From: Actinocatenispora thailandica
GTDB lineage: Bacteria; Actinomycetota; Actinomycetes; Mycobacteriales; Micromonosporaceae
Assembly (NCBI RefSeq): GCF_016865425.1
Contig: NZ_AP023355.1
Span: 558,001-622,000 of the forward strand
Length of the DNA: 64,000 nucleotides
Reading direction: 5' to 3'
The notes below the pieces were generated by a model that was not told the DNA's origin, ran no database searches, and was given only the letters and a program-made list of their open reading frames with translations. The position numbers were made by a program, and so were the translations under genes. Positions 1 to 64,000 of this stretch are shown here, piece after piece. Position 1 is the first letter of the stretch, and each line of letters opens with the position of its first letter.

Positions 1-2
1 CG

Positions 3-80
3 GCGGCCCGCACCGCGCTGGACCGGCTCGCCGCCGAACTGTCGGTGCGGGACGCGGCACCCACCGGCGGTGCCCAGTGA
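3..80 (+). CDS. C-terminal end of an upstream gene (partial)
   Basis: An open frame enters from the left edge and stops at TGA 78-80, giving the last 25 residues (AARTALDRLAAELSVRDAAP then TGGAQ). It is rich in Ala, Leu and Arg and looks helical. Nothing in this tail identifies a family. It lies on the same strand as the MoxR/DUF58 cluster and may be the first gene of that operon; in related actinomycetes that place is often taken by DUF4350- or DUF4129-type membrane proteins, but this is only context. Confidence 0.5.
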   Translation, partial: AARTALDRLAAELSVRDAAPTGGAQ

Positions 81-111
81 GCGAGCCTGGGCGAGCGACT
101 CGGGCCCGCTC

Positions 112-217
112 CGTTGGTGTTCCGACGGAGGAGGAACGCCCATGAGTGAGCGTGCGCGAGCGAGTCGTGGGTGCCGTGCGTCGTGTCTCGTTGGTGTTCC
201 GACGGAGGAGGAACGCC
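112..217 (+). repeat. Duplicated ribosome-binding region with 26-codon upstream frame
   Basis: A 29-base block containing GGAGGAGGAA occurs twice, at 112-140 and 189-217, with a 77-base period; the sequence between is only loosely similar. Each copy is followed by ATGAG. The first ATG (142) opens a 26-codon frame that ends with TGA 220-222, overlapping the ATG (219) of the next gene. This looks like a duplicated translation-initiation region that may have created an upstream open frame coupled to the real gene. Confidence 0.7.
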
Positions 218-218
218 A

Positions 219-818
219 ATGAGCTTCTCGTACGGGCAGATGATGGCGCCGGGCAAGCGCGACCCGATGCGCAAGCCGTACCAGCCGTTGCGGATCACGC
301 CCGGCTGGGTGATCGGGATGGTGCTGGTCGCGCTGGCCGGCGGCGACGTGCTGTGGCGGATGCTGCAGGTGGTCCAGGTTCGCCTGCCGTACGGGATGAC
401 CGATGCGCTGATCCTCGCCGTGGCGTTCGGCTACCGGGTCGCGGTGGCGGTGCACGGCCCGCCGGAGCCGTTCCCGGCGGCCGGGGCGGCGCCGACCACC
501 GAGCTGTCCGACCGGCCGTTCGCCGCGGTGCGCCGCTGGGAGGACCGGCTCGCCTGGACCCACGGCGACCCGGTCAGCTTCGATCGTACGGTGCGCGAGC
601 GGCTCGCCGCGCTGGTCGACGAGCGGCTCCGGATCGACCACGGTACCGACCTGTCCGGCGCCGGCCCGGGCGGTACGACCCGGGTCCGCGCGCTGCTTGG
701 TGATCCACTGTGGACACTGCTGACCGAGCCGACCGAGCAGGCGCCGAGCCGGGCGCAGCTGACCGAATCGGTACGAACGATGGAGCGACTGTTCGCCCAG
801 GACGGAGGCAACCGGTGA
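219..818 (+). CDS. Membrane protein of unknown function, MoxR operon
   Basis: I do not recognise this 199-residue protein. A polar N-terminus (about 1-25) is followed by two hydrophobic segments (about 27-48 and 58-78), then a charged cytoplasmic-looking part of about 110 residues with a conserved-looking WEDRLAW stretch. The ATG at 219 is chosen because GGAGGAGGAA lies just upstream and because it follows the duplicated initiation region. Its stop (816-818) overlaps the GTG of the MoxR gene, so the two are translationally coupled. In similar clusters such a protein is thought to be a membrane partner of the MoxR ATPase; that role is inferred from position only. Confidence 0.75.
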   Translation: MSFSYGQMMAPGKRDPMRKPYQPLRITPGWVIGMVLVALAGGDVLWRMLQVVQVRLPYGMTDALILAVAFGYRVAVAVHGPPEPFPAAGAAPTTELSDRPFAAVRRWEDRLAWTHGDPVSFDRTVRERLAALVDERLRIDHGTDLSGAGPGGTTRVRALLGDPLWTLLTEPTEQAPSRAQLTESVRTMERLFAQDGGNR

Positions 819-1933
819 GCGGACCGGTCAACACCCAACCCGAGGCCGAGCCGGCGCCGCTGCCGGTCGCCGAGGCCGGCGCGCTGGCCCGGCAGGTGCT
901 CGACGCGGTCGGTACGGTCGTGGTCGGCAAGGCGGAACCGCTGGCGCTGGTACTGGCCGGCATCCTGGCCGGCGGCCACGTGCTGCTGGAGGACTTCCCG
1001 GGGCTGGGCAAGACGCTCGCGGCCCGGTCGTTCGGCCAGGCGCTCGGGTTGTCGTTCCGCCGACTGCAGTTCACCCCCGACCTGCTGCCGGCCGACGTCA
1101 CCGGCTCCTTCCTGTACGACCAGTCGACCGGCGACTTCGAGTTCCGGCCCGGCCCGATCTTCACCAACCTGCTGCTCGCCGACGAGATCAACCGGACGCC
1201 GCCGAAGACGCAGGCGGCGCTGCTGGAGGCCATGCAGGAGAAGCAGGTCAGCGTCGAGGGCACCACCTACCCGCTGCACCCGCCGTTCCACGTGCTCGCG
1301 ACGGCGAACCCGATCGAGTACGAGGGCACGTACCCGCTGCCGGAGGCCCAGCTGGACCGGTTCCTGCTGCGGGTCTCGTTCGGCTATCCCAGCGCCGACG
1401 ACGAGTGGGGCGTGCTGCGCAACCGGATGTCGCGCCGCCGGGAGGAGACCGAACTGGCGCCGGTGGTGGACGCGCGGACGCTGCGGGCTCTCCAGGCCAC
1501 CGTGGAGACGATCGCGGTGGAGGACTCGATCGGCCGCTACATCGTCGATCTGGTCACCGCGACCCGGTCGCATCCGCAGGTGATGGTCGGTGCCTCGCCG
1601 CGTGGTTCGCTCGCGCTGCTGCTGTGCGCGCGGGCCCGGGCGCTGCTCGCCGACCGGTCCTACGTGATTCCGGAGGACGTGAAGGCGTTCGCGGTGCCCG
1701 CGCTGGCGCACCGGGTCTCGCTCAAGCCGGAGGTCTGGTTGCGCCGGGTCGAACCGTCGCACGTGGTGGCCGAGGTGGTCGCGGCGACCGCGGCGCCGGC
1801 CAGCGGCGCCCGGCCCAGCTACGACACGTCCACTGTGGACGACGCGGCGGCGCGACCGCCGGAGCCGGCCGGTTCCACCGCCGGCCCCGACCCGGTCTAC
1901 CGCTACACCGAGCCGCCGAGGGGGCAGCGCTGA
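815..1933 (+). CDS. MoxR-family AAA+ ATPase
   Basis: The 372-residue product is an AAA+ ATPase of the MoxR family, chaperone-like ATPases usually encoded beside DUF58/von Willebrand A proteins. Visible are the Walker A region around residues 60-67 (EDFPGLGKT), the Walker B ADEIN at 122-126 followed by the MoxR signature RTPPKTQAALLEAMQE, and a sensor region LATANPIEYEGTYPLPEAQ. The GTG start at 815 overlaps the previous stop and has GGAGG at 803-807. The C-terminal about 50 residues are Ala/Pro-rich and probably disordered. The next gene starts at or just after the stop, so this is the core of an operon. The substrate is unknown. Confidence 0.93.
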   Translation: MSGPVNTQPEAEPAPLPVAEAGALARQVLDAVGTVVVGKAEPLALVLAGILAGGHVLLEDFPGLGKTLAARSFGQALGLSFRRLQFTPDLLPADVTGSFLYDQSTGDFEFRPGPIFTNLLLADEINRTPPKTQAALLEAMQEKQVSVEGTTYPLHPPFHVLATANPIEYEGTYPLPEAQLDRFLLRVSFGYPSADDEWGVLRNRMSRRREETELAPVVDARTLRALQATVETIAVEDSIGRYIVDLVTATRSHPQVMVGASPRGSLALLLCARARALLADRSYVIPEDVKAFAVPALAHRVSLKPEVWLRRVEPSHVVAEVVAATAAPASGARPSYDTSTVDDAAARPPEPAGSTAGPDPVYRYTEPPRGQR

Positions 1934-1950
1934 GCGAGGTCGGCCTCTGG

Positions 1951-3324
1951 GTGCGCACCCAGGACAATCCGCAGCCGCCGCAGCCGGGCGAGCAGCCGGT
2001 GCTGCGCGGCCCCAGCGAGGACTCGGCGGTGTACGACTGGGTGCCGACCCGCGCGCTGCGCCGCGCGGTGGGCATGGCGCTGGTGCTGCTGATCGTCGGC
2101 GTCACCGTCGGCCGCCTCGATCTGGTGGTGCTCGCCCTGCCGTTCGTGCTCGGCGCCGGCTGGGGGCTGGCTCACCGGCCGCACCGGGTACCGGCCGCGG
2201 AGCTGACGGTGGACACCACGATCAGCGCCGAGGGCGGCACGGTGCTCGGCCGGGTGTCGATCGACAACCCGGATCCGGCGCCGTTGAGCGGCGTCGCGGT
2301 GCGGACCCCGGCGAGCCGCTGGCTGCGGATGCGCACCGGCGCCGGCGAGTACATGGCCGCGGTGCCCGGCCGGTCCGGTACCGACGTGCTGATCGAGGGG
2401 CGCGCGATGCGCTGGGGCCGGCACCGGATCGGCCCGGTCGAGGTGCGCGGGTACGCGGCGGACGGGTTGCTGCGCAGCCGCCCGGTGCGGCTGCCGGCGG
2501 TGACGGTGAAGGTGCATCCGGTGGCGCAGCCGTTCGAGGCGGCCGACGCGATGCCGAAGGCGGCCGGGATCGCCGGCACGCACCGGTCCCGCCGCCCCGG
2601 CGAGAGCGGCGAGCTCGCCGGCGTCCGCCCGTACCAGCCGGGGGACCGGCTGCGCCGGGTGGACTGGCGGGTGTCGCTGCGCAACCGCGAGCTGTACGTG
2701 AACGCGACGCTGTCCGAGCGGGACGCCGAGGTGGTGCTGGTCCTGGACGTGTTGCACGAGGCGGGCCGCTCGGCCGGCCCCGCCGCCGCGTCGGTACTGG
2801 ACACCGCGGTGCGCGCCGCCGCCGGCATCGGCGAGCACTACCTGCACCGCGGTGACCGGGTCTCGGTGCTGGAGTTCGGCCCGTCCGCCCGGTACCTGCG
2901 GGCGAGTTCCGGCCACCGGCAGTTCCTGACCCTGCTGGAGTGGCTGCTGGACGTCCGGGTCTGGCCGTCCGGCGCGGCGCCCACCTCCCGGCTGCTGTCG
3001 CCGCGCCTGCTGCCGCCGAACGCGCTGATCCTGTTCCTCACCCCGCTGCTGGACGAGCGCAGCTCCACGATGCTCGCTCAGCTGGCCCGCACCGGCCGGT
3101 TCGTGCTGGCGGTGGACACCCTTCCGGAGGGTGCCCGGCCGGCGCAGACCAGCGAGTGGACCGAGCTGGCGTACCGGTTGTGGCGGTTGGACCGGGCGAA
3201 CCTGATCGGCCGGCTGCGCGAGGCGGGGGTACCGGTGGTGGCGTGGGCCGGCGCCGGCAGCCTGGACGAGGTGCTGCGCGACGTGACCAGGATGGCCGCC
3301 GCTCCCCGGGCGGTGCTGCGATGA
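1951..3324 (+). CDS. DUF58 domain protein (MoxR partner)
   Basis: A protein of about 457 residues with two adjacent hydrophobic segments near the N-terminus (VGMALVLLIVGV and VVLALPFVLGAGW), a beta-rich middle part and a DUF58 domain marked by GVRPYQPGDRLRRVDW followed by a vWA-like strand (VVLVLDV). DUF58 proteins are the usual partners of MoxR ATPases. The start is uncertain. GTG 1951 is the first standard start codon, but a CTG at 1930 overlaps the MoxR stop (CTGA) and has GAGGGGG five bases upstream, so coupling from CTG is possible and would add seven residues. The stop overlaps the ATG of the next gene. Confidence 0.88.
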   Translation: MRTQDNPQPPQPGEQPVLRGPSEDSAVYDWVPTRALRRAVGMALVLLIVGVTVGRLDLVVLALPFVLGAGWGLAHRPHRVPAAELTVDTTISAEGGTVLGRVSIDNPDPAPLSGVAVRTPASRWLRMRTGAGEYMAAVPGRSGTDVLIEGRAMRWGRHRIGPVEVRGYAADGLLRSRPVRLPAVTVKVHPVAQPFEAADAMPKAAGIAGTHRSRRPGESGELAGVRPYQPGDRLRRVDWRVSLRNRELYVNATLSERDAEVVLVLDVLHEAGRSAGPAAASVLDTAVRAAAGIGEHYLHRGDRVSVLEFGPSARYLRASSGHRQFLTLLEWLLDVRVWPSGAAPTSRLLSPRLLPPNALILFLTPLLDERSSTMLAQLARTGRFVLAVDTLPEGARPAQTSEWTELAYRLWRLDRANLIGRLREAGVPVVAWAGAGSLDEVLRDVTRMAAAPRAVLR

Positions 3325-3968
3325 CGGCCGACGACACCCGGCCCGCGGCGTCCGGCGGGCGCCGCCGGCTCGCCGCGCTGCGGCTGTCCCCGACGGTGAC
3401 CCGGGCCGAGCAGGCGGTGCAGCGGGGCGCCGACCGGGTGCGCGCGATCGCTCCCGGACCCGCGCTGGTGCGGGGGTCGGTGCTGGTGTTCGGGGTGCTC
3501 GCGTTGATCGTTGCGATGACCGGGCCGATGCGCGGCAACGGCTGGTCCTACCTGGTCGCGGTGGCGCTCGGGCTGGTCGCCGCGGTCCGGGCGGACGGTC
3601 CGTGGGTGACCGCCACCGAGCTGATCGTCGTCGGGGTGTGGGTGCTCGGCGGGCTGGTCTACCACGAGCAGCGTGGCCTGCTCGGTACGTTGCTGCTCGC
3701 CGCGCTGCTCTACCTGCATCACGGGACCGCGGCGCTGGCGGCGACGCTGCCGATCCGCGGTCAGCTCGCCCCGTCCGTACTGCTCGGTTGGCTGGCCCGG
3801 ACCGGCGGCGTGCTGCTGGTGACGGTGGCGTTCGCGCTGGCCGCCTCGGTGCTGTTGCCGCCGTCCGGTACCGGCCACAACTCGATCCTGCTCCCGGTGA
3901 TCGGCCTGCTCGCCGCGCTCGGCGCCGCGGTCGGCGTCGCGTACCTGCTGCACCGCCGGCACCGCTGA
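3321..3968 (+). CDS. Multi-pass membrane protein, end of MoxR/DUF58 operon
   Basis: A 215-residue protein of no family I can name. After about 50 polar, basic residues it has five or six hydrophobic segments (for example VLVFGVLALIVAM, YLVAVALGLVAAV, LIVVGVWVLGGLV, LLLAALLYL, LLVTVAFALAASVLL, LLAALGAAVGVAYLL) and ends in LLHRRHR. ATG 3321 overlaps the DUF58 stop (ATGA), so translation is coupled. It completes the cluster of two-helix membrane protein, MoxR, DUF58 and multi-pass membrane protein, which argues for a membrane-associated assembly or maturation complex. Confidence 0.8.
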   Translation: MTADDTRPAASGGRRRLAALRLSPTVTRAEQAVQRGADRVRAIAPGPALVRGSVLVFGVLALIVAMTGPMRGNGWSYLVAVALGLVAAVRADGPWVTATELIVVGVWVLGGLVYHEQRGLLGTLLLAALLYLHHGTAALAATLPIRGQLAPSVLLGWLARTGGVLLVTVAFALAASVLLPPSGTGHNSILLPVIGLLAALGAAVGVAYLLHRRHR

Positions 3969-3983
3969 TCCTCGCCGCGGCGC

Positions 3984-4046
3984 GGTCGATCGTGGCGTCG
4001 TCCGCTCGGGCAAGCGCTTGCTGGCCAGCCGACACCATGATCGACC
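3984..4046 (+). terminator. Long compound hairpin after the MoxR operon
   Basis: Arms at 3984-4000 and 4030-4046 pair over 17 positions, with the two non-Watson-Crick positions able to form G-U pairs in RNA. Inside lie two smaller perfect palindromes, CAAGCGCTTG (4011-4020) and GCTGGCCAGC (4020-4029). It begins 16 bases after the last operon stop and is best read as a strong terminator, although there is no U-run. Confidence 0.55.
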
Positions 4047-4210
4047 GTCCCGGCGTGGGGGACGTGACACCGGCATTGCCGCGCGCGGTGATCTCGGCGG
4101 GCATACCCTGGGTGGGGCTCGCCGCCAGCCGCGCTCGGTGACGGGCCTGGACCGGCGCGCGGCCCGGGGCGGTCGTGGCGCGCAGCGGTACGACGCTCGG
4201 AGGTCGCGGC

Positions 4211-5548
4211 GTGGCGCAACGCATCGTGGTGGTCGGCGGTGGGCAGCTCGGTCTGGAGTTCGCGCACCGGATATCGAAGAAGCTGCATCCGGGGGAGGCG
4301 CAGGTCACCGTCGTCGACCCGCGCTCCAACATGACCTACCAGTCGTTCCTGCCGGAGGCGGCGGCGGGCAGCATCGAGCCACGGCATGCGGTGATTCCGC
4401 TGCGCCGGGTGCTGCGTCGCTGTCGCGTCGTCGGCGGTACGGTCACCCGGATCAGCCACGCGGACCGGATGGTCAGCGTGCAGCCGCTGATCGGCCCGCC
4501 GCGCGAGCTGCCGTACGACCAGCTCGTGGTGTGTCCGGGCGGCATCACCCGCACCGCGCCGGTGCCGGGGCTGGCCGAGGAGGCGGTCGGGTTCCAGAGC
4601 ATCGGTGAGGCGATCTGGCTGCGCAACCGGGTGCTGGAGCGGCTCGACGTGGCCGCCGCGACGACCGACCACGCGGTCCGGGACCGGGCGCTGACGTTCG
4701 TGTTCGTCGGCGGCGGGTACGCCGGTGTCGAGGCGGTCGCCGAGCTGGAGGACATGGCCCGGGACGCGATCCGCTACTACCCGGAACTCACCCTGGCCCA
4801 GATGCGCTGGGTGCTGGTCGAGATGGCCGACCGGATCATGCCCGAGGTCGACCTGGATCTCGCCCAGTACACCGCGCGCGAGCTCGGCATGCGCGGTCTC
4901 GACGTCCGGCTGTCCTGCCAGCTTGAGTCCTGTGTGGACGGACACGTGGTGCTGTCCGACGGTACCGAGTTCGACTGCGACACGATCGTCTGGACCGCCG
5001 GGTTGAAGCCGAGTCCGATGCTGCGCGACACCGACCTTCCGCTGGACCGGCGGGGCCGGGTGGTGTGCAACGCGCGGCTGCAGGTGGTCGCGGACGGCAT
5101 GCCGCTGCCGGGGGTGTGGAGCGCCGGGGACAGCGCCGCGGTGCCCGACCTGACCAGCCCGGACCCGACCGCGCTGTGCGGCCCGACCGCGCAGCACGCG
5201 GTCCGCCAGGCCCGCACGCTGGCCCACAACGTGCTCGCCACGCTGCGCGGTGGTGCGCCCGTCGAGTACCGGCACGCCTACGTCGGCAGCGTCGCCAGTC
5301 TCGGCCTGCACAAGGGCGTGGCGCAGGTGTACGGCGTGAAGGTGCGCGGCTGGCCGGCCTGGTTCATGCATCGCAGCTACCACATGACCCGGATCCCGAC
5401 CCTGAACCGCAAGGTACGGGTGATCGCCGACTGGACGCTCGCCCTGGTGCTGAGCCGGGAGACCGTCGCGCTCGGCGAGTTGCACGAGCCGCGGCAGCGG
5501 TTCGAGCGCGCCGCGTCCGGTGGATCCACCGGCGCCGCCGGCTCCTGA
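4211..5548 (+). CDS. NAD(P)/FAD-dependent oxidoreductase, type II NADH dehydrogenase-like
   Basis: The 445-residue protein has two Rossmann dinucleotide motifs, VVGGGQLGLEFA near the N-terminus (FAD) and VFVGGGYAGVEAVAEL near the middle (NADH), plus VWTAGLKPSPM and the flavin-contact motif WSAGDSAAVPD. The order and the hydrophobic, basic C-terminal part (WPAWFMHRSYHM, LALVLSRETVAL) match non-proton-pumping NADH:quinone oxidoreductases (NDH-2), which pass electrons from NADH to menaquinone at the membrane face. The first motif has GGGQLG rather than the usual GGGFGG. GTG 4211 is chosen because GGAGG lies at 4199-4203. A ferredoxin reductase-like role cannot be excluded. Confidence 0.85.
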   Translation: MAQRIVVVGGGQLGLEFAHRISKKLHPGEAQVTVVDPRSNMTYQSFLPEAAAGSIEPRHAVIPLRRVLRRCRVVGGTVTRISHADRMVSVQPLIGPPRELPYDQLVVCPGGITRTAPVPGLAEEAVGFQSIGEAIWLRNRVLERLDVAAATTDHAVRDRALTFVFVGGGYAGVEAVAELEDMARDAIRYYPELTLAQMRWVLVEMADRIMPEVDLDLAQYTARELGMRGLDVRLSCQLESCVDGHVVLSDGTEFDCDTIVWTAGLKPSPMLRDTDLPLDRRGRVVCNARLQVVADGMPLPGVWSAGDSAAVPDLTSPDPTALCGPTAQHAVRQARTLAHNVLATLRGGAPVEYRHAYVGSVASLGLHKGVAQVYGVKVRGWPAWFMHRSYHMTRIPTLNRKVRVIADWTLALVLSRETVALGELHEPRQRFERAASGGSTGAAGS

Positions 5549-5595
5549 GCAGCGGCGGCGGCCCGGTCGCGGCGGCGGGCCGGGCCGCGGTCGCC

Positions 5596-7620
5596 TCAGC
5601 GGTGCGTGCCGGTGGCGATCGCGGACAGCTGCGGCAGCAGCCACGGCGCGACGATCTGCTGGTCGCCCTGCGGGGTCAGGTGCAGGCCGTCGCTGCGGAC
5701 CTGCACGCCGTGGATCGACCAGGTGAACTTCCCGGCCGGGCAGAGCACGTGGTTGAGGTCGAGCACGGTGGCGTGGTGCGCGGCGCCGACCCTGCGCAGC
5801 AGGGTGTTCCAGGCGTCCACCCGGGCCGGCTGGTCCTCGCCGTACAGGCTGCCGTCCGGCCGCTCGGCCCGGTGCGTGTACGGCGCGGTCAGCAGCACCA
5901 CCGCGGCGCCGCGCGCCGCGACGGTCCGCACCGCGGTGGTCAGCTGCTTCGTCAGGTACGCGTCGTACCCGGGCTGGCCGACGTGCTGGTAGCGGCCGTT
6001 CAGCCGGCGGTCCATCAGCTCCCAGCGGTCCAGCAGGATCACCGACACGTCCGGGTCGTCCGCGGTGACGCCGGACTTCCAGCGGCTCGGCCACCGGGTA
6101 CAGCCCGGATAGTTGGTGTGCGGGCCGCCCAGTTCGAGGATGTCGGGCAGGGTCGCGATGCCGCAGCCCTCCAACGCCCGGACGTGCACGTTCAGCCCGG
6201 GGTGCGGCGGCAGGTAGGTGCCGAGCGTCCAGGACACCGAGTCGCCGAAGAAGTCGATCCGCGGTTCGCGCCCCGGCGCCCGGCCGGGCCGCCGCACCGG
6301 CGCCACCGGGGCCGGTGACCGGCTGGGCACCACCACCGGTTTGCCGCCGCCACCGGCGGCACGCACCGGGCCGCCGCCGGGCAGGCCCGCGGTCGCGCCG
6401 AGCACGACGACCGCCACCAGCGCCATCCCGGTCAGCACCCCGGCCGGGGCCAGCCGGCTGCCCCGGGGTACCAGCCGGCCCCGCCGGATCGGCAGCTCGA
6501 CCAGGAAGTACGAGCCGATCGCGATGGCCAGCGTGATCCCGCAGCGGACCGCGAACAGCCCGATCCCGGCGAACCCGAGCCGGGCCGCGGAACAGAACAC
6601 GAACACCGGCCAGTGCCACAGGTACACGCCGTACGAGATGCGCCCCAGCGCGACCATCGGCCAGCGGGACAGCACCCACGCGGTCGGCGACCCCGGCGAC
6701 AGGACGGCGTGCGCGATCACCACGGCGACGGCGACGGCGATCGCCGCGAACCCGCCGCGGTACTGCCAGTCGGTCGCGCCGGTCGCGTGCGAGGCCGCCC
6801 AGCACAGGCCGAGCACCGCCAGTACGGTCGCGGCGCCGAGCAGCGGGTGTTCGACCCGGCGGCGGCCGGCGCGGCGGTGCCGGCCGGCGTTCGCCGCCGG
6901 CATCCGGTGCTGCAGCAGGACCGCCAGCGCGCAGCCGGTCAGCAGCGCCACCGCCCGGGTGTCGGTGCCGTAGTAGGCGCGGCTGGAGTCCGTCGGTGCG
7001 TACAGCAGCCAGCAGAGCACCGTGGACACCGCGCCGCCGGCCAGGCAGATCCCGAGCAGCACCCATCGCCGCGCCGCCGCCGGCGGCGGCGGCGCGCCCC
7101 GGCCGCGCCGGAAGCCGGCCACGCCGACGAGCACCGCAAGTACCACCAGCGGCCAGATCAGGTAGAACTGCTCCTCGATGCCGAGCGACCAGGTGTGCTG
7201 CAGCGGGGTCGGCGTCGCGGTCTGCGCGAAGTAGTCCGAGCCGCGGAAGATCATCCGCCAGTTGGCGACGTAGCACAGCGCGGCGAGCGCGTCGCCGCGC
7301 ACCGGCGGCAGGTCGCCGGACGCGAGCAGGAAGCGGGACGCCGGTACCACCACGGCGAGCATCAGCAGCAGCGCGGGCAGCAGCCGCCGGGCCCGCCGGC
7401 CCCAGAACGCCGCCAGCCGGATCCCGCCGGTACCGGCGATCTCGGCGAGCAGCAGCGACGTGATGAGGAAGCCGGACAGTACGAAGAACGCGTCGACGCC
7501 GATGAAGCCGCCGGGCACCGCTGCCACGCCACCGTGGTAGACGAGTACCGCGGCCACCGCGAACGCGCGGACGCCGTCCAGCGCCGGCCGGTGCGCGAAT
7601 CGTGTCGTGCCCTGCGCCAT
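5596..7620 (-). CDS. OafA/YrhL-type membrane acyltransferase with C-terminal SGNH domain
   Basis: A 674-residue protein. The N-terminal about 420 residues form an acyltransferase-3 domain with some ten membrane segments. It starts with HRPALDGVRAFAVAAVLVYHGG (family signature R/H near the first helix) and contains the family's GVYLWHWPVF motif. The C-terminal about 220 residues are an SGNH/GDSL hydrolase-like domain with DFFGDSVSW (block I Ser), a central DRWELMD and a catalytic D-x-x-H in DGLHLTP. Such two-domain proteins move acyl groups across the membrane onto cell-wall polymers, glycolipids or secreted metabolites. The ATG at 7620 has AGGAGC six bases upstream. It stands alone, so its acceptor is unknown. 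Confidence 0.9.
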   Translation of the reverse strand: MAQGTTRFAHRPALDGVRAFAVAAVLVYHGGVAAVPGGFIGVDAFFVLSGFLITSLLLAEIAGTGGIRLAAFWGRRARRLLPALLLMLAVVVPASRFLLASGDLPPVRGDALAALCYVANWRMIFRGSDYFAQTATPTPLQHTWSLGIEEQFYLIWPLVVLAVLVGVAGFRRGRGAPPPPAAARRWVLLGICLAGGAVSTVLCWLLYAPTDSSRAYYGTDTRAVALLTGCALAVLLQHRMPAANAGRHRRAGRRRVEHPLLGAATVLAVLGLCWAASHATGATDWQYRGGFAAIAVAVAVVIAHAVLSPGSPTAWVLSRWPMVALGRISYGVYLWHWPVFVFCSAARLGFAGIGLFAVRCGITLAIAIGSYFLVELPIRRGRLVPRGSRLAPAGVLTGMALVAVVVLGATAGLPGGGPVRAAGGGGKPVVVPSRSPAPVAPVRRPGRAPGREPRIDFFGDSVSWTLGTYLPPHPGLNVHVRALEGCGIATLPDILELGGPHTNYPGCTRWPSRWKSGVTADDPDVSVILLDRWELMDRRLNGRYQHVGQPGYDAYLTKQLTTAVRTVAARGAAVVLLTAPYTHRAERPDGSLYGEDQPARVDAWNTLLRRVGAAHHATVLDLNHVLCPAGKFTWSIHGVQVRSDGLHLTPQGDQQIVAPWLLPQLSAIATGTHR

Positions 7621-7817
7621 GACCTGCTCCTGTGGTGCCGGGGGTTCTCCCAGGTCCCCTGCCCCACCCTGCCCAACGGTCCGCCGGCGCGTGGCCGTTT
7701 GACCGAACTCGCCGACCCGGACGGTCGGTCGCTCCGGGGCGGTGACGTGACGAACACTGCGGTTCGGCGCGTCCCGAATGGGATGCACCGCGCCGCGGGA
7801 ACTGCCAGGCTTGGGGC

Positions 7818-9194
7818 ATGACGGATGCCGAACGGGTGGATGTGGTGGTGCTCGGCCTTGGTGTCGGCGGCGAGGAGGCGGCCGGTCGTCTCGCGCAGGC
7901 CGGCCTGTCGGTCGTCGGCATCGAGCGACGGTTGGTCGGCGGCGAGTGCCCGTACTTCGCCTGCGTGCCGACGAAGATGATGGTCCGGGCGGCGGACCTG
8001 CTCACCGACGCGCGCCGGGTGGGCGAGCTGGCCGGCCACGCCGACGTCCGGCCGGACTGGGGCCAGGTCGCCCGGCGGATCCGGGACGAGGCCACCGACG
8101 ACTGGAACGACCAGGTCGCGGTGGACCGGCTGGTCGGCAAGGGCGTCCGGTTCGTCCGCGGCGAGGGCCGGCTCACCGGGCCGGACACCGTGGCGGTGCG
8201 GCCGGCCGACGGCTCCGGCGAGCTGGTCTTCCGGGCCGATCGCGCGGTGATCGTCGGCTCCGGTACCGAACCGGCCGCGCCACCGGTCCCCGGCCTCGCC
8301 GACACGCCGTACTGGACGAACCGGGACGCGGTGCGCGCCACCGAGCTGCCGGCGTCGCTGCTGATCCTCGGCGGCGGTCCGATCGGCTGCGAGTTCGCGC
8401 AGGTGTTCGCCCGGTTCGGGGTGGCGGTGACGGTGCTGGAGGCGGCCGACCGGCTGCTGCCCGGCGAGGAACCCGAGTCGTCGGACCTGGTCCGGTCCGC
8501 GTTCGCCGCGGACGGCGTCACGGTCCGCACCGGCACCGCGGTCGAGCACGTCGGGCACGACTGGCGCGGGTTCACCGCCCGGGTCGGCGGCGAGGAACAC
8601 GTCGCCGGCCGGCTGCTGGTCGCGACCGGCCGGCGGACCGAACTGGCGGAGCTGGGGATCGCGGCGGCCGGGCTGCCCGACGGCAAGTTCATCGCCACCG
8701 ACGACCGGATGCGGGCGGGCGGCGCGCTGTACGCGGTTGGTGACGTCACCGAGCACGGCGGGTTCACGCACATGGCGATGTACCAGGCGGACATCGCGGT
8801 GCGCGACATCCTCGGCCAGGGCGGCTTCTCCGCCGACTACCGCGCGGTGCCGCGGGTGACGTTCACCGATCCGGAGGTCGGCGCGGTGGGGTTGACGGCT
8901 GCGCAGGCCGCGAAGGCCGGCATCGACACCCTGATCGGTACCGCCGACGTGGCGGCCGAGACCCGGGGCTGGATCCACAAGGCAGGCAACGCCGGCGTGG
9001 TCAAGCTGGTCGCCGACCGGGACCGCAACGTCCTGGTCGGCGCCACCTCGGTCGGACCGTGCGGCGGTGAGGTGCTCGCCGCGCTGACCCTGGCGGTCCA
9101 CGCGGAGGTGCCGATCGACCGGCTCCGGTCGATGATCGACGCGTACCCCACGTTCCACCGCGCGATCGGTACCGCGGTGGCGTCGCTAGGCTGA
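7818..9194 (+). CDS. Class I pyridine nucleotide-disulfide oxidoreductase (Lpd/MerA/mycothione reductase-like)
   Basis: The 458-residue product begins with an FAD motif (VVVLGLGVGGEEAA), followed by the redox-active disulfide in GGECPYFACVPTK (CxxxxC, canonical spacing), an NAD(P) motif (LLILGGGPIGCEFAQVF), the second flavin motif (LYAVGDVTEHGGFTH) and a C-terminal dimer domain ending AYPTFHRAIG. In this family the HPTxHE-like C-terminal His supports proton transfer; here it reads YPTFHRA, so the usual Glu is missing. Substrate specificity (dihydrolipoamide, mercury, mycothione or other) cannot be read from sequence. The ATG at 7818 has a CAGGCT hexamer at -12 to -7 and no clear ribosome site, fitting a leaderless message. 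Confidence 0.88.
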   Translation: MTDAERVDVVVLGLGVGGEEAAGRLAQAGLSVVGIERRLVGGECPYFACVPTKMMVRAADLLTDARRVGELAGHADVRPDWGQVARRIRDEATDDWNDQVAVDRLVGKGVRFVRGEGRLTGPDTVAVRPADGSGELVFRADRAVIVGSGTEPAAPPVPGLADTPYWTNRDAVRATELPASLLILGGGPIGCEFAQVFARFGVAVTVLEAADRLLPGEEPESSDLVRSAFAADGVTVRTGTAVEHVGHDWRGFTARVGGEEHVAGRLLVATGRRTELAELGIAAAGLPDGKFIATDDRMRAGGALYAVGDVTEHGGFTHMAMYQADIAVRDILGQGGFSADYRAVPRVTFTDPEVGAVGLTAAQAAKAGIDTLIGTADVAAETRGWIHKAGNAGVVKLVADRDRNVLVGATSVGPCGGEVLAALTLAVHAEVPIDRLRSMIDAYPTFHRAIGTAVASLG

Positions 9195-9256
9195 TCAACA
9201 TCACAGGACCGCCACGTCCGGTGGCGCTGCGCTGACGGATACGGTGATTCCGACGC

Positions 9257-9338
9257 GCCCGGGTGGTGGAAGAGGCAGACACGGCCGCCTTAAAAGCGGC
9301 TGCCGAAAGGCGTGCGGGTTCGAGCCCCGCTCCGGGCA
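9257..9338 (+). tRNA. bldA: tRNA-Leu (anticodon UAA), bldA type
   Basis: A class II cloverleaf can be folded: acceptor stem 9257-9263 with 9331-9337, discriminator A at 9338, anticodon stem GCCGC/GCGGC around loop CTTAAAA with anticodon TAA at 9291-9293, a long variable arm (TGCCGAAAGGCG) and a T arm GCGGG-TTCGAGC-CCCGC. The encoded 3' end is not CCA, so the tail would be added after transcription. In streptomycetes the only tRNA that reads UUA is bldA, which gates TTA-containing developmental and secondary-metabolism genes. TTA codons are almost absent from this window, except in the gene at 59,744-60,298. Confidence 0.95.
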
Positions 9339-9388
9339 CCCCAGGGAGTGCCCGCACCGCCGGCCGGCCGCACCGGGCGGGCGGCCGG

Positions 9389-10012
9389 TCAGCGGGCCGC
9401 GGCGAGGTGGCCGAGCAGGTCGTCGAGCGGCGCCGGGACCGCGGCCGGGTCCAGCGCGCTGGCGAGCAGCGTCGCGTAGCGCAGCTTGCGGTGCGAGCGG
9501 GTGCCGACGAAGCGCCGGAGGATCGCCACCTCGGTCCAGTCGCGCTGGGCGGGCTGGCGGCGCAGGGTCTGCAGCGAGCGCAGCTCGCCGGCGTCCGCGA
9601 TGATCCGCTCGACCGCCGGGATCCCGAGGGTGCGGATCAGCTCGCCCTCCAGGTCCTCGACGCAGGCGAAGAAGCCGAGCCGGGCGAGCCCGGCACGGGT
9701 CAGCCCGGTGCCGGCGCCGGCACGTTCCAGCGCCCGGCGCACCACGTGTTCCTCGCCCACGTCGTACAGCCCGGCGAGCGCGACGCCGAGCCCGCCGGGG
9801 CCGAGCAACCGGACGAAGTGCCCGATGTTGGTCACCCCGCCCATCGGTACCACCGCGATACCCTCGGCCGGCAGGTCGCGCCCGCGCCGGGCCGCGACGA
9901 TGCGCACCGCGGCAGCGTCGCTGTCGCCCTCGACCAGGACCGCGGTGCGGATCCCGGTCGGGATCCGCGCCGTCGTGGTCGTGACGACCGCCGGCTCCGG
10001 CCTGCTCTCCAT
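9389..10012 (-). CDS. Stand-alone TOPRIM-domain protein (OLD-like)
   Basis: The 207-residue product opens with a TOPRIM fold: AVLVEGDSDAAAVRI carries the motif Glu and Asp, and VALAGLYDVGEE supplies the acidic second motif. The rest is helical. OLD-family nucleases pair this domain with an ABC-type ATPase, which is missing here, so this is the short actinobacterial form annotated as TOPRIM nucleotidyl transferase/hydrolase domain protein. It may act on nucleic acid phosphodiester bonds, but no substrate is known. The ATG at 10012 has CACGAT at -12 to -7 and no ribosome site, suggesting a leaderless start. It is divergent from rnhA, with 88 bases between the starts. Confidence 0.8.
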   Translation of the reverse strand: MESRPEPAVVTTTTARIPTGIRTAVLVEGDSDAAAVRIVAARRGRDLPAEGIAVVPMGGVTNIGHFVRLLGPGGLGVALAGLYDVGEEHVVRRALERAGAGTGLTRAGLARLGFFACVEDLEGELIRTLGIPAVERIIADAGELRSLQTLRRQPAQRDWTEVAILRRFVGTRSHRKLRYATLLASALDPAAVPAPLDDLLGHLAAAR

Positions 10013-10100
10013 CCGCCCATCGTGCCCGTACCGGAGCCCCGCGCACCACGTGCTTTCCGGGCGCGCCGCGCCGCCGGGCGGCACCTCGTAGGGTGTGGTC

Positions 10101-10649
10101 GTGAGCGACGAGCTGACTGGCGCGGTGGTGGAGATCTTCACCGACGGCGCCTGCGTGCCGAATCCGGGGCCGGGCGGCTGGGGTGCGCTGCTGCGCTACG
10201 GCGAGCACGAGAAGGAGCTGTGCGGCGGGCAGGTCGAGTCGACCACCAACAACCGGATGGAGCTGACCGCGCCGACCGAGGCACTCAACGCGCTGACCCG
10301 GCCGGCCCGGGTCGACCTGTACACCGACTCCACGTACGTGCGGAACGGGGTCACCGGGTGGCTGGCCAAGTGGAAGCGGAACGGCTGGCAGACCGGTGCC
10401 CGGCAGCCGGTGAAGAACGAGGACCTGTGGCGCGCGCTGGACGCGGCGACGAGCCGGCACCAGGTGGCGTGGCACTGGGTCAAGGGCCACGCCGGGCATC
10501 CCGGGAACGAGCGCGCCGACCGGCTCGCCGCCCGGGGCCTCGGCGACGCGTTGCGCGCCGCGGGTCTCGACCTGCCGGCGGCGGCGACCCGCTCGGTCGC
10601 CCGCCCCGGCCGTCCCGGTGCGTCCCGCCGCCGGGTCCGCAACGGCTGA
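10101..10649 (+). CDS. rnhA: Ribonuclease HI
   Basis: RNase HI cleaves the RNA strand of RNA:DNA hybrids (R-loops, primers). The 182-residue protein has all four catalytic acids: D15 in FTDGAC, E54 in NNRMEL, D76 in YTDSTY and D140 in ERAD, plus the His of the [10 protein letters not shown] loop. It is 25-30 residues longer than E. coli RNase HI because of a C-terminal basic, Pro/Arg-rich tail. GTG 10101 is preferred over GTG 10095 because TAGGGT sits exactly at -12 to -7, fitting a leaderless transcript; there is no good Shine-Dalgarno sequence for either. Confidence 0.94.
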
Positions 10650-10706
10650 CCCCGGCGGGTATCGCGGCGCTGCCGGCCGGCGCGGTCCGCCATCCGCTGC
10701 CGTGGC

Positions 10707-10737
10707 TTGACCTTGCCGTAGCGGCAACGTTTCTACT
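10707..10737 (+). promoter_or_regulatory. MerR-type promoter with 19-bp spacer and operator dyad
   Basis: A -35 TTGACC (10707-10712) and a -10 TCTACT (10732-10737) are separated by 19 bases instead of 17. The dyad TTGCCG-TAG-CGGCAA (10713-10727) fills the spacer. This over-long spacer with an operator between the hexamers is the hallmark of MerR-activated promoters, where the regulator untwists DNA to align the boxes. The -10 lies at -12 to -7 from ATG 10744, so the message should be leaderless. It predicts autoregulation of the MerR gene that follows. Confidence 0.85.
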
Positions 10738-10743
10738 GGTGGC

Positions 10744-11496
10744 ATGCGGATCGGAGAACTCGCCGCGCTGGTCGGGGTGTCGACCCGGACGGTGCGCCAC
10801 TACCACCACACCGGGCTGCTGCCCGAGCCGGTACGGCTGTCCAACGGCTACCGCGAGTACCGCCTGGCGGACGCCGTCCGGCTGGCCCGGGTCCGGCGGC
10901 TGACCGAGCTGGGGCTGTCCCTGGACGAGATCGCCGACGTGCTGGCCGACGACGCCGGCCGCGAGATCCGCGAGGTGCTGGCCGAGCTCGACGCCGACCT
11001 CGCCCGGCAGCAGCGGGTACTGGCCGAGCGGCGGGCCCGGCTGGCCGAGCTGCTGGCGGCGGACCGGATCGACCCGGACGCGACCGCGGTACCGGAGTTC
11101 GCCGAGGTCCTCCGCGGGCTGCCGGTCGCCGGATCCCGGTTCGCCGAGCTGGACCGCGATCTGCTGGCGCTGGCGGCCGCGACCGCGGGGCCGGGGCAGG
11201 CGGCCGAGTTCGCCGACCTGCTGCGGCCGGCGCTGACCGGGGCGGCGGCCGACCGGCTGCCCGAGCTGTACCGGCGGCTGGACGAGCTGGCCGACGCCGA
11301 TCCGGCCGACGCGCGGGTCGCCGCGCTCGCCGCGGAGCTCGTCGAGATCCTGCCGGCCCGGTTGACCGGCGCGCTCGCGGACGGCCTGCACGATCCCGGG
11401 CAGGCTCGCTGGTTCGACGCCCTGTCCGCCGAGTTGAGCGTCGCTCAGTCGGCGGTGATTCGTACCGTCGGTGCGCTGGCCCGGGACCGCCGATGA
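10744..11496 (+). CDS. MerR-family transcriptional regulator
   Basis: A 250-residue regulator. Residues 1-70 form the winged helix-turn-helix (MRIGELAALVGVSTRTVRHYHHTGLLPEP, then NGYREYR), followed by a long coiled dimerisation helix (about 75-120) and an Ala/Leu-rich effector region of about 130 residues with no Cys cluster, so metal sensing is unlikely. It resembles the multidrug or small-molecule sensing MerR proteins of actinomycetes. It is preceded by a MerR-type promoter that it probably controls itself. Its stop overlaps the start of the next gene (ATGA), so that membrane protein is its likely target. Confidence 0.92.
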   Translation: MRIGELAALVGVSTRTVRHYHHTGLLPEPVRLSNGYREYRLADAVRLARVRRLTELGLSLDEIADVLADDAGREIREVLAELDADLARQQRVLAERRARLAELLAADRIDPDATAVPEFAEVLRGLPVAGSRFAELDRDLLALAAATAGPGQAAEFADLLRPALTGAAADRLPELYRRLDELADADPADARVAALAAELVEILPARLTGALADGLHDPGQARWFDALSAELSVAQSAVIRTVGALARDRR

Positions 11497-12323
11497 ACGC
11501 GCGGCAGCCGGCCCGCGACCGGCTCGGTGCCGCGTCGGGGGCGCGCACGGCCGCACCGCTCCGAGCCCACCGGGGGCGGGTCCGCGCGGCGCTCCAAGTG
11601 CTCCGTGGCCGGGTGGTCCCCTTGCCGCGGGCGTTCGGTGGCCGGGTGGTCCCGTTGCTGTGGATGCTCGGTGGCCGGGTCGTCCCGGCGCCCCGGGCGC
11701 GGTCCGAGCGTGCCGTGCCGCCGCTGGTACGCCGGCTGGTCGCGATCGACGCCGCCGGCACAGCGAGCCTGCTGCTGTGGGTTCGGCGTCGCCGGCACGG
11801 GGTGCCGCCCGACGCGGTCGCGGTGCCGTACGTGGCCGCCCAGTTCGGGCTGCTGGTCACGTTCGCGGTGCTGACCGCGGTGGAGCTGGTCGGGATCGAG
11901 CTGTTGCTGCGGGCACTCGGGGTGCCGGCCGCGGTGCGGGTGCCGCTGCTGGTTCTCGACGGGTACGGGGTGCTCGCCGTGCTGGGGATCCTCGCCGGCT
12001 GCGTGACCCGGCCGCACGTGGTGACCGCCGGCGAGGTGCGGATCCGGTACGCGGGGCTGTTCGACCTGCGCATCCCGCGCCACCTGGTGCTGCGGGCGCG
12101 CCGGATCCGCCGGTACGACGAGCGCGGCATGGTGCGCGTCGCGGGCGGCGAGCTGTCGGTCGCCGTCGCCGCCCAGACCAACGTCGAGCTGACGCTGCGC
12201 GAGCCGGTCCCGGTCACCCGGCCGCTGGGCCGCCGCGCCGAGGCGCACACGGTACGGCTGTTCGCCGACGATCCGGCGGCCGCCCTCGCCGCGCTGGCGG
12301 CGCACCCGGCCGCCTCGTCCTGA
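11493..12323 (+). CDS. Membrane protein co-transcribed with MerR regulator
   Basis: A 276-residue protein I do not recognise. The first 80 residues are basic and contain three GRVVP repeats from a 33-base DNA repeat. They are followed by two strong hydrophobic segments (about 112-133 and 147-170), then a soluble beta-rich part of about 95 residues (AGEVRIRYAGLFDLRIP, RIRRYDERGMVRVAGGELSV) that looks like a small PH-like domain. ATG 11493 overlaps the MerR stop, which argues for this start despite the odd N-terminus. Such proteins are common beside MerR regulators in actinomycetes; a role in the membrane response to the MerR ligand is inferred from context only. Confidence 0.75.
   Translation: MNARQPARDRLGAASGARTAAPLRAHRGRVRAALQVLRGRVVPLPRAFGGRVVPLLWMLGGRVVPAPRARSERAVPPLVRRLVAIDAAGTASLLLWVRRRRHGVPPDAVAVPYVAAQFGLLVTFAVLTAVELVGIELLLRALGVPAAVRVPLLVLDGYGVLAVLGILAGCVTRPHVVTAGEVRIRYAGLFDLRIPRHLVLRARRIRRYDERGMVRVAGGELSVAVAAQTNVELTLREPVPVTRPLGRRAEAHTVRLFADDPAAALAALAAHPAASS
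11605..11703 (+). repeat. 33-bp tandem repeat inside coding sequence (3 copies)
   Basis: GTGGCCGGGTSGTCCC begins units at 11605, 11638 and 11671, an exact 33-base period that keeps frame and encodes (L/G)GRVVP-containing units. The copies are still close to identical, so the expansion is probably recent and copy number may vary between strains. Confidence 0.85.
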
Positions 12324-12378
12324 GCGCCCGTCGTCCACCCCGGGCGCCGGGGGCCGCTTCGGCAGCCGGCGCCGCGGG

Positions 12379-12684
12379 TCAGGCCGTTTCCCGTCGCAGC
12401 CGGCGGCTCAGCTCGTACCCGACGCCGAAGGCGGTCATCGCGAAGCTGCCCACGACGACCCAGCCGAGCCGGCTGTCAGCGGTGCGCTGGTCCAGGCCGC
12501 GCCAGCCGGTGGCGAGCAGTACGGCTCCGCCGGCGAGGTTCGCGGCCGACCAGGCGAGGTTCGCGGCCGGGCCGGAGTCGGGGCCGCGCAGCGGTGTCAT
12601 GCACCGCTTGCCGGCGATGCCCATGATCGCGTGCGGGATCGCGTTCACCAGCAGCGCTCCGGCCAGCGCGTCACGTGCCGTCAT
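12379..12684 (-). CDS. Small membrane protein (about 3 helices)
   Basis: A 101-residue hydrophobic protein with three likely membrane segments (ALAGALLVNAIPHAIMGIAG, NLAGGAVLLATGW, LGWVVVGSFAMTAFGVGYEL) and a short basic tail. I do not recognise the family; size and layout recall DoxX-like small membrane proteins. The ATG at 12684 has AAGGGGAG upstream and overlaps the stop of the preceding membrane gene (ATGA), so they form a two-gene unit. That unit is divergent from a TetR gene across a palindrome-bearing intergenic region, and the TetR protein probably controls it. Confidence 0.75.
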   Translation of the reverse strand: MTARDALAGALLVNAIPHAIMGIAGKRCMTPLRGPDSGPAANLAWSAANLAGGAVLLATGWRGLDQRTADSRLGWVVVGSFAMTAFGVGYELSRRLRRETA

Positions 12685-13079
12685 CGTGTCTCCCCTTCCG
12701 GTCCGGATCGCCCGGTGCGTGGCCGGGACCAGCTGAGCAGCCCGCCGCTGGCGGGCAGCACCCCGACCAGCAGCGCCGGCACGCTGCCGTGCGGGAACGC
12801 CGCCACGTCAAGGGTGACCGCCGCGAGGCAGCCCAGCACGTACGGCGCGGTGAGCCACCGTTGCAGGTTCCGGCCCGCGGCGGCGGGTACCACGGCCGCG
12901 ACGAACACCGCGAGCAGGACCGGAATCAGGTCACCGGCGGCGCTGGTCCAGCTCTTCGGCAGCCCGCCCACCGCGGCGAAGAACGCCACGGTGCCGATGG
13001 CCCAGCCCGCCATCCCGCGCCGGGGCAGCGGCGCCGCGGGGCGGACCGGGACGCACCGGGTCCGTATCGACAGCGGCAT
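12681..13079 (-). CDS. Membrane protein divergent from TetR gene
   Basis: A 132-residue protein with a basic N-terminus and four hydrophobic segments (MAGWAIGTVAFFAAVGGL, LIPVLLAVFVAAVVPAAAG, APYVLGCLAAVTLDVAAF, VPALLVGVLPASGGLLSW). No family is recognised. The ATG at 13079 has GGGAGGAGC upstream. It is the first gene of the pair with 12,379-12,684, and its promoter region (13,080-13,141) carries the palindromes described for the TetR gene, so repression by that TetR protein is likely. Confidence 0.78.
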   Translation of the reverse strand: MPLSIRTRCVPVRPAAPLPRRGMAGWAIGTVAFFAAVGGLPKSWTSAAGDLIPVLLAVFVAAVVPAAAGRNLQRWLTAPYVLGCLAAVTLDVAAFPHGSVPALLVGVLPASGGLLSWSRPRTGRSGPEGETR

Positions 13080-13102
13080 GGCTGCTCCTCCCGGCTGACT
13101 TT

Positions 13103-13160
13103 ATGGACAGCGTACATTTGTGCTCCGGGAAGGGAGGCTATATGGACGACGGTCATATAG
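13103..13160 (+). promoter_or_regulatory. Two palindromic operators between divergent TetR and membrane genes
   Basis: ATGGAC-AGC-GTACAT at 13103-13117 is a near-perfect dyad (one mismatch). A second dyad, CTATATG (13138-13144) with CATATAG (13154-13160), has perfect 7-base arms around nine bases and spans the TetR start codon. Both contain the core ATGGAC. Two related palindromes in a short divergent intergenic region are the usual arrangement for a TetR repressor that controls itself and its neighbour. Confidence 0.6.
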
Positions 13161-13771
13161 CAAGGCGGCGGGGTGCACCGCCGGCCGGCCAACGGCTGAG
13201 CCGGGATGCGGTGCTGGCCCGCGCCGAGGAGATGATCGACGCCGACGGGTATGACCGGTTCAGCCTCCGCGCGCTCGCGTCCGCGCTCGGGGTGCGTCCC
13301 AACGCGCTCTACAACCACGTCGGCGGGCGCGACGAGTTGCTCGACGCGGTGGCCGAACGGTTCCTCGCCGGGTTCGTCCTGCCGGAGACCGACGAACCCT
13401 GGCCGGAGTGGGTCCGTGCCGTCGCCGTCGGGCTGCGCTCCCAGCTCGGCGACCATCCGGAACGTGCGGCGCTGGTGCTGTCGCGCGCCGGCGGCACCGC
13501 GGTCGGCCCGGTGCTGCTGCGCCGGTTCGTGGACCGGCTGGTCGTCGCCGGGGTCGACCGGGCGATCGCGCACCTCGGCTGGCATCTGATGCTGACCACG
13601 GTGGTCGGCACCGTGCAGCAGGAGCGCGGCCGGGGTGGCGATCCGGCCGGTACGTTCGAGGCGGTGCTGGACGTCGCGCTGCGCGGTCTGGCCGCGATCG
13701 CGGCCGAGCCGGCGGACGACCGGGCGACCGCGCTGCTCGCCGCGCACCGGGTCGCGCACGCCGCGCCCTGA
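13142..13771 (+). CDS. TetR/AcrR-family transcriptional repressor
   Basis: A 209-residue regulator. The N-terminal helix-turn-helix is clear (LSRDAVLARAEEMIDADG, FSLRALASALGVRPNALYNHVGGRDELLDAVAERFL). The C-terminal ligand-binding half has the TetR_C-like pattern with conserved R-x-GG (SRAGGTAVGP) seen in tetracycline- and drug-sensing members. ATG 13142 is preferred to the in-frame ATG 13103 because AGGGAGG lies at 13131-13137; the upstream ATG falls inside a palindrome. It is divergent from a two-gene membrane unit that it probably represses. Confidence 0.9.
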   Translation: MDDGHIARRRGAPPAGQRLSRDAVLARAEEMIDADGYDRFSLRALASALGVRPNALYNHVGGRDELLDAVAERFLAGFVLPETDEPWPEWVRAVAVGLRSQLGDHPERAALVLSRAGGTAVGPVLLRRFVDRLVVAGVDRAIAHLGWHLMLTTVVGTVQQERGRGGDPAGTFEAVLDVALRGLAAIAAEPADDRATALLAAHRVAHAAP

Positions 13772-13859
13772 CCGGCGGCTGCCTCGTGCCGCGGCAGGAC
13801 GCACCGGTCTCGCCGCCAGCGCGACGTCAGTGGCCCCGCTCGGCGCGAACCGGAACGGG

Positions 13860-13975
13860 CAGCGGCCTGCCGCCCAGCGCGGATTCGGACGCAGCGGCCC
13901 GCCGCCTAGCGCGGATTCGGACGCAGCGGCCTGCCGCCCAGCGCGGATCCGGACGCAGCGGCCCGCCGCCCGCCG
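13860..13975 (+). repeat. 32-bp tandem repeat (about 3.6 copies)
   Basis: Units starting CAGCGGCC occur at 13860, 13892, 13924 and 13956, an exact 32-base period, each carrying GCGCGGATTCGGACG or a one-base variant. It fills most of the 230-base gap between the convergent TetR and lipase genes. The period is not a multiple of three, so it is not coding. Recent slippage is likely, and no function is evident. Confidence 0.85.
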
Positions 13976-14001
13976 CCGGGCCGGGCGGCGGGCGGCGCGG
14001 A

Positions 14002-14991
14002 TCAGCCCCGGCGGATCCGGTCGAAGACGATCTGCGACTGGGCGTTGGCGCCGGAAACGTTGGGGTGCAACGGAACCGACAGGCTGCCGACCGGGTTGAG
14101 GGACAGGATGGTCAGCGGCTCGACGTACCGGGTGGTCGGCGACGTGCAGGCGTCGTGCCCGATGGTCGGGGTGTACGTGTCGGCCAGGTCGGCGCCGGCG
14201 CTGCTCGCCGACTGCGCCAGCATCGCGTTCATCTCCTTGAACTTCGCGGTGAACCAGGCCATGTCGGTGTTGCTGAGGATCGGTACCCGCGGGAAGCACG
14301 CCCTGCCGTTGTCCGGCACCGCGTCCAGGTAGTTCACCAGCACGATGCGGGCCTGCGGGGACCGCGCGCGCACCCCGTCGATCGCGGCCGTGAGCTTCGG
14401 CTCGGCGGCGGCGATCCTCGCCGAGATCTGGTCGGTGCCGCCCGAGGTGTACTGCTTCTTGCAGGACTTGCCGGTCAGGCTGTCCTCGATGCAGGTGGTG
14501 GCGAGGCCGACCAGTCCGATGTCGTTGCCGCCGATGCCGATGGTGACCAGGTCGGTGGTCGCGGTCAGTCGGTCGAACTGGGGCGCGTTGCTGCCGCCGA
14601 GCACGGACTGGGCGCCGGTGAAGTCGTCGGTGGTGGCACCGCCGCAGGACGCGTCGGTGAACTTGTCGACGGCGAGCAGCTTCGCCACCTGGTGCGGGTA
14701 GTCGTTCGTCGACTGGGCGCAGCCGAGCGGGACGAACCTGGTGTCCGGCAGGTTGGTGAAGCCGGACGACGAGGTGTACGAGTCGCCGAGCGCCACGTAC
14801 TCGTGGTACGCGGGGGCGTCGGTGCCGTCCGCGTGCGCGATGGCCGGTCCGGCCAACACGGTTGCCGCGGCGGCGCCGAGGCTGGCGAGCGCGGCGAGCG
14901 CGCGCCGGCCCCGGACGCGGGGAGGGGCATGGGGGCTCCTTGGGGGGTCCGGACTGGGACATACGCGACGTACGTCGCGAAATTTCCTCAT
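14002..14991 (-). CDS. Secreted SGNH/GDSL lipase-esterase (start region possibly frameshifted)
   Basis: The mature part is a classic SGNH esterase like the Streptomyces secreted lipases: block I VALGDSYTSS, block III GIGGNDIG, and block V PLHPN with the catalytic His. Six Cys suggest three disulfides. A signal peptide is obvious (RGRRALAALASLGAAAATVLAGPAIAHA). The start is a problem. In frame, only ATG 14991 or 14997 is available, without a ribosome site and with an odd Pro/Arg-rich extension. AAGGAG followed by ATG at 14930 is ideal but lies in another frame; one extra C after it would give MPPPRVRGRRALAAL, a perfect signal peptide. A one-base indel in the C-run at 14924-14928 is therefore suspected. 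Confidence 0.85.
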   Translation of the reverse strand: MRKFRDVRRVCPSPDPPRSPHAPPRVRGRRALAALASLGAAAATVLAGPAIAHADGTDAPAYHEYVALGDSYTSSSGFTNLPDTRFVPLGCAQSTNDYPHQVAKLLAVDKFTDASCGGATTDDFTGAQSVLGGSNAPQFDRLTATTDLVTIGIGGNDIGLVGLATTCIEDSLTGKSCKKQYTSGGTDQISARIAAAEPKLTAAIDGVRARSPQARIVLVNYLDAVPDNGRACFPRVPILSNTDMAWFTAKFKEMNAMLAQSASSAGADLADTYTPTIGHDACTSPTTRYVEPLTILSLNPVGSLSVPLHPNVSGANAQSQIVFDRIRRG

Positions 14992-15185
14992 GAACATAGA
15001 GCTGCCGGTACCACTCCGGCAAGGTCGCCCGGAGAACTTGTTACCGCCCGGTACGGCAGGGTCCGCCGCTCTGGGGTGATGGTGCCGAGCCGGCCCGGGC
15101 GTACCGGCTCCGTCGATACGCTGCGAAGAACCGGCGGTCGTGGTGTCGCCGCCGACGCGGCAGCGACCGCCGCGAGGAGGCGGCT

Positions 15186-16661
15186 ATGTGTGCAGCGCAG
15201 CGCAAGGACGGTGGCCCGACGCACCCGGACGGACAGGTCGACCGGGTGGGGGCGCGGGACAGCGGGAGCAGTGAGGAGGACCTGTTCGCCACCTCGGTGA
15301 TGGTCCACCCGGCGCCGAAGGAGCAGTTCCCGACGTCCGAACGCGGACCTCGCCAGGTCTACCAGCTGATCCGGGACGAGCTGATGCTCGACGGCACGTC
15401 CCGGATGAACCTGGCGACGTTCTGCACCACCTGGCTGGAGCCCGAGGCCCGGTTGCTGATGACCGAGTCGATGGACAAGAACATCGTGGACAAGGACGAG
15501 TACCCGCAGACCGCCGAGCTGGAGCGGCGCTGCGTGCAGATGCTCGCCCACCTGTTCGGCGCGCCGGACCCGGCGCACGCCGCCGGTACGTCCACGGTCG
15601 GGTCCTCGGAGGCGGCGATGCTCTGCGGGCTGGCGGCGAAGTGGCGCTGGCGCAAGCGGCGTCAGGCCGCCGGGCAGGACCACTCGCGGCCGAACTTCGT
15701 CTGCGGCCCGGTCCAGGTCTGTTGGGAGAAGCTGGCCCGCTACTTCGACATCGAGATGCGCCAGGTGCCGATGCCGCCGGGGCACCTGATGACGCCCGAG
15801 GCGGCGGTGGAACAGTGCGACGAGAACACGATCATGGTGGTACCGACGTTCGGGCAGACGTTCACCGGCCTGTTCGAGGACGTCGCCGGGATCTCGGCCG
15901 CGCTGGACGACCTCCAGGCGCGTACCGGCCTGGACGTGCCGATCCACGTGGACGGGGCGAGCGGCGCGTTCGTCGCCGCGTTCTGCGCGCCGGACCTGCG
16001 CTGGGACTTCCGGCTGCCGCGGGTGAAGTCGATGAACGCCTCCGGGCACAAGACGGGGCTGGCGCCGGTCGGCAGCGGCTGGGCGCTCTGGCGCGAGGCG
16101 GCCGACCTGCCGCAGGAACTCGTCTTCAACGTCAACTACCTCGGTGGTGAGATGCCCACCGTCGGCCTGAACTTCTCCCGCCCCGGTGGCCAGGTCATCA
16201 CCTCGTACTTCAACTTCGTCCGGCTGGGCCGGTCCGGCTACACCAAGGTGCAGTCCGCCGCCTACGAGGTGGCCCGGCACGTGGCGGCCGGAGTCGAGCG
16301 GCTCGGTCTCTTCGACCTGGTGTACGACGGGGACCCGCACCGCGGCATCCCGGCGGTGACGTGGCGGCTGCCTCCGGGTGACCACCCGTTCGACCTGTTC
16401 GAGCTGGCCGACGAGCTGCGCACCCGCGGCTGGCTCGTCCCGGCGTACACGCTGCCGCCGGACCAGCAGGACGTGGCGGTCCAGCGGGTCGTGGTGCGGC
16501 ACGGTCTGTCGGTCGACATGGCCGACCTGCTGCTCGCCGACCTGGGGCGGGCGGTCGAGCGGCTGTCGCATCCGGGGCGGCCGACCGAACGGTCCGCGGC
16601 GGGCGCGAGCGGCTTCAACCACAGCGCCACCGCGGCGGTGCGCACCGCGGACCTGCGCTGA
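15186..16661 (+). CDS. gadB: Glutamate decarboxylase (PLP-dependent)
   Basis: Converts glutamate to GABA and CO2, consuming a proton. The 491-residue protein has the group II decarboxylase layout: PLP-contact regions (STVGSSEAAMLCGLA, VPTFGQTFTG, HVDGASGAF with Asp256) and the Schiff-base lysine K289 in ASGHKTGLAPVGSGW. The residue after HK is Thr where E. coli GadB has Phe. The C-terminus reads GFNHS, recalling the pH-sensitive C-terminal His of GadB. The N-terminal about 35 residues are polar and probably flexible. The ATG has GAGGAGG six bases upstream. No glutamate/GABA antiporter gene is adjacent, so acid resistance is not assured; GABA-shunt metabolism is an alternative. Confidence 0.94.
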   Translation: MCAAQRKDGGPTHPDGQVDRVGARDSGSSEEDLFATSVMVHPAPKEQFPTSERGPRQVYQLIRDELMLDGTSRMNLATFCTTWLEPEARLLMTESMDKNIVDKDEYPQTAELERRCVQMLAHLFGAPDPAHAAGTSTVGSSEAAMLCGLAAKWRWRKRRQAAGQDHSRPNFVCGPVQVCWEKLARYFDIEMRQVPMPPGHLMTPEAAVEQCDENTIMVVPTFGQTFTGLFEDVAGISAALDDLQARTGLDVPIHVDGASGAFVAAFCAPDLRWDFRLPRVKSMNASGHKTGLAPVGSGWALWREAADLPQELVFNVNYLGGEMPTVGLNFSRPGGQVITSYFNFVRLGRSGYTKVQSAAYEVARHVAAGVERLGLFDLVYDGDPHRGIPAVTWRLPPGDHPFDLFELADELRTRGWLVPAYTLPPDQQDVAVQRVVVRHGLSVDMADLLLADLGRAVERLSHPGRPTERSAAGASGFNHSATAAVRTADLR

Positions 16662-16824
16662 ACGGGGTTCCGGCGACGGTGGGGGTGCGGTGCGGTGGGT
16701 GCGGCGTGTTCGCGTACAAGAGTTGAAATGTTGACAAGCCGGACCAAAGGTTCGAAGCTCAACAATCGAATACTTCACCTTGTTTCCGATTAGCGGCTCC
16801 CTACGCCGCCGGAAGGAGTATCCG

Positions 16825-17721
16825 ATGCGCATCCCCCGACGCCGCGTCGTGCTGGCCGCCGCCATGCTGGGTACCGTGCTCGCCGCCGCGACCGCACCCG
16901 CCGCCGACGCCGCACCGGTACGGCCGCACACCACCACGTTCGCCGACGACTTCGACGGCGCCGCCGGCAGCGCACCGGACGGCAGCAAGTGGATCCACGA
17001 GATCGGCGACAACGGCGGCAACAACCACGAGCTGGAGTACTACACCGACTCGACGTCCAACGCCGCGCTGGACGGCAACGGCAACCTCGTCATCACCGCG
17101 CGCAGGGAGAACCCGGCCAACTACACCTGCTGGTACGGCAGCTGCCAGTACACCTCCGCCCGGCTCAACACGTCGCAGTCGTTCAGCCAGGCGTACGGGC
17201 ACTTCGAGGCGCGGATCAAGATCCCCGCCGGGCAGGGTATGTGGCCGGCGTTCTGGGCGCTCGGCGACAACATCGGCTCGGCCGGCTGGCCCGGCTGCGG
17301 CGAGCTGGACATCATGGAGAACGTCGGGTTCGAGCCCGGCACGGTGCACGGCACCATGCACGGCCCGGGGTACTCGGGTGCCGCCGGCCCCGGTGCCGCC
17401 TACTCGCTGCCGAACGGGCAGGCGTTCGCCGACGGCTTCCACACCTTCGCCATCGACTGGTCGCCGAACCAGGTCGTCTGGTCGGTCGACGGCAACGCGT
17501 ACGAGACCCGGACGCCGGCCGACACCAACGGCAACCCGTGGGTGTTCGACCACCCGTTCTTCCTGATTCTCAACCTCGCGGTCGGCGGCGACTGGCCGGG
17601 CAACCCGGACGGCAACACCGCGTTCCCGGCCCGGATGGTCGTCGACTACGTGCACGCCAGCTCCGCGGACAGTGCCGCCCAGCTCCGCGCCGCGCGGCAC
17701 GCGCAGCCGGATCGACACTGA
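16825..17721 (+). CDS. Secreted GH16 endo-beta-glucanase (laminarinase-like)
   Basis: A 298-residue secreted glycoside hydrolase of family 16. A basic start and hydrophobic stretch (RRRVVLAAAMLGTVLAAATA) end at a likely AxA cleavage site near residue 30. The catalytic motif ELDIMENVG contains the nucleophile Glu160, Asp162 and acid/base Glu165. Other family features are WPAFWALG, HGTMHGPGY and FHTFAIDWSP. The E-[ILV]-D-[IVAF]-x-E form with the extra Met is typical of beta-1,3-glucanases. There is no carbohydrate-binding module. The ATG has AAGGAG upstream. The 16,711-16,795 region is unusually AT-rich for this genome and contains a consensus -35 TTGACA (16731-16736), so a regulated promoter is likely. 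Confidence 0.93.
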   Translation: MRIPRRRVVLAAAMLGTVLAAATAPAADAAPVRPHTTTFADDFDGAAGSAPDGSKWIHEIGDNGGNNHELEYYTDSTSNAALDGNGNLVITARRENPANYTCWYGSCQYTSARLNTSQSFSQAYGHFEARIKIPAGQGMWPAFWALGDNIGSAGWPGCGELDIMENVGFEPGTVHGTMHGPGYSGAAGPGAAYSLPNGQAFADGFHTFAIDWSPNQVVWSVDGNAYETRTPADTNGNPWVFDHPFFLILNLAVGGDWPGNPDGNTAFPARMVVDYVHASSADSAAQLRAARHAQPDRH

Positions 17722-17856
17722 AAGAGGTCAGGAAACTCCGGTACGTGATGGTTGCGCGCGCAGGTGGGCGGTTACGTGGTTCCGGCCGGTACGCTTGATC
17801 GATGCCGGTCGGGCCGCAGGGCCGCCGACCTGGGTGGACGCGACGAGGAGGCGGCG

Positions 17857-18786
17857 TTGAGGAGCTCCAACCCGATGCTCAACCGCATGCTGCGCAGCGC
17901 GGTGCGGGACAGGGTGCCGGCCGGCGGCGCCCCGCAGTACAGCCAGCAGGGCGGCTACGCCCCGCAGTACGGCCAGCAGGGCTACGCGCAGCCGGGTTAC
18001 GGCCAGCCGCAGTACGGCGAGCCGCAGTACGGCCAGGGCGGCTACGGGCAGTACGGGACGCAGACCCCGTACCCGCTGACGCCCGGCGCGGTGGCGCCCG
18101 AGGTTCGGCCGATGACCATGGACGACGTGGTGATCCGCACCCTCGGCCTGATCGGGCTGACCGGGGTGGTCGCCGCGCTCAGCTGGGTGCTGCTGCCGTC
18201 CGCCGGGCCGCTCGCCGGGGTGCTGCTCGCGGTCGCCGCGATCGCCACCCTCGGCATCGCGCTGTTCTCCTGGTTCCGGCCCATCACCAACCCGGCCGTC
18301 ATCGCGGTGTACGCGGTGGCGCAGGGGCTGCTGCTGGGCACCGTCAGCCGGGTGTTCGAGAGCTTCTACCCGGGCATCGTGCTGCAGGCGGTCGTCGGCA
18401 CGTTCGCGATCTTCGCCGGCATGACGGTGCTGTACAAGTTCCGGGTGCTGCGGGCGACGCCGAAGTTCACCAAGTTCGTCATCGGTGCGCTGATCGGCGT
18501 CCTGGTGCTCGGGCTGTTCAACGGTCTGATGAGCGCGTTCGGGCACAACCCCGGCCTGATCCAGTACACCGTGACCGGCAAGGTCAGCTGGCTGCCGATC
18601 GTGTTCAGCCTGGTCTGCATCGTGGTCGGCGCGCTGACGTTCGTGCTCGACTTCGCCGCCGTCGAGGAGGGCATCCGGGCCGGCGCGCCGCAGAAGTACG
18701 CCTGGTACTGCGCGTTCGGCCTGCTGGTCGGCCTGATCTTCCTGTACTGGCAGATCCTGCGGATGCTCGGCTACCTGCGCCGGTGA
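17857..18786 (+). CDS. Bax inhibitor-1/YccA-family membrane protein
   Basis: A 309-residue protein. Residues 1-95 are a Gln/Tyr/Gly-rich low-complexity region (repeats of QYGQ and GGYGQ), followed by the motif-bearing start of the domain (MTMDDVVIRTLGLIGLTGVVAALSW) and seven membrane segments of the BI-1 family. In bacteria these proteins are ion-permeable channels of uncertain role. The start is a TTG at 17857: GAGGAGG lies five bases upstream and the residues that follow (RSSNPML) match the N-terminal RSSNP pattern common in actinobacterial members. The stop overlaps the GTG of the next small gene. Confidence 0.9.
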   Translation: MRSSNPMLNRMLRSAVRDRVPAGGAPQYSQQGGYAPQYGQQGYAQPGYGQPQYGEPQYGQGGYGQYGTQTPYPLTPGAVAPEVRPMTMDDVVIRTLGLIGLTGVVAALSWVLLPSAGPLAGVLLAVAAIATLGIALFSWFRPITNPAVIAVYAVAQGLLLGTVSRVFESFYPGIVLQAVVGTFAIFAGMTVLYKFRVLRATPKFTKFVIGALIGVLVLGLFNGLMSAFGHNPGLIQYTVTGKVSWLPIVFSLVCIVVGALTFVLDFAAVEEGIRAGAPQKYAWYCAFGLLVGLIFLYWQILRMLGYLRR

Positions 18787-19177
18787 CCGACCTCGCGCAG
18801 CTGACCGGCCGGCTGGTCGCCGGCACCGCACACTGGACCCCGGCCGCCTGGGCCGCCCGCAGCACCCCGGCGGCGAACACCGCCCCGCGCCCGCCCCCGC
18901 CTCGGCGGAGCCGGGCGGTGCTTCGACGGAGCCGGGGGCTGGCGCCGCGCCGAGCCGCGCCGACGTGCTGCACGCGCTGGTGCAGCAACTCGCCGACCTC
19001 GGCGCCGACGCCGAGGCCCGGCCGCACCAGCCCGTGCCCCGGCTGGACAACGACCTCGCGCTGCCCGACCAGCTCCGGGTGGTGGCCGCCGACCTCACCG
19101 CCGCGCCACCACCCGTGCGGTCCCGCGCCGAGGCTGCCCTGCAGACCGCCCACCGAACCCTCTTCCCCGCCCGCTGA
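18783..19177 (+). pseudogene. Small conserved protein gene interrupted by a frame break
   Basis: GTG 18783 overlaps the stop of the Bax inhibitor gene and opens a frame reading VTDLAQLTGRLVAGTAHWTP. A coding-like continuation with the same strong codon bias is found in another frame, ending LQTAHRTLFPAR at 19,177. The switch falls in the C-rich run about 18,880-18,900. Joined, the product would be about 130 residues: a helical N-terminus, a Pro/Ala/Glu-rich linker, then a helical domain (VLHALVQQLADLGADAEARP, DQLRVVAADLTAAPPPVRSRAEAAL). No function is known. Either it is a recent pseudogene or the run contains a sequencing error. Confidence 0.6.
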
Positions 19178-19330
19178 CCAGAGCGGTTCCGGATCGGCCG
19201 GGCGGCGCCAGCGGCACCACCGATGCCCCGATCTCCCGGGGCGGCCAGGCAGGGCCAGGATCTCGTCTCCGGTGCCCCGGCGGGGACGGCCAAGGGGCGA
19301 CGGCCCCCCAGCCGTTACCGCATGGTCGGC

Positions 19331-20575
19331 TCAGAGCCGCTCGATGATCATGGCCATGCCCTGCCCGCCACCGACGCACATCGTCTCCAACCCGAACCGC
19401 TTCCCGTGCCAGTCCAGGTTGTTCAACAGCGTTCCGGTGATGCGTGCCCCGGTCATCCCGAACGGGTGCCCCACGGCGATCGCGCCACCGGACACGTTCA
19501 GCTTCTCCAGCGGGATGCCGAGCTGCTGGTACGACGGGATGACCTGGGCGGCGAACGCCTCGTTGATCTCCACCAGGTCGATGTCGTCGATGGTCATGCC
19601 GGCGCGGGCGAGCGCCTGCCGGGACGCCTCGACCGGGCCCAACCCCATGATCTCCGGCGACAGCGCGGACACCCCGGTGGACACGATCCGCGCCAGCGGC
19701 CGCAGCCCCAGCTCGGCGGCCCTGGCGTCGCTCATCACGACGACCGCGGCGGCGCCGTCGTTGAGCGGGCAGCAGTTGCCGGCGGTGACCCGCCCGTCCG
19801 GCCGGAACACCGGCTTGAGGCCGGCCACGCCCTCCAGCGTGGTGCCGGCGCGCGGACCGTCGTCGGCCGACACGACGGTACCGTCGGGCAGCGTCACCGG
19901 GGTGATCTCGCGGGCCCAGAAGCCGCTCGCGATCGCCTTCTCGGCGAGGTTCTGGCTGCGCACCCCGAACTCGTCCATCGCGGCCCGGCTCACGTCGTAC
20001 ACCTCGGCGAGGTTCTCCGCGGTCTGGCCCATCGCCAGGTAGACGTCAGGCAACACGCCATCGTCCCGCGGGTCGGTCCAGGCCGGCTGCTGGCCGCCGG
20101 CGCGGGTGACCGAGCGTTCCCGGGCGGCGGCGAACTTCGGGTTCTGCCAGCCGCCGCCCACCAGCGCCTGCGCCTCCTCGGGCAGCGCGTCGGAGTTGCC
20201 CCGGGCGTACCGGGAGACGCACTCGACGCCGGCCGACACGAACACGTCGCCCTCGCCGGCCTTGATCGCGTGGAACGCCATCCGGGTGGTCTGCAACGAG
20301 GACGCGCAGTACCGGGTGATCGTCGCGCCGGGCAGCGTGTCGTAGCCGAGCAGGGTGGCGACCACCCGGGCCATGTTGAAGCCCTGCTCGCCGCCGGGCA
20401 GGCCGCAGCCCAGGTACAGGTCGTCGATGGTGGTCGGGTCGAGCTCGGGCACCTTGTCGAGCGCGGCACGGACGATGGACGCGGCCAGGTCGTCGGGCCG
20501 CACCTCGCGCAGCGAACCCTTGCCCGCCCGCCCGATCGGCGACCGCGCCGTCGCCACAATCACTGCTTCAGCCAT
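19331..20575 (-). CDS. Thiolase (acetyl-CoA acyltransferase)
   Basis: Catalyses thiolytic cleavage of 3-ketoacyl-CoA in beta-oxidation or the reverse condensation. The 414-residue protein has the nucleophile Cys90 in RYCASSLQT, the NEAFAAQ loop, the catalytic His in GGAIAVGHPFGMTGAR and the second Cys in CVGGGQGMA, all intact. In position it matches fadA3 (Rv1074c) of M. tuberculosis, beside the SGNH hydrolase that follows. The ATG at 20575 has TAACAT at -12 to -7 and no ribosome site, fitting a leaderless message. No other beta-oxidation gene is adjacent, so chain-length preference is unknown. Confidence 0.94.
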   Translation of the reverse strand: MAEAVIVATARSPIGRAGKGSLREVRPDDLAASIVRAALDKVPELDPTTIDDLYLGCGLPGGEQGFNMARVVATLLGYDTLPGATITRYCASSLQTTRMAFHAIKAGEGDVFVSAGVECVSRYARGNSDALPEEAQALVGGGWQNPKFAAARERSVTRAGGQQPAWTDPRDDGVLPDVYLAMGQTAENLAEVYDVSRAAMDEFGVRSQNLAEKAIASGFWAREITPVTLPDGTVVSADDGPRAGTTLEGVAGLKPVFRPDGRVTAGNCCPLNDGAAAVVVMSDARAAELGLRPLARIVSTGVSALSPEIMGLGPVEASRQALARAGMTIDDIDLVEINEAFAAQVIPSYQQLGIPLEKLNVSGGAIAVGHPFGMTGARITGTLLNNLDWHGKRFGLETMCVGGGQGMAMIIERL

Positions 20576-20688
20576 GGCCGCATGTTACCGCTCGGTAGTG
20601 CCGAGCGGACAGGCTCGCCGTCGCCGGTTCGGGCTGCGCTCGCCGGCCGGCACCGAACGAACCCGGCAGGCCGTGCCGAACCGGCCGG

Positions 20689-21468
20689 TCAGTACGTCGA
20701 GCCGTGCAGCGCCGCGACCGCCGGGTACAGCGCGTGTGCCCAGATCCGGTAGCCGTCGCCGGACGGGTGGAACCCGTCCGGGCTCAACATGCCCCGGTCG
20801 GCGCGGAACAGCGGACCCACCGCGGCGGCCAGGTCGACCGGGATGCCGTCGGCGGCGCGCGTCGCGGACACCTGGGCCTGCGCCAGACGCTGCGCGGCGA
20901 GCCCGACCAGCTCCCGGAGCGGTTGCCCGATGCCGCGGCAGGCACCCAGATCGGGGCAGGTACCGACGACGACGGCGATGCCCGCGGCGCGGAGCCTGGT
21001 GACCGCGGCGGTCAGTTCGGCGGCGGCCCGGCTCGGCGCGGTCAGGTGCACCACGTCGGCGCTGCCGACCAGGATCACCGCCAGATCCGGCGGGTCGACC
21101 AGCAGGGTGCGCGACACCTGCGGGTCCAGGTCGGCGGTGCGGGAACCGGAGACCGCGGCGCTGGTCAGCGCGACCCGTACGCCGGTGTCGGCCAGTCGCG
21201 TCGCGAGCTGGCCGCCGACCGTCTCGTCCACCCGGTGCACGCCGACCCCGGCCGCGGTGGAATCGCCCAGCATGGCCAGTTTCAGCACCGGTGCGTGCGG
21301 CGGCCCGAACGTGGCCCGCATGCCCGGCCCGATCGCCGGCTGCCCGTACCGCCGGCCGAGGGCCAGCCCGGCCTCGACGGCGAGCAACCCGGCGGACATC
21401 AGGACGAGACCGGCGGTGGACAGCAGCACGCCCCGACCGGCGAAACGGACGATCTGGCCAGCCTTCAT
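20689..21468 (-). CDS. Membrane-anchored SGNH hydrolase (paralogue 1)
   Basis: A 259-residue protein with an N-terminal anchor (VLLSTAGLVLMSAGLLAVEAGLAL), then an SGNH fold. Block I is LAMLGDSTAAGVG (Ser70), the block III position reads VILVGSADVVHL with Ser in place of the usual Gly-x-Asn-Asp, and the C-terminal catalytic Asp/His lie in SPDGFHPSGDGY. The missing Asn of GxND is odd and may weaken oxyanion stabilisation. It matches the position of Rv1075c, an SGNH esterase next to fadA3. The gene lies 36 bases downstream of a second, related hydrolase on the same strand. It is probably extracytoplasmic and acts on acylated cell-envelope or lipid substrates. Confidence 0.87.
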   Translation of the reverse strand: MKAGQIVRFAGRGVLLSTAGLVLMSAGLLAVEAGLALGRRYGQPAIGPGMRATFGPPHAPVLKLAMLGDSTAAGVGVHRVDETVGGQLATRLADTGVRVALTSAAVSGSRTADLDPQVSRTLLVDPPDLAVILVGSADVVHLTAPSRAAAELTAAVTRLRAAGIAVVVGTCPDLGACRGIGQPLRELVGLAAQRLAQAQVSATRAADGIPVDLAAAVGPLFRADRGMLSPDGFHPSGDGYRIWAHALYPAVAALHGSTY

Positions 21469-21504
21469 CGCGTGCTCCCGTCTCTCGCCGGTGCCCTCCG
21501 CCGA

Positions 21505-22527
21505 TCAGGCCTCCGCGGTGGGCTCCGGCACCATTGTCCCGGGTGGATGCGGGTCGGTGGGGCGGGCGGCGAGCAAACGCACCCGACGGCGTAGTTGCGC
21601 CCACCGGCCGCCGGCCAGGCTGGGCCCGGCCGCGCTGACCTCGGTACCGGCCCGGTCCGCCGCGGCCACCGCGGCGTGCGGCAGCGACCGGAGCATGGCC
21701 GCCGTCAGCCTCTCCTCGGCCGGCTCGCCCAGCCCGCCGCAGACCGACGCGACGGTCGGCAGCAGCGCCGCGGTCGCCTTCGCGTACCCGGCGGGCGACG
21801 GGTGGAAGTGGTCGGCGCTGAACAGCTCCTCCGGGGAGGCCAGGAACTCGGGCCCGAGCAGGTCACCGAGCGACACGGTGCGCCCACCCGCCTCCACCAC
21901 GGCGATCGTCTGCGCCGCGGCCAGCTCGCGGCTCCACCGGCGGCAGATCCACCGCAACGGCTGCCGGATCGGCCGGATCGTACCCAGGTCCGGGCAGGTA
22001 CCGACCACGACGCGGGCGCCGGCCGCGCCGAGCTGGCCGACGACGCGGGACAGGTGCCGCACCGACACCGGCGGCCGGACCAGATGGGTCACGTCGTTCG
22101 CGCCGACCAGCACCACCGCCACGTCGGGCCGCACCTCCAGCGCCAGGTTGAGCTGCGGGTACAGATCGGCGGTGAGGGCGCCGACGACCGCGAAGCAGTG
22201 CAGCCGGACCGGCCGGCGCAGGATGTCGGCCAGGCCGTTGGCCAGCAGCGCGCCGGGTGTCTGGCGGGGCAGTTCGGCGCCCATCCCGGCGGCGGTGGAG
22301 TCGCCGAGCACGGCGACGGTCAGCGGCGCGACCCCGTCGGCGGCGAACCGCGTCCCGTACTCCCCGTCGCACTCCGGGACCGGCCCGTCCGGCACCTTGA
22401 TCGTCCACTTCGCCAGCTGCACCTCGCCGACCAGCAAGCCGGTGGCCGCCGCGCCGAGCAGCCCGAGACCGCCGCCCCCGTACGCGGCGGCGAGGGCAAT
22501 GCGACGGGCCCGGGACGCACGGCTCAT
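21505..22527 (-). CDS. Membrane-anchored SGNH hydrolase (paralogue 2)
   Basis: A 340-residue paralogue of the downstream gene. It has an N-terminal anchor (LALAAAYGGGGLGLLGAAATGLLVG), a short luminal insert with a Cys, then block I VAVLGDSTAAGMG, block III VVLVGANDVTHL (Asn and Asp present) and catalytic SADHFHPSPAGY. Both paralogues share VVVGTCPDLG followed by I(G/R)QPLR. An extra C-terminal tail of about 75 residues is basic and Pro-rich. The ATG at 22527 has GAGGGGGATGAGG upstream. The two hydrolases were probably formed by tandem duplication; this copy keeps the complete catalytic set. Confidence 0.88.
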   Translation of the reverse strand: MSRASRARRIALAAAYGGGGLGLLGAAATGLLVGEVQLAKWTIKVPDGPVPECDGEYGTRFAADGVAPLTVAVLGDSTAAGMGAELPRQTPGALLANGLADILRRPVRLHCFAVVGALTADLYPQLNLALEVRPDVAVVLVGANDVTHLVRPPVSVRHLSRVVGQLGAAGARVVVGTCPDLGTIRPIRQPLRWICRRWSRELAAAQTIAVVEAGGRTVSLGDLLGPEFLASPEELFSADHFHPSPAGYAKATAALLPTVASVCGGLGEPAEERLTAAMLRSLPHAAVAAADRAGTEVSAAGPSLAGGRWAQLRRRVRLLAARPTDPHPPGTMVPEPTAEA

Positions 22528-22660
22528 ATCCTCATCCCCCTCGTTGTTGATCTCCCTCAAAGCTAACCGGGGTGCGCTCGTTCGACCTGTCTGTTGCCTC
22601 TCATCCGCCCGTGCGGCTTCGCCCGGCCGGGCCACCCCGCCGACCCGTTCGTACCGGTGG

Positions 22661-23071
22661 TCAGCCCTGCCGGTCGGGTCCCGCCGACAGCGGGGTGATC
22701 CGCACCAGCACCCGGCGCTGCTGCACCATCGCCGCCCGGTACTCGTCCCAGTCGGGGTGTTCGCCGGCGGTCCGGCGGTAGTAGTCGACGAGCGGTTCCA
22801 TCGCGTCCGGCAGCTCCACGATCTCCGCGGTACCGGTGATCTGGATCCACCGGCCGAAGAAGCCGTCCGGCAGCACGCACAGGTAGGTGCGCGGATCACG
22901 CCGCAGGTTCCTCGTCTTGTACGCGGTCTGCCGGGTGCTGACGACGATCAGCCCGGCGCCGTCGACGCCCACGGTCACCGGGCTCAGCTGCGGGGTGCCG
23001 TCCTGCTTCATGGTTGCCAGTACCGCGTGGTGCTGTTCGCGCACCACGGCACGTGCCTCGTCGAGATCCAT
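22661..23071 (-). CDS. PPOX-class F420-dependent (FDOR-B-like) enzyme
   Basis: A 136-residue split beta-barrel flavin/deazaflavin protein. The start (REQHHAVLATMKQDGTPQLSPVTVGV), KTRNLRRDPRTYLCVL, then the middle GRWIQITGTAEIV and the C-terminal VDYYRRTAGEHPDWDEYRAAM match the PPOX-class F420-dependent enzymes of actinobacteria such as Rv1155, which use reduced F420 to reduce quinones, biliverdin or other small molecules. The ATG at 23071 has CACGCT at -12 to -7 and only a weak GGTGGG ribosome site. It stands alone between the SGNH hydrolases and a divergent gene. Confidence 0.88.
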   Translation of the reverse strand: MDLDEARAVVREQHHAVLATMKQDGTPQLSPVTVGVDGAGLIVVSTRQTAYKTRNLRRDPRTYLCVLPDGFFGRWIQITGTAEIVELPDAMEPLVDYYRRTAGEHPDWDEYRAAMVQQRRVLVRITPLSAGPDRQG

Positions 23072-23186
23072 CCCACCAGCGTGCCCCAGGTTCGCCGGCG
23101 GTCCCGGCGACCCGCCGGGACGGCGAGCCTTCCACCGATGGCGACGTACGGGCACCATGGTGACAACGCGACCGCAGGAGGCGTCG

Positions 23187-23813
23187 ATGGCCGGTAGTGG
23201 TGCACAGCGCAGGTACAACGGGTTCCGGGCGTTGGGCCGGGCCCTGCTCGCCCGGGGCGGGGCGAGCCTGCCCCGGCGGATCGGCGCGCTGCCGCGGCTG
23301 TTCCGGGCCCGGATGCGCGGCGAGTACGACGGGCTGACCGCCGGCCGGCTGGCCGCCATGGTGGTCGCGCTGGTCTACGTCATCTCGCCGATCGATCTGG
23401 TACCGGAGGCGTTCCTGCTGGTGTTCGGCCTGGCCGACGACGGCGTCGCGGTGCTGTGGCTGGCCGGTGCGCTGCTCGACGAGGGCGAACGGTTCCTGTC
23501 CTGGGAGCGTTCCCGCGCCGAGTCGGCTGCCCGGCAGCCCGGCCCGCCGCCCGGTGCGGCCGGCCCGCAGTACGGCCAGCCGTACCCGGGCGGTGCCGCT
23601 GGGCCGGGCGCCGGTGGGCCGGGTGCCGGGTACCCGGGTGGCGGGTACCCGGGTGCGCAGCCCGGCGGTCCCGGCCACGCCGGGCAGCAGCCGCCGGCGG
23701 GCGAGGAGCAGACGCCGACCGGTGGCCGGTACGCCGCGGAGGCGCGGTTCGGCCCGGCGCCGGGTGACGGATCGCGGTCCGGCAGGTCCGGGGTCAACGC
23801 CGAGACCCGGTGA
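23187..23813 (+). CDS. YkvA-type (DUF1232) membrane protein with Gly/Pro-rich tail
   Basis: The 208-residue product has a DUF1232 core in its first half with the diagnostic [17 protein letters not shown] followed by DDGVAVLWL. The second half (from about residue 110) is a Gly/Pro/Tyr-rich low-complexity tail ([14 protein letters not shown] and similar). The function of DUF1232 proteins is unknown. The ATG at 23187 has AGGAGG six bases upstream. The last 20 bases overlap the end of the convergent cytochrome b gene. Confidence 0.85.
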
Positions 23814-25383
23814 GCCGGGCGGCGGGCTCCTCGTCGCCCGCCGCCGGGAGGTCGTCCGCCGCCGGTGCGACCGGGACGAAGAAGCCCTTCACCGGCGGGT
23901 CGAGGACGCCGATCCGGTTCGGCTTCTTCGGCACCACCCAGCCGCGGTACGGCAACGGTTCGTCGCCGTCCGACAGCGGCTGGTGCACCTCGACGAAGGC
24001 GCCGTCGGGCAGCCGCTTGATGATGCCGGTCTCCACGCCGTGCGCAAGAACCTCCCGGTCGTGCTGCTGCAGCCCGAGGCAGAGCCGGTGCGCGAGCCAG
24101 TACGCCAGGGGCGGCAGCAGGAGCAGCCCGATCCGGCCGGCCCAGGTCATCGCGTTGAGGCTGACGTGGAACTTGTCGGCGATCACGTCGTTGCCCGCGG
24201 ACAGCGTCAGGACCAGCCAGAACGTCACCGCCATCGCGCCCAGACCGGTGCGGGCCGGTACGTCGCGGGGTCGCTGCAGCAGGTTGTGGTGGGCCCGGTC
24301 GCGGGTGAACCGCTGTTCCAGGAACGGGTAGAGCAGCCCGCCGAGCAGCATCCCGACCAGCGGTGGGACCCCGGCGAAGAACACCGCGGGCACCGTGTAG
24401 CCGTGGCCGAGCAGCGAGAACCGCAGCTCCCAGGCGGGGAACAGGCGTACCGAGCCGTCCAGGAACATCACGTACCAGTCGGGCTGCGAGGCGGACGAGA
24501 CGACCGCTGCCTGGTACGGCCCGAACAGCCAGATGGGGTTGATCTGGATCAGCCCGCCGAACAGCGCGAGCACCCCGAACACGATCATGAAGAAGCCGCC
24601 GCCCCGGGCCGCGAAGCCGGGGAACATCCGGTGCCCGACCACGTTGTGTTCGGTCCGCCCCGGGCCCGGCCACTGGGTGTGCTTCTGCTTGACCAGCAGC
24701 GCCAGGTGCAGCGCGATCAGGGCGAGAATGATGCCGGGTACCAGGAAGACGTGCAGGATGTAGAACCGTTCCAGGATCACCGTGCCGGGGAACTCCCCGC
24801 CGAACAGCGAGAACGAGATCCAGCTACCGACCATCGGGATCGACATGATGATCGCGTCGACGATGCGCAGCCCGGTGCCGGACAGCGCGTCGTCGGGCAG
24901 CGAGTAGCCGAGCAGCCCCTCGGTGAAGCCCAGCCAGAACAGCAGGAACCCGACCATCCAGTTCAGCTCGCGCGGTCGGCGGAACGCGCCGGTGAAGAAG
25001 GTGCGCAGCATGTGCACCACGATGGAGGCCATGAACAGCAGCGCCGCCCAGTGGTGCAGCTGTCGCAGGATCAGCCCGCCGCGCACGTCGAACGACAGGT
25101 CGAGCGAGGACGCGTAGGCGGCGGACATCCGCACCCCGCGCAGCGGCAGGTACGAGCCGTGGTAGACGACCTCGGCCGACGACGGGGTGAAGAAGAGCGC
25201 GAGGAAGGTGCCGGTGAGCAGCAGGACGAGGAAGGAGTAGAGCGCGATCTCGCCGAGCATGAACGACCAGTGGTCCGGGAAGACCTTGTTGAACACCCTG
25301 CGCAGCGGCCCTGCCCCGGCCAGCCGCCGGTCCGCCCAGTCGGCGGCAGCAGGCGCCACGGATCGGCGCTGAACTTCTATCAT
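23794..25383 (-). CDS. qcrB: Orphan cytochrome b subunit (QcrB-like)
   Basis: The 529-residue membrane protein is the cytochrome b of a bc1-type menaquinol:cytochrome c reductase. It has the paired heme-ligand helices ([21 protein letters not shown] and [28 protein letters not shown]), about nine membrane segments and an actinobacterial C-terminal extension. qcrA and qcrC, normally upstream, are absent, so this is an extra stand-alone copy. The ATG at 25383 has TAAGTT at -12 to -7 and no ribosome site (leaderless). Two 13-base dyads overlap the -10 region and start codon, pointing to tight repression. It may replace the housekeeping QcrB under some redox or antibiotic stress; that is inference. 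Confidence 0.9.
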
Positions 25384-25408
25384 ATGTAGAACTTACTACG
25401 AAATGTAG
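25377..25408 (-). promoter_or_regulatory. Paired BlaI/CopY-like operators over the qcrB promoter
   Basis: Two 13-base dyads, CTATCATATGTAG (25377-25389) and CTACGAAATGTAG (25396-25408), lie 19 bases centre to centre. One covers the start codon and the other sits just upstream of the TAAGTT -10 hexamer. The CTAC/GTAG arms around A-T-rich centres resemble TACA/TGTA operators of BlaI/MecI/CopY repressors. A BlaI-type repressor with an M56 peptidase often accompanies such genes in actinomycetes, but none is visible here. Confidence 0.6.
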
Positions 25409-25517
25409 AAGATGAGAACACCCGCCGCCAGCCGGCGAAACCGAGCCATCGTTAAGCTCGACAGCACATCACCGGCGGTGGCCGGGTCTCCCGGCGCGAA
25501 CGAAGGAGCACAACGGC

Positions 25518-26891
25518 GTGCGGTACTACGACTCTGTCGTCGACCTGATCGGCGACACTCCGCTGGTCCGGCTGCGCAACGTGATCGGCGCGCGCACCCG
25601 GGCCACCGTGCTGGCCAAGGTCGAATACTTCAATCCGGGCGGCAGCGTCAAGGACCGCATCGCGGTCCGGATGATCGACGCCGCCGAAGCGTCCGGCGAG
25701 CTCAAACCCGGCGGCACCATCGTCGAGCCGACCAGCGGAAACACCGGCGTGGGGCTGGCCATCGTGGCGCAGCAGCGCGGCTACGACTGCGTGTTCGTCT
25801 GCCCCGACAAGGTCAGCGAGGACAAGATCAACGTCCTGCGGGCGTACGGGGCACGCGTCGAGGTCTGCCCGACCGCCGTCGCGCCGGAGGACCCGCGCTC
25901 CTACTACAACGTCTCCGACCGGCTGGTGCGCGAGATCCCCAACGCGTGGAAGCCCGACCAGTACTCCAACCCGAACAACCCGCGCTCGCACTACGAGACG
26001 ACCGGGCCCGAGCTGTGGGAGCAGACCGAGGGGCGGATCACCCACTTCGTCGCCGGCATCGGCACCGGCGGCACCATCTCCGGTACCGGCCGGTACCTCA
26101 AGGAGATCTCCCACGGCGCGGTGCGGGTGATCGGCGCCGACCCCGAGGGCTCCGTCTACTCCGGTGGCACCGGCCGGCCGTACCTCGTCGAGGGGGTCGG
26201 CGAGGACTTCTGGCCGGACGCGTACGACCGGAGCGTGTGCGACGAGATCGTCGCGGTCTCCGACTCCGACTCGTTCGAGATGACCCGCCGGCTGGCCCGC
26301 GAGGAGGGGCTGCTGGTCGGTGGCTCCTGCGGGATGGCCGCCGCCGCGGCGGTCCGGGTCGCCGAGGCGGCCGGCCCGGACGATCTCGTCGTGGTGCTGC
26401 TGCCGGACGGCGGCCGCGGCTACCTGTCGAAGATCTTCAACGACGGCTGGATGTCCCGGTACGGGTTCCTCGCCACCGGCGGTGAGACCGCCACCGTCGG
26501 CGACGCGCTCGCCGGCAAGCGCGGCACCCTGCCCGAGCTGGTGCACGTGCACCCCACCGAGACGCTGCGGGATGCCATCGACATCCTCCGCGAGTACGGC
26601 GTGAGCCAGATGCCGGTGGTCAAGGCGGAACCGCCGGTGGTCACCGCCGAGGTGGTCGGCTCGGTCAAGGAACGCGACCTGCTCGACGCCGTGTTCACCG
26701 GCAAGGCCCATCTGCACGACCCGATCGAGGGGCACATGTCCGCGGCGCTGCCGATGATCGGCGCCGGCCAGCCGGTCGGCGAGGCCATCGCCCTGCTGGA
26801 GCACGAGGACGCCGCGCTGGTGCTGGTGGACGGCAAGCCGAAGGGTGTGCTCACCCGGCAGGACCTGCTCGCCTACCTGTCCACCGCCTGA
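25518..26891 (+). CDS. cbs: Cystathionine beta-synthase
   Basis: Condenses serine and homocysteine to cystathionine with PLP. The 457-residue protein has the fold-type II core with Schiff-base lysine K45 in NPGGSVKDR, the substrate loop EPTSGNTGVGLA and the phosphate-binding GIGTGGTISGTGR. A C-terminal pair of CBS (Bateman) domains covers about residues 330-457 and ends LTRQDLLAYLSTA. The serine-contact loop NPNNPRSHYETTGPE separates it from O-acetylserine sulfhydrylase. GTG 25518 has AAGGAG upstream. The stop overlaps the start of the next gene. With the MetB-type gene at 30.4 kb it forms a transsulfuration pair in the same order as Rv1077-Rv1079. Confidence 0.95.
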   Translation: MRYYDSVVDLIGDTPLVRLRNVIGARTRATVLAKVEYFNPGGSVKDRIAVRMIDAAEASGELKPGGTIVEPTSGNTGVGLAIVAQQRGYDCVFVCPDKVSEDKINVLRAYGARVEVCPTAVAPEDPRSYYNVSDRLVREIPNAWKPDQYSNPNNPRSHYETTGPELWEQTEGRITHFVAGIGTGGTISGTGRYLKEISHGAVRVIGADPEGSVYSGGTGRPYLVEGVGEDFWPDAYDRSVCDEIVAVSDSDSFEMTRRLAREEGLLVGGSCGMAAAAAVRVAEAAGPDDLVVVLLPDGGRGYLSKIFNDGWMSRYGFLATGGETATVGDALAGKRGTLPELVHVHPTETLRDAIDILREYGVSQMPVVKAEPPVVTAEVVGSVKERDLLDAVFTGKAHLHDPIEGHMSAALPMIGAGQPVGEAIALLEHEDAALVLVDGKPKGVLTRQDLLAYLSTA

Positions 26892-27844
26892 TGCCGGCCG
26901 GCGCCGGGGCGAGGCTCGTCGACCGGGTCGGGTTCACCGCCGCCGAGCTGGCCGCCGTGGGCGACCGGCTCGGCGCGCCGATCGTCGCGGTCCGCGCGCT
27001 GACCGGCGGGTACCGCAACCGCAACGTGCTGGCGCGCACCGCGCGCGGCCACCGGTACGTGCTGCGCCGCTACCGTGACGGCGCCGCCTGCGCGGTGGAG
27101 GCGGCGCTCGCCGCGCGGCTCGCCGACACCGCGGTACCGGTGCCGCCGCCGGTGTTCGCCGACCCGGCCGGCGCGCTGCTCGGTGACCCGCTGTTGGTGT
27201 CCGGGTTCGTCCCCGGTACCCCGGCGGACCGGGTCATCGGGTTCGGCACCGCCGAGGACGCGGCCGGGATCGGCGCCGCGATGGGGGAGACGCTTGCCGC
27301 GATCGGCACCGTCCGGTTCGCCGAACCCGGCTTTTTCGGCCCCGACCTCACCGTCTCCGGCGGTCCGGTCGCGACCGGCCTCGCCGAGTTCGTCGCCGGC
27401 CAGTTGCCGGACGGCAACGCCGCGGCGGCGTTCAGCCCCGCCGAACTCGACGCGCTGCGGGACCTGGCCCGGCGGTCCGCGCCGCTGGTCGAGACGGTCC
27501 GTGCCGAGGCACGGCTGGTGCACTGCGACTACAACCCGAAGAACGTGCTGGCGGTACGCGACGCCGGCGGCTGGCGGCTCTCCGCCGTCCTCGACTGGGA
27601 GTTCGCGCTGTCCGGCTCGCCGATGTTCGACCTGGGCAACGCGCTGCGGTTCGCGGCCGACCGGCCGGCGGGCTACGCCGAACGGCTCGTCGCGGCGTTC
27701 CGGGCGGCCGGCGGGCTGCTGCCGGACGACTGGCGCGCGGTGTCCGCGGCGGTCGACCTGTTCGCGCTGGTGCAGTTCCTCAACCGACCGACCGATCACC
27801 GGTACTTCGCGAAGTCGGTGGCGCTGCTGCGTCGCCGGCTGTGA
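26891..27844 (+). CDS. Aminoglycoside phosphotransferase-family kinase
   Basis: A 317-residue APH/choline-kinase fold protein. The N-lobe has a weak Gly loop (LTGGYRNRNVL) and the Lys-containing strand is replaced by YVLRRYR. The C-lobe has the catalytic loop LVHCDYNPKNVL (H-x-D-x5-N) and the metal-binding VLDWEFA. These enzymes phosphorylate small hydroxylated molecules such as aminoglycosides, homoserine, sugars or choline; the substrate cannot be inferred. The ATG shares one base with the cbs stop (TGATG), so translation is coupled, hinting at sulfur or amino-acid metabolism. The 3' end overlaps the convergent GNAT gene by 65 bases. Confidence 0.85.
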   Translation: MPAGAGARLVDRVGFTAAELAAVGDRLGAPIVAVRALTGGYRNRNVLARTARGHRYVLRRYRDGAACAVEAALAARLADTAVPVPPPVFADPAGALLGDPLLVSGFVPGTPADRVIGFGTAEDAAGIGAAMGETLAAIGTVRFAEPGFFGPDLTVSGGPVATGLAEFVAGQLPDGNAAAAFSPAELDALRDLARRSAPLVETVRAEARLVHCDYNPKNVLAVRDAGGWRLSAVLDWEFALSGSPMFDLGNALRFAADRPAGYAERLVAAFRAAGGLLPDDWRAVSAAVDLFALVQFLNRPTDHRYFAKSVALLRRRL

Positions 27845-28322
27845 GCTCGTCGGTCAGCTCCAGGCGGTAGCCGACCTCGGTCGGGTAGGGCGGGAAGCCG
27901 GCGCTGCCGGTGCGGCCGTCGATCCGCCACCCGTGCCGCTCGTACAGCGTGCGCGCGTTGCGGTTGTCCGCCAACACCCACAGCCGGGCGGTGCGGTGCC
28001 CGTCCGCGCGGGCGCCGTCCACCGCGGCGGCGAGCAGGCGCGCACCGTAGCCGCGGCGCCAGTACGCCGGGTCGACGTACAGCCGGGAGATCGACTCCGC
28101 CTGCCGGGCCACGAACCCGACGACGGTCGAGTCGTCCCCGACGCCGACCAGCACCTGACAGGCCGGATCGGTCAGCATCGTCCAGCACTCCGCCAGCACC
28201 TGCTGGTCGGGGAACGGGTACTGCTCGGCCGGGAAGATGTGCTGGTAGCCGGCGAGCGACGCCGCCCGCTGGATCGCCAGCAGCCGCTGAGTGTCCTCCG
28301 GTACCCCCGCGCGCAACCACAT
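27780..28322 (-). CDS. GNAT-family N-acetyltransferase
   Basis: A 180-residue GNAT protein. The acetyl-CoA loop is YWRRGYGARLLAAAVD (R/Q-x-x-G-x-G/A), followed by the C-terminal ADNRNARTLYERHGWR motif typical of amino-group acetylases. An N-terminal PEDTQRLLAIQRAA helix suits small-molecule rather than ribosomal substrates. The substrate is unknown. The ATG at 28322 has TACCCT at exactly -12 to -7 and no ribosome site. Its C-terminal 21 codons overlap the end of the convergent kinase gene, so the last residues may be a dispensable extension. Confidence 0.85.
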   Translation of the reverse strand: MWLRAGVPEDTQRLLAIQRAASLAGYQHIFPAEQYPFPDQQVLAECWTMLTDPACQVLVGVGDDSTVVGFVARQAESISRLYVDPAYWRRGYGARLLAAAVDGARADGHRTARLWVLADNRNARTLYERHGWRIDGRTGSAGFPPYPTEVGYRLELTDELTAGDAAAPPTSRSTGDRSVG

Positions 28323-28418
28323 GACGCGAGGGTACTGCCCGGGTCGGGGCCGGGCGGTGCGCGGACCGGAGCGGTGTACAACGGCGGCGGCACGCCCGCA
28401 GCCGGCGGCGCGGCGGGC

Positions 28419-28548
28419 TCGGCGCCGCGCAGACGACGGCGGGGTCGGCGCCGCGCAGACGACGGCGGGTTCGGCGCCGCGCAGACGACGGCGGGGTCGG
28501 CGCCGCGCAGACGACGGCGGGGTCGGCGCCGCGCAGACGACGGCGGGC
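28419..28548 (+). repeat. 26-bp tandem repeat (5 copies)
   Basis: Units beginning TCGGCGCCGCGCAG start at 28419, 28445, 28471, 28497 and 28523, exactly 26 bases apart, each ending ACGACGGCGGG plus G or T. The copies are nearly identical. The array lies just beyond the 3' end of the Asp/Gly-rich gene at 28.6 kb. The period is not a multiple of three, so it is not coding. A hypervariable array from slippage is the simplest view; a protein-binding array is possible. Confidence 0.9.
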
Positions 28549-28588
28549 CGACCCGGAATCCGGGTCGGCCCGCCGCGTCGAGCGTCGC

Positions 28589-28945
28589 TCAGGTGTTCAT
28601 GTACGGGTTGTTCGGGTCCGAGTAGTCGGCCTCGTGGTACTGCCCGTCCGAGCCCAGCGCGACCGCCTGGTCGTAGCTGCCGTCGCCGTTGGTGTCCTCG
28701 GCGGCGTACGTCATGTTGCCGTTGCTGTCGTACGTGGCGGTCACGTCGGCGGTGCCGTCACCGTTGGTGTCCGCCTCGACGGCGTCGATGGTGCCGTCGC
28801 TGCCCTCGTCGACGCCCTGGTAGTCGGCCGTGCCGTCACCGTTGGTGTCGATCAGGTACTCGGTGTCGTTGCCGTCGTGCTGAACGTCGATCGTGTCGTC
28901 GACACCGTCGCCGTTGACGTCGGCCTCGTAGGTCTCGTCGCTCAT
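28589..28945 (-). CDS. Acidic protein with DxNGDGxxD calcium-binding-like repeats
   Basis: A 118-residue, strongly acidic protein built from four to five repeats of D-x-N-G-D-G-x-x-D (DVNGDGVDD, DTNGDGTAD, DTNGDGTAD, DTNGDGSYD) separated by beta-type segments. Such loops bind calcium in EF-hand-like, dockerin and thrombospondin type 3 repeats. There is no signal peptide, so the protein is either cytoplasmic or exported by another route. It ends in an Asn/Pro-rich tail (SDPNNPYMNT). The ATG at 28945 has AGGGAG eight bases upstream. Similar small proteins are known in actinomycetes, but I know of no function. Confidence 0.8.
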   Translation of the reverse strand: MSDETYEADVNGDGVDDTIDVQHDGNDTEYLIDTNGDGTADYQGVDEGSDGTIDAVEADTNGDGTADVTATYDSNGNMTYAAEDTNGDGSYDQAVALGSDGQYHEADYSDPNNPYMNT

Positions 28946-29107
28946 CGCGCTGCTCCCTCGTGCTTCTACCTGCGTGTCCGGCGCGTTGACCGCTGTCCGG
29001 TGCGTTGAACACGAAGGTACAGGTGGCCCGCGAATCCGCTCATCCCGTCTTCGTGCCACGCCGGCATCGCCGACCGGCGGCTACTCGGAGTCGCCCGGAC
29101 AGACACC

Positions 29108-29136
29108 GACGGGAGCCGCGCCGGGCGGCTCCCGTC
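29108..29136 (-). terminator. Hairpin terminator after msrA
   Basis: GACGGGAGCCGC (29108-29119) and its exact complement GCGGCTCCCGTC (29125-29136) form a 12-bp stem with a 5-base loop, about 50 bases beyond the msrA stop on the minus strand. Confidence 0.75.
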
Positions 29137-29185
29137 GTCTCCGTGACGGCTACCCTCGGTCGGATCCGCCGTCGCCAACAGTGGT

Positions 29186-29848
29186 TCAGGAAGCGGTGCG
29201 CGCCACGCCGATCGGGCAGGACAGCCCGTTCGGGCCGTGGTTGCAGTAGCCGTACGGGTTCTTGGCGTCGGACAGGTACTGCTGGTGGTAGTCCTCGGCG
29301 TAGTAGAACTCGGTCAGCGGCGCGATCTCGGTGGTGATCGCACCCAGCCCGGCGCCGGTCACCGCCGGCTGGAACGCCTGCTTGGTGCGCTCCGCCGCGG
29401 CGGCCTGCTCGGCGTCGGTGGTCAGCACGATCGACCGGTACTGGGTGCCGCGGTCGTTGCCCTGCCGCATGCCCTGGGTCGGGTCGTGGTTCTCCCAGAA
29501 GGTCTTCAGCAGCTGCTCGTAGGAGATCTTCGCCGGGTCGTACACCACCTGCACCACCTCGGCGTGCCCGGTGCCACCCGAGCAGACCTCCTCGTACGTC
29601 GGGTTCGGGGTGCTGCCGCCGGCGTAGCCGGCCGCCGTCGAGTACACCCCGGGCAGCTGCCAGAAGATGCGCTCGGCGCCCCAGAAACAGCCCATCCCGA
29701 ACACGGCGACCCGGTAGCCCTCGGGCCAGGGGCCGCGCAGCGGGGTGTCCAGCACGGTGTGCCGGTCGGCGACCGGCATCGGGTCCGGCCGGCCCGGCAG
29801 CACCTGGTCCGGGGTCGGCATCCTGGTCGAGTGGCCGAACAGCGTCAC
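29186..29848 (-). CDS. msrA: Peptide-methionine (S)-S-oxide reductase
   Basis: Repairs the S-epimer of methionine sulfoxide. The 220-residue protein has the catalytic Cys54 in [10 protein letters not shown], the substrate pocket residues in [13 protein letters not shown] and [13 protein letters not shown], and two C-terminal resolving cysteines in [16 protein letters not shown]. An N-terminal extension of about 45 residues carries the [10 protein letters not shown] pattern seen in actinobacterial MsrA. The start is GTG 29848, with GAGGAGGG about five bases upstream. Two tandem palindromes lie just upstream of that ribosome site, so the gene is probably under a dedicated repressor. Confidence 0.96.
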
Positions 29849-29861
29849 GTCGTCCCTCCTC

Positions 29862-29900
29862 GCTGGTGATTCACCAGCAAACCCGCTGGTGACTCATCAG
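29862..29900 (-). promoter_or_regulatory. Tandem palindromic operators upstream of msrA
   Basis: GCTGGTGATTCACCAGC (29862-29878) is a perfect palindrome with 8-base arms around one base. A second, imperfect copy (GCTGGTGA-C-TCATCAG) starts at 29885, 23 bases (about two helical turns) away. They lie immediately upstream of the msrA ribosome site. The spacing suggests cooperative binding of a dimeric repressor on one face of the helix. The regulator is not in this window, and I cannot assign the motif to a known family. Confidence 0.7.
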
Positions 29901-29956
29901 GGGAAACCGGATCGGCGGGTCGGCTGTTCCCGCCCACCGCGCGTGGGTGCGGCGGG

Positions 29957-30367
29957 CTACAGCGCGGCGCGGATCCGGGCGGCGAAGTCGGCCGCTTCGG
30001 CCTCGTCCGCGTACTTCGTCCGGGGCCAGAAGAAGCCCCGCAGCCCGTCCTTGCGGTTGCGCGGGACCACGTGCACGTGCAGGTGCGGGACGCTCTGGCT
30101 GACCGTGTTGTTGACCGCGACGAAGCTGCCGGCCGCGCCGAGCCCGGTCTGCACCGCGCCGGCGACCTGCTGTACGGCGCCGAAGAAGGCACCGAGGTCG
30201 TCGCCCGGCAAATCGGTCAGCGTCGCCCGGTGCATCCGCGGCACCACCAGGACGTGCCCCTTGAACACCGGCCGCGCGTCGAGGAAGGCCACCGTTCCCG
30301 GCTCGTCGAGCACCCGCTGGGCCGGCACCTCGCCGGCCACGATCGCACAGAACAGACAGTCCGCCAC
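29957..30367 (-). CDS. HIT-family nucleotide-binding hydrolase
   Basis: A 136-residue histidine-triad protein. It begins ADCLFCAIVAGEVPA with the two zinc-type cysteines (CLFC) of the Hint/HIT branch and has the triad SQSVPHLHVHVVPR. HIT proteins hydrolyse nucleotide phosphoramidates or dinucleoside polyphosphates. The start is GTG 30367; TACGCT lies exactly at -12 to -7 on the minus strand, so the message is probably leaderless. It is divergent from the MetB-type gene, with only 75 bases between the starts. Confidence 0.92.
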   Translation of the reverse strand: MADCLFCAIVAGEVPAQRVLDEPGTVAFLDARPVFKGHVLVVPRMHRATLTDLPGDDLGAFFGAVQQVAGAVQTGLGAAGSFVAVNNTVSQSVPHLHVHVVPRNRKDGLRGFFWPRTKYADEAEAADFAARIRAAL

Positions 30368-30442
30368 GGCGCCAGCGTACGGGGCGGGCCGGAGATCGGC
30401 GGCTCGGCGCCGGCCGCCGGCCCGGCCGGCTACGCTCGCCGG

Positions 30443-31582
30443 ATGAACCAGAGTTTCGAGACTCTTGCCATCCATGCCGGGCAGGAGCCGGATCCCCGCA
30501 CCGGCGCGGTGATCCCACCCATCTACGCCACGTCCACCTACGCGCAGGACGGGGTCGGCGGCACCCGGGAAGGCTACGAGTACTCCCGGACGAAGAACCC
30601 GACCCGCGCCGCGCTGGAGGAGTGCCTCGCCGCGCTGGAGGGCGGCCGGCGCGGCTTCGCGTTCGCCTCCGGGATGGCCGCCGAGGACACCCTGCTGCGC
30701 ACCCTGTGCCAGCCGGGGGACCACGTGGTGATCCCGGACGACGCGTACGGCGGGACGTTCCGGCTGTTCAGCAAGGTCGCCGCGCGCTGGGGGCTGTCCT
30801 GGACCGCGGCCAGGCTGTCCGATGTGGACAGTGTGCGAGCGGCGATGACCGACGCCACCAAGCTGGTCTGGTGCGAGACGCCGACCAACCCGCTGCTGTC
30901 GATCGCCGACATCACCGCACTGGCCGGGCTGGCCCACGAGCACGGCGCCAGGCTGGTGGTGGACAACACCTTCGCCTCGCCGTACCTGCAGCGGCCGCTG
31001 CTGCTCGGCGCCGACGTGGTGGTGCACTCCACCACCAAGTACCTCGGCGGCCACTCCGACGTGGTCGGCGGCGCGCTGGTCGTCGACGACGACGAGACCG
31101 CCGAGCAGATCGCGTTCCACTCCAACTCGATGGGCGCGGTCGCCGGCCCGTTCGACGCCTGGCTGACGCTGCGCGGCGCCAAGACCCTCGCGGTACGGAT
31201 GGAGCGGCACTGCGACAACGCCGAACGCATCGCCGCGTTCCTGACCAACCACGACGCCGTCGCCTCGGTGCTGTACCCGGGGCTGGAATCGCATCCCGGG
31301 CACGAGACCGCGGCGAAGCAGATGCGCCGGTACGGCGGGATGGTCAGCTTCCGGCTCGCGGCCGGCGCCGACGCGGCGGTACGGGTGTGCGACCGGGCCC
31401 GGCTGTTCACCCTCGCCGAGTCGCTCGGCGGCGTCGAGTCGCTGATCGAGCACCCGGGCAGGATGACCCACGCCAGCGCCGCCGGTTCTCCGCTGGAGGT
31501 GCCGAACGACCTGGTGCGGCTGTCGGTCGGCATCGAGAACGTCGACGACCTGCTCGCCGACCTGTCCCAGGCGCTGTCCTGA
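30443..31582 (+). CDS. metB: Cystathionine gamma-synthase/lyase (trans-sulfuration PLP enzyme)
   Basis: A 379-residue Cys/Met-metabolism PLP enzyme. The Schiff-base lysine is K199 in VVHSTTKYLGGHSD; other marks are YSRTKNPTR, FASGMAAED, ETPTNPLL and the C-terminal SLGGVESLIEHPGRMTHAS. The MetB and MetC/CGL activities cannot be told apart reliably from sequence. Synteny with Rv1079 (metB) after cbs favours the metB name, while a lyase role would complete reverse transsulfuration from homocysteine to cysteine. ATG 30443 has TACGCT at -12 to -7 and no Shine-Dalgarno sequence (leaderless). Confidence 0.93.
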   Translation: MNQSFETLAIHAGQEPDPRTGAVIPPIYATSTYAQDGVGGTREGYEYSRTKNPTRAALEECLAALEGGRRGFAFASGMAAEDTLLRTLCQPGDHVVIPDDAYGGTFRLFSKVAARWGLSWTAARLSDVDSVRAAMTDATKLVWCETPTNPLLSIADITALAGLAHEHGARLVVDNTFASPYLQRPLLLGADVVVHSTTKYLGGHSDVVGGALVVDDDETAEQIAFHSNSMGAVAGPFDAWLTLRGAKTLAVRMERHCDNAERIAAFLTNHDAVASVLYPGLESHPGHETAAKQMRRYGGMVSFRLAAGADAAVRVCDRARLFTLAESLGGVESLIEHPGRMTHASAAGSPLEVPNDLVRLSVGIENVDDLLADLSQALS

Positions 31583-31680
31583 CCGCGCGCGGGTTCGCTT
31601 GCGTGCCAGGCGAACCCGCGACCGTCCACGATGCGGAAAGCGCCTGCGGCGGCTGCCGGCGGCGCCGGTAGGGTTCCACT

Positions 31681-32037
31681 GTGGACATCGACGACGCGCA
31701 GCGGTTCGCCGCCCGCTGGGAAGCCAGCTGGAACTCGCACGACCTGGACCGGGTTCTCGCCGACTACGCCGAGGACGTGGTGTTCCGCTCCCCGTTCGCG
31801 GCGACCGTGGTCGGCACCGACACCATCGTCGGCAAGCCCGCGCTCCGGGCGTACTGGACCGCCGGGCTGGCCCGGCTGCCCGACCTGCACTTCACCGTGA
31901 CCGGCGTGCAGGTATGCCTGGACACCGTGGTGATCAACTACCACAACGAGGCCGGTCGGCCGGTCAGCGAGGTACTCCGGCTGCGCGACGGCCTCGTCGT
32001 CGACGGTTTCGGCGCCTACGGCCCCACCCCGCGGTAG
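31681..32037 (+). CDS. SnoaL/NTF2-like small protein
   Basis: A 118-residue protein of the NTF2-like/SnoaL alpha-beta fold. The N-terminal FAARWEASWNSHDLDRVLADYAEDVVFRSP and the later LRAYWTAGLARLPDLHF are typical of this group, which includes small hydrolases, isomerases and ligand-binding proteins. No catalytic set can be assigned. The GTG at 31681 has TAGGGT at exactly -12 to -7, so it is probably leaderless. Confidence 0.85.
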   Translation: MDIDDAQRFAARWEASWNSHDLDRVLADYAEDVVFRSPFAATVVGTDTIVGKPALRAYWTAGLARLPDLHFTVTGVQVCLDTVVINYHNEAGRPVSEVLRLRDGLVVDGFGAYGPTPR

Positions 32038-32309
32038 TCCGCGGCCCCGACCGCATCTCGCTGGCCGTACGCGACCCGGGTGCCGCGCCGGGTCACAGGA
32101 CCGCCGGGTGCCGCGCCGTGCCGCAGGATGCCGGCGGGGCGCCGCGCCGTGCCGTGGTTGTCGGCCCGTGCCCGTGGTACCCGAGAGGTGGCGGACACCC
32201 GGGGCGAGTGTGACCGTGCGTGATCCTGTGTCACATGCCGTACCTGGATGTCTGCATCGGGGCCGGAACTGGCACCATGGACGCGCTGCTGCCGAAAAGG
32301 GGGCGGGTC

Positions 32310-33680
32310 ATGGCTTGGGTCGGTGCCACGGCGAGCGAGATCGCGCGGGCGGTGCGACGCGGCGACGCCACCGCAGGCGAGGTGGTCGACGAGCACCTGC
32401 GCGGGCTGCCCGCCGCCGACGCGCAGCTGCACGCGTTCCGCGAGGTCCGCACGGTGCCGGCGCTCGGTGAGGCGAACGTCATCGACGACCTGCCCGACCT
32501 CGGCGGGCTCGCCCTCGCCGGAGTCCCGGTCGCGGTCAAGGAGAACGTCCCGGTCGCCGGGGAGACCGTCTGGTACGGATCGCCCGCCGCGAGTCTGCCG
32601 CCGGCCGAGGCCGACCACGAGGTCGTGCGGCGGCTGCGCGGCGCCGGCGCCGTGGTCGTCGGTACCACCCGGATGCCGGAACTGGCGCTGTTCCCGGTCA
32701 CCGACGACGAGACCGCGATCACCCGAAACCCGTGGCAGCTCGACCACACACCGGGCGGTTCCTCCGGCGGTTCGGCCGCCGCCGTCGCCGCCGGCCTGGT
32801 GCCGATCGCGCACGGCAACGACGGCCTGGGTTCGCTGCGCATCCCGGCCGCCTGCTGCGGTCTCGTGGCGCTCAAACCCGGCCGCGGCGTGGTACCGGCG
32901 GACATCGGTGAGACCGACTGGTTCGGCATGGCGGAGAACGGCGTCCTCGCCGGCACCGTCGCGGACGCCGCACTCGGCCACGCGGTACTCGCCGACGACG
33001 GCGGGCGGTTGGTGGGCCGGCGGCCGGCGGAGCCGGCACCGTTGAACGTCGCGGTGTCGCTGCGCAGCCCGGTCGTCGGCGTGCTGCCGGACACCGCGGT
33101 GCGGGACGCCGTCGGCCGGGTGGCCCGGGCCCTGGTCGGCCTCGGGCACAGCGCCCGGCGGGCCGACCCGAGCTATCCGCCCCGGCTGGTGAAAGCCACC
33201 ATGGCCCGCTGGTTCGCCTCGGCCTACGCCGACGCCGAGCGGTTCGGGCCGGAGACGTTGCAGCCGAGGACCCGGCGGCACGCCCGGCTCGGCGCGTTCG
33301 CCTTCGGCCGCGGGCTGGTCCGGGAGGCCGACGCGGAGCGTTGGCGCGAGGACAGCCTGGCATTCTTCGAACGGCACGACCTGCTGCTCACCCCGGTCCT
33401 CGCCGGGCCACCGCCGGCCGCGGCCCGCTGGTCCGCCCGCGGCTGGCTGCCGAACGTGCTGGCCGCGGTGCGGTACGCGCCCTACGCGGCGCCGTGGAAC
33501 GTCGCGGCGCTACCGGCGCTGGCCGTACCGGCGGGGACCCGGCCGGACGGGCTGCCGGTCGGGGTGCAGCTGGTCGGCCCGCCGGGCAGCGAGTGGCTGC
33601 TGCTGGGCGTCGCCGCTCAGCTGGAACAGGTCGGACCCTGGGCCCGGCACGCCCCCGGCTACCCCCGGACCGATCCCTGA
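32310..33680 (+). CDS. Amidase signature family enzyme
   Basis: A 456-residue amidase hydrolysing carboxamides. The Ser-cisSer-Lys machinery is visible: Lys in VPVAVKENVPVAG, the cis-Ser in TPGGSSGGSAAAVAAG, and the nucleophile Ser in HGNDGLGSLRIPAACC. The last motif normally has GGGSIR, so the GLGSLR variant is slightly unusual. The substrate is unknown; it does not look like GatA, because gatB and gatC are absent. ATG 32310 follows AGGGGGC; an in-frame ATG at 32277 would add 11 residues. Confidence 0.9.
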   Translation: MAWVGATASEIARAVRRGDATAGEVVDEHLRGLPAADAQLHAFREVRTVPALGEANVIDDLPDLGGLALAGVPVAVKENVPVAGETVWYGSPAASLPPAEADHEVVRRLRGAGAVVVGTTRMPELALFPVTDDETAITRNPWQLDHTPGGSSGGSAAAVAAGLVPIAHGNDGLGSLRIPAACCGLVALKPGRGVVPADIGETDWFGMAENGVLAGTVADAALGHAVLADDGGRLVGRRPAEPAPLNVAVSLRSPVVGVLPDTAVRDAVGRVARALVGLGHSARRADPSYPPRLVKATMARWFASAYADAERFGPETLQPRTRRHARLGAFAFGRGLVREADAERWREDSLAFFERHDLLLTPVLAGPPPAAARWSARGWLPNVLAAVRYAPYAAPWNVAALPALAVPAGTRPDGLPVGVQLVGPPGSEWLLLGVAAQLEQVGPWARHAPGYPRTDP

Positions 33681-33778
33681 GCCGCCGCCTCGTCGATCGC
33701 CGGGCCGGCGCCACCGGCGCCAGGTCGACCCGGCACCGCCGTCGGGTGCCCGGCCACCGGGCCGGCCCGGCGGTCGGG

Positions 33779-34222
33779 TCAGAACGGCCGGGCGACCATC
33801 AGCACGACGATGAACAGGAACAGCAGGCTGGCCAGCCCGGCCACCGCGCTGAGCCGGCCGCGCAACGCGCCCAGCCGCGCCTCGTCGACCGGGTCGGCCT
33901 CGATCGCGCGCGCGGCCCGTCGCAGGTCGGGTACGACCAGCGCGAGGACCAGCACGATCGCCACCACGTAGGCGATCACCGAGACCAGCAGCCACAGGTC
34001 GGAGAAGCTGAACCAGTCCGGTTTGCTGCCCATCACGCCGAACCCGAACAGGAACACCAGGATCGAGCCGAACCCGAACACCGCGGTCTGCCGCGCCCCG
34101 CCCCGCACCGCGGCGGCGTCACGCTGCCGGACCGACCGCAACGCGGTCATCGGGATCACCGCCACCGGGCCGATCAGGAAGACCGCCAGTACCACGTGGA
34201 TCGTCAACAGCACCGTGAACAT
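33779..34222 (-). CDS. DUF2269-type four-helix membrane protein
   Basis: A 147-residue membrane protein with four helices: FTVLLTIHVVLAVFLIGPVAVI, VFGFGSILVFLFGFGVMG, LWLLVSVIAYVVAIVLVLALVV and LASLLFLFIVVLMVA. The His in the first helix and the DWFSFSDLWL loop fit the DUF2269 family, of unknown function. The ATG at 34222 has TAGGCT at -12 to -7 and no ribosome site, indicating a leaderless message. Confidence 0.85.
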   Translation of the reverse strand: MFTVLLTIHVVLAVFLIGPVAVIPMTALRSVRQRDAAAVRGGARQTAVFGFGSILVFLFGFGVMGSKPDWFSFSDLWLLVSVIAYVVAIVLVLALVVPDLRRAARAIEADPVDEARLGALRGRLSAVAGLASLLFLFIVVLMVARPF

Positions 34223-34356
34223 GACCCGAGCCTACGACGTCGCGATCGTGCCCGGCGCCCGGTGCCGGGCACGACGCTCCGGCGGCATTCCCGACGCCCC
34301 CGCGCCGGAGCGGACACGAGGTCATCCACAGTAGACCGTCCGCTGTGGATGGGCGG

Positions 34357-34833
34357 TCAGCGCGAATAGCTCCAGGAGGTCATCTCGCCGTTCTCGAACG
34401 GCATGCAGCCGTGAAACGGCGTCGGATCGTCGTCGAAGACCATCGGCAGGAACAGCTTGTCGCTCGGCCACATCGGCAACTCCGGAAGGCGCTCCAGCGG
34501 TACCCATTCCAGAGTGCCCTCGTGGTTGCCGGCGTGCGCGGTGCCCTGCCAGGCGGTGACCCGGAACAGGAACCCGAACCAGTCGGCGCCGTGCCGGCCG
34601 AAGCCGGGCCAGGAGATCGTGCCGCGCAGCGTCATCCGCTGGACGGCGAGGCCGGACTCCTCGGCGATCTCCCGCCGCATCCCGGCGGCGACGTCCTCGT
34701 CCGCCTCCACCTTGCCGCCGAGCCCGTTGTAGTGCCCGTAGTGCAGGTCGTCGGGTCGCTTGTCGCGATGGATCAGCAGCACGTTGCGACCGTCGGTGAC
34801 GTAGCCGAGGGTGGCGAGGATCGGGGTCAGCAC
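34357..34833 (-). CDS. NUDIX hydrolase (MutT/MTH1-like)
   Basis: A 158-residue NUDIX protein. The nudix box is complete: GGKVEADEDVAAGMRREI followed by AEESGL. The flanking pattern (LLIHRDKRPDDLHYGHYNGLGGK and the Trp-Phe residues WFGFLFR) resembles the 8-oxo-dGTP-hydrolysing MTH1 group, which cleans oxidised nucleotides. The start is GTG 34833 with CAGAAT at -12 to -7. It is divergent from nothing close and lies 110 bases downstream of the citrate synthase-like gene on the same strand. Confidence 0.9.
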   Translation of the reverse strand: MLTPILATLGYVTDGRNVLLIHRDKRPDDLHYGHYNGLGGKVEADEDVAAGMRREIAEESGLAVQRMTLRGTISWPGFGRHGADWFGFLFRVTAWQGTAHAGNHEGTLEWVPLERLPELPMWPSDKLFLPMVFDDDPTPFHGCMPFENGEMTSWSYSR

Positions 34834-34943
34834 GCGCCGATTCTGCCACGCCAGGCCCCGCTGTCCATAGTGGACTATCTGGGGTCGGCGCCGCGGGTAC
34901 CCGGCACGATCGTCGAGATCGACCGCGCCGCAACCGATCGACG

Positions 34944-36155
34944 TCAGCCGTCGGTGGCTGGGGCGGCTCCGACGTAGACCGCGCGGGGGCGGAAGCGGAA
35001 CCGGTGCCGGTACTCCTCGATCGTGTGGCCGAGCAGCCCGGCGCAGCGACCCAGCACGAAGACCGCCTCGGCGCTGCCCGGCGCCAGGTTCCAGGTCACG
35101 GCGAGCGCACCGAGCGCCAGGTCGAAGTTGGGGCGCGGTCCGCCGTGCCGGCCGACCGCCGCGACCAGCTCGTCGAACCGGCCGCCCAGTGCCGCGTCCG
35201 GGCCCCGGCCGAGCAGCCGGAGCACCGCCTCGGCGCGCGGGTCGGTACCGGTGTAGACGGCGTGGCCGAAGCCCGGCACCTGGTCGCCCGCCGCGAGCCG
35301 GTCGGCGACCAGGTCGGCGACCGTACGGCCGGCCGCCAGCTCGGTGAGCAGCGCCTCGGCGGCGCCGACCGAACCGCCGTGCAGCCCGCCGCCGAGCGCC
35401 GCCAACCCGGCCAGCACCGCCAGGTACGGGTCGGCCCGGGCCGATGCGGCGACCCGCGCGGCGAGCGCGCTGACCGCCAACTCGTGATCGGCACTGAGCA
35501 CCAGCGCGGCGTCGAACGCGCGCAGCTGGGCCGGGGTCGGTGGCCGGTCAGCGCAGCCGGCCCACAGCCGCGCCGCCACGCTGTCGTCCACGGGTGCGCT
35601 GCGCGGTGGTAGGCAGTCGACGGCGGCGGCGATCAGGCCGCGGCCGGTGGCGGCCACCGCCGCGGGCCGCTGGTCGTACCGGAAGGGGTCGGTTGCCGGC
35701 AGGGCGGCCACGGCGACCCGGAACCGGTCCGCCGGCCGGGTGCCCGGCGGCAGCGCCGCCTGCACCGCGCGCGCCACCGCGAGCATCCGCGGCTCGGCGG
35801 CCCACACCGGCGGATCGGGGCGTTCGGCGGGGCCGGCCCAGAGCAGCTCGGCGACCTGCTCGAACGGCTGGCTCGCGAGCACGGTGGCGTCCCGGCCGCG
35901 GAAGTACAACCGGCCGGCCGGGTCGAGCAGGGTCAGCTCGGTGTCCAGCACGACGTCGAGGGCGCCGGCGCGGCCACCGCGGCGCGCCCGCGCCGCGAGC
36001 CGTTCCACCTCGGCCCGTTCGAACCGGGAGCTGCGCCGGTCGGGTCCGTGGTGCCGGGTGAGCTGGCCGCGGCTGACGTACGCGTACACGGTGCTGGCCT
36101 TGACGCCGAGCAGCTGGGCGGCCTGTTCGGTGGTCAACCATCGCGGGTCGGGCAT
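34944..36155 (-). CDS. Citrate synthase-like enzyme with N-terminal helix-turn-helix
   Basis: A 403-residue fusion. Residues 1-60 are a MerR/excisionase-type HTH (RWLTTEQAAQLLGVKASTVYAYVSRGQL, then HGPDRRSSRFERAEVERL). The rest is a citrate synthase fold with the key residues intact: His in GGGLHGGSVGAAEALL, His in VPGFGHAVYTGTDPRAE, Asp in PNFDLALGAL and Arg in FVLGRCAGLLGHTIEEY. It is shorter than housekeeping GltA. The HTH suggests a DNA-binding metabolic enzyme or a regulator that senses acetyl-CoA, oxaloacetate or propionyl-CoA. Its promoter region holds a nested palindrome, a plausible own operator. The ATG at 36155 has only a GGGG ribosome site. Confidence 0.9.
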   Translation of the reverse strand: MPDPRWLTTEQAAQLLGVKASTVYAYVSRGQLTRHHGPDRRSSRFERAEVERLAARARRGGRAGALDVVLDTELTLLDPAGRLYFRGRDATVLASQPFEQVAELLWAGPAERPDPPVWAAEPRMLAVARAVQAALPPGTRPADRFRVAVAALPATDPFRYDQRPAAVAATGRGLIAAAVDCLPPRSAPVDDSVAARLWAGCADRPPTPAQLRAFDAALVLSADHELAVSALAARVAASARADPYLAVLAGLAALGGGLHGGSVGAAEALLTELAAGRTVADLVADRLAAGDQVPGFGHAVYTGTDPRAEAVLRLLGRGPDAALGGRFDELVAAVGRHGGPRPNFDLALGALAVTWNLAPGSAEAVFVLGRCAGLLGHTIEEYRHRFRFRPRAVYVGAAPATDG

Positions 36156-36166
36156 CCCCGCACGAT

Positions 36167-36194
36167 ATGTTGATGCAATCAATATTGACAACAT
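36167..36194. promoter_or_regulatory. Nested AT-rich palindromes between HTH-citrate synthase and DUF2332 genes
   Basis: In the 66-base divergent gap, ATGTTG (36167-36172) pairs with CAACAT (36189-36194), TTGAT-GCA-ATCAA covers 36170-36182, and the perfect palindrome TCAATATTGA covers 36179-36188. The stretch is strikingly AT-rich for this genome. Repeated TTGAT half-sites suggest an operator controlling both genes, perhaps bound by the HTH of the citrate synthase fusion. Confidence 0.6.
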
Positions 36195-36221
36195 GTCTCG
36201 GTGGGGCAGAGCCTGTCAGCC

Positions 36222-37301
36222 ATGACCGTCGACCACGTACGCCGCCCCGACCGCCGGGACCTCGCCCGCCGCTTCTCCCACGGCGAGCGGGAGTTCACCA
36301 GCTCGCCGCTGTACCAGCGGCTGTCCGGCATCGTGGCCGCCGACGACCGGTTGCTCGCCATCGCCGAACACTGCCGCGCCGGCCAGCAACCCACCAACCT
36401 GCTGTTCGCCGCGGTGCACTACCTGCTGCTGTCCGGCGCCGGCACACCGCCGCCGCTCGCCGCGTGGTACCCGTCGCTCGGCGGCACCCGGGACCCCCGC
36501 GACCCGGCGTTGACGTCGGTGTTCACCGACTTCTGCGGTACCCACGAGGCGGCGCTGACCGCGCTCGTCGCCAGCCGGCTGGTGCAGACCAACGTGGTCC
36601 AGCGCTCCGCCGCGCTGCGCATCGGGCTGGCCGCGATCGACGAACCGGGGCCCGTCACCCTGCTGGAGGTCGGCGCGAGCGGCGGCATCCACCTGGCCTT
36701 CGACGCCTACCGGTGCCGCATCGGCGACATCGAGATCGGTCCCACCGGCTCGCCGGTACGCATCCGGACCGAGTGGCGCTCGCCGCTGCCGGTGCCGACC
36801 CGCATTCCCGAGATCGGTGACCGGCTCGGCATCGACCTGCACCCGATCGACCTGACCGACCCGACCGAGCGCCGCTGGCTGCGCGCCCTGGTCTGGCCGG
36901 AGAACCTGCCGCAGTACGAGCTGCTGCGCGCCGCCGCCGACCTGGTCGCGGCGCGCTCGCCGCGGATCCTCGTCGGCGACGCCGCCACGCTGCTGCCGCA
37001 GTTGGACGAGACCCTGCCGACCGACCGGCCGCTCGTGGTCTGGCACGCGGCCACCCGGGTGCACGTACCGCAGGAGCGACGGGCGGCGTTCGACGCCGCG
37101 ATCGGCGCGCTCGGCCGGCGTCGCCGGCTGTACACCGTGTCGCTGGAGGCGCCGGACGACACCGCGCAGTGGTACGCCCGGTACGGGATCAGCTACGCGC
37201 TCAGCGTGCGCGCCGGGGCGGAGCCGGCCCGCCGGCTCGCCGCCGCCGACGGCCACCTCACCTGGATCGAGCCGCTCCCGGAGCCGGGCGCCGGTACCTG
37301 A
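36222..37301 (+). CDS. DUF2332 family protein
   Basis: A 359-residue cytoplasmic protein matching the actinobacterial DUF2332 family: RRFSHGEREFTSSPLYQRLS near the start, LVQTNVVQRSAALR, LLEVGASGGIHLAFDAYR (a Rossmann-like Gly loop recalling SAM-dependent methyltransferases), then LVWPENLPQYELL and a C-terminal YTVSLEAPDD. The biochemical role is unknown; the Gly loop suggests SAM or nucleotide binding. ATG 36222 is the first start after the palindromic divergent region, so it may be co-regulated with the HTH-citrate synthase. Confidence 0.85.
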   Translation: MTVDHVRRPDRRDLARRFSHGEREFTSSPLYQRLSGIVAADDRLLAIAEHCRAGQQPTNLLFAAVHYLLLSGAGTPPPLAAWYPSLGGTRDPRDPALTSVFTDFCGTHEAALTALVASRLVQTNVVQRSAALRIGLAAIDEPGPVTLLEVGASGGIHLAFDAYRCRIGDIEIGPTGSPVRIRTEWRSPLPVPTRIPEIGDRLGIDLHPIDLTDPTERRWLRALVWPENLPQYELLRAAADLVAARSPRILVGDAATLLPQLDETLPTDRPLVVWHAATRVHVPQERRAAFDAAIGALGRRRRLYTVSLEAPDDTAQWYARYGISYALSVRAGAEPARRLAAADGHLTWIEPLPEPGAGT

Positions 37302-37361
37302 CCGGACCGGTGCCGGCCGGGCCGCCGCGCGGCGGCCGGGTCCGGCTCGTGCGGGCGGTGC

Positions 37362-37562
37362 TCAGGCGACGTGATAGCTGACCCGGTCCTCGTTCGGCAT
37401 CAGCAGCCAGAGCAGCACGTACACCAGCAGCTGGCTGCCGGGCAGGATCACCGACAGCACGAACAGCAGCCGGACCAGGCCCACCGACAGCCCGAACCGG
37501 TGCGCCAGCCCGGCGCACACCCCGGCGATCATGCGACCCTCGCGCGGACGATACAACGCCAT
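37362..37562 (-). CDS. PspC-domain small membrane protein
   Basis: A 66-residue PspC-domain protein: LYRPREGRMIAGVCAGLAHRFGLSVGLVRLLFVLSVILPGS (an amphipathic helix and a first membrane segment) and a second segment LLVYVLLWLLMP. In proteobacteria PspC responds to envelope stress; short actinobacterial forms are of unknown role. The ATG at 37562 is preferred to the in-frame GTG at 37571, with GGGGTGGG just upstream. Confidence 0.88.
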   Translation of the reverse strand: MALYRPREGRMIAGVCAGLAHRFGLSVGLVRLLFVLSVILPGSQLLVYVLLWLLMPNEDRVSYHVA

Positions 37563-37760
37563 GGCACCCACCCCTTCGTCGTCCCGGACCCCGTCCGGAC
37601 AAGATCAACGGTAGGCGCGGCGCCGGGCGCGGGCATCGGCTCCGGGACGGATCTGTCCGGCCCCGGCCCCTACGGGCGGTGCCGGGCCGCGGACCGGGGC
37701 ACACCCCGACCCGATGTCGGGTCGCGGCGCCCGGATGCCGGGTCGCCGGCGCGGAGACGG

Positions 37761-37796
37761 CGAAGGCGCCCGGCGGGAACGTGCCGGGCGCCTTCG
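37761..37796 (-). terminator. Strong hairpin terminator after greA
   Basis: CGAAGGCGCCCGGC (37761-37774) and GCCGGGCGCCTTCG (37783-37796) form a perfect 14-bp stem with an 8-base loop, 12 bases after the greA stop on the minus strand. Confidence 0.85.
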
Positions 37797-37808
37797 CGAC
37801 GTCGGGTG

Positions 37809-38309
37809 TCAGCCCTGGTAGGGCTCGAAATCGACGATCGTGACCGAGATGTCCGCACCGCTGGGGGCGGTGTAGCTCACCGTGTCGCCGGAGTTGTGAC
37901 CGAGGATCGCCTGGCCCAGCGCCGATTCCGGGCTGTAGACGGTCAGATCGGTGGTCGCCGCGATCTCGCGCGAGCCGAGCAGGAACTTCTCGGTGTCGTT
38001 CGGGTCGCCGTCGAACTGGATCGTCACCACCGTGCCCGGCGCGATCGAGTCGCTCTTCGGCGCCTCCCCGACCCGGGCGCCGCGCAGCAGCTCCTGCAGG
38101 TATCGGATCCGGCCCTCCATCTTGCTCTGTTCCTCGCGGGCGGCGTGGTATCCGCCGTTCTCCCGCAGGTCGCCCTCTTCGCGCCGCTCGTTGATCTCGG
38201 CGGCGATCTCCGGCCGCTTGGCGATGAGCTCGTCAAGCTCGCTCTTGAGCCGGTCATGGGCGTCCTGGGACAGCCAGGTCACAGGTGCCTCGCGGTCGGT
38301 CGTCGACAC
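37809..38309 (-). CDS. greA: Transcription elongation factor GreA
   Basis: Rescues backtracked RNA polymerase by stimulating transcript cleavage. The 166-residue protein has the N-terminal coiled-coil ([47 protein letters not shown]) with the acidic tip residues in [11 protein letters not shown], and a C-terminal FKBP-like domain ([16 protein letters not shown]). GTG 38309 has AAGGAG about seven bases upstream. Position and orientation beside DUF4307 and mca match Rv1080c. Confidence 0.97.
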
Positions 38310-38440
38310 TTGGTACTCCTTCACGTGCGATCCTCGCCGGCATGCCGGCGCTGACTGCGAATTTCCAAAGCTAGCAGCGGAGCACACCAATGGGTGTACC
38401 CCGACTCACGGAATGCTGTCGGGCGGCTGCGGTACGTCGG

Positions 38441-38863
38441 CTAGTGTGCCGGGCCGCAGCCCACGACTTCGGCTGTGTACGCCTGGCGGGACGTGTGCAA
38501 CGAATACTCGACGGTGTCGTCGGGTGCACCCGCCGGGAGCGTCACCTCGGCCCGGCCGACCTCGGCGCCGTCGTAGGCGCGGGACCGGACCGTACAGCTG
38601 GTCGCCTTGTCGTCGGGGTGTGAGATCCGCAGGGTCATCGCCACCGTGGACGAGTTCACCACTCGCGAACGCACCACCTGGGCCTGGTATTCCGACTCGC
38701 CGAACCGCTGGTAGTACCCGACGGAGACGGCCAGGCCCGCCGCGAGGACCCCGGCGATCAGCACCGGAAGCACCCAGCGCGGCGTTGCGCGACGCTCCCG
38801 CCGGCGGCCGTAACGGCCCGGCGGAAATGTCGGCGTCGTCACGCCGCTCCGGATGCTGGTCAC
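38441..38863 (-). CDS. DUF4307 single-pass membrane protein
   Basis: A 140-residue protein: a basic cytoplasmic N-terminus with PPGRYGRRRERR, one membrane helix (WVLPVLIAGVLAAGLAVSVGYY) and an extracytoplasmic beta-rich domain (VRSRVVNSSTVAMTLRISHPD, CTVRSRAYDGAEVGRAEVTLP). This matches DUF4307, which in actinobacteria is encoded between greA and mca (Rv1081c). Function unknown. GTG 38863 is chosen because GAGG lies nine bases upstream; an ATG at 38977 would add 38 poorly conserved residues. Confidence 0.88.
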   Translation of the reverse strand: MTSIRSGVTTPTFPPGRYGRRRERRATPRWVLPVLIAGVLAAGLAVSVGYYQRFGESEYQAQVVRSRVVNSSTVAMTLRISHPDDKATSCTVRSRAYDGAEVGRAEVTLPAGAPDDTVEYSLHTSRQAYTAEVVGCGPAH

Positions 38864-39027
38864 GATCGATGTCCTCGCAGTGTTGTCAGATGTGTCGGCA
38901 AGAATGCTGTACCGACGCCCCATGGACAGCGGTTCCATCATGCCAGCGCGACCCGGTGAAGTTGGCTGACGGTGCATCGGCCGGCTGGATATGGGCTAAG
39001 TCACACGATGAGTTTCGAGGAGCATAC

Positions 39028-39900
39028 GTGTCCGGTGATCTCCGCTTGATGGCGGTGCACGCACACCCTGACGACGAGTCCAGCAAGGGTGCCGCCACCA
39101 TGGCGCGCTACGCGCGGGAGGGCGTCGAGGTCATGGTCGCCACCTGCACCGGTGGCGAGCGCGGCGACGTGCTGAACCCGAAGATGGACCGGCCCGAGGT
39201 GTGGCGCGACCTCGCCGAGATCCGGTCCAAGGAGATGGCAGCGGCGCGCGAGATCCTCGGTGTGCAGCAGTCCTGGCTCGGCTTCGTCGACTCCGGCTAC
39301 CTGGAGGGTTACACCCCGGCCCGGGTCGACGAGCTGCCCGAGGACTCCTTCGCCCGGGTGCCGCTGGAGGTGGCCGCGGCGCCGCTGGTGCGGCTGATCC
39401 GCGAGTTCCGGCCGCAGGTGGTCACCACCTACGACGAGCAGGGCGGCTACCCGCACGCGGACCACATCATGTGCCACACGATCAGCGCGGAGGCGTTCGA
39501 CGCGGCCGGCGACCCGAACCGCTACCAGGAGTTCGGCGAGCCGTGGCAGCCGAGCAAGCTCTACTACGACATGGGCTTCAGCAAGGACCGCATCATGGCC
39601 CAGCACGAGGCGATGCTCGCCGCCGGGCTGGAGTCCCCGTGGGCCGAGGCGATCGAGAAGTGGGACTGGAGCCGGGACAAGGGCGGCCGGGTCACCACCC
39701 GGGTGCCGTGCGGCGAATACTTCTCGATCCGGGACGACGCGCTGCGGGCGCACGCGACCCAGGTCGATCCGGACGGCCAGTGGTTCCGGGTGCCGCTGGA
39801 CATCCAGCAGAAGGTGTGGCCGACCGAGGACTTCGAGCTGGCGAAATCGCTGGTCGAGACGTCTCTGCCGGAGGACGACCTGTTCGCCGGGCTGCGCTGA
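39028..39900 (+). CDS. mca: Mycothiol S-conjugate amidase
   Basis: Cleaves mycothiol S-conjugates to release mercapturic acids, detoxifying electrophiles and antibiotics. The 290-residue protein belongs to the LmbE/PIG-L zinc family: VHAHPDDESSKG (His13, Asp16) and YPHADH (His146) supply metal and catalytic residues. The longer C-terminal part (WDWSRDKGGRVTTRVPCGEYF, RAHATQVDPDGQWF) separates Mca from the deacetylase MshB. GTG 39028 has GAGGAG six bases upstream. It marks the organism as a mycothiol producer. Confidence 0.96.
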   Translation: MSGDLRLMAVHAHPDDESSKGAATMARYAREGVEVMVATCTGGERGDVLNPKMDRPEVWRDLAEIRSKEMAAAREILGVQQSWLGFVDSGYLEGYTPARVDELPEDSFARVPLEVAAAPLVRLIREFRPQVVTTYDEQGGYPHADHIMCHTISAEAFDAAGDPNRYQEFGEPWQPSKLYYDMGFSKDRIMAQHEAMLAAGLESPWAEAIEKWDWSRDKGGRVTTRVPCGEYFSIRDDALRAHATQVDPDGQWFRVPLDIQQKVWPTEDFELAKSLVETSLPEDDLFAGLR

Positions 39901-40001
39901 CCTGCCCACCTGCCCCAGGCGTACCGTTGACGCTCCGGCCGGCGCAGCTGCGCGGCGCCGGCCGATGCGTGGGATGCGCCGAGGGTGTGGAGGTGCCGAC
40001 G

Positions 40002-40349
40002 ATGTCCGTGCTCGCTGCCGGGTCTGCGGTGGCCGCCGCGCTGCCGTTGGCGAAGAACGACTTCGGTGACACCGAGGCGGGCGGGATGGCCGGTCCGCTC
40101 GGCCTCGTCGTGATCATCCTGCTGGCGATCGCCACGGTGCTGCTCATCCGCAACATGAACCGACGGTTGCGGCGCCTGCCCGCTCGGTTCGACGATGGTT
40201 CGACATCCGAGCAGCCCCTCCCGCTCGACGAGGTTTCGGGGCAGGATCACTCCAGCGAGGACCACTCCGGTGGCGACCATCCCGAGCAGAGCGAGGCGGC
40301 CGGTGATGCGGAGGCGAGCAGCAAGTCGGGGTCGACCGACCCGCGCTGA
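40002..40349 (+). CDS. Small single-helix membrane protein downstream of mca
   Basis: A 115-residue protein with a short extracytoplasmic start, one helix (GPLGLVVIILLAIATVLLIRNMNRRLRRLP) followed by a basic stop-transfer, and an acidic, His/Ser-rich disordered tail (DHSSEDHSGGDHPEQSEAAG). It matches the small membrane protein that follows mca in mycobacteria (Rv1083). The ATG has GGAGG about seven bases upstream. A six-base hairpin (40367-40381) lies just after the stop. The His/Asp-rich tail might bind metal, but that is speculative. Confidence 0.82.
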   Translation: MSVLAAGSAVAAALPLAKNDFGDTEAGGMAGPLGLVVIILLAIATVLLIRNMNRRLRRLPARFDDGSTSEQPLPLDEVSGQDHSSEDHSGGDHPEQSEAAGDAEASSKSGSTDPR

Positions 40350-40637
40350 CCGCGCGCCATCCCTGCGCCACTCGAAGTGGCCCCTGTTTCACTCTCTGAG
40401 TAGATTTGCCGCGACCGTTTTGTCGGACTGCGCCCCTTCGACCACTTCGGTACCATCGATCGGGTCACATCGGCCGGTTTTCCAATTCCGATTGATACCG
40501 GACATCCCTACGCTGGCCGCGGGGAGGTGCCGGACCCTTTCTGCCGTGTCGAGAAGGGGGGTGCACCACTCATGCGTGAGGGCGTTTGGGGCTGAGTACA
40601 CATCCGATGGTTCGGATGCAGGTGAGGAGGCGGGCCG

Positions 40638-43126
40638 ATGAGGTCGATCCGGCCCTTCTCCGGAGACACTCCGACCAGCCTGCGAATGCTGGTCGGTACG
40701 AGTTGCGTCGCGGCGCTGGCGATCGCCGGCGCCGCGATCGCCAGCGCGGAACACCCGCCCGGTCCGTACCGGTTCCTGGCCACCATCGGCCTGTTCGCCC
40801 TGGCCCGCAGCATGGTGCTGTGGATCCGGGCCGGCAGCCAGCGGTTCGGGTTGAGCTGGGGTGAGGCCGCGCTGCTGGTCGGCATGTGCCTGCTGCCACT
40901 GCACTGGCTGGTCGCCGTGGTCCCGGTCGGGGCCCTGGTCGGCGGCGTGCTCAGCGGCGCCGCGCCGATCAAGACGCTGTACAACACGGCCGCCGCGACC
41001 ATCAGCACGGCCGCCGCCTGCCTGGTCGTCGGGGGCTCGGCGGCGTCGGCGAGGTGCCACCGCTCAGCGTCCGCACCGCGGTCGCACTGGCTGCCGCCGG
41101 CGTGACGTACTGGCTGATCAGCTCGCTGCTCGCGGGGGCGGCCATCTGGCTCACCGCCGGTCGCGCGCGTGCCCGCGCCGCGGTTTTCAGCAATCCGAGC
41201 GCGAAGCTCGTCATGCTTGCCGGCAACATCACCCTCGGCCTGGTCGCGGTCGGCCTCGGCCTCGCCGACTTCCGGTACCTCGCCGCCGCGCCGCCGCTGA
41301 TCTGGCTGCTGCACGAGGTGTACACGGCGCGGATGCGGGCCGGTGACGAACGCCGGGCCTGGCAGGAACTGGCCGGCGCGGTGCACGCGATGAGCCGGCT
41401 GGACGTGTCCGGGGTGGTGTCCGCTGCCGCCGCCGGTGCGCACCGGCTGTTCGCCCCGGAGGCCGTCGAGGTCGCGGTGTGCCGGTCCGGCGCGCCGACC
41501 CGGCGGTACCGCAGCGACACCGCCGGCGAGGTCCGGGCCGGCGCCGAGCCGCCCATCGACGGCGCCGGGGTGCTCGTGCACGAACTCTCCGTCGGCGAGG
41601 AGAAGGTCGGTGAGCTGCGGGTCCGGTTCCACGATCCGAGTACGGTCGGGGTCCGGGAGCGGCTCGCGCTGTCCGCCTTCGCCGACGCTCTCGGCGCCGC
41701 GCTGCACAACGCCGCCTCGCACGCGCGGCTGCGGGAGATGGCCGACCGCAAGGCGTACGAGGCGGAGCACGACCTGCTCACCGGGCTGGTGAACCGGATC
41801 AAGCTGCTGGAGTACGGCGACGAGCAGTTGCGGGTGGAGCCGAACGAGGACCCGCGCGAGGTGGCGCTGCTGCTGCTCGACCTGGACCACTTCAAGGACG
41901 TCAACGACACCCTCGGGCACGCCGCCGGCGATCAGCTGCTGCGCGCGATCGCCACCACGCTGTCGTCGCGTACCGAGCCGGACGAGATGCTGGCCCGGCT
42001 CGGCGGGGACGAGTTCGCGCTGCTCATCCCGTCCCCGCCGGTGTGGCGGCAGGGTTCCGAGTACGCCGCGGAGCGGGCCCGCCAGCTCGCCGCCGCGCTC
42101 GCCGCGCCGGTGGAGATCGCCGGCGTCGCGCTGTCGGTGGAGGCGGCGATCGGGGTCGCCGCGGTGCCGGCCGGCGGGTGCGTCATGGCCGAACTGCTGC
42201 GCCGCGCCGACGTGGCCATGTACCAGGCGAAACGCACCGGGCGGGCGATCTGCCGGTACGACCCGGCGCGGGATGCGGCGAGCACCGACCGGCTGGCACT
42301 GCTGGCCGAGCTGCGCGCCGCGCTCGCGGCCGACGACCAGCTGATCCTGCACGTCCAGCCGGCGATCGACCTGGCCTCGGGGGAGCCGACCGGCGCCGAG
42401 GCGCTGATCCGGTGGCAGCACCCGCGCCGCGGCCTGCTGGGGCCGGGCGAGTTCGTCGGCGTGGTCGAGCAGAGCGAGTTGGTCGGACCGTTCACCCGGT
42501 ACGTGCTGGACGTCGCGCTCGGCGTCATGTCGCGCTGGGGTGCGGAGGGGCTCGACATCCCGGTCGCGGTGAACATGTCGGCGCGCAGCCTGCTCGACCG
42601 CAACCTGCCGGCCGACGTGGCGGAGCTGCTCGGCCGCCACCACGTCCCGCCGGAGCGGCTCGTCCTGGAGATCACCGAGACGGTGATGATGACCGAGCTG
42701 GACATCATCGACGACGTGCTGGCCGGGCTGCGGGCGCTGGGGGTCCGGCTGTCGGTGGACGACTTCGGCACCGGGTACTCGTCGCTGACGTTCCTGGCCC
42801 GGTTCGAGGTCGACGAGGTCAAGGTGGACCAGGAATTCGTGGCCCGGATGGGCGAGGCACCCGAGGCCGAGGCGATCGTACGGTCCACTGTGGAGCTGGG
42901 GCGGGCGCTGGGGCTGCGGGTGGTCGCCGAGGGGGTCGAGACCGCCGAGCAGAAGGCCGCGCTGTCGGCGATGGGGTGCGAGGCGGGCCAGGGCTACCAC
43001 TTCTTCCCGCCGATGCCGGCGGACAAGACCGCGAAGGTGCTGTGGACGCTGCGCCAGGCGGCCAGCGCGCGTGGCGCGCAGGTGATTCCGCTGTCCGGCC
43101 GTGCCGCGCAGCCCGGCCAGGAGTAG
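40638..43126 (+). CDS. Membrane-bound GGDEF-EAL cyclic-di-GMP enzyme, with an apparent frame break near 41,040
   Basis: Two frames together encode one protein of about 830 residues. The first (40,638-about 41,040) gives a multi-helix sensor half ([41 protein letters not shown]). The second, another frame, continues with more helices ([23 protein letters not shown]), a GAF-like region, a GGDEF domain with intact [12 protein letters not shown] and an EAL domain with intact [12 protein letters not shown]. Diguanylate cyclase makes c-di-GMP and EAL degrades it; both look active. ATG 40638 has GAGGAGG upstream. The break lies in the G-rich run 41,027-41,052. If real, the second half could start at GTG 41054. 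It is inserted between mca-linked genes that are adjacent in mycobacteria. Confidence 0.85.
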
Positions 43127-43199
43127 CCCCGTCGCGGCGGGCCGGGCGTCGGGTCCTGCGATTGACGCCCCGGTGCGGTCTGGCTAGCTTGCTCCCCCG

Positions 43200-43631
43200 G
43201 TGGATGGGCGACCAGCCGATCGACTACTGGCCGTACGGCCGACCGGGCACGGCAGCATCGTCGCCTCGCCGGACGGCCGCCAGCTGTACTACCTGCACCA
43301 CGGCCGGCCGACCGCGACCACGCCTGACCGCCGGCTCTACACCGAGCGCCTGTCGTTCGACGCCAGGCACCCGGATCCCGGCGGCAACCCGACGCTGCGG
43401 ATCGAGCAGCCCACCGGCGACGAACCGATCCCGTCCGGGGTCGCGCCCTACTCGATCGGCGCCTCGGCGTCGGCGATCACGCTGGCCGCGGGCGGCGCGC
43501 AGCAGGTCACCGCAAAGGTCCGGAACGCCGACGGTGGCGCGCTGCCCGTCGTCGTCTCCCCGGCATCGCACCGACCAGCGCCCCGGTCGCCGCCGCGGCG
43601 GTACCGGTGCCGGTCCCGGCCCGGCGTGTGA
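43200..43631 (+). pseudogene. Degenerate C-terminal fragment of a GH43-like glycosidase
   Basis: The frame contains [49 protein letters not shown] and a following beta-sandwich piece ([20 protein letters not shown]), which is the end of a GH43-type arabinofuranosidase/xylosidase with its attached domain. The catalytic blade and signal peptide are missing. Just upstream, another frame reads [14 protein letters not shown], which would join naturally to GHGSIV, so there is at least one frame break as well. It is a gene remnant between the GGDEF-EAL and DUF255 genes. Confidence 0.65.
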
Positions 43632-43641
43632 CGATGGGGTG

Positions 43642-45600
43642 GTGAACCGCCTTGCCGATGCGACGTCGCCCTACCTCCTGCAACACGCCGGGAACCCGGT
43701 GGACTGGTGGGAGTGGGGCGAGGCGGCGTTCGCCGAGGCGCGGCGACGGGACGTGCCGCTGCTGATCTCGGTCGGGTACGCGGCCTGCCACTGGTGTCAC
43801 GTGATGGCGCACGAGTCGTTCGAGGACCCGGCGGTCGCGGCCGTGGTGAACGACCACACCGTGCCGGTCAAGGTGGACCGGGAGGAGCGCCCGGACGTCG
43901 ACGCGGTGTACATGACCGCGACGCAGGCGATGACCGGGCAGGGCGGCTGGCCGATGACGGTGTTCGCCACCCCGGACGGCGCGCCGTTCTGGTGCGGCAC
44001 GTACCTGCCGAAGCGGCAGTTCGTCGGGTTGGTCCAGGCGGTCGCGGGGGTCTGGCGGGACCGGCGCGACGAGGCGGTCGGGCAGGGCGCGGCGGTGACC
44101 GCGGCGCTGCGCCGGGCCGCCGCGCCGGTGGGCCCCGGGACGGCGCTGACCGCCGACCATCTCGCCGCGGCCACCCGCGCCCTGGCCGGGCAGTACGACC
44201 AGATGAACGGCGGGTTCGGCACGGCACCGAAGTTCCCACCGTCGATGGTGCTGGAGTTCCTGATCCGGCAGCACGAGCGTACCGGCGACCCGGACGCGCT
44301 CGCGCTGGTGCGGCACACCTGCGCGGCGATGGCCCGCGGCGGCATGTACGACCAGCTCGCCGGCGGGTTCGCCCGCTACGCGGTGGACGCCACCTGGACG
44401 GTGCCGCACTTCGAGAAGATGCTGTACGACAACGCATTGCTGCTGCGCGCCTACACCCACCTGGGACGGCTGACCGGCGACGAGTCGACGCGACGGGTCG
44501 CCGCGCAGACCGTCGAGTTCCTGCTGCGCGACCTGCGCGCCGGCCCCGCCTTCGCGGCGTCGCTGGATGCCGACGCGGCCGGCGCGGAGGGCAGCACGTA
44601 CGTCTGGACGCCGGCGCAGCTGCGCGCCGTACTCGGTGACGCGGACGGCGCCTGGGCGGCTCGGACGTTCGCGGTGACCGACGCCGGCACGTTCGAGGGC
44701 GGCGCCAGCGTGCTCCAACTGCCGGCCGACCCGGACGACGCGGCGCGGTTCGCCGCGGTCCGCGACCGGCTGCTCGCGGCGCGCGGCGAGCGCCCGCAAC
44801 CGGCCCGGGACGACAAGGTCGTCGCCGCCTGGAACGGCCTCACCATCACCGCCCTGGTCGAGTACGCGAACCTGACCGGCGACGCGGCCGCCGGCGCGGC
44901 GGCCGTCGAGGCGGGGGAGTTCCTCGCCGACGTGCACCTGGTGGACGGCCGGCTGCGGCGCATCTCGCGGGACGGCCGGGTCGGCGCCCCCGCCGGCGTG
45001 CTCGACGACCACGGCGCGGTGGCGCAGGCGTTCTGCGCGCTGCACCAGCACACCGGCGACCCGCGCTGGCTGGCCCGCGCCGAGGCGCTGCTTTCGGTTG
45101 CCCGGCAACACTTCCGCACCGAGGACGGCTGGTACGACACGGCCGACGACGCGGAACGGTTGGTGAGCCGGCCGGCCGACCCGACCGACAACGCCACCCC
45201 GGCCGGGCTGTCCGCGATCGCCGAGGCGCTGCTGACCTACGCCGCGCTGACCGGCTCGGCGCCGCACCGGGACGACGCCGAGGCGGCCCTGTCGGTACTG
45301 GCGCCGATCGTCGCCGACCATCCGCGGTTCGCCGGGCACGCGCTGGCGGTGGCGGCGGCGGCGCTGACCGGGCCGTACCAGATCGCGGTGGTGGGTGGTG
45401 ACGCGCTGCGCGACGCGGCGTGGCGGGCGGCGCCGGCCGGGTCGGTTCTGGTCGCGGGGGAGCCGGACGCGCCGGGCGTGCCGCTGCTCGCCGATCGGGG
45501 GCTCGTCGACGGCGGCCCGGCCGCGTACGTGTGCCGGGGCTTCGTCTGCGACCGCCCGGCCCGTACCGCCGAGGAGCTGCAGGCCCAACTGTCCGGTTGA
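43642..45600 (+). CDS. DUF255 thioredoxin-domain protein (YyaL/SSP411-like)
   Basis: A 652-residue protein. The N-terminal about 160 residues are a thioredoxin-like DUF255 domain with the start [25 protein letters not shown] and the dithiol motif CHWCHVM (Cys49, Cys52). The rest is an (alpha/alpha)6-barrel resembling N-acylglucosamine 2-epimerases ([51 protein letters not shown]). Biochemical function is unknown. It is the Rv1084 equivalent in the conserved cluster. The GTG at 43642 has GACGAT at -12 to -7; GTG 43639 is an alternative. Confidence 0.92.
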
Positions 45601-45622
45601 CCGCCGGGCCGGCTCCGGATGA

Positions 45623-45934
45623 TCAGGCCTGGCCGGTTTCGAAGCGACTGATCCGGCCGTCCGCGACGACGAAGTGCCACCGGGTGTTCATCGCGCCCCA
45701 GGTGGAGTTGGTGTAGCGGACGAGCAGATCGAGGCCGTCGTCGGACTCCGACTCGACCGCCATCTTCCCGTCGCTGCGGAAGATCTCCCGCTCGGTCCAG
45801 TCGTGCAGATCCCGGTCGGTGCCGTCGTCGGACATCGTCGCGTCGGCGGTGAGGGCCGCGGCGAGTGCGGCCCGGTCGCCGGCGTTGACCGCCGCGACGA
45901 ACCGCCGCACCTCCGGCCGTGCTGGCTCGATCAT
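45623..45934 (-). CDS. NTF2-like small protein
   Basis: A 103-residue protein of the NTF2/SnoaL-like fold (VRRFVAAVNAGDRAALAAALTADATMSDDG, ESDDGLDLLVRYTNSTWGAMNTRWHFVVADGRI). These small domains bind or convert small molecules; no catalytic residues can be assigned. The ATG at 45934 has GGAGAAGGGGGAG upstream. It is convergent with the DUF255 gene, 22 bases apart. Confidence 0.82.
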   Translation of the reverse strand: MIEPARPEVRRFVAAVNAGDRAALAAALTADATMSDDGTDRDLHDWTEREIFRSDGKMAVESESDDGLDLLVRYTNSTWGAMNTRWHFVVADGRISRFETGQA

Positions 45935-46162
45935 GGCTCCCCCTTCTCCGCGGCCGTGCTGCCGGCGACGGTGCCGCCGCGCGCCGGCCGCCGGCGCCGC
46001 GCGATCGTGCTGCCGGCCAGGTCCTGCCGCCGACCGCTGTCGTACCGGCGCCCGACCGGCGGCGGGTCCGGTCCGACCGTAGCCGCGCCGACACCGGTAC
46101 CGGGTGGATTCGCCGGCATGCGCCGGAGGGCGGCGGGAGGTGACGCCGGAGAAGGCCGTCCG

Positions 46163-46182
46163 TGATCACGTATGTACGATCA
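46163..46182. promoter_or_regulatory. Palindrome upstream of the AsnB-like/F420-ligase-like gene
   Basis: TGATCACGTATGTACGATCA carries arms TGAT/ATCA and CGTA/TACG around TG, slightly asymmetric (two extra bases on the left). It lies 31-50 bases upstream of the ATG at 46214, in a locally AT-rich stretch. A transcription-factor site is plausible. Confidence 0.4.
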
Positions 46183-46213
46183 GTCATCGCCCGATCGATG
46201 GAGATGACGCCAG

Positions 46214-48466
46214 ATGGCAGGACTTGCCGCATATTTCGGCATCAGCGGCCAGGCCGACGGTCAGGCACCCGGCGGTCCGGCACAAGGCGGTCCGGCACAA
46301 GACGGTCCGGCACAAGGCGGTCAGGTACCCGCCGGGCAGGCGCTCGACGACCTGGTCCGCGGCCTGGCGCCGCGCGGCGACGAGATCGCCGACTGGCACG
46401 ACGGCGGCGGCCAACTGGCGATGGCGGTACGGGCCGGGATCCCGCAGGTGCACCACGACCACCGCGGTGCCGCCGTCGTCGTGGACGGCGTCGCGGAGCC
46501 GTCCACGCTGCTCGCCCGGTACGCCGAGAGTGGCGCCGCGGCGGTGCTCGGCCAGCCGGCGACCGACCCGTACGCCGCGGTGCTCGCCGACCCGACGCGC
46601 GGCGTGCTCGTGCTGTGCCGGCACGGCGACGGGCCGCCGCTCTACTACGCCCGGCACCGCGGCGCGGTGCTCGTCGCCTCCGAGCCGGCGGCGCTGCTCG
46701 CGGCCGGGGTCCCGGCCGTGCCGGACGCGGAGACGGTCGGCCGGTTCCTCGGCACCGGCGACTGCGACCGCGACACGCGCACCTTCCTCGCCGGGGTGCG
46801 GCGGCTGCTGCCGGCGCAGGTCCTGGAGGTGGGCGCGCACGGCGTCCGGCCGGTCACGCACGCGGCCGGTGCGCCGGTCACGCCGCCGCTGCCGGTCGGC
46901 GCCGGAGCGCGCCTCGGCGTACGGCTGGACGGTGCGATGACCGGGGTGGCGCTGCTCGGCCTGGCCCGCACCGACCCGGCGCCGCCCACCGACCCGGACG
47001 TACTGCCGGTGTACCGCGCCGTGCTGCCGGGCACGGCGCCGCCCGCCGCGGTGGCCGCGGCCGACCTGCGGGACGAACCGGTACCGGTGACGGTCGCCGA
47101 CGTCGACGACCTGCTCCTCGGGCTGGGCGAGCCGGTACCGGATCCGGACGTGCTGGCCGCCTGGGTGGTGGCCCGCCGTGCCGCCGGTGAGGTGGACGCG
47201 CTCCTCGACCCGCTCGGCGGTACCGCGCTGCTCGCCGACACCACCGCGCCCGGCTACCTGACCCGGGTCGCGGATCGCGTCACGACCCGGTTCGGGGTGG
47301 CGCTGCAGATGCCGTACCGGCGGGTGGCCGGCACCGGGGCGGCCCGCGAACTGCTCGCCCGGTGCCGTCGCGGGCTGCCCGCCGGGGCGGTACCGGCGGC
47401 GGAGCCGGCGCCGGTGGACCCGACGCTGAGCGTGCTCCGCGCGCTGCGGCCCGACGTGTACGCGACGTTCCTGTCCGCCTCGTTCACCGGCCGGCCGGGG
47501 CACGACGCGCGGGCGGTCGTCGCCGGTTTCGGTGACCTGCTCGCCGGACGCCGCACCGATGCCGGCCGGTTCTGGCGCGCGTTCCTGCTGGAGCGGTGGC
47601 TGCGGCTGATCGAGTCCGGCGCCGCCAGCCGGCCCGCCGACGCGCCGCCGGAACAACCGTCCACGACCACGGTGGACGGTGCCCGGTGGCTGCGGCTGCC
47701 GGTCGCGACCCGGACGCTGCGCGCCGGCGACGCCTACGCCGACTCGATCGCCTGGTACGTCACCGAGCGGGTGCGCGCCGCCTGCGCCGACGACCGGTAC
47801 CGGCGCCGGTTCGGCCGCTGCTGGTACCTGGTGGTGGCGGCCCGGCCGCTCGCGGTCACGCAGGGCCGGGTGCGACCGCTGTGGGAGCTGCGTCCCGGCT
47901 GGTGGGCGCGGCGGATGTCCGAGTTCGTCCGGGACCGGTCCTGGCAGGGCCTCGGCAACCCGTGGACGATGCAGACCGCGATCGACGAGGCGGGGCTGCG
48001 CCGCGTGCTGTTCGCCGCCGCGGCGGGCGCCGGCGGGCGGCTGCTGCACCGGCACGGCATGTTCGACCGGATCGCCGGGGAGCCGGTCCGGCAGGTCCGC
48101 GGTCCGGTCGAGCGGGCCACCTTCCCGGCGAACGTGGCGGTCGCCGCGGCACCGACCGACCCCGAGGCCGCCGCCGCCGACCTGCTCGCCGCGGTACGGG
48201 CGGGGCTGCGCGACGACGCCGCCGCGGGCATCGCCGGCTGCGCGGTCGTCGGTACCGACCGGGTCGCCGGCGGCTGCCAGGTGCTCGCCTGCGTCGGTGA
48301 CCGTCCGGCCGGCTTCTATGCCGCGGCGTGCGCGGACGACCCGCTCGGCCGCCTCGCCGGTACCCCGGCCGCGGTGGTGCTGCTCGCGCCGCCGGAGACG
48401 GCCACCGGCGCCCCGCGACCCCGCCGTTCCGGGTCCCGGGACGCGCGCCGCGCCGCCGCACGCTGA
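46214..48466 (+). CDS. Degenerate asparagine synthase-like protein fused to an F420-0:glutamate ligase-like domain
   Basis: A 750-residue two-part protein. Residues 1-210 have the glutamine amidotransferase (Ntn) pattern of AsnB (VLVLCRHGDGPPLYYARH, VLVASEPAALLAAG, FLAGVRRLLPAQVLEV), but the catalytic Cys after Met is replaced by Ala (MAGLAAYFG). Residues 230-460 fit the synthetase half, yet the PP-loop SGGxDS is lost (GVRLDGAMTG). Residues about 490-700 resemble the bacterial F420-0:gamma-glutamyl ligase-like (CofE-like) family: PLAVTQGRVRPLWELRPGW, GLGNPWTMQTAIDEAGL, GMFDRIAGEPV. A Gly/Pro/Gln repeat lies at residues 18-40. Canonical Asn synthesis is unlikely; a glutamyl or amide ligase role is inferred. 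GGAGA precedes the ATG. Confidence 0.75.
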   Translation: MAGLAAYFGISGQADGQAPGGPAQGGPAQDGPAQGGQVPAGQALDDLVRGLAPRGDEIADWHDGGGQLAMAVRAGIPQVHHDHRGAAVVVDGVAEPSTLLARYAESGAAAVLGQPATDPYAAVLADPTRGVLVLCRHGDGPPLYYARHRGAVLVASEPAALLAAGVPAVPDAETVGRFLGTGDCDRDTRTFLAGVRRLLPAQVLEVGAHGVRPVTHAAGAPVTPPLPVGAGARLGVRLDGAMTGVALLGLARTDPAPPTDPDVLPVYRAVLPGTAPPAAVAAADLRDEPVPVTVADVDDLLLGLGEPVPDPDVLAAWVVARRAAGEVDALLDPLGGTALLADTTAPGYLTRVADRVTTRFGVALQMPYRRVAGTGAARELLARCRRGLPAGAVPAAEPAPVDPTLSVLRALRPDVYATFLSASFTGRPGHDARAVVAGFGDLLAGRRTDAGRFWRAFLLERWLRLIESGAASRPADAPPEQPSTTTVDGARWLRLPVATRTLRAGDAYADSIAWYVTERVRAACADDRYRRRFGRCWYLVVAARPLAVTQGRVRPLWELRPGWWARRMSEFVRDRSWQGLGNPWTMQTAIDEAGLRRVLFAAAAGAGGRLLHRHGMFDRIAGEPVRQVRGPVERATFPANVAVAAAPTDPEAAAADLLAAVRAGLRDDAAAGIAGCAVVGTDRVAGGCQVLACVGDRPAGFYAAACADDPLGRLAGTPAAVVLLAPPETATGAPRPRRSGSRDARRAAAR
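46271..46330 (+). repeat. 15-bp in-frame tandem repeat (4 copies)
   Basis: GGCGGTCCGGCACAA recurs at 46271, 46286 and 46301 (one change), with a diverged fourth unit at 46316. It encodes GGPAQ/DGPAQ repeats in the N-terminal loop of the AsnB-like protein. It probably varies in copy number and is unlikely to be structural. Confidence 0.85.
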
Positions 48467-48537
48467 CCGCGCCGCCGCTCGCTGACCGCGCCGCTCGCTG
48501 ACCGCGCCGCGCCGCCGCGTCGCCGGTCGCTGACCGC
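48461..48537 (+). repeat. Scattered copies of CGCTGACCGC after the AsnB-like gene
   Basis: The ten-base string CGCTGACCGC occurs at 48461 (where it contains the stop codon), 48480, 48496 and 48528, embedded in CCGC-rich sequence. Spacing is irregular (19, 16, 32). It looks like slippage of the gene's own 3' end, so shorter or longer C-termini may exist among relatives. Confidence 0.6.
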
Positions 48538-48635
48538 TGGCTGTGCCGCATGTGTTCGCGTTGCCCTCGCACCGTTGGCAATGATGATTGTGCGTGTAAT
48601 GCTGTAATCGTCATTTCGTTCGATGGGGAGGAACG

Positions 48636-49232
48636 ATGCGAGGAGAAGGAACCTGGCCGCCACACCGGGGCTGGGGACGAGGTCGCGGCGGCGCGCAACC
48701 CGAGCCGCCATCCGCCGCCGACGCGGCCGGGTGGATCCGCGGGCGGCTGCCCGACGACTGGTTCGTCGAGCCGCCGACCATCACCGTCGACCGCGAGGAG
48801 ATCCTGATCGTCGGCGCCATCCCGCCGCCCGAGCCGTCCGGCGACGCGGCCGGCGAGGGCACCGAGGCGGAGCGGGCCGCCGCCGAGCAGGGCCGGATCG
48901 CCCGGTTCCGGGAGCAGACCCGGGACGAGCGGATCGGCATCGCGCAGCAGATCGAGCACCGCTACCGGCGGCACGCCAGCTGGGGCGCCACCTGCGGGGA
49001 GACCCGCGAGCTGTTCACCACCCAGTCGGTGCCGGTGATGACCCGGCTGCGGCAGCCGCAGCGCGTGGTGCTCGACACCCTGGTCGACGCCGGCGTCGCC
49101 AGGTCCCGCTCGGAGGCGCTGGCCTGGTGCGTCCGGCTGGTCGGCGAGCACGCCGAGGACTGGCTCGACGAGCTGCGCGGCGCCATGTCCACCGTCGAGG
49201 ACCTCCGTCGCAAGGGCCCGGACCTGGGCTGA
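48636..49232 (+). CDS. Conserved hypothetical protein with RHH-like C-terminal region
   Basis: A 198-residue cytoplasmic protein, not recognised. The N-terminal 30 residues are Gly/Arg/Pro-rich. The middle (AADAAGWIRGRLPDDWFVEPPTITVDREEILIVGAI) looks folded, and a charged helix follows (TEAERAAAEQGRIARFREQTRDERIGIAQQIEHRY). The end (RVVLDTLVDAGVARSRSEALAWCVRLVGEHAEDWLDEL) resembles a ribbon-helix-helix or small helical dimer with the pattern ARSRSEALAW. The ATG has GGGAGGAACG directly upstream, a strong site. An AT-rich stretch (48,585-48,620) precedes it. DNA binding is possible but unproven. Confidence 0.75.
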   Translation: MRGEGTWPPHRGWGRGRGGAQPEPPSAADAAGWIRGRLPDDWFVEPPTITVDREEILIVGAIPPPEPSGDAAGEGTEAERAAAEQGRIARFREQTRDERIGIAQQIEHRYRRHASWGATCGETRELFTTQSVPVMTRLRQPQRVVLDTLVDAGVARSRSEALAWCVRLVGEHAEDWLDELRGAMSTVEDLRRKGPDLG

Positions 49233-49600
49233 CCGCGACGGCCCCGATCTGGGCCGACCGTGACCACACCGGGACGGCGGTACCGCCGGCAGCCCCGGCG
49301 CCGGGGACGCCTGGCGCCGGGGCGCCTGACCCGAGCACGGAGTCGGGGCTTCCGGCTTCCGGCTTCGGGCCCGATCCGCCGGTACCCCGACGGCATCGCG
49401 CCGCAACATCATCGTGCCGCCGACTGCCCGAGCTGCCCGGCGGCACGTACCCCGTCGCCAGCGCCGTTCGGGCGGCTCTCGGTACTGCCGGCCCGGTCGT
49501 GCCGGCACGCGGCGATTGGCAGACTTGGGCGTGTTCGTCGCCACCGATCCGGGCCCTTGGCCGCTTGCGCGGCGTACCGGGCGGCGTACGCTGCCTAGCC
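49233..49600. other. 368-base gap without a convincing gene
   Basis: No open frame here has both a ribosome site and the genome's codon bias. The sequence contains short slippage repeats (GGCTTCCGGCTTCCGGCTTC around 49,348) and, at its end, the TACGCT hexamer (49587-49592) that probably serves the cis-prenyltransferase gene. Confidence 0.6.
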
Positions 49601-50371
49601 GTGAGCCTGCGCACCCTCGTCTACGGTCTGTACGAGCGACGGCTTCGCGCGGGACTGTCCGGGAAGCCGCTGCCGCACCACGTCGCGGTCATCATCGACG
49701 GCAATCGCCGCTGGGCCAAGGAGAACGGTTTCGACGACCCGGCCCTCGGCCACCAGGCCGGTGGCCGCAAGATCGAGGAACTGTTGCAGTGGTGCGACGA
49801 CCTCGGCATCGGGCACGTGACGATCTACATGCTGTCCACCGACAACCTGAACCGGCCGGTGGCGCAGCTGGAGCCGCTGCTGCGGGTGATCGAGGACGTG
49901 GTGACCGGGCTGTCCGCCGACGGCCGGCCGTGGCGGGTGCACGTGGCCGGCGCCCTCGACATCCTGCCGGCCCGCACCGCCGAGGTGCTCAAGGCGGCCG
50001 AGGAACGCACCGCCGACCGTACCGGCGGGGCCCGCGTCAACGTGGCGGTCGGCTACGGCGGGCGGCGCGAGATCGCCGACGCGGTGCGGTCGTTGCTGCA
50101 GCAGCACGCTGCCGCCGGCACCACCATCGAGGAGCTCGCCGAGGTGCTCGACGTCGACCACATCGCCGAGCACCTCTACACCCGCGGCCAGCCCGATCCG
50201 GACCTGATCATCCGGACCAGCGGCGAGCAGCGGCTGTCCGGCTTCCTCACCTGGCAGTCGGCGCACTCGGAGTTCTACTTCTGCGAGGCGCACTGGCCGG
50301 ACTTCCGGCGCACCGACTTCCTGCGCGCGCTGCGCTCGTACGCCAACCGGCAGCGCCGCTACGGTCACTGA
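49601..50371 (+). CDS. uppS: cis-Prenyltransferase (isoprenyl diphosphate synthase)
   Basis: Adds isoprene units in Z configuration to allylic diphosphates. The 256-residue protein has the catalytic Asp33 in IIDGNRRWAK (pyrophosphate-binding DGNxRWA), LSTDNLNRP and the C-terminal RTSGEQRLSGFLTWQSAHSEFYF. In M. tuberculosis the gene in this position (Rv1086) makes the short (2Z,6E)-farnesyl diphosphate, while a second enzyme makes decaprenyl diphosphate; position favours a short-chain role here, but chain length cannot be read reliably. GTG 49601 follows TACGCT and has no ribosome site, so it is probably leaderless. Confidence 0.95.
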   Translation: MSLRTLVYGLYERRLRAGLSGKPLPHHVAVIIDGNRRWAKENGFDDPALGHQAGGRKIEELLQWCDDLGIGHVTIYMLSTDNLNRPVAQLEPLLRVIEDVVTGLSADGRPWRVHVAGALDILPARTAEVLKAAEERTADRTGGARVNVAVGYGGRREIADAVRSLLQQHAAAGTTIEELAEVLDVDHIAEHLYTRGQPDPDLIIRTSGEQRLSGFLTWQSAHSEFYFCEAHWPDFRRTDFLRALRSYANRQRRYGH

Positions 50372-50504
50372 CCCGCTCCGCCGCCGTCGGCCATGGACCC
50401 GGCCCCGCCGACCGTGTCGATGGTGGACTCGAGTCCCCGCGTTTCGAGCATGGGCCGAGATCGGTGTGGCGGGTAGGCGCAGGGCCACGATCGGCGCGGG
50501 CGGG

Positions 50505-51131
50505 TCAGCTGAGGGCGAGCCGGATGGCGAGCGCGACGACCACCACGGCGGCGACGAGGGTGGTCGCCAGCCGGCCGCGCCGCCCGGTGAGCAGCCGGCC
50601 GAGCAGCAGCCCGGACGCCGAGAGCAGCAGTTGCCAGCTGGCCGAGGCGAGGAACGCGGCGACGACGAAGACCGCGCCGGCCACCGGACCGCCCAGGCCG
50701 CCGGCCTGCCCGCCGACGACGACCGCACCGAAGTACACCAGCGTCGTCGGGTTCAGCAGCGTCATGGCGAGCAGCACCGCGTACGCCCGTACCGGGGTCA
50801 GCGCGGTGCCCCCGGCGGCGGTCGAGGTGGCGTGCCGGCGGTACCGGCGGACCGCTCCGACCACCAGCCACCCCGCCACGAGCAGGACCACCAGCGCGGC
50901 GAGCCGGTGCGCGATCCCGGCGTACGGGGTGATCCGGCCGGCCAGCGCGGCGCCACCGAGCACCGCCGCCGCGGCGTACAGGCCGTCCACGGTGGCGATG
51001 CCGAGCGCCGCCGCGGCAGCGACCCGCGGGCCGGCGGTGGCGGACAGGGTGACCAGGTACGCGCCGACGGCGCCGATCGGGATCGCGATGCCGTACCCGG
51101 CGAGCAGCCCCGCGACGAGCGCCCCGGTCAC
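50505..51131 (-). CDS. LysE-family amino-acid exporter
   Basis: A 208-residue membrane protein with six hydrophobic segments. It starts LVAGLLAGYGIAIPIGAVGAYLVTL (the LysE/RhtB first helix with its conserved Pro-x-Gly) and includes AMTLLNPTTLVYFGAVVVGG, the family NP motif. Such exporters expel Lys, Arg, homoserine or Cys; the substrate is unknown. GTG 51131. It is convergent with the cis-prenyltransferase gene. Confidence 0.9.
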   Translation of the reverse strand: MTGALVAGLLAGYGIAIPIGAVGAYLVTLSATAGPRVAAAAALGIATVDGLYAAAAVLGGAALAGRITPYAGIAHRLAALVVLLVAGWLVVGAVRRYRRHATSTAAGGTALTPVRAYAVLLAMTLLNPTTLVYFGAVVVGGQAGGLGGPVAGAVFVVAAFLASASWQLLLSASGLLLGRLLTGRRGRLATTLVAAVVVVALAIRLALS

Positions 51132-51486
51132 GGTCGGGCGCCGGTACGCCTCCCGACCCGGGCCTGCTGCTGCCGGCGCGCGGTGGCGGTACGCGGAGCG
51201 CGGGCGGCGAGCAGGCGGGTGCGGGTCGTACGCATGATCCGACGGTGTCAGCCCACCAGCGCGGGAGCAACGTCATTTCGCCCGCCGTACCGAGGCGTCG
51301 GGCGGGCGCCGACCCGGGGGCCACCGGCCGGCACGGGAGCCGATCCGGCCGGGGCGTCGATGACGGGCGGGTGGCGAGTGGATGACACGCGCGGTGCGTA
51401 AGGGCGGGCTACTGGCCGTATCCGGATTTGCTGGCTAACGTCTGGATCGTGGTACGGGGACGTCCCGGGCCACCCGGGAGGCCCGG
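51132..51486. other. 355-base upstream region with no clear gene
   Basis: Between the LysE start and the small frame at 51,487 I see no supported gene. The 51,410-51,450 part is relatively AT-rich (TATCCGGATTTGCTGGCTAACG) and probably holds the promoter for the PhoH region. Confidence 0.5.
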
Positions 51487-51750
51487 ATGCGGCGTACGTC
51501 GTCACGGTGGGCCGGCACCCGGCCCGCGTGCGGGCGAGTCCGGCCGATGAGTCACCGGCGTGGGGATCACCGCGCCGGCCGAGAGGGCCCGACGGCCGTG
51601 CCGTCCCCAGGCCGTGTTGCGGGTGTCCCGTGGGCCGGACCGGCCGACGGCCCCGGAACGTGCCGCGGGACGCCGTTCCGGCGGGGCCTCTCACCGACCC
51701 GGCGTGGAGGTGCGCGCCTCGCGGAGTGGCCCTGTGAGCACACGTCGTAG
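51487..51750 (+). CDS. Possible small gene overlapping phoH (PhoAT-like position)
   Basis: An 87-codon frame with ATG 51487 has GGGAGG five bases upstream and overlaps the start of the PIN-PhoH gene by 17 bases. The product is Arg/Gly/Pro-rich with no fold I recognise. Its codon bias is weaker than that of neighbours. In mycobacteria a small overlapping gene (phoAT) precedes phoH2 and acts as its antitoxin, so position and ribosome site make this worth noting, but coding is not established. Confidence 0.3.
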
Positions 51751-53059
51751 CACCCAGGCCCCTGACTCACCCCGCCGCACCTACGTGCTGGACACCTCGG
51801 TGCTGCTGTCCGATCCGTCCGCGTTCCGGCGTTTCGCCGAGCATGCGGTCGTCCTTCCGCTGGTCGTCATCGGCGAGCTGGAAGGCAAGCGGCACCACCC
51901 CGAGCTCGGCTGGTTCGCCCGCGAGGCGCTCCGGCTGCTCGACGACCTGCGGTACCGGCACGGGCGGCTCGACGAGCCGCTGCCGGTCAACGATGCCGGC
52001 GGCACCGTGCAGGTCGAGCTGAACCACTCGGACCCGGCGGTGCTGCCGGACGGGTTCCGCAACGGCAGCAACGACGCGCGCATCCTCGCCGTCGCGCTGG
52101 CGCTGGCCGCCGACGGCCAGGACGTCACGCTCGTCACCAAGGACATGCCGCTGCGGGTCAAGGCCGCCTCGGTCGGCCTGCCCGCGGACGAGTACCGGCA
52201 CGGGCAGGCGTCCGATCCCAGCTGGTCCGGGATGGCCGAGGCGGAGCTGACCGCCGACGAGATGGCGACGCTGTACGGCGGGGACCCGTTCGACCTGCCC
52301 GATGCGCGGGACCTGCCCTGCCACACCGGGTTGGTGCTGTCCTCGCCGCGCGGCTCGGCGCTGGGCCGGGTCCGGCCGGACAAGCACGTCCAGCTGGTCC
52401 GTGGCGACCGGGAGGCGTTCGGGCTGCACGGCCGGTCCGCCGAGCAGCGGGTCGCACTGGACCTGCTGCTGGACAACGAGATCGGCATCGTCTCGCTCGG
52501 TGGCCGGGCCGGTACCGGCAAGTCCGCACTGGCGATCTGCGCGGGCCTGGAGCTGGTGATGGAACGCCGGGCGCACAAGAAGGTCGTGGTGTTCCGCCCG
52601 GTGTACCCGGTCGGCGGCCAGGAACTGGGCTACCTGCCCGGCAGCGAGGCCGAGAAGATGTCGCCGTGGGGTCAGGCGGTGTTCGACACGCTCGGTGCGA
52701 TCGCTTCCCAGCACGTCGTCGACGAGGTGCTGGAACGCGGGCTGCTGGAGGTGCTGCCGCTGACCCACATCCGGGGCCGGTCGTTGCACGACGCGTTCGT
52801 GATCGTCGACGAGGCGCAGTCGTTGGAGCGCGGGGTGCTGCTCACGGTGCTGTCCAGGATCGGTACCGGGTCACGCGTCGTGCTCACGCACGACGTCGCG
52901 CAACGCGACAACCTGCGGGTCGGCCGGTTCGACGGGGTGACGGCGGTGATCGAGACGTTGAAGGGGCATCCGCTGTTCGCGCACGTCACACTCACCAGGT
53001 CGGAACGATCTCGGATCGCTGAAGTGGTAACGGATCTGTTGGAGGATTTGACCCCATAG
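51734..53059 (+). CDS. phoH2: PIN domain-PhoH ATPase (PhoH2)
   Basis: A 441-residue RNase/RNA helicase fusion. The N-terminal PIN domain (about 16-150) has the acidic catalytic residues Asp20 (YVLDTSVLL), Glu48 (VIGELEGKR), Asp114 (NGSNDARIL) and Asp137. The PhoH domain (about 225-441) has Walker [12 protein letters not shown] (256-266) and Walker [11 protein letters not shown]. PhoH2 unwinds and cleaves RNA in an ATP-dependent way and is the toxin of the mycobacterial phoAT-phoH2 system (Rv1095). GTG 51734 is chosen from the alignment-like start [19 protein letters not shown]; there is no strong ribosome site, but coupling to the overlapping frame upstream is possible. Confidence 0.93.
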
Positions 53060-53070
53060 ATCCCCACCTC

Positions 53071-53093
53071 CGGGTGACCCGACGAGTCACCCG
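53071..53093 (+). terminator. Hairpin after phoH2
   Basis: CGGGTGAC (53071-53078) pairs with GTCACCCG (53086-53093) around a 7-base loop, 12 bases past the phoH2 stop. Confidence 0.65.
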
Positions 53094-53335
53094 AAACCCC
53101 GGTCGCCCGTTGGCCCTGGCATGGACCAACGGGCGATCGTCTGCGCTGAGTTGACTCAGCGTGATGCGGCGCGTCCGTACCGCTCACGGTGTTTGCGACT
53201 GACGGTGACGGTTGCCACTATCCGCGGGCTCCGGCCTGGCGTGTCGCCTTCGGGTGAGTCAGGGTGGTACGCCGAACGGTCGCCGGCACGCGCGGTAGCC
53301 GTTCCACCCCCTGTCCCCGTCGAAGGGAACGACGC
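53094..53335 (+). promoter_or_regulatory. Long leader region before the lytic transglycosylase-like gene
   Basis: This 242-base stretch has no gene. It holds a palindrome GCTGAG-TTGA-CTCAGC (53145-53160) and downstream GC-rich segments (GGGTGAGTC near 53,250, CGCGCGGTAGCCG near 53,290) that may fold. Actinobacterial cell-wall hydrolase genes are often preceded by a ydaO-type c-di-AMP riboswitch; I can see only a weak resemblance (GGGTGAGTC versus GGGTGAATC) and do not claim one. Confidence 0.3.
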
Positions 53336-54031
53336 GTGAGCCGGATCGGCACGAAGTTGTCAGTTCGGATGTTCGCAGTCTTCGTCCTCGTCGGCGGTCT
53401 CGCCGGCGGCGCGTACCTGACGGTGCACCGCCCCGGTCGGCAACCGACCGAGGTGGCGCAGCAGCAGGTCGTCGGGCAGCCGATCGATCCGATCGAGGAG
53501 CAGCAGGCGCAACGCCAGGCGACCGACGGGTACCGGCAGCAGAAGATGCGCGAGGAGGCGAGCCGCAGCGCGGCCCGGGACGCCAAGCAGCGCGCCGCGG
53601 CCGGTGGTGAGCACGCCGCCGCGGTCGCCGGCGACGCGGACGCCGCGAAGAAGGCCGAGGACCAGAAGAAGGCCGGCTCCTCGGGTACCAGCGGCGGCTC
53701 CGTCGGCCCGGTGCCGACATCCTGCAAGGAGTACAGCGGGAACCGCGCCACCGGGTGCACGCTGATGCTGCAGGCCGGGTTCAAGCTCGACCAGATGGCC
53801 TGTCTGGACAAGCTGTGGACCCGGGAGAGCGGCTGGAACGTGCACGCCTCGAACCCGTCCGGGGCGTACGGCATCCCGCAGGCGCTGCCCGGTGACTCGA
53901 TGGCCTCGTACGGCGACGACTGGCAGGACAACCCGGTCACCCAGATCAAGTGGGGCCTCAACTACATCAAGAACCGCTACTCCACGCCGTGTGGTGCCTG
54001 GGACCACTCGCAGTCCACCGGCTGGTACTGA
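53336..54031 (+). CDS. Secreted/anchored lytic transglycosylase-like protein
   Basis: A 231-residue protein. A basic N-terminus and one hydrophobic segment (MFAVFVLVGGLAGGAYLTV) act as signal or anchor. A charged Gln/Ala/Lys-rich coil of about 110 residues follows (EEQQAQRQATDGYRQQKMREEA). The C-terminal 90 residues form the transglycosylase-like fold seen in aggregation-promoting factors: LDKLWTRESGWNVHASNPSGAYGIPQALPGD with the catalytic Glu in TRESGW, then INYIKNRY-like NYIKNRYSTPCGAW. It probably cleaves or remodels peptidoglycan. GTG 53336 has AAGGGA eight bases upstream. The 276-base upstream region may be regulatory. Confidence 0.88.
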   Translation: MSRIGTKLSVRMFAVFVLVGGLAGGAYLTVHRPGRQPTEVAQQQVVGQPIDPIEEQQAQRQATDGYRQQKMREEASRSAARDAKQRAAAGGEHAAAVAGDADAAKKAEDQKKAGSSGTSGGSVGPVPTSCKEYSGNRATGCTLMLQAGFKLDQMACLDKLWTRESGWNVHASNPSGAYGIPQALPGDSMASYGDDWQDNPVTQIKWGLNYIKNRYSTPCGAWDHSQSTGWY

Positions 54032-54080
54032 CACCGACCCGCCCGCGCCGTCGACGGCGCGGCGCGGCGCGGCAGCGAAC

Positions 54081-54118
54081 CGCGGCGACACCCGGCCGCA
54101 CGACCGGGTGTCGCCGCG
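54081..54118 (+). terminator. Strong terminator after the transglycosylase gene
   Basis: CGCGGCGACACCCGG (54081-54095) and CCGGGTGTCGCCGCG (54104-54118) make a perfect 15-bp stem with an 8-base loop, followed by TT. A 20-base perfect palindrome, CCGCGCCGTCGACGGCGCGG (54043-54062), precedes it. Confidence 0.8.
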
Positions 54119-54191
54119 TTGCATGTCCGCGACCGTGGAACCGGGGAAAACCCCGATGGGCGAGCTGGCGCGACGCTGGTACCAAGGAGGT

Positions 54192-54962
54192 ATGGCTACC
54201 GGCGGACTGCGTTCCGATACCGCGACGGGTGACGACCGGCTGCGGTTCGGCACCGAGGCGTTCTACGCCTCGATCGGCCGCGCGTTCCTCGCGATGTGCG
54301 CGTTCATCCCGGTGCTGTGGGGCATCGAAGGGCTCAACGCGCTGTTCGGTGGTGCGCTGGACCGCGCCGGCGGCATCGAGCCGCGCAGCCTGACCGGCAT
54401 CGACGGCGTCGTGTTCGCCCCGTTCCTGCACGCGAGCTTCACCCACGTGCTGGCCAACAGCGTGCCACTGCTGCTGCTCGGCACGTTCGTGCTGGCCGGC
54501 CAGCCGAAGCGGTTCTTCTTCATCACCGGGTTCATCGCGCTGGTGTCCGGGCTGACGGTGTGGGTGTTCGGCCCGAGCAACTCGATCACCGTCGGGGCCA
54601 GCGGCGTGATCTTCGGCTACCTCGGCTACCTGCTGCTGCGCGGGCTGGTGGAGCGGCGCTGGTGGAGCCTCGGCATCAGCCTGCTGATGGGGCTGCTGTT
54701 CGGCTGGCAGCTGATCGGCATCCTGCCCGGCGAGGAGCACGTCTCCTGGCAGGGCCACCTCGGCGGTTTCCTCGCCGGTCTGGTCGCGGCCATCCTGTTC
54801 CGGCAGCCCCGGGCGCGCCGGTCGAAGCCGACCGGCGACGGCCCCTCGACCGGCCTCGGCGGTTCGTCCCCGACGCTCACCCTGCCCGGCGCGGACGGTC
54901 TCGGCCTCGGCAAGACCGGCACCGACCGCACCGTCGAGATGCCCGGCGGCGGCGCCGGCTGA
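54192..54962 (+). CDS. Rhomboid-family intramembrane serine protease
   Basis: A 256-residue membrane protein with six helices. The catalytic Ser137 is in TVGASGVIFGYLGYLL and the His189 in GHLGGFLAGLVAAIL; the HxxxN-type helix 2 motif is HASFTHVLANSVPLLLLG. Rhomboids cleave membrane proteins within the bilayer. The C-terminal 55 residues are a Gly/Ser/Pro/Thr-rich cytoplasmic tail. The start is uncertain: ATG 54192 directly abuts AAGGAGGT with almost no spacer, so initiation at the in-frame ATG 54156 or further downstream is possible. It ends just before a bidirectional terminator. Confidence 0.9.
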   Translation: MATGGLRSDTATGDDRLRFGTEAFYASIGRAFLAMCAFIPVLWGIEGLNALFGGALDRAGGIEPRSLTGIDGVVFAPFLHASFTHVLANSVPLLLLGTFVLAGQPKRFFFITGFIALVSGLTVWVFGPSNSITVGASGVIFGYLGYLLLRGLVERRWWSLGISLLMGLLFGWQLIGILPGEEHVSWQGHLGGFLAGLVAAILFRQPRARRSKPTGDGPSTGLGGSSPTLTLPGADGLGLGKTGTDRTVEMPGGGAG

Positions 54963-54970
54963 CGCCCGTC

Positions 54971-55002
54971 GTCTCGCACCTGCGGCGCCGCAGGTGCGAG
55001 AC
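54971..55002. terminator. 32-base perfect palindrome: bidirectional terminator
   Basis: GTCTCGCACCTGCGGC (54971-54986) is followed at once by its exact complement (54987-55002). It lies between the convergent rhomboid and glpX stops (8 and 24 bases away) and should end both transcripts. Confidence 0.85.
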
Positions 55003-55026
55003 CCGTCGACCCGGACCGGGCGGCGG

Positions 55027-56052
55027 TCAGTCGGTTTCGACCGGGTCGCCGCCGAAGTCGACCATCGAGTACTGGCGGAGCTTCTCCAGCCGGTGCATCC
55101 CGTCGATCATGCGGATCGTGCCGCTCTTGGAACGCATCACGATCGACTGCGTGGTCACCCCGCCGGACCGGTACCGGACGCCGCGCAGCAGGTTGCCGTC
55201 GGTGACGCCGGTGGCGGCGAAGAACGCGTTGTCGCCGGCGACCAGGTCGTCGGTGCGCAGTACCCGGGACAGGTCGTGGCCGGCGTCGATCGCCTTCCGC
55301 CGCTCCGCGTCGTCCTTCGGCCAGAGCTTCGCCTGCAGCGAGCCGCCCAGGCACTTCATCGCGCAGGCCGCGATGATGCCCTCCGGGGTACCGCCGATGC
55401 CCATCAGCACGTCCACCCCGGACTGTTCCCGCGCGGCGCTGATCGCGCCGGCCACGTCGCCGTCCCGGATGAAGTGGATGCGGGCGCCGGTGTCCCGGAT
55501 GTCGGCCACCAGCTGGTCGTGCCGGGGCCGGTCCAGGACGCAGACGGTGACGTCGGAGATGCTGGTGCGCTTGGCCTTCGCGACGCGCCGCAGGTTCTCC
55601 CGGACCGGCGCCTCGATGTCGATGACGTCCGCGCAGTCCGGCCCGACGGCGATCTTGTCCATGTAGAAGACGGCGGACGGGTCGAACATCGCGCCGCGCT
55701 CGGCCACCGCGAGCACGGCCAGCGCGTTCGGCATCCCGGCCGCCATCAGCGTGGTCCCGTCGACCGGGTCGACCGCCACGTCGACCTCCGGGCCGGTACC
55801 GTCGCCGACCCGCTCGCCGTTGTAGAGCATCGGGGCGTTGTCCTTCTCGCCCTCACCGATGATCACCACGCCGCGCATCTGGATCGAGTTGATCAGCTGG
55901 CGCATGGCGTCGACCGCGGCACCGTCGCCGCCCTCCTTGTCGCCCCGGCCGACCCACCGGCCCGCGGCCATCGCCGCCGCCTCGGTCACCCGTACCAGCT
56001 CCAACGCCAGGTTTCGGTCCAGAACCTCGGTGTGTCGCGAAGTGCCTGCCAT
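55027..56052 (-). CDS. glpX: Class II fructose-1,6-bisphosphatase
   Basis: Hydrolyses fructose 1,6-bisphosphate in gluconeogenesis. The 341-residue protein has the lithium-sensitive phosphatase fold: [17 protein letters not shown] near the start, [17 protein letters not shown] (metal-binding Glu/Asp), [14 protein letters not shown], and the GlpX-type [20 protein letters not shown]. In mycobacteria this is the main FBPase (Rv1099c). The ATG at 56052 has GGAGGGGG about five bases upstream. Divergent from DUF4245 across a 13-bp repeat array. Confidence 0.97.
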
Positions 56053-56179
56053 GGTCTTCCCCCTCCGCCAGCTGTGCCCGTACCGGTGCCGGATGGCCGG
56101 GCCGCCGCCCCGACCCGTTCCCCGAAATCCTGGCAGATCGCCGGGCCGGCCGCGGGCGGGCCGGGGTCCGATGTGGCGT

Positions 56180-56262
56180 GGCCACCCCGGCGCGGCCACC
56201 CGGCGCGGCCACCCGGCTCGGCCACCCGGCTCGGCCACCCGGTGCGGCCACCCCGGCGTGGT
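56180..56262 (+). repeat. 13/14-bp tandem repeat between glpX and DUF4245
   Basis: GGCCACCC begins units at 56180, 56194, 56207, 56220, 56233 and 56246, with a variant GGTCAC at 56260; the period is 13 (14 at both ends). It lies in the divergent promoter region of glpX and DUF4245, so copy-number changes could alter promoter spacing. Confidence 0.85.
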
Positions 56263-56293
56263 CACGGCGGCGCGGATGGGCGACGATGGATAC

Positions 56294-56878
56294 GTGGCGC
56301 GCCGAGTACCGCTGTACACCGACGAGGGCACGCCCCCGGCACCGACCGAGGGCGAGCCGACGGCGCGCCGACGCCGCGGCGGTACCGGCCGGGACATGAT
56401 CCTGTCGATGGCGGCGCTGCTGGTGCCGATCCTGATCGCGGTCGGGGTGTGGCGCTACCTCGACTCGGACAAACAGGTCAACGTCGTCGATCCGAAGCCG
56501 GCCATCGCGCAGGCCCGGCAGGCCGACCGGTTCCCGGTCGCGGCGCCGCGCTCGCTCGGCGCCGACTGGAAGGTCACCAGCGCCGAGACCACCACCAGGA
56601 AGGGCACCGCGACACTGCGGCTCGGGTACGTGACGCCGTCCGGCGGGTTCGCCCAGATCGTGGAGAGCAACGGCGACGCGGCCGCGCTGCTCGCCGACTC
56701 GGTGCCGAAGCATGCGCGGCCGTCCGGCAGCGTGCACATCGGTGGCGCCGACTGGGCGCGCTACACCGGCGACAAGAACAACCAGGTGCTGGCGCTGATG
56801 CAGCCGAAGCGCACCATCCTGGTCGTCGGCCAGACCAACGACGACGAGATGCGCACGCTCGCCGGTTCGCTGCACTGA
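56294..56878 (+). CDS. DUF4245 single-pass membrane protein
   Basis: A 194-residue protein: a polar, basic N-terminus ([16 protein letters not shown]), one membrane helix ([21 protein letters not shown]) and an extracytoplasmic domain ([60 protein letters not shown]) that matches actinobacterial DUF4245. Function unknown; it sits beside glpX as Rv1100 does. GTG 56294 has GACGAT at -12 to -7; the in-frame ATG 56276 would add six residues. Confidence 0.87.
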
Positions 56879-56894
56879 CCGTGCCCGGGGCGGA

Positions 56895-56935
56895 CAGCAC
56901 ACCGCCCACCGACGGTGTCGATGGGCGGTGTGCTG
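56895..56935. terminator. Hairpin between convergent DUF4245 and xseB
   Basis: CAGCACACCGCCCA (56895-56908) and TGGGCGGTGTGCTG (56922-56935) form a perfect 14-bp stem with a 13-base loop, 17 bases past the DUF4245 stop. It can serve both directions. Confidence 0.75.
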
Positions 56936-57098
56936 CGGTCCGACGATGCGTATACCCCCCGGAAATACACCTCGGCCGATCGCTCACCTCAAGGCTTAGC
57001 CCTCGGTGGGCAGGTTGCGACAGGGCTGGCGGGGCGATTTAACCCGACGTTGGTACAGCCGCACCTGACCGAACGGACCGTTGGGGTACCGCTGGGCC

Positions 57099-57314
57099 TC
57101 AGCTGGCGCTGTCGTCGCGCGCGGCGCGGGCCGCGTCCAGCCGCTCCTTCGCGCCGTCCAGCCAGCGCTGGCAGACGTCCGCCAGGCGCTCGCCGCGCTC
57201 CCAGAGCGCCAGCGACTCCTCCAGCGAGGTACCGCCCGCCTCCAGCTTCTCCACCACCGAGGCGAGTTCCGCCCGCGCCTTCTCGTAGCTGACCGTCGTG
57301 TCCTCGTCCGTCAC
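57099..57314 (-). CDS. xseB: Exodeoxyribonuclease VII small subunit
   Basis: A 71-residue helical protein, the small subunit that packs along XseA to form exonuclease [54 protein letters not shown] is the family signature region. GTG 57314 is preferred to GTG 57323 because TAAGGT lies at -13 to -8, fitting a leaderless start. It follows xseA by 55 bases. Confidence 0.94.
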
Positions 57315-57369
57315 AGCGATCACCTTACGGCGCGGCCCGGCGCGGTCCGCCGGACGGCGCCGGCCGGTG

Positions 57370-58620
57370 TCACGCCGGCGGCGGCTCGGCGGGATCGCCG
57401 GCGGTCGCGGCGAGCTCCCCGCCGGCCAGCCGTACCCGCAGCGCCGCGCCGGGCGCCACGTCGGCCGGATCGCGCAGTACCGCGCCGTCGGCGGCGCGCT
57501 GCACGACCGCGTACCCGCGCTGCATGGTGGTCAGCGGGGACAGCGAGCGCAGCCGGGCCACCGTGTGCCGCAGGTCGCTGCCGGCCGCCTCGATCCGGTG
57601 CGCCAGGACGCGCCGGGCCCGGTCCCGCAGCCCGTCGACCTCGTCGCGCCGGCCGGACAGCAACAGCTCGGGCCGCGCCAGTACCGGACGGGACCGGACC
57701 GCGGAAAGCCACCGCCGCTCGCCGTCGAGCAGGTGCGTCACCGCCCGGTCCAGCCGGTACCGGTGCTGCTCGATCACCCGCCGCTCCTCGGCCAGGTCGG
57801 GTACCACCCGCTTGCCGGCGTCGGTCGGCGTCGAGCAGCGCACGTCGGCGACGTAGTCGACCAGCGGGGTGTCGGTCTCGTGCCCGATCGCGGACAGCAC
57901 CGGGGTGCGGCAGCCGAACACCGCCCGGCACAGCGCCTCGTCGGAGAACGGCAGCAGGTCCTCGACGCTGCCGCCGCCGCGGGCCAGCACGATCACGTCC
58001 ACCTCGGGGTTCGCGTCCAGCTCCGCCAGCGCGTCGAGGATCTGCGGTACCGCGGTCGGGCCCTGCACCGGCACGTTGCGGACCGCGAAGCGCACCGCCG
58101 GCCAACGGGCCGCGGCGTTCTCCTGCACGTCGCGCTCCGCGGCGCTGGCCCGCCCGGTGACCAACCCGACGGTACGGGGCAGGAACGGTGGCCGCCGCTT
58201 CCGCTCCGGCGCGAACAGCCCCTCCGCGGCGAGCACCTTCTTCAGCCGCTCCAGCCGGGCCAGCAGCTCCCCGAGCCCGACGTGCCGCAGCTCGTCGGCG
58301 CGCAGCGACAGGCTGCCGCGGCCGGCGTAGAACTCCGGCTTCGCGTGCACCACCACCCGGGAGCCCTCCCGCAGCGGCGGGTCGCACGACTCGAACGTGT
58401 CCCGGTAGCAGGTCACCGACAGGCTCATCTCGGCCGACGGGTCCCGCAGCGTCAGGAACACCAGCCCGGCGCCAGGGCGCCGGCTGACCTGCGCGACCTG
58501 GCCGTCCACCCAGACCCAGCCGAGCCGGGCGATCCAGGCGGAGATCTTCTGGCTGACCACCCGCACCGGCCAGGGTTCGTCCGGGCTGGTACGCGGCGCC
58601 TCGGCGGCAGATTCGGCCAT
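57370..58620 (-). CDS. xseA: Exodeoxyribonuclease VII large subunit
   Basis: A single-strand-specific exonuclease acting from both ends. The 416-residue protein has the N-terminal OB fold ([26 protein letters not shown]), then the catalytic domain with [59 protein letters not shown] and the C-terminal [11 protein letters not shown] 58620 has TAAGCT at exactly -12 to -7 and no ribosome site (leaderless). It is divergent from ispH. Confidence 0.96.
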
Positions 58621-58737
58621 CCGACGAGCTTAGGTCCCCGCCGCCGGCCGCCCGTGCACCCCGGTCGCCCGGACCGCCGGCTGTGGAGGACCTCACCTCG
58701 GCCTGCGGTACCGGCGCGGCGGCCTACCATGGGGATC

Positions 58738-59691
58738 ATGACGAAGCGGGTGCTGCTGGCCAGGCCGCGCGGATACTGCGCCGGCGTCGACCGAGCCGTG
58801 GAGACCGTCGAGCGGGCGCTCGAACTCTACGGCGCACCCATCTACGTGCGGAAACAGATCGTGCACAACAAGCACGTGGTGCAGACGCTGGAGCGCAAGG
58901 GCGCGATCTTCGTCGAGGAGAACGACGAGGTGCCGGAAGGTGCCACGGTGATCTTCTCCGCGCACGGCGTCGCCCCCGAGGTGCACGAGCAGGCCAAGCA
59001 GCGCAACCTGCGCGCCATCGACGCGACCTGCCCGCTGGTCACCAAGGTGCACCAGGAGGCCCGGCGGTACGCGCGGGACGAGTACGACATTCTGCTCATC
59101 GGTCACGAGGGGCACGAGGAGGTCGTCGGCACCAGCGGCGAGGCGCCCGAACACATCACCCTGGTCGACGGCCCCGACTCGGTGGACGACGTCGAGGTCC
59201 GCGACCCGAGCAAGGTGGTCTGGCTGTCCCAGACCACGCTGTCGGTCGACGAGACGCTGCAGACCGTCGACCGGCTCAAGCGCAAGTTCCCCGGCCTGCA
59301 GTCGCCGCCGTCCGACGACATCTGCTACGCGACGCAGAACCGGCAGCAGGTCGTCAAGCAGATCGCGCCCGACTGCGACGTGCTGCTGGTGATCGGCTCC
59401 CGCAACTCGTCCAACTCGGTGCGGCTGCGCGAGGTGGCGCTGGAGGCCGGCGCCCGCGCGTCGTACCTGGTCGACTTCGCGTCCGAGATCGACGACGGCT
59501 GGCTCGTCGGCGCCGAGACCGTCGGCCTCACCTCCGGTGCCTCGGTACCCGAGGACCTCATCGAGCAGGTCGTCGGTCACCTCGCCGAACGCGGGTACGC
59601 CGACGTCGAGGAGATCACCACCGTGCAGGAACGCCAGACGTTCGCCCTGCCGCGGGAGATCAAGCGCGACCTCGCCGCCCGCAACACCTGA
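58738..59691 (+). CDS. ispH: 4-Hydroxy-3-methylbut-2-enyl diphosphate reductase
   Basis: Last enzyme of the MEP pathway, making IPP and DMAPP with an iron-sulfur cluster. The 317-residue protein has the three cluster cysteines Cys14 ([10 protein letters not shown]), Cys98 (DATCPLVTK) and Cys196 ([11 protein letters not shown]) and the catalytic Glu loop of [11 protein letters not shown] 58738 follows TACCAT (58725-58730); the in-frame ATG 58729 lies inside that hexamer. It matches Rv1110 (lytB2), opposite xseA. Confidence 0.97.
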
Positions 59692-59743
59692 ACCCTGTCG
59701 GTCAGCCGGAGCGGGAGAGCTCGATCCGCCCCCAGCACCGGCG

Positions 59744-60298
59744 TCACCGGGAGTCGGGCTCGCCTTCGCCGCGGCGCCGCCGACCCTCCTGCACCGCGGC
59801 GGTTGCCAGACAGAACCAGCCCAGCACGCCGAAGAAGATCCGGTCGGTGGCGGCCCGGGACCGCCAGTACTCGGTTTCGGAGATCTCGGTGACCTGGCCG
59901 GAACCCGCGTTGCGCCAGTAACGGTCGCCGCGGTGTACCAACCCGAACGGGCTTGCCATCGGCATGCTCACCAGGATGGACGACACCAGCACCACGCCCG
60001 CGATGCTGGCAGGCACCCGGAGCCGTCGGGGTAACGCGGCGGCCGACCGGATGTCGTCCGCCATGGCCAGCCAGGATCTGTTCCAGCTGCGACGCTGGCG
60101 GTGGATGCTCCACTGCGCCAGCACGGCACCGGCCACCGCGACCGGCACCGCGGGCATCGACAACCACCACGGTGGGGCCCACGGGCCGGGCAGCACCGTG
60201 ACCCCCACCAGAGCCACGCAGTACGCCGTCGCGACGGTGGCGACGCGGATCAAGATCAGCACCGGACGATGGTGGCAACGCGCCCGTTCGTTGGCCAT
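59744..60298 (-). CDS. Three-helix membrane protein with a rare TTA codon
   Basis: A 184-residue protein with hydrophobic segments ILIRVATVATAYCVALVGVTV, LSMPAVPVAVAGAVLAQW and VPASIAGVVLVSSILVSM, plus a weaker C-terminal one (FFGVLGWFCLATAAV). No family recognised. It contains an in-frame TTA leucine codon (60032-60034 on the complementary strand), in the AALPRRLRV stretch. It is the only TTA codon I find in an annotated gene here, so translation may depend on the bldA-type tRNA at 9.26 kb. The ATG at 60298 lacks a strong ribosome site. Confidence 0.75.
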   Translation of the reverse strand: MANERARCHHRPVLILIRVATVATAYCVALVGVTVLPGPWAPPWWLSMPAVPVAVAGAVLAQWSIHRQRRSWNRSWLAMADDIRSAAALPRRLRVPASIAGVVLVSSILVSMPMASPFGLVHRGDRYWRNAGSGQVTEISETEYWRSRAATDRIFFGVLGWFCLATAAVQEGRRRRGEGEPDSR

Positions 60299-60426
60299 CG
60301 GCCGTACGGTGCGGATCGCCCGCGCCCGGCCGCCCGGTGACGGTGAGGGGGGTCCGTCGCCGGTTCGCTGCCTGGCGCGGGCGATCTCGCGGGCGGGCAA
60401 ACCCGCCCGGTGGGTGTTGCCGGGGT

Positions 60427-60456
60427 GTGCCGCCGGGGGCGAGGACCCGGCGGCAC
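60427..60456 (-). terminator. Hairpin terminator after the secreted protein gene
   Basis: GTGCCGCCGGG (60427-60437) and CCCGGCGGCAC (60446-60456) form an 11-bp stem with an 8-base loop, nine bases past the stop on the minus strand. A smaller stem, CGGGCGGG/CCCGCCCG (60390-60409), follows. Confidence 0.75.
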
Positions 60457-60464
60457 GACGATCT

Positions 60465-61919
60465 TCAGGACACGTCGAGGGCGGTGTCGTCGAGCACGAA
60501 GGACGTCTGCAGCTTGGAACCCTCGGTACCGGTGAAGCGGAGAGTGACGGTCTGCCCCGCGTACCCGGAGAGGTCGACGGATTTCTGCACGTAGCCGGAG
60601 GTCGCGTCGGTGTTGGAGTAGCTGGCCAGCGTGCTGGTGCCGGCCGAGGTGACCGCGTCGAGCTTCAGCTTGTCGTACGCGGTGCTGCTGGTCTCGGCGG
60701 TGTCGATGTGCAGCCAGTACGAGAACGTCGCGGTGCCGCAGCCGGCGGGGATGGCGACCGACGTGGACAGCGTGTCGGTGTGCGTGCTGCCGTAGCCGTC
60801 GAGCCACGCCTTGTACGACCCGGTGTGTGCCGGCTCCTGCGAACTGGTGGTGATCACGCCGGAGGTGGCCGACCAGCCGGTGCTGCCGCTCTCGAAGCCG
60901 GCGTTGCTGATCAGCTGACCGGCGGTGCAGGTACCGCCGCCCCCGGTGCCGCCGCCGGTGGTGGAGCCGCCGCCCAGCCACGCGGTCGCGTTCAGCGCCA
61001 GCGCGGCGTTGCTGTTCGTGTTCCACCCGTCGTACAGGGTGTTGCCGGACTGGCCGGTGCCATCGTCGATGGGGGAGCTGTCCCCCCAGACCGCGACCCG
61101 GCCGCTGCCGAAACTGCTGGTGGCGAAGAACGAACCGGTGTCGCCGCCGGCGGTCGCGGACGACTGGTAGACGAGGCCCTTGACGGCGGAGTTGTCGGCC
61201 GGCTTGAGCGTCTGCGTGGTGCCGTCGTTGATGCTGGACGAGGTCACGTCGCCGAAGCTGCCGTGCAGCACCGGGTCGCTGCTGTCGGAGATCGCCTTCG
61301 GGGTGTCGGCGTTGATGTCCTTGACGTCGATCGAGAACCCGAACGGGTCCGACGAGTCGACGCTGTTGTTGGTCATCAGGTCGTTGAGCACGCCGACCGA
61401 GTCGATGCCGTCGTTGTTGCGGTCGCTGTTGTTGTGGTCGCTGATCATGAACAGCCCGCCGCCGGCCTGCACGAACTTCATCACCGCGGTCTTCTCTGCG
61501 GCGCTGAGCTGCACGTTCGGCTCGGGGAGCACGAACACGTCGACGTTGGCGAGGTCCTGCGCGCCGCCCCCGCCGTACGTGATGGTGTCGCCGGCCGGCA
61601 GCGTCTGCAGGCTGTACCCGCCGGTCTTCTGCAGCGCCACCCCCCAGGACGACAGCGCGCCGGTCCAGTCGGTCTCGGACTGCGGGTTCGCGTTCTCTCC
61701 CAACGGATCCGGCTGGGAGGTACTGATGATCCAGTCGGCGTTGCCGGCGGTCTCCGCCTTGCTGTTGTCGAACAGGACCCGGATCGGCGCGTCGGCGTTC
61801 GGGGTGGCGGTGTGGCGCGCCGGCGCTCCGGCGGCGGTGCTGGCGCCGGCGAGCAGGGCGCCCACCAGGGCGGCCCCGCCGAGCAGTGCGATGGTGCGCG
61901 GTCGTGTCGTCAGGCGCAT
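60465..61919 (-). CDS. Large secreted protein with DUF4350-like and jelly-roll domains
   Basis: A 484-residue exported protein. The signal peptide is clear ([25 protein letters not shown]). Residues about 45-320 resemble a GATase-I/ThuA or DUF4350-like alpha-beta domain ([72 protein letters not shown]). A Gly/Thr linker leads to a C-terminal beta-sandwich of about 140 residues ([45 protein letters not shown]) found at the end of many actinobacterial secreted hydrolases. No catalytic set is assigned. The ATG at 61919 has GGGAGGTCC upstream. Confidence 0.82.
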
Positions 61920-62047
61920 GGGACCTCCCTGGCCGTGAGCAGAACAGGTCAGGATAAGTGCCCACAGACGCCGGCAACAGTGGCAAAAACACCTATTCAC
62001 CCGAGCGCTGGCATCCGTTCACACACCGTTACGGAACGGGCGGGCGG

Positions 62048-63301
62048 TCAGGCTTCGCCGCTGCGCCGGGCGGACTCCGCGGCAGCGGGCGCCGGATCGC
62101 GCGGCTGGCGGGGCAACTCGTCGAACGCGACCAGCGCGGACTGCTCGCTCGCCACCAGCTCCGGTGCCTGCAACTGGCGGGCCGCCGACTCGACCTGCGG
62201 CGGCGCGCCGAGCAGCTCGGCCGCCTCCGACTCGCCCGCCACCCCCAGGTCGGCGAACTTGCGCGCGGTCACCAGCACCCGGCTCTCCAGCGAGCCGACC
62301 GTCTTGTTGTACGCCGTCACCGCACCGGACAGCGCGCCACCGAGCTTGGCGACGTGCCCGCCCATGGTGGCGAGCCGCCCGTACAGCTCCTTGCCGAGCC
62401 GGTGCACGTCGGCCGCGTTCGCGGCGAGCGCGTCCTGCCGCCACGCATACGCCACCGTGCGCAGCAGGGCGATCAGCGTCGCCGGGGTCGCGATCACCAC
62501 GTTGCGTTCGAACCCGTGCTCCAGCAGGGTCGGGTCGCGCTGCAGTGCGGCGTCCAGGAACGTGTCCGCGGGCACGAACAGCACCACGAACTCGGGCGCC
62601 GTCTCGAACGCCGACCAGTACGCCTTGGCGGCGAGCTGATCGACGTGCCCGCGCAGGTGCCGGGCGTGCGCGTCCAGCCGGGCGTTGCGGGTCTGCTCGT
62701 CCCGCGCCTCCATCGCGTCCAGGTAGCCGCTGAACGGCGCCTTCGCGTCGACCACCACCTGCTTGCCGCCGGACAGGTGCACCACCAGATCGGGCCGGAC
62801 GACCGCGTCGTCGGTGGTCACGGTGACCTGCTCGTCGAAATCGCAGTGCGACACCAGGCCGGCCGCCTCCACGATGCGCCGCAGCTGGTGCTCGCCCCAC
62901 CGGCCGCGCACCTGCGGGGCGCGCAGCGCCGACACCAGCTGGCCGGTCTGGGTGCGCAACTGCTCGGAGGTACCGGCCACCTCGCGCAGCTGCTCGCGCA
63001 ACTCCGCGTAGGCGCCGACCCGGGACCGCTCCAGCTCGGCCAGCTGCTGCTCGTACCGCGAGAGGCTGTCGCGCAGCGGGGCGACCAGGGTGCCGAGGCT
63101 CGCCGACTGCTCGCGGGCGGCGTCGTGGGTGAGCGTCCGCAGCGACTGCTCCAGCCGCTGCTCGCCATCGCGCGCCGCGGCCAGCCGCTCCTCCAACCGG
63201 GCGGTGTCGGCGGCGGCCCGGGAACGGGCGAACAGCACCCCGATCGCCGCTCCCGCGGCGAGGCAGAGCACGGCGACGACGAGTACGACAGCGACGTCCA
63301 T
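62048..63301 (-). CDS. rmuC: RmuC-family DNA recombination protein
   Basis: A 417-residue RmuC protein: one N-terminal membrane helix (VAVVLVVAVLCLAAGAAIGVLF), a coiled-coil (about 30-110) and a PD-(D/E)xK nuclease-like core with GRWGEHQLRRIVEAAGL, RPDLVVHLSGGKQVVVDAKAP (the Asp and the D-A-K site) and FVPADTFLDAAL. RmuC limits rearrangements at inverted repeats. ATG 63301; the in-frame ATG 63313 is an alternative. Confidence 0.93.
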   Translation of the reverse strand: MDVAVVLVVAVLCLAAGAAIGVLFARSRAAADTARLEERLAAARDGEQRLEQSLRTLTHDAAREQSASLGTLVAPLRDSLSRYEQQLAELERSRVGAYAELREQLREVAGTSEQLRTQTGQLVSALRAPQVRGRWGEHQLRRIVEAAGLVSHCDFDEQVTVTTDDAVVRPDLVVHLSGGKQVVVDAKAPFSGYLDAMEARDEQTRNARLDAHARHLRGHVDQLAAKAYWSAFETAPEFVVLFVPADTFLDAALQRDPTLLEHGFERNVVIATPATLIALLRTVAYAWRQDALAANAADVHRLGKELYGRLATMGGHVAKLGGALSGAVTAYNKTVGSLESRVLVTARKFADLGVAGESEAAELLGAPPQVESAARQLQAPELVASEQSALVAFDELPRQPRDPAPAAAESARRSGEA

Positions 63302-63429
63302 GGGCGCCAGCATGCCCCGCGGGTGCGACGATTTCACGCACCGCCACGGGTGCGGATCGTTGCGGACGTACCGGGCAGGGCGGACGGGCTCTCGGGTAAG
63401 CGCTTGGTAAATGCGGGTACCGTCGATTC

Positions 63430-64000
63430 ATGAAGACGCTCGTGCTGGTCATCGTTCTCGTGGTGCTCGTCGTCGCCGGCGCCGTGTGGTGGTCCCGCGC
63501 CAGCAAGCAGCGCAAGGAGCGCGCCCTGGCCGACGCCCGCGCCGACGCCCAACGGTGGTACGAACGCCTCGGCGGCCAGGTGATGAACCTGGTCCCGAAC
63601 GACGACACCGCGGTCAAGCAGGCGCTGGTCGACGCCGGTGAGCGGTACAACGCGGCCGGCAGCCAGCTCGACCAGGCCACCAGCACCAAGCAGTTCGAAC
63701 TCGCCGGGCACACCGCGCTGGAGGGGCTCTACTACGTCCGCGCCGCCCGCACCGCGATGGACCTCGACCCGGGGCCCGACCTGCCGCCGATGCCCGGTCA
63801 GCGCACCGCCGGCGCGCTGACCGCCGAGCGCGAGGTCACCCTGGAGGGCAAGGAGTACCGGGCCGGGCCGCAGGCCAGCTCGGACACGCCGTACTACTAC
63901 CCCGGTGGCGTGGTGCGCGGCCGGCCCGTCCCGGCCGGGTGGTACTCGGAGCCGTGGTGGAAGACCGCTCTGGTCGCCGGCGCCGCCGGGGTCGGCACGA
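63430..64000 (+). CDS. Single-pass membrane protein, truncated at window edge
   Basis: The first 190 codons of a gene that runs off the window. The product starts with a membrane helix (TLVLVIVLVVLVVAGAVWW) and a basic patch, followed by a helical part (ADAQRWYERLGGQVMNLVPNDDTAVKQALVDAGERYNAAGSQLDQATSTKQFELAGHTALEGLYYVRAARTAMDLDPG, read in pieces) and a Tyr/Pro-rich segment (DTPYYYPGG), with another hydrophobic stretch beginning at the edge. It resembles actinobacterial DUF1542-type membrane proteins, a tentative match. ATG 63430 has TACCGT at -12 to -7, so it is probably leaderless. Confidence 0.75.
   Translation, partial: MKTLVLVIVLVVLVVAGAVWWSRASKQRKERALADARADAQRWYERLGGQVMNLVPNDDTAVKQALVDAGERYNAAGSQLDQATSTKQFELAGHTALEGLYYVRAARTAMDLDPGPDLPPMPGQRTAGALTAEREVTLEGKEYRAGPQASSDTPYYYPGGVVRGRPVPAGWYSEPWWKTALVAGAAGVGT

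Follow-up and report, generated by a model that had tools for sequence, protein, structure and literature searches.

We describe a gene at positions 46214..48466 (plus strand) of the window, the 64,000-nucleotide stretch of Actinocatenispora thailandica DNA that was analysed, which comes from a genome of a single 7.43-Mb contig. The open reading frame starts with ATG and encodes 750 amino acids, in which an asparagine synthetase B (AsnB)-like half precedes a CofE-like domain. Comparison of neighbourhoods identifies the gene for a YyaL-type protein (43639..45600, plus strand; Thioredox_DsbH, CHWC motif) as its conserved upstream neighbour, and an AbmR family gene (48636..49232, plus strand; NF058631, ATP-binding transcription factor, 261 bits) follows it downstream, as in part of the loci compared, and belongs to the same conserved block. 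A small SnoaL-like ORF on the minus strand (45623..45934) lies between YyaL and the fusion gene in the window and in loci L032 and L033, and L034 has just an 82-nt gap at this place. The palindrome CGTGATCACG (46161-46170), to which the first-pass annotation had drawn attention, is real; none of three congeners used for comparison has it, which makes it probably a chance occurrence, and a role for it was rejected.

The N-terminal part (residues 1-207, 46214..46834, plus strand) is a remnant of a GATase_7-like glutamine amidotransferase domain that begins MAGLA instead of MCG, and codon 2 (46217..46219) thus specifies Ala at the site of the nucleophile Cys in intact relatives. A 15-nt tandem repeat near the N-terminus (46241-46360) encodes a linker of GGPAQ-like units, and is absent from L033 and L034. 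The synthetase-domain remnant (46901..47623, plus strand) is shortened, with about 100 residues gone, relative to intact relatives, between its retained elements GEPV and ADR..R.GV...P, and carries LDGAMTG (46925..46945) at the position of the ATP PP-motif. In the C-terminal CofE-like domain (residues 492-728, 47687..48397, plus strand), Arg629 (QVRGP, 48098..48100) replaces the conserved Asp of AIDGP, and Gly680 (AVVGTD, 48251..48253) replaces the conserved Asp of IDANDIG, where an Asp two residues further could be a shifted equivalent in the gapped alignment.

Searched alone, the window protein scores 15.8 bits against GATase_7 (E 0.015; cut-off 25 bits) and 24.4 bits against TIGR01536 (E 1.3e-5; curated cut-off 267.1), and its C-terminal third has no family match in Pfam and curated profile searches. 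A PDB search with the protein alone matched nothing meaningful, and phage families matched only at E 0.083 and 0.34.

Relatives and homology of the two halves

Matches were found in 25 of 61 relative genomes (as we read the matches, 20 of them have the fusion or at least its C-terminal domain, and the other 5 match weakly and through ordinary AsnB-type proteins only), in 25 of 396 genomes of a phylum-wide sample and in 13 of 298 genomes of the order, and a family-wide search covered 354 genomes. We read 19 loci around matches in the relatives, 18 from the phylum-wide sample, 20 from the family-wide search and others from the order, and compared 74 proteins for a motif table and tree. The counts leave out duplicate loci, L079 (a partial locus), L089, the pair L160 and L162 (neither yielded a C-terminal domain), matches in 6 of the 25 phylum-sample genomes, and family-search matches such as G646, G570 and G571.

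The fusions fall into three states: class I with the motifs of both halves intact, class II with a dead AsnB half and an intact CofE-like site, and class III with both lost. Class I (16 rows; L049, of 946 aa, is an example) carries MCG, HRGPD, [YF]NGE, SGG[LIV]DSS, A[IV]DGP and IDANDxG in all 15 rows that include the N-terminus, and both CofE-like Asp in 16/16; the intact fusions L048 and L049 match Asn_synthase at E 9.6e-64 and 2.1e-61, and GATase_7 at E 2.6e-43 and 7.1e-44. Class II (9 rows, from three other families of the order) retains Cys2 in 0/9 and SGGxDS in 0/9, and both CofE-like Asp in 9/9. Class III comprises 33 proteins, spread over 14 genera within a single family and including the window protein, with Cys2 in 0/33 (codon 2 is Ala in 28), SGGxDS in 0/33, the first CofE-like Asp in 0/33 (6 gaps) and the second in 0/33 (1 gap); the Lys of the SEK motif is retained in 23/33. 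Both Asp are present in 15/15 CofE-like domains that stand alone, lie behind other N-terminal regions or are truncated. Such other regions precede the domain in L088, L090 and L092, that of L088 matching TPR models. The first-pass annotation had proposed a survey for the same fusion and for split versions, and both exist: the former in all three classes, the latter in L082, where an AsnB gene adjoins a CofE-like gene.

L182 (7321-9996), at a different locus, has Cys2 changed to Gly, YNGE to CDGA and SGGLDSS to SGSLGSS, with its CofE-like site intact, and exceeds the asparagine-synthase cut-off (318.4 versus 267.1 bits) without Cys2 and the PP-motif. A reading of G745 as a genome that holds both an intact and a dead fusion was rejected: an in-frame TAG interrupts its class-I-type copy, of which only the downstream frame (L152) was counted. 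G745 also carries a class III copy (L154), cut at a contig end.

By the listing of the family-wide search, class III occurs in 37 of 354 genomes and 15 of 44 genera of the family; four of these 37 genomes are outside the 33 rows, one of them (G769) with a fragment at a contig end. Since just 37 of 354 genomes have it, the class III gene is dispensable. Class I or its CofE-like relative occurs in 16 of the 354, G745 belonging to both groups. A plasmid search with an intact fusion matched 489 records, none covering 80 percent of the query, and the ten matches listed are AsnB or N-acetylglutaminylglutamine amidotransferase. No published description of an AsnB-CofE-like fusion was found in the part of the literature that was searched, which does not prove that none is in print.

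Profile-profile alignment of class III N-terminal halves with the AsnB half of intact fusions (hhalign probability 99.9, E 5.4e-32, profile columns 8-465) places LDGAMTG opposite LSGGLDS, which confirms the earlier proposal that the PP-loop is replaced, and indicates that the N-terminal half of the window protein shares descent with AsnB (TIGR01536, PF00733, PF13537). The two parts of that half stand in the same order as in AsnB. The window protein differs from AsnB in lacking Cys2 and SGGxDS, in its shortened synthetase part and sub-cut-off TIGR01536 score, and in its additional C-terminal domain; with both motifs gone, ordinary Asn synthesis is not expected, as the first-pass annotation had supposed from the Ala in place of the catalytic Cys and the replaced PP-loop. 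Lasso peptide cyclases and beta-lactam synthetase are likewise AsnB-derived enzymes that have given up the glutaminase Cys; they retain the ATP site and are catalytic, whereas the window protein has also lost the ATP motif and has a CofE-like domain attached. NF033535 matches relatives of the window protein under its cut-off.

The CofE-like assignment made earlier for the C-terminal third holds through relatives. An alignment of 19 rows of the C-terminal family (A5) finds CofE among solved structures (PDB 2g9i/7uld/2phn) at E 2.7e-7, with E 0.0004 for the best single stretch, and matches the FbiB N-terminal domain at probability 95.9 and E 5.7e-9; a narrower alignment (A2) found no PDB match and gave a probability of only 14.7. 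A placement outside the CofE-like family, which would have spoken against the assignment, was not found, although the branch is divergent: nine of 10 relatives match Pfam F420_ligase (PF01996) at 11.6-23.0 bits (cut-off 25) and one has no match; TIGR01916 gives partial matches, far under its cut-off. Because A5 matches CofE where A2 fails, and because the F420_ligase scores are sub-cut-off, these profiles put the domain on a divergent branch within the CofE superfamily, apart from CofE itself. It shares with CofE and the FbiB N-terminal domain a GDD...vvSEKi...QGR element and a P.DP motif, and, in classes I and II, both conserved Asp, which we take to be the metal-binding residues of CofE; it differs in its sub-cut-off scores, in a shorter C-terminal part and, in the window copy, in the loss of both Asp. 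The suggestion of a new ligase is therefore unsupported for the window copy, its CofE-like half having also lost the two Asp that class I, class II and the stand-alone domains retain.

FbiB is encoded separately in the window's genome, which has elsewhere one TIGR01916 match (FbiB) and one Pfam Asn_synthase match, neither near the fusion gene. As TIGR01916 exceeds its cut-off in 21/21 genomes searched, the window's own included and with or without the fusion, F420 biosynthesis was rejected as a default role. CofE-family proteins can serve an acceptor other than F420: in E. coli, CT611, the CofE homologue of Chlamydia, is reported to stand in for the folate enzyme FolC (PMC1971073). CT611 is active in that complementation, whereas the conserved Asp are missing from the window copy.

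Neighbourhood and order of loss

YyaL is the nearest upstream conserved gene, on the same strand, in 28 of 31 class II and III loci longer than 8 kb; it lies 7.8 kb off in L043, and no YyaL is seen in L044 and L180, which retain other parts of the block. Downstream of class II and III genes are AbmR, PEPCK, UppS and PhoH, or PurK-PurE. The description of the gene as standing alone is apt for the window, because the minus-strand SnoaL-like ORF parts it from YyaL. Neither YyaL nor the other block genes occur in any of the 15 class I loci of more than 8 kb, and no conserved partner of the intact form was recognised among class I neighbourhoods, which differ from one another. YyaL occurs in 53 of the 61 relative genomes, many without the fusion, and was not found in G059, which has a class II gene, so the pair is not obligate. 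Among 19 same-family relatives with YyaL and without any form of the fusion, ten genomes were picked for inspection of the empty site: in 10/10, YyaL is followed by PurK-PurE, with AbmR between them in one and an 84-aa ORF (minus/plus-strand) in one, and no gene remnant was detected at these ten sites at E 1e-3.

Around intact and stand-alone forms, in L077 (3856-12967) the intact fusion adjoins a Pup ligase family gene and DUF3866 and PafC/WYL-type genes, the split pair of L082 is set within SepF-ProC-YggT-DivIVA, and the stand-alone CofE-like domain of L081 adjoins a sigma factor and PAC2. L049 has two tandem paralogous small ORFs (16492-17081; 65 and 67 aa, MKKITRLADSVLERLV...TECR) with the look of precursor peptides.

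In a tree of the C-terminal domain, drawn with a midpoint root and with long class III branches, class III forms one clade (support 100/100), and a split with support 100/98 sets classes II and III together apart from all rows of class I, of stand-alone domains and of L182; class II does not resolve into a single clade. Because class III is one clade and II and III are split from the rest, the branching of these sequences places the death of the AsnB half first and the loss of the CofE-like site second, given any root outside II and III. L182 groups with class I (94/71), and its AsnB loss therefore looks like a separate event; the inactivation is apparently recent.

Selection and a probable non-catalytic role

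Rates were calculated with our own script by Nei-Gojobori counting. Class III gives dN/dS of 0.12-0.39 (20 pairs from four groups, of which two belong to g16 and a third to g31, the fourth being a pair of two genera), class II 0.17-0.22 (6 pairs) and class I 0.19-0.24 (10 pairs). Within Actinocatenispora the fusion gene gives 0.20-0.47, alongside control values of 0.19-0.28 for YyaL, 0.12-0.33 for AbmR and 0.06-0.15 for UppS. The window protein is 85% identical to its Actinocatenispora comari homologue, with dN/dS of 0.22 overall and 0.13 in the C-terminal domain; against the distant congener L034 the values are 0.42 overall, 0.51 in the middle region and 0.36 in the C-terminal domain, and further comparisons that involve L034 give up to 0.47 overall and up to 0.68 for the middle region, which is under weaker constraint in these pairs. 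Twenty-nine residues are identical in 33/33 class III rows, among them Cys184 (46763..46765, plus strand), which is present in 2/9 of class II.

We place a probability of about 0.55 on reading the class III protein as a double pseudoenzyme that has become fixed and is predicted to act, without catalysis, as a partner or regulator together with its conserved neighbours. The features expected of a pseudoenzyme are found here, namely lost catalytic residues in both halves, a kept reading frame, purifying selection (dN/dS below 1) and intact homologues, and the regulatory pseudo-enzyme entertained in the first-pass annotation is accordingly plausible, its inactivity being predicted. The ancestor would have been a two-part amide-forming enzyme, with a glutamine-dependent AsnB half and a CofE-like half that was probably a nucleotide-dependent glutamyl (or amino-acid) ligase, judging from homology. 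CofE itself uses GTP to activate a carboxylate and attaches glutamate (PMC10861534, PMC8498797). In the lineage with the gene behind YyaL, the AsnB half lost its glutaminase and ATP-site residues with the CofE-like site intact (class II), and in the window's family the CofE-like site was lost afterwards (class III). The present function would be binding and not chemistry, with the remnants of both halves forming a putative scaffold for a ligand or a protein; the conserved neighbourhood suggests YyaL as the first candidate partner, then AbmR.

The gene might instead be a relic in slow decay, its catalytic role lost and its absences representing later stages, which we consider unlikely. Its absence from most family genomes, the empty YyaL-PurK sites in 10/10 inspected genomes, the less constrained middle region against L034 and the shortened members L039, L046, L144 and L159 (open frames of 649, 628, 638 and 555 codons) are what such a relic would leave; against it, the class III dN/dS range overlaps that of intact class I, the 29 invariant residues persist, and the empty sites hold no detectable remnant. 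Intact class I relatives do exist, which the first-pass annotation would have taken as a sign that this copy is just decayed; that does not follow, because the dead form makes up a well-supported clade, keeps to a single syntenic position and shows dN/dS below 1. With selection, conserved residues, clade structure and the usual place behind YyaL taken together, the class III gene is not simply decaying, and simple decay is not preferred as the full explanation and is kept as a rival.

Still less probable is a repurposed enzyme, in which one of the ancestral folds of class III would have gained a new active site with different chemistry. Residues fixed or almost fixed in class III and not in class II, such as Cys184 and Asp91 (32/33, versus 3/9 in class II), and the conserved GEP and ADR..R elements are compatible with this, but the nucleophile, the PP-motif and the conserved Asp of the parent families are all absent, and no other catalytic family was matched in profile searches. 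A regulator of nitrogen or amide metabolism whose partner would be the canonical AsnB or FbiB, each encoded at a different place, would draw on homology to both and on the single Asn_synthase and TIGR01916 matches of the genome, and is improbable given that neither gene is near the fusion and that FbiB is present regardless of it in the genomes searched. A long shot that builds on the double-pseudoenzyme reading is that the intact fusions are an undescribed bifunctional enzyme making some metabolite, its CofE-like half adding an amino acid and its AsnB half amidating, and that class III is a repurposed non-catalytic sensor that may still bind that metabolite, under redox control by YyaL via Cys184.

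For annotation, L182 is a trap, being a protein that passes a curated asparagine-synthase cut-off without Cys2 and the PP-motif. The family also brings to light an intact AsnB-CofE-like enzyme that has yet to be characterised. It provides a series made by nature, along which a protein of two fused enzymes gives up one active site and then the other, with the gene in place and under selection. Because a single order contains the intact, the half-dead and the fully dead form, the family is a test case for the origin of pseudoenzymes.
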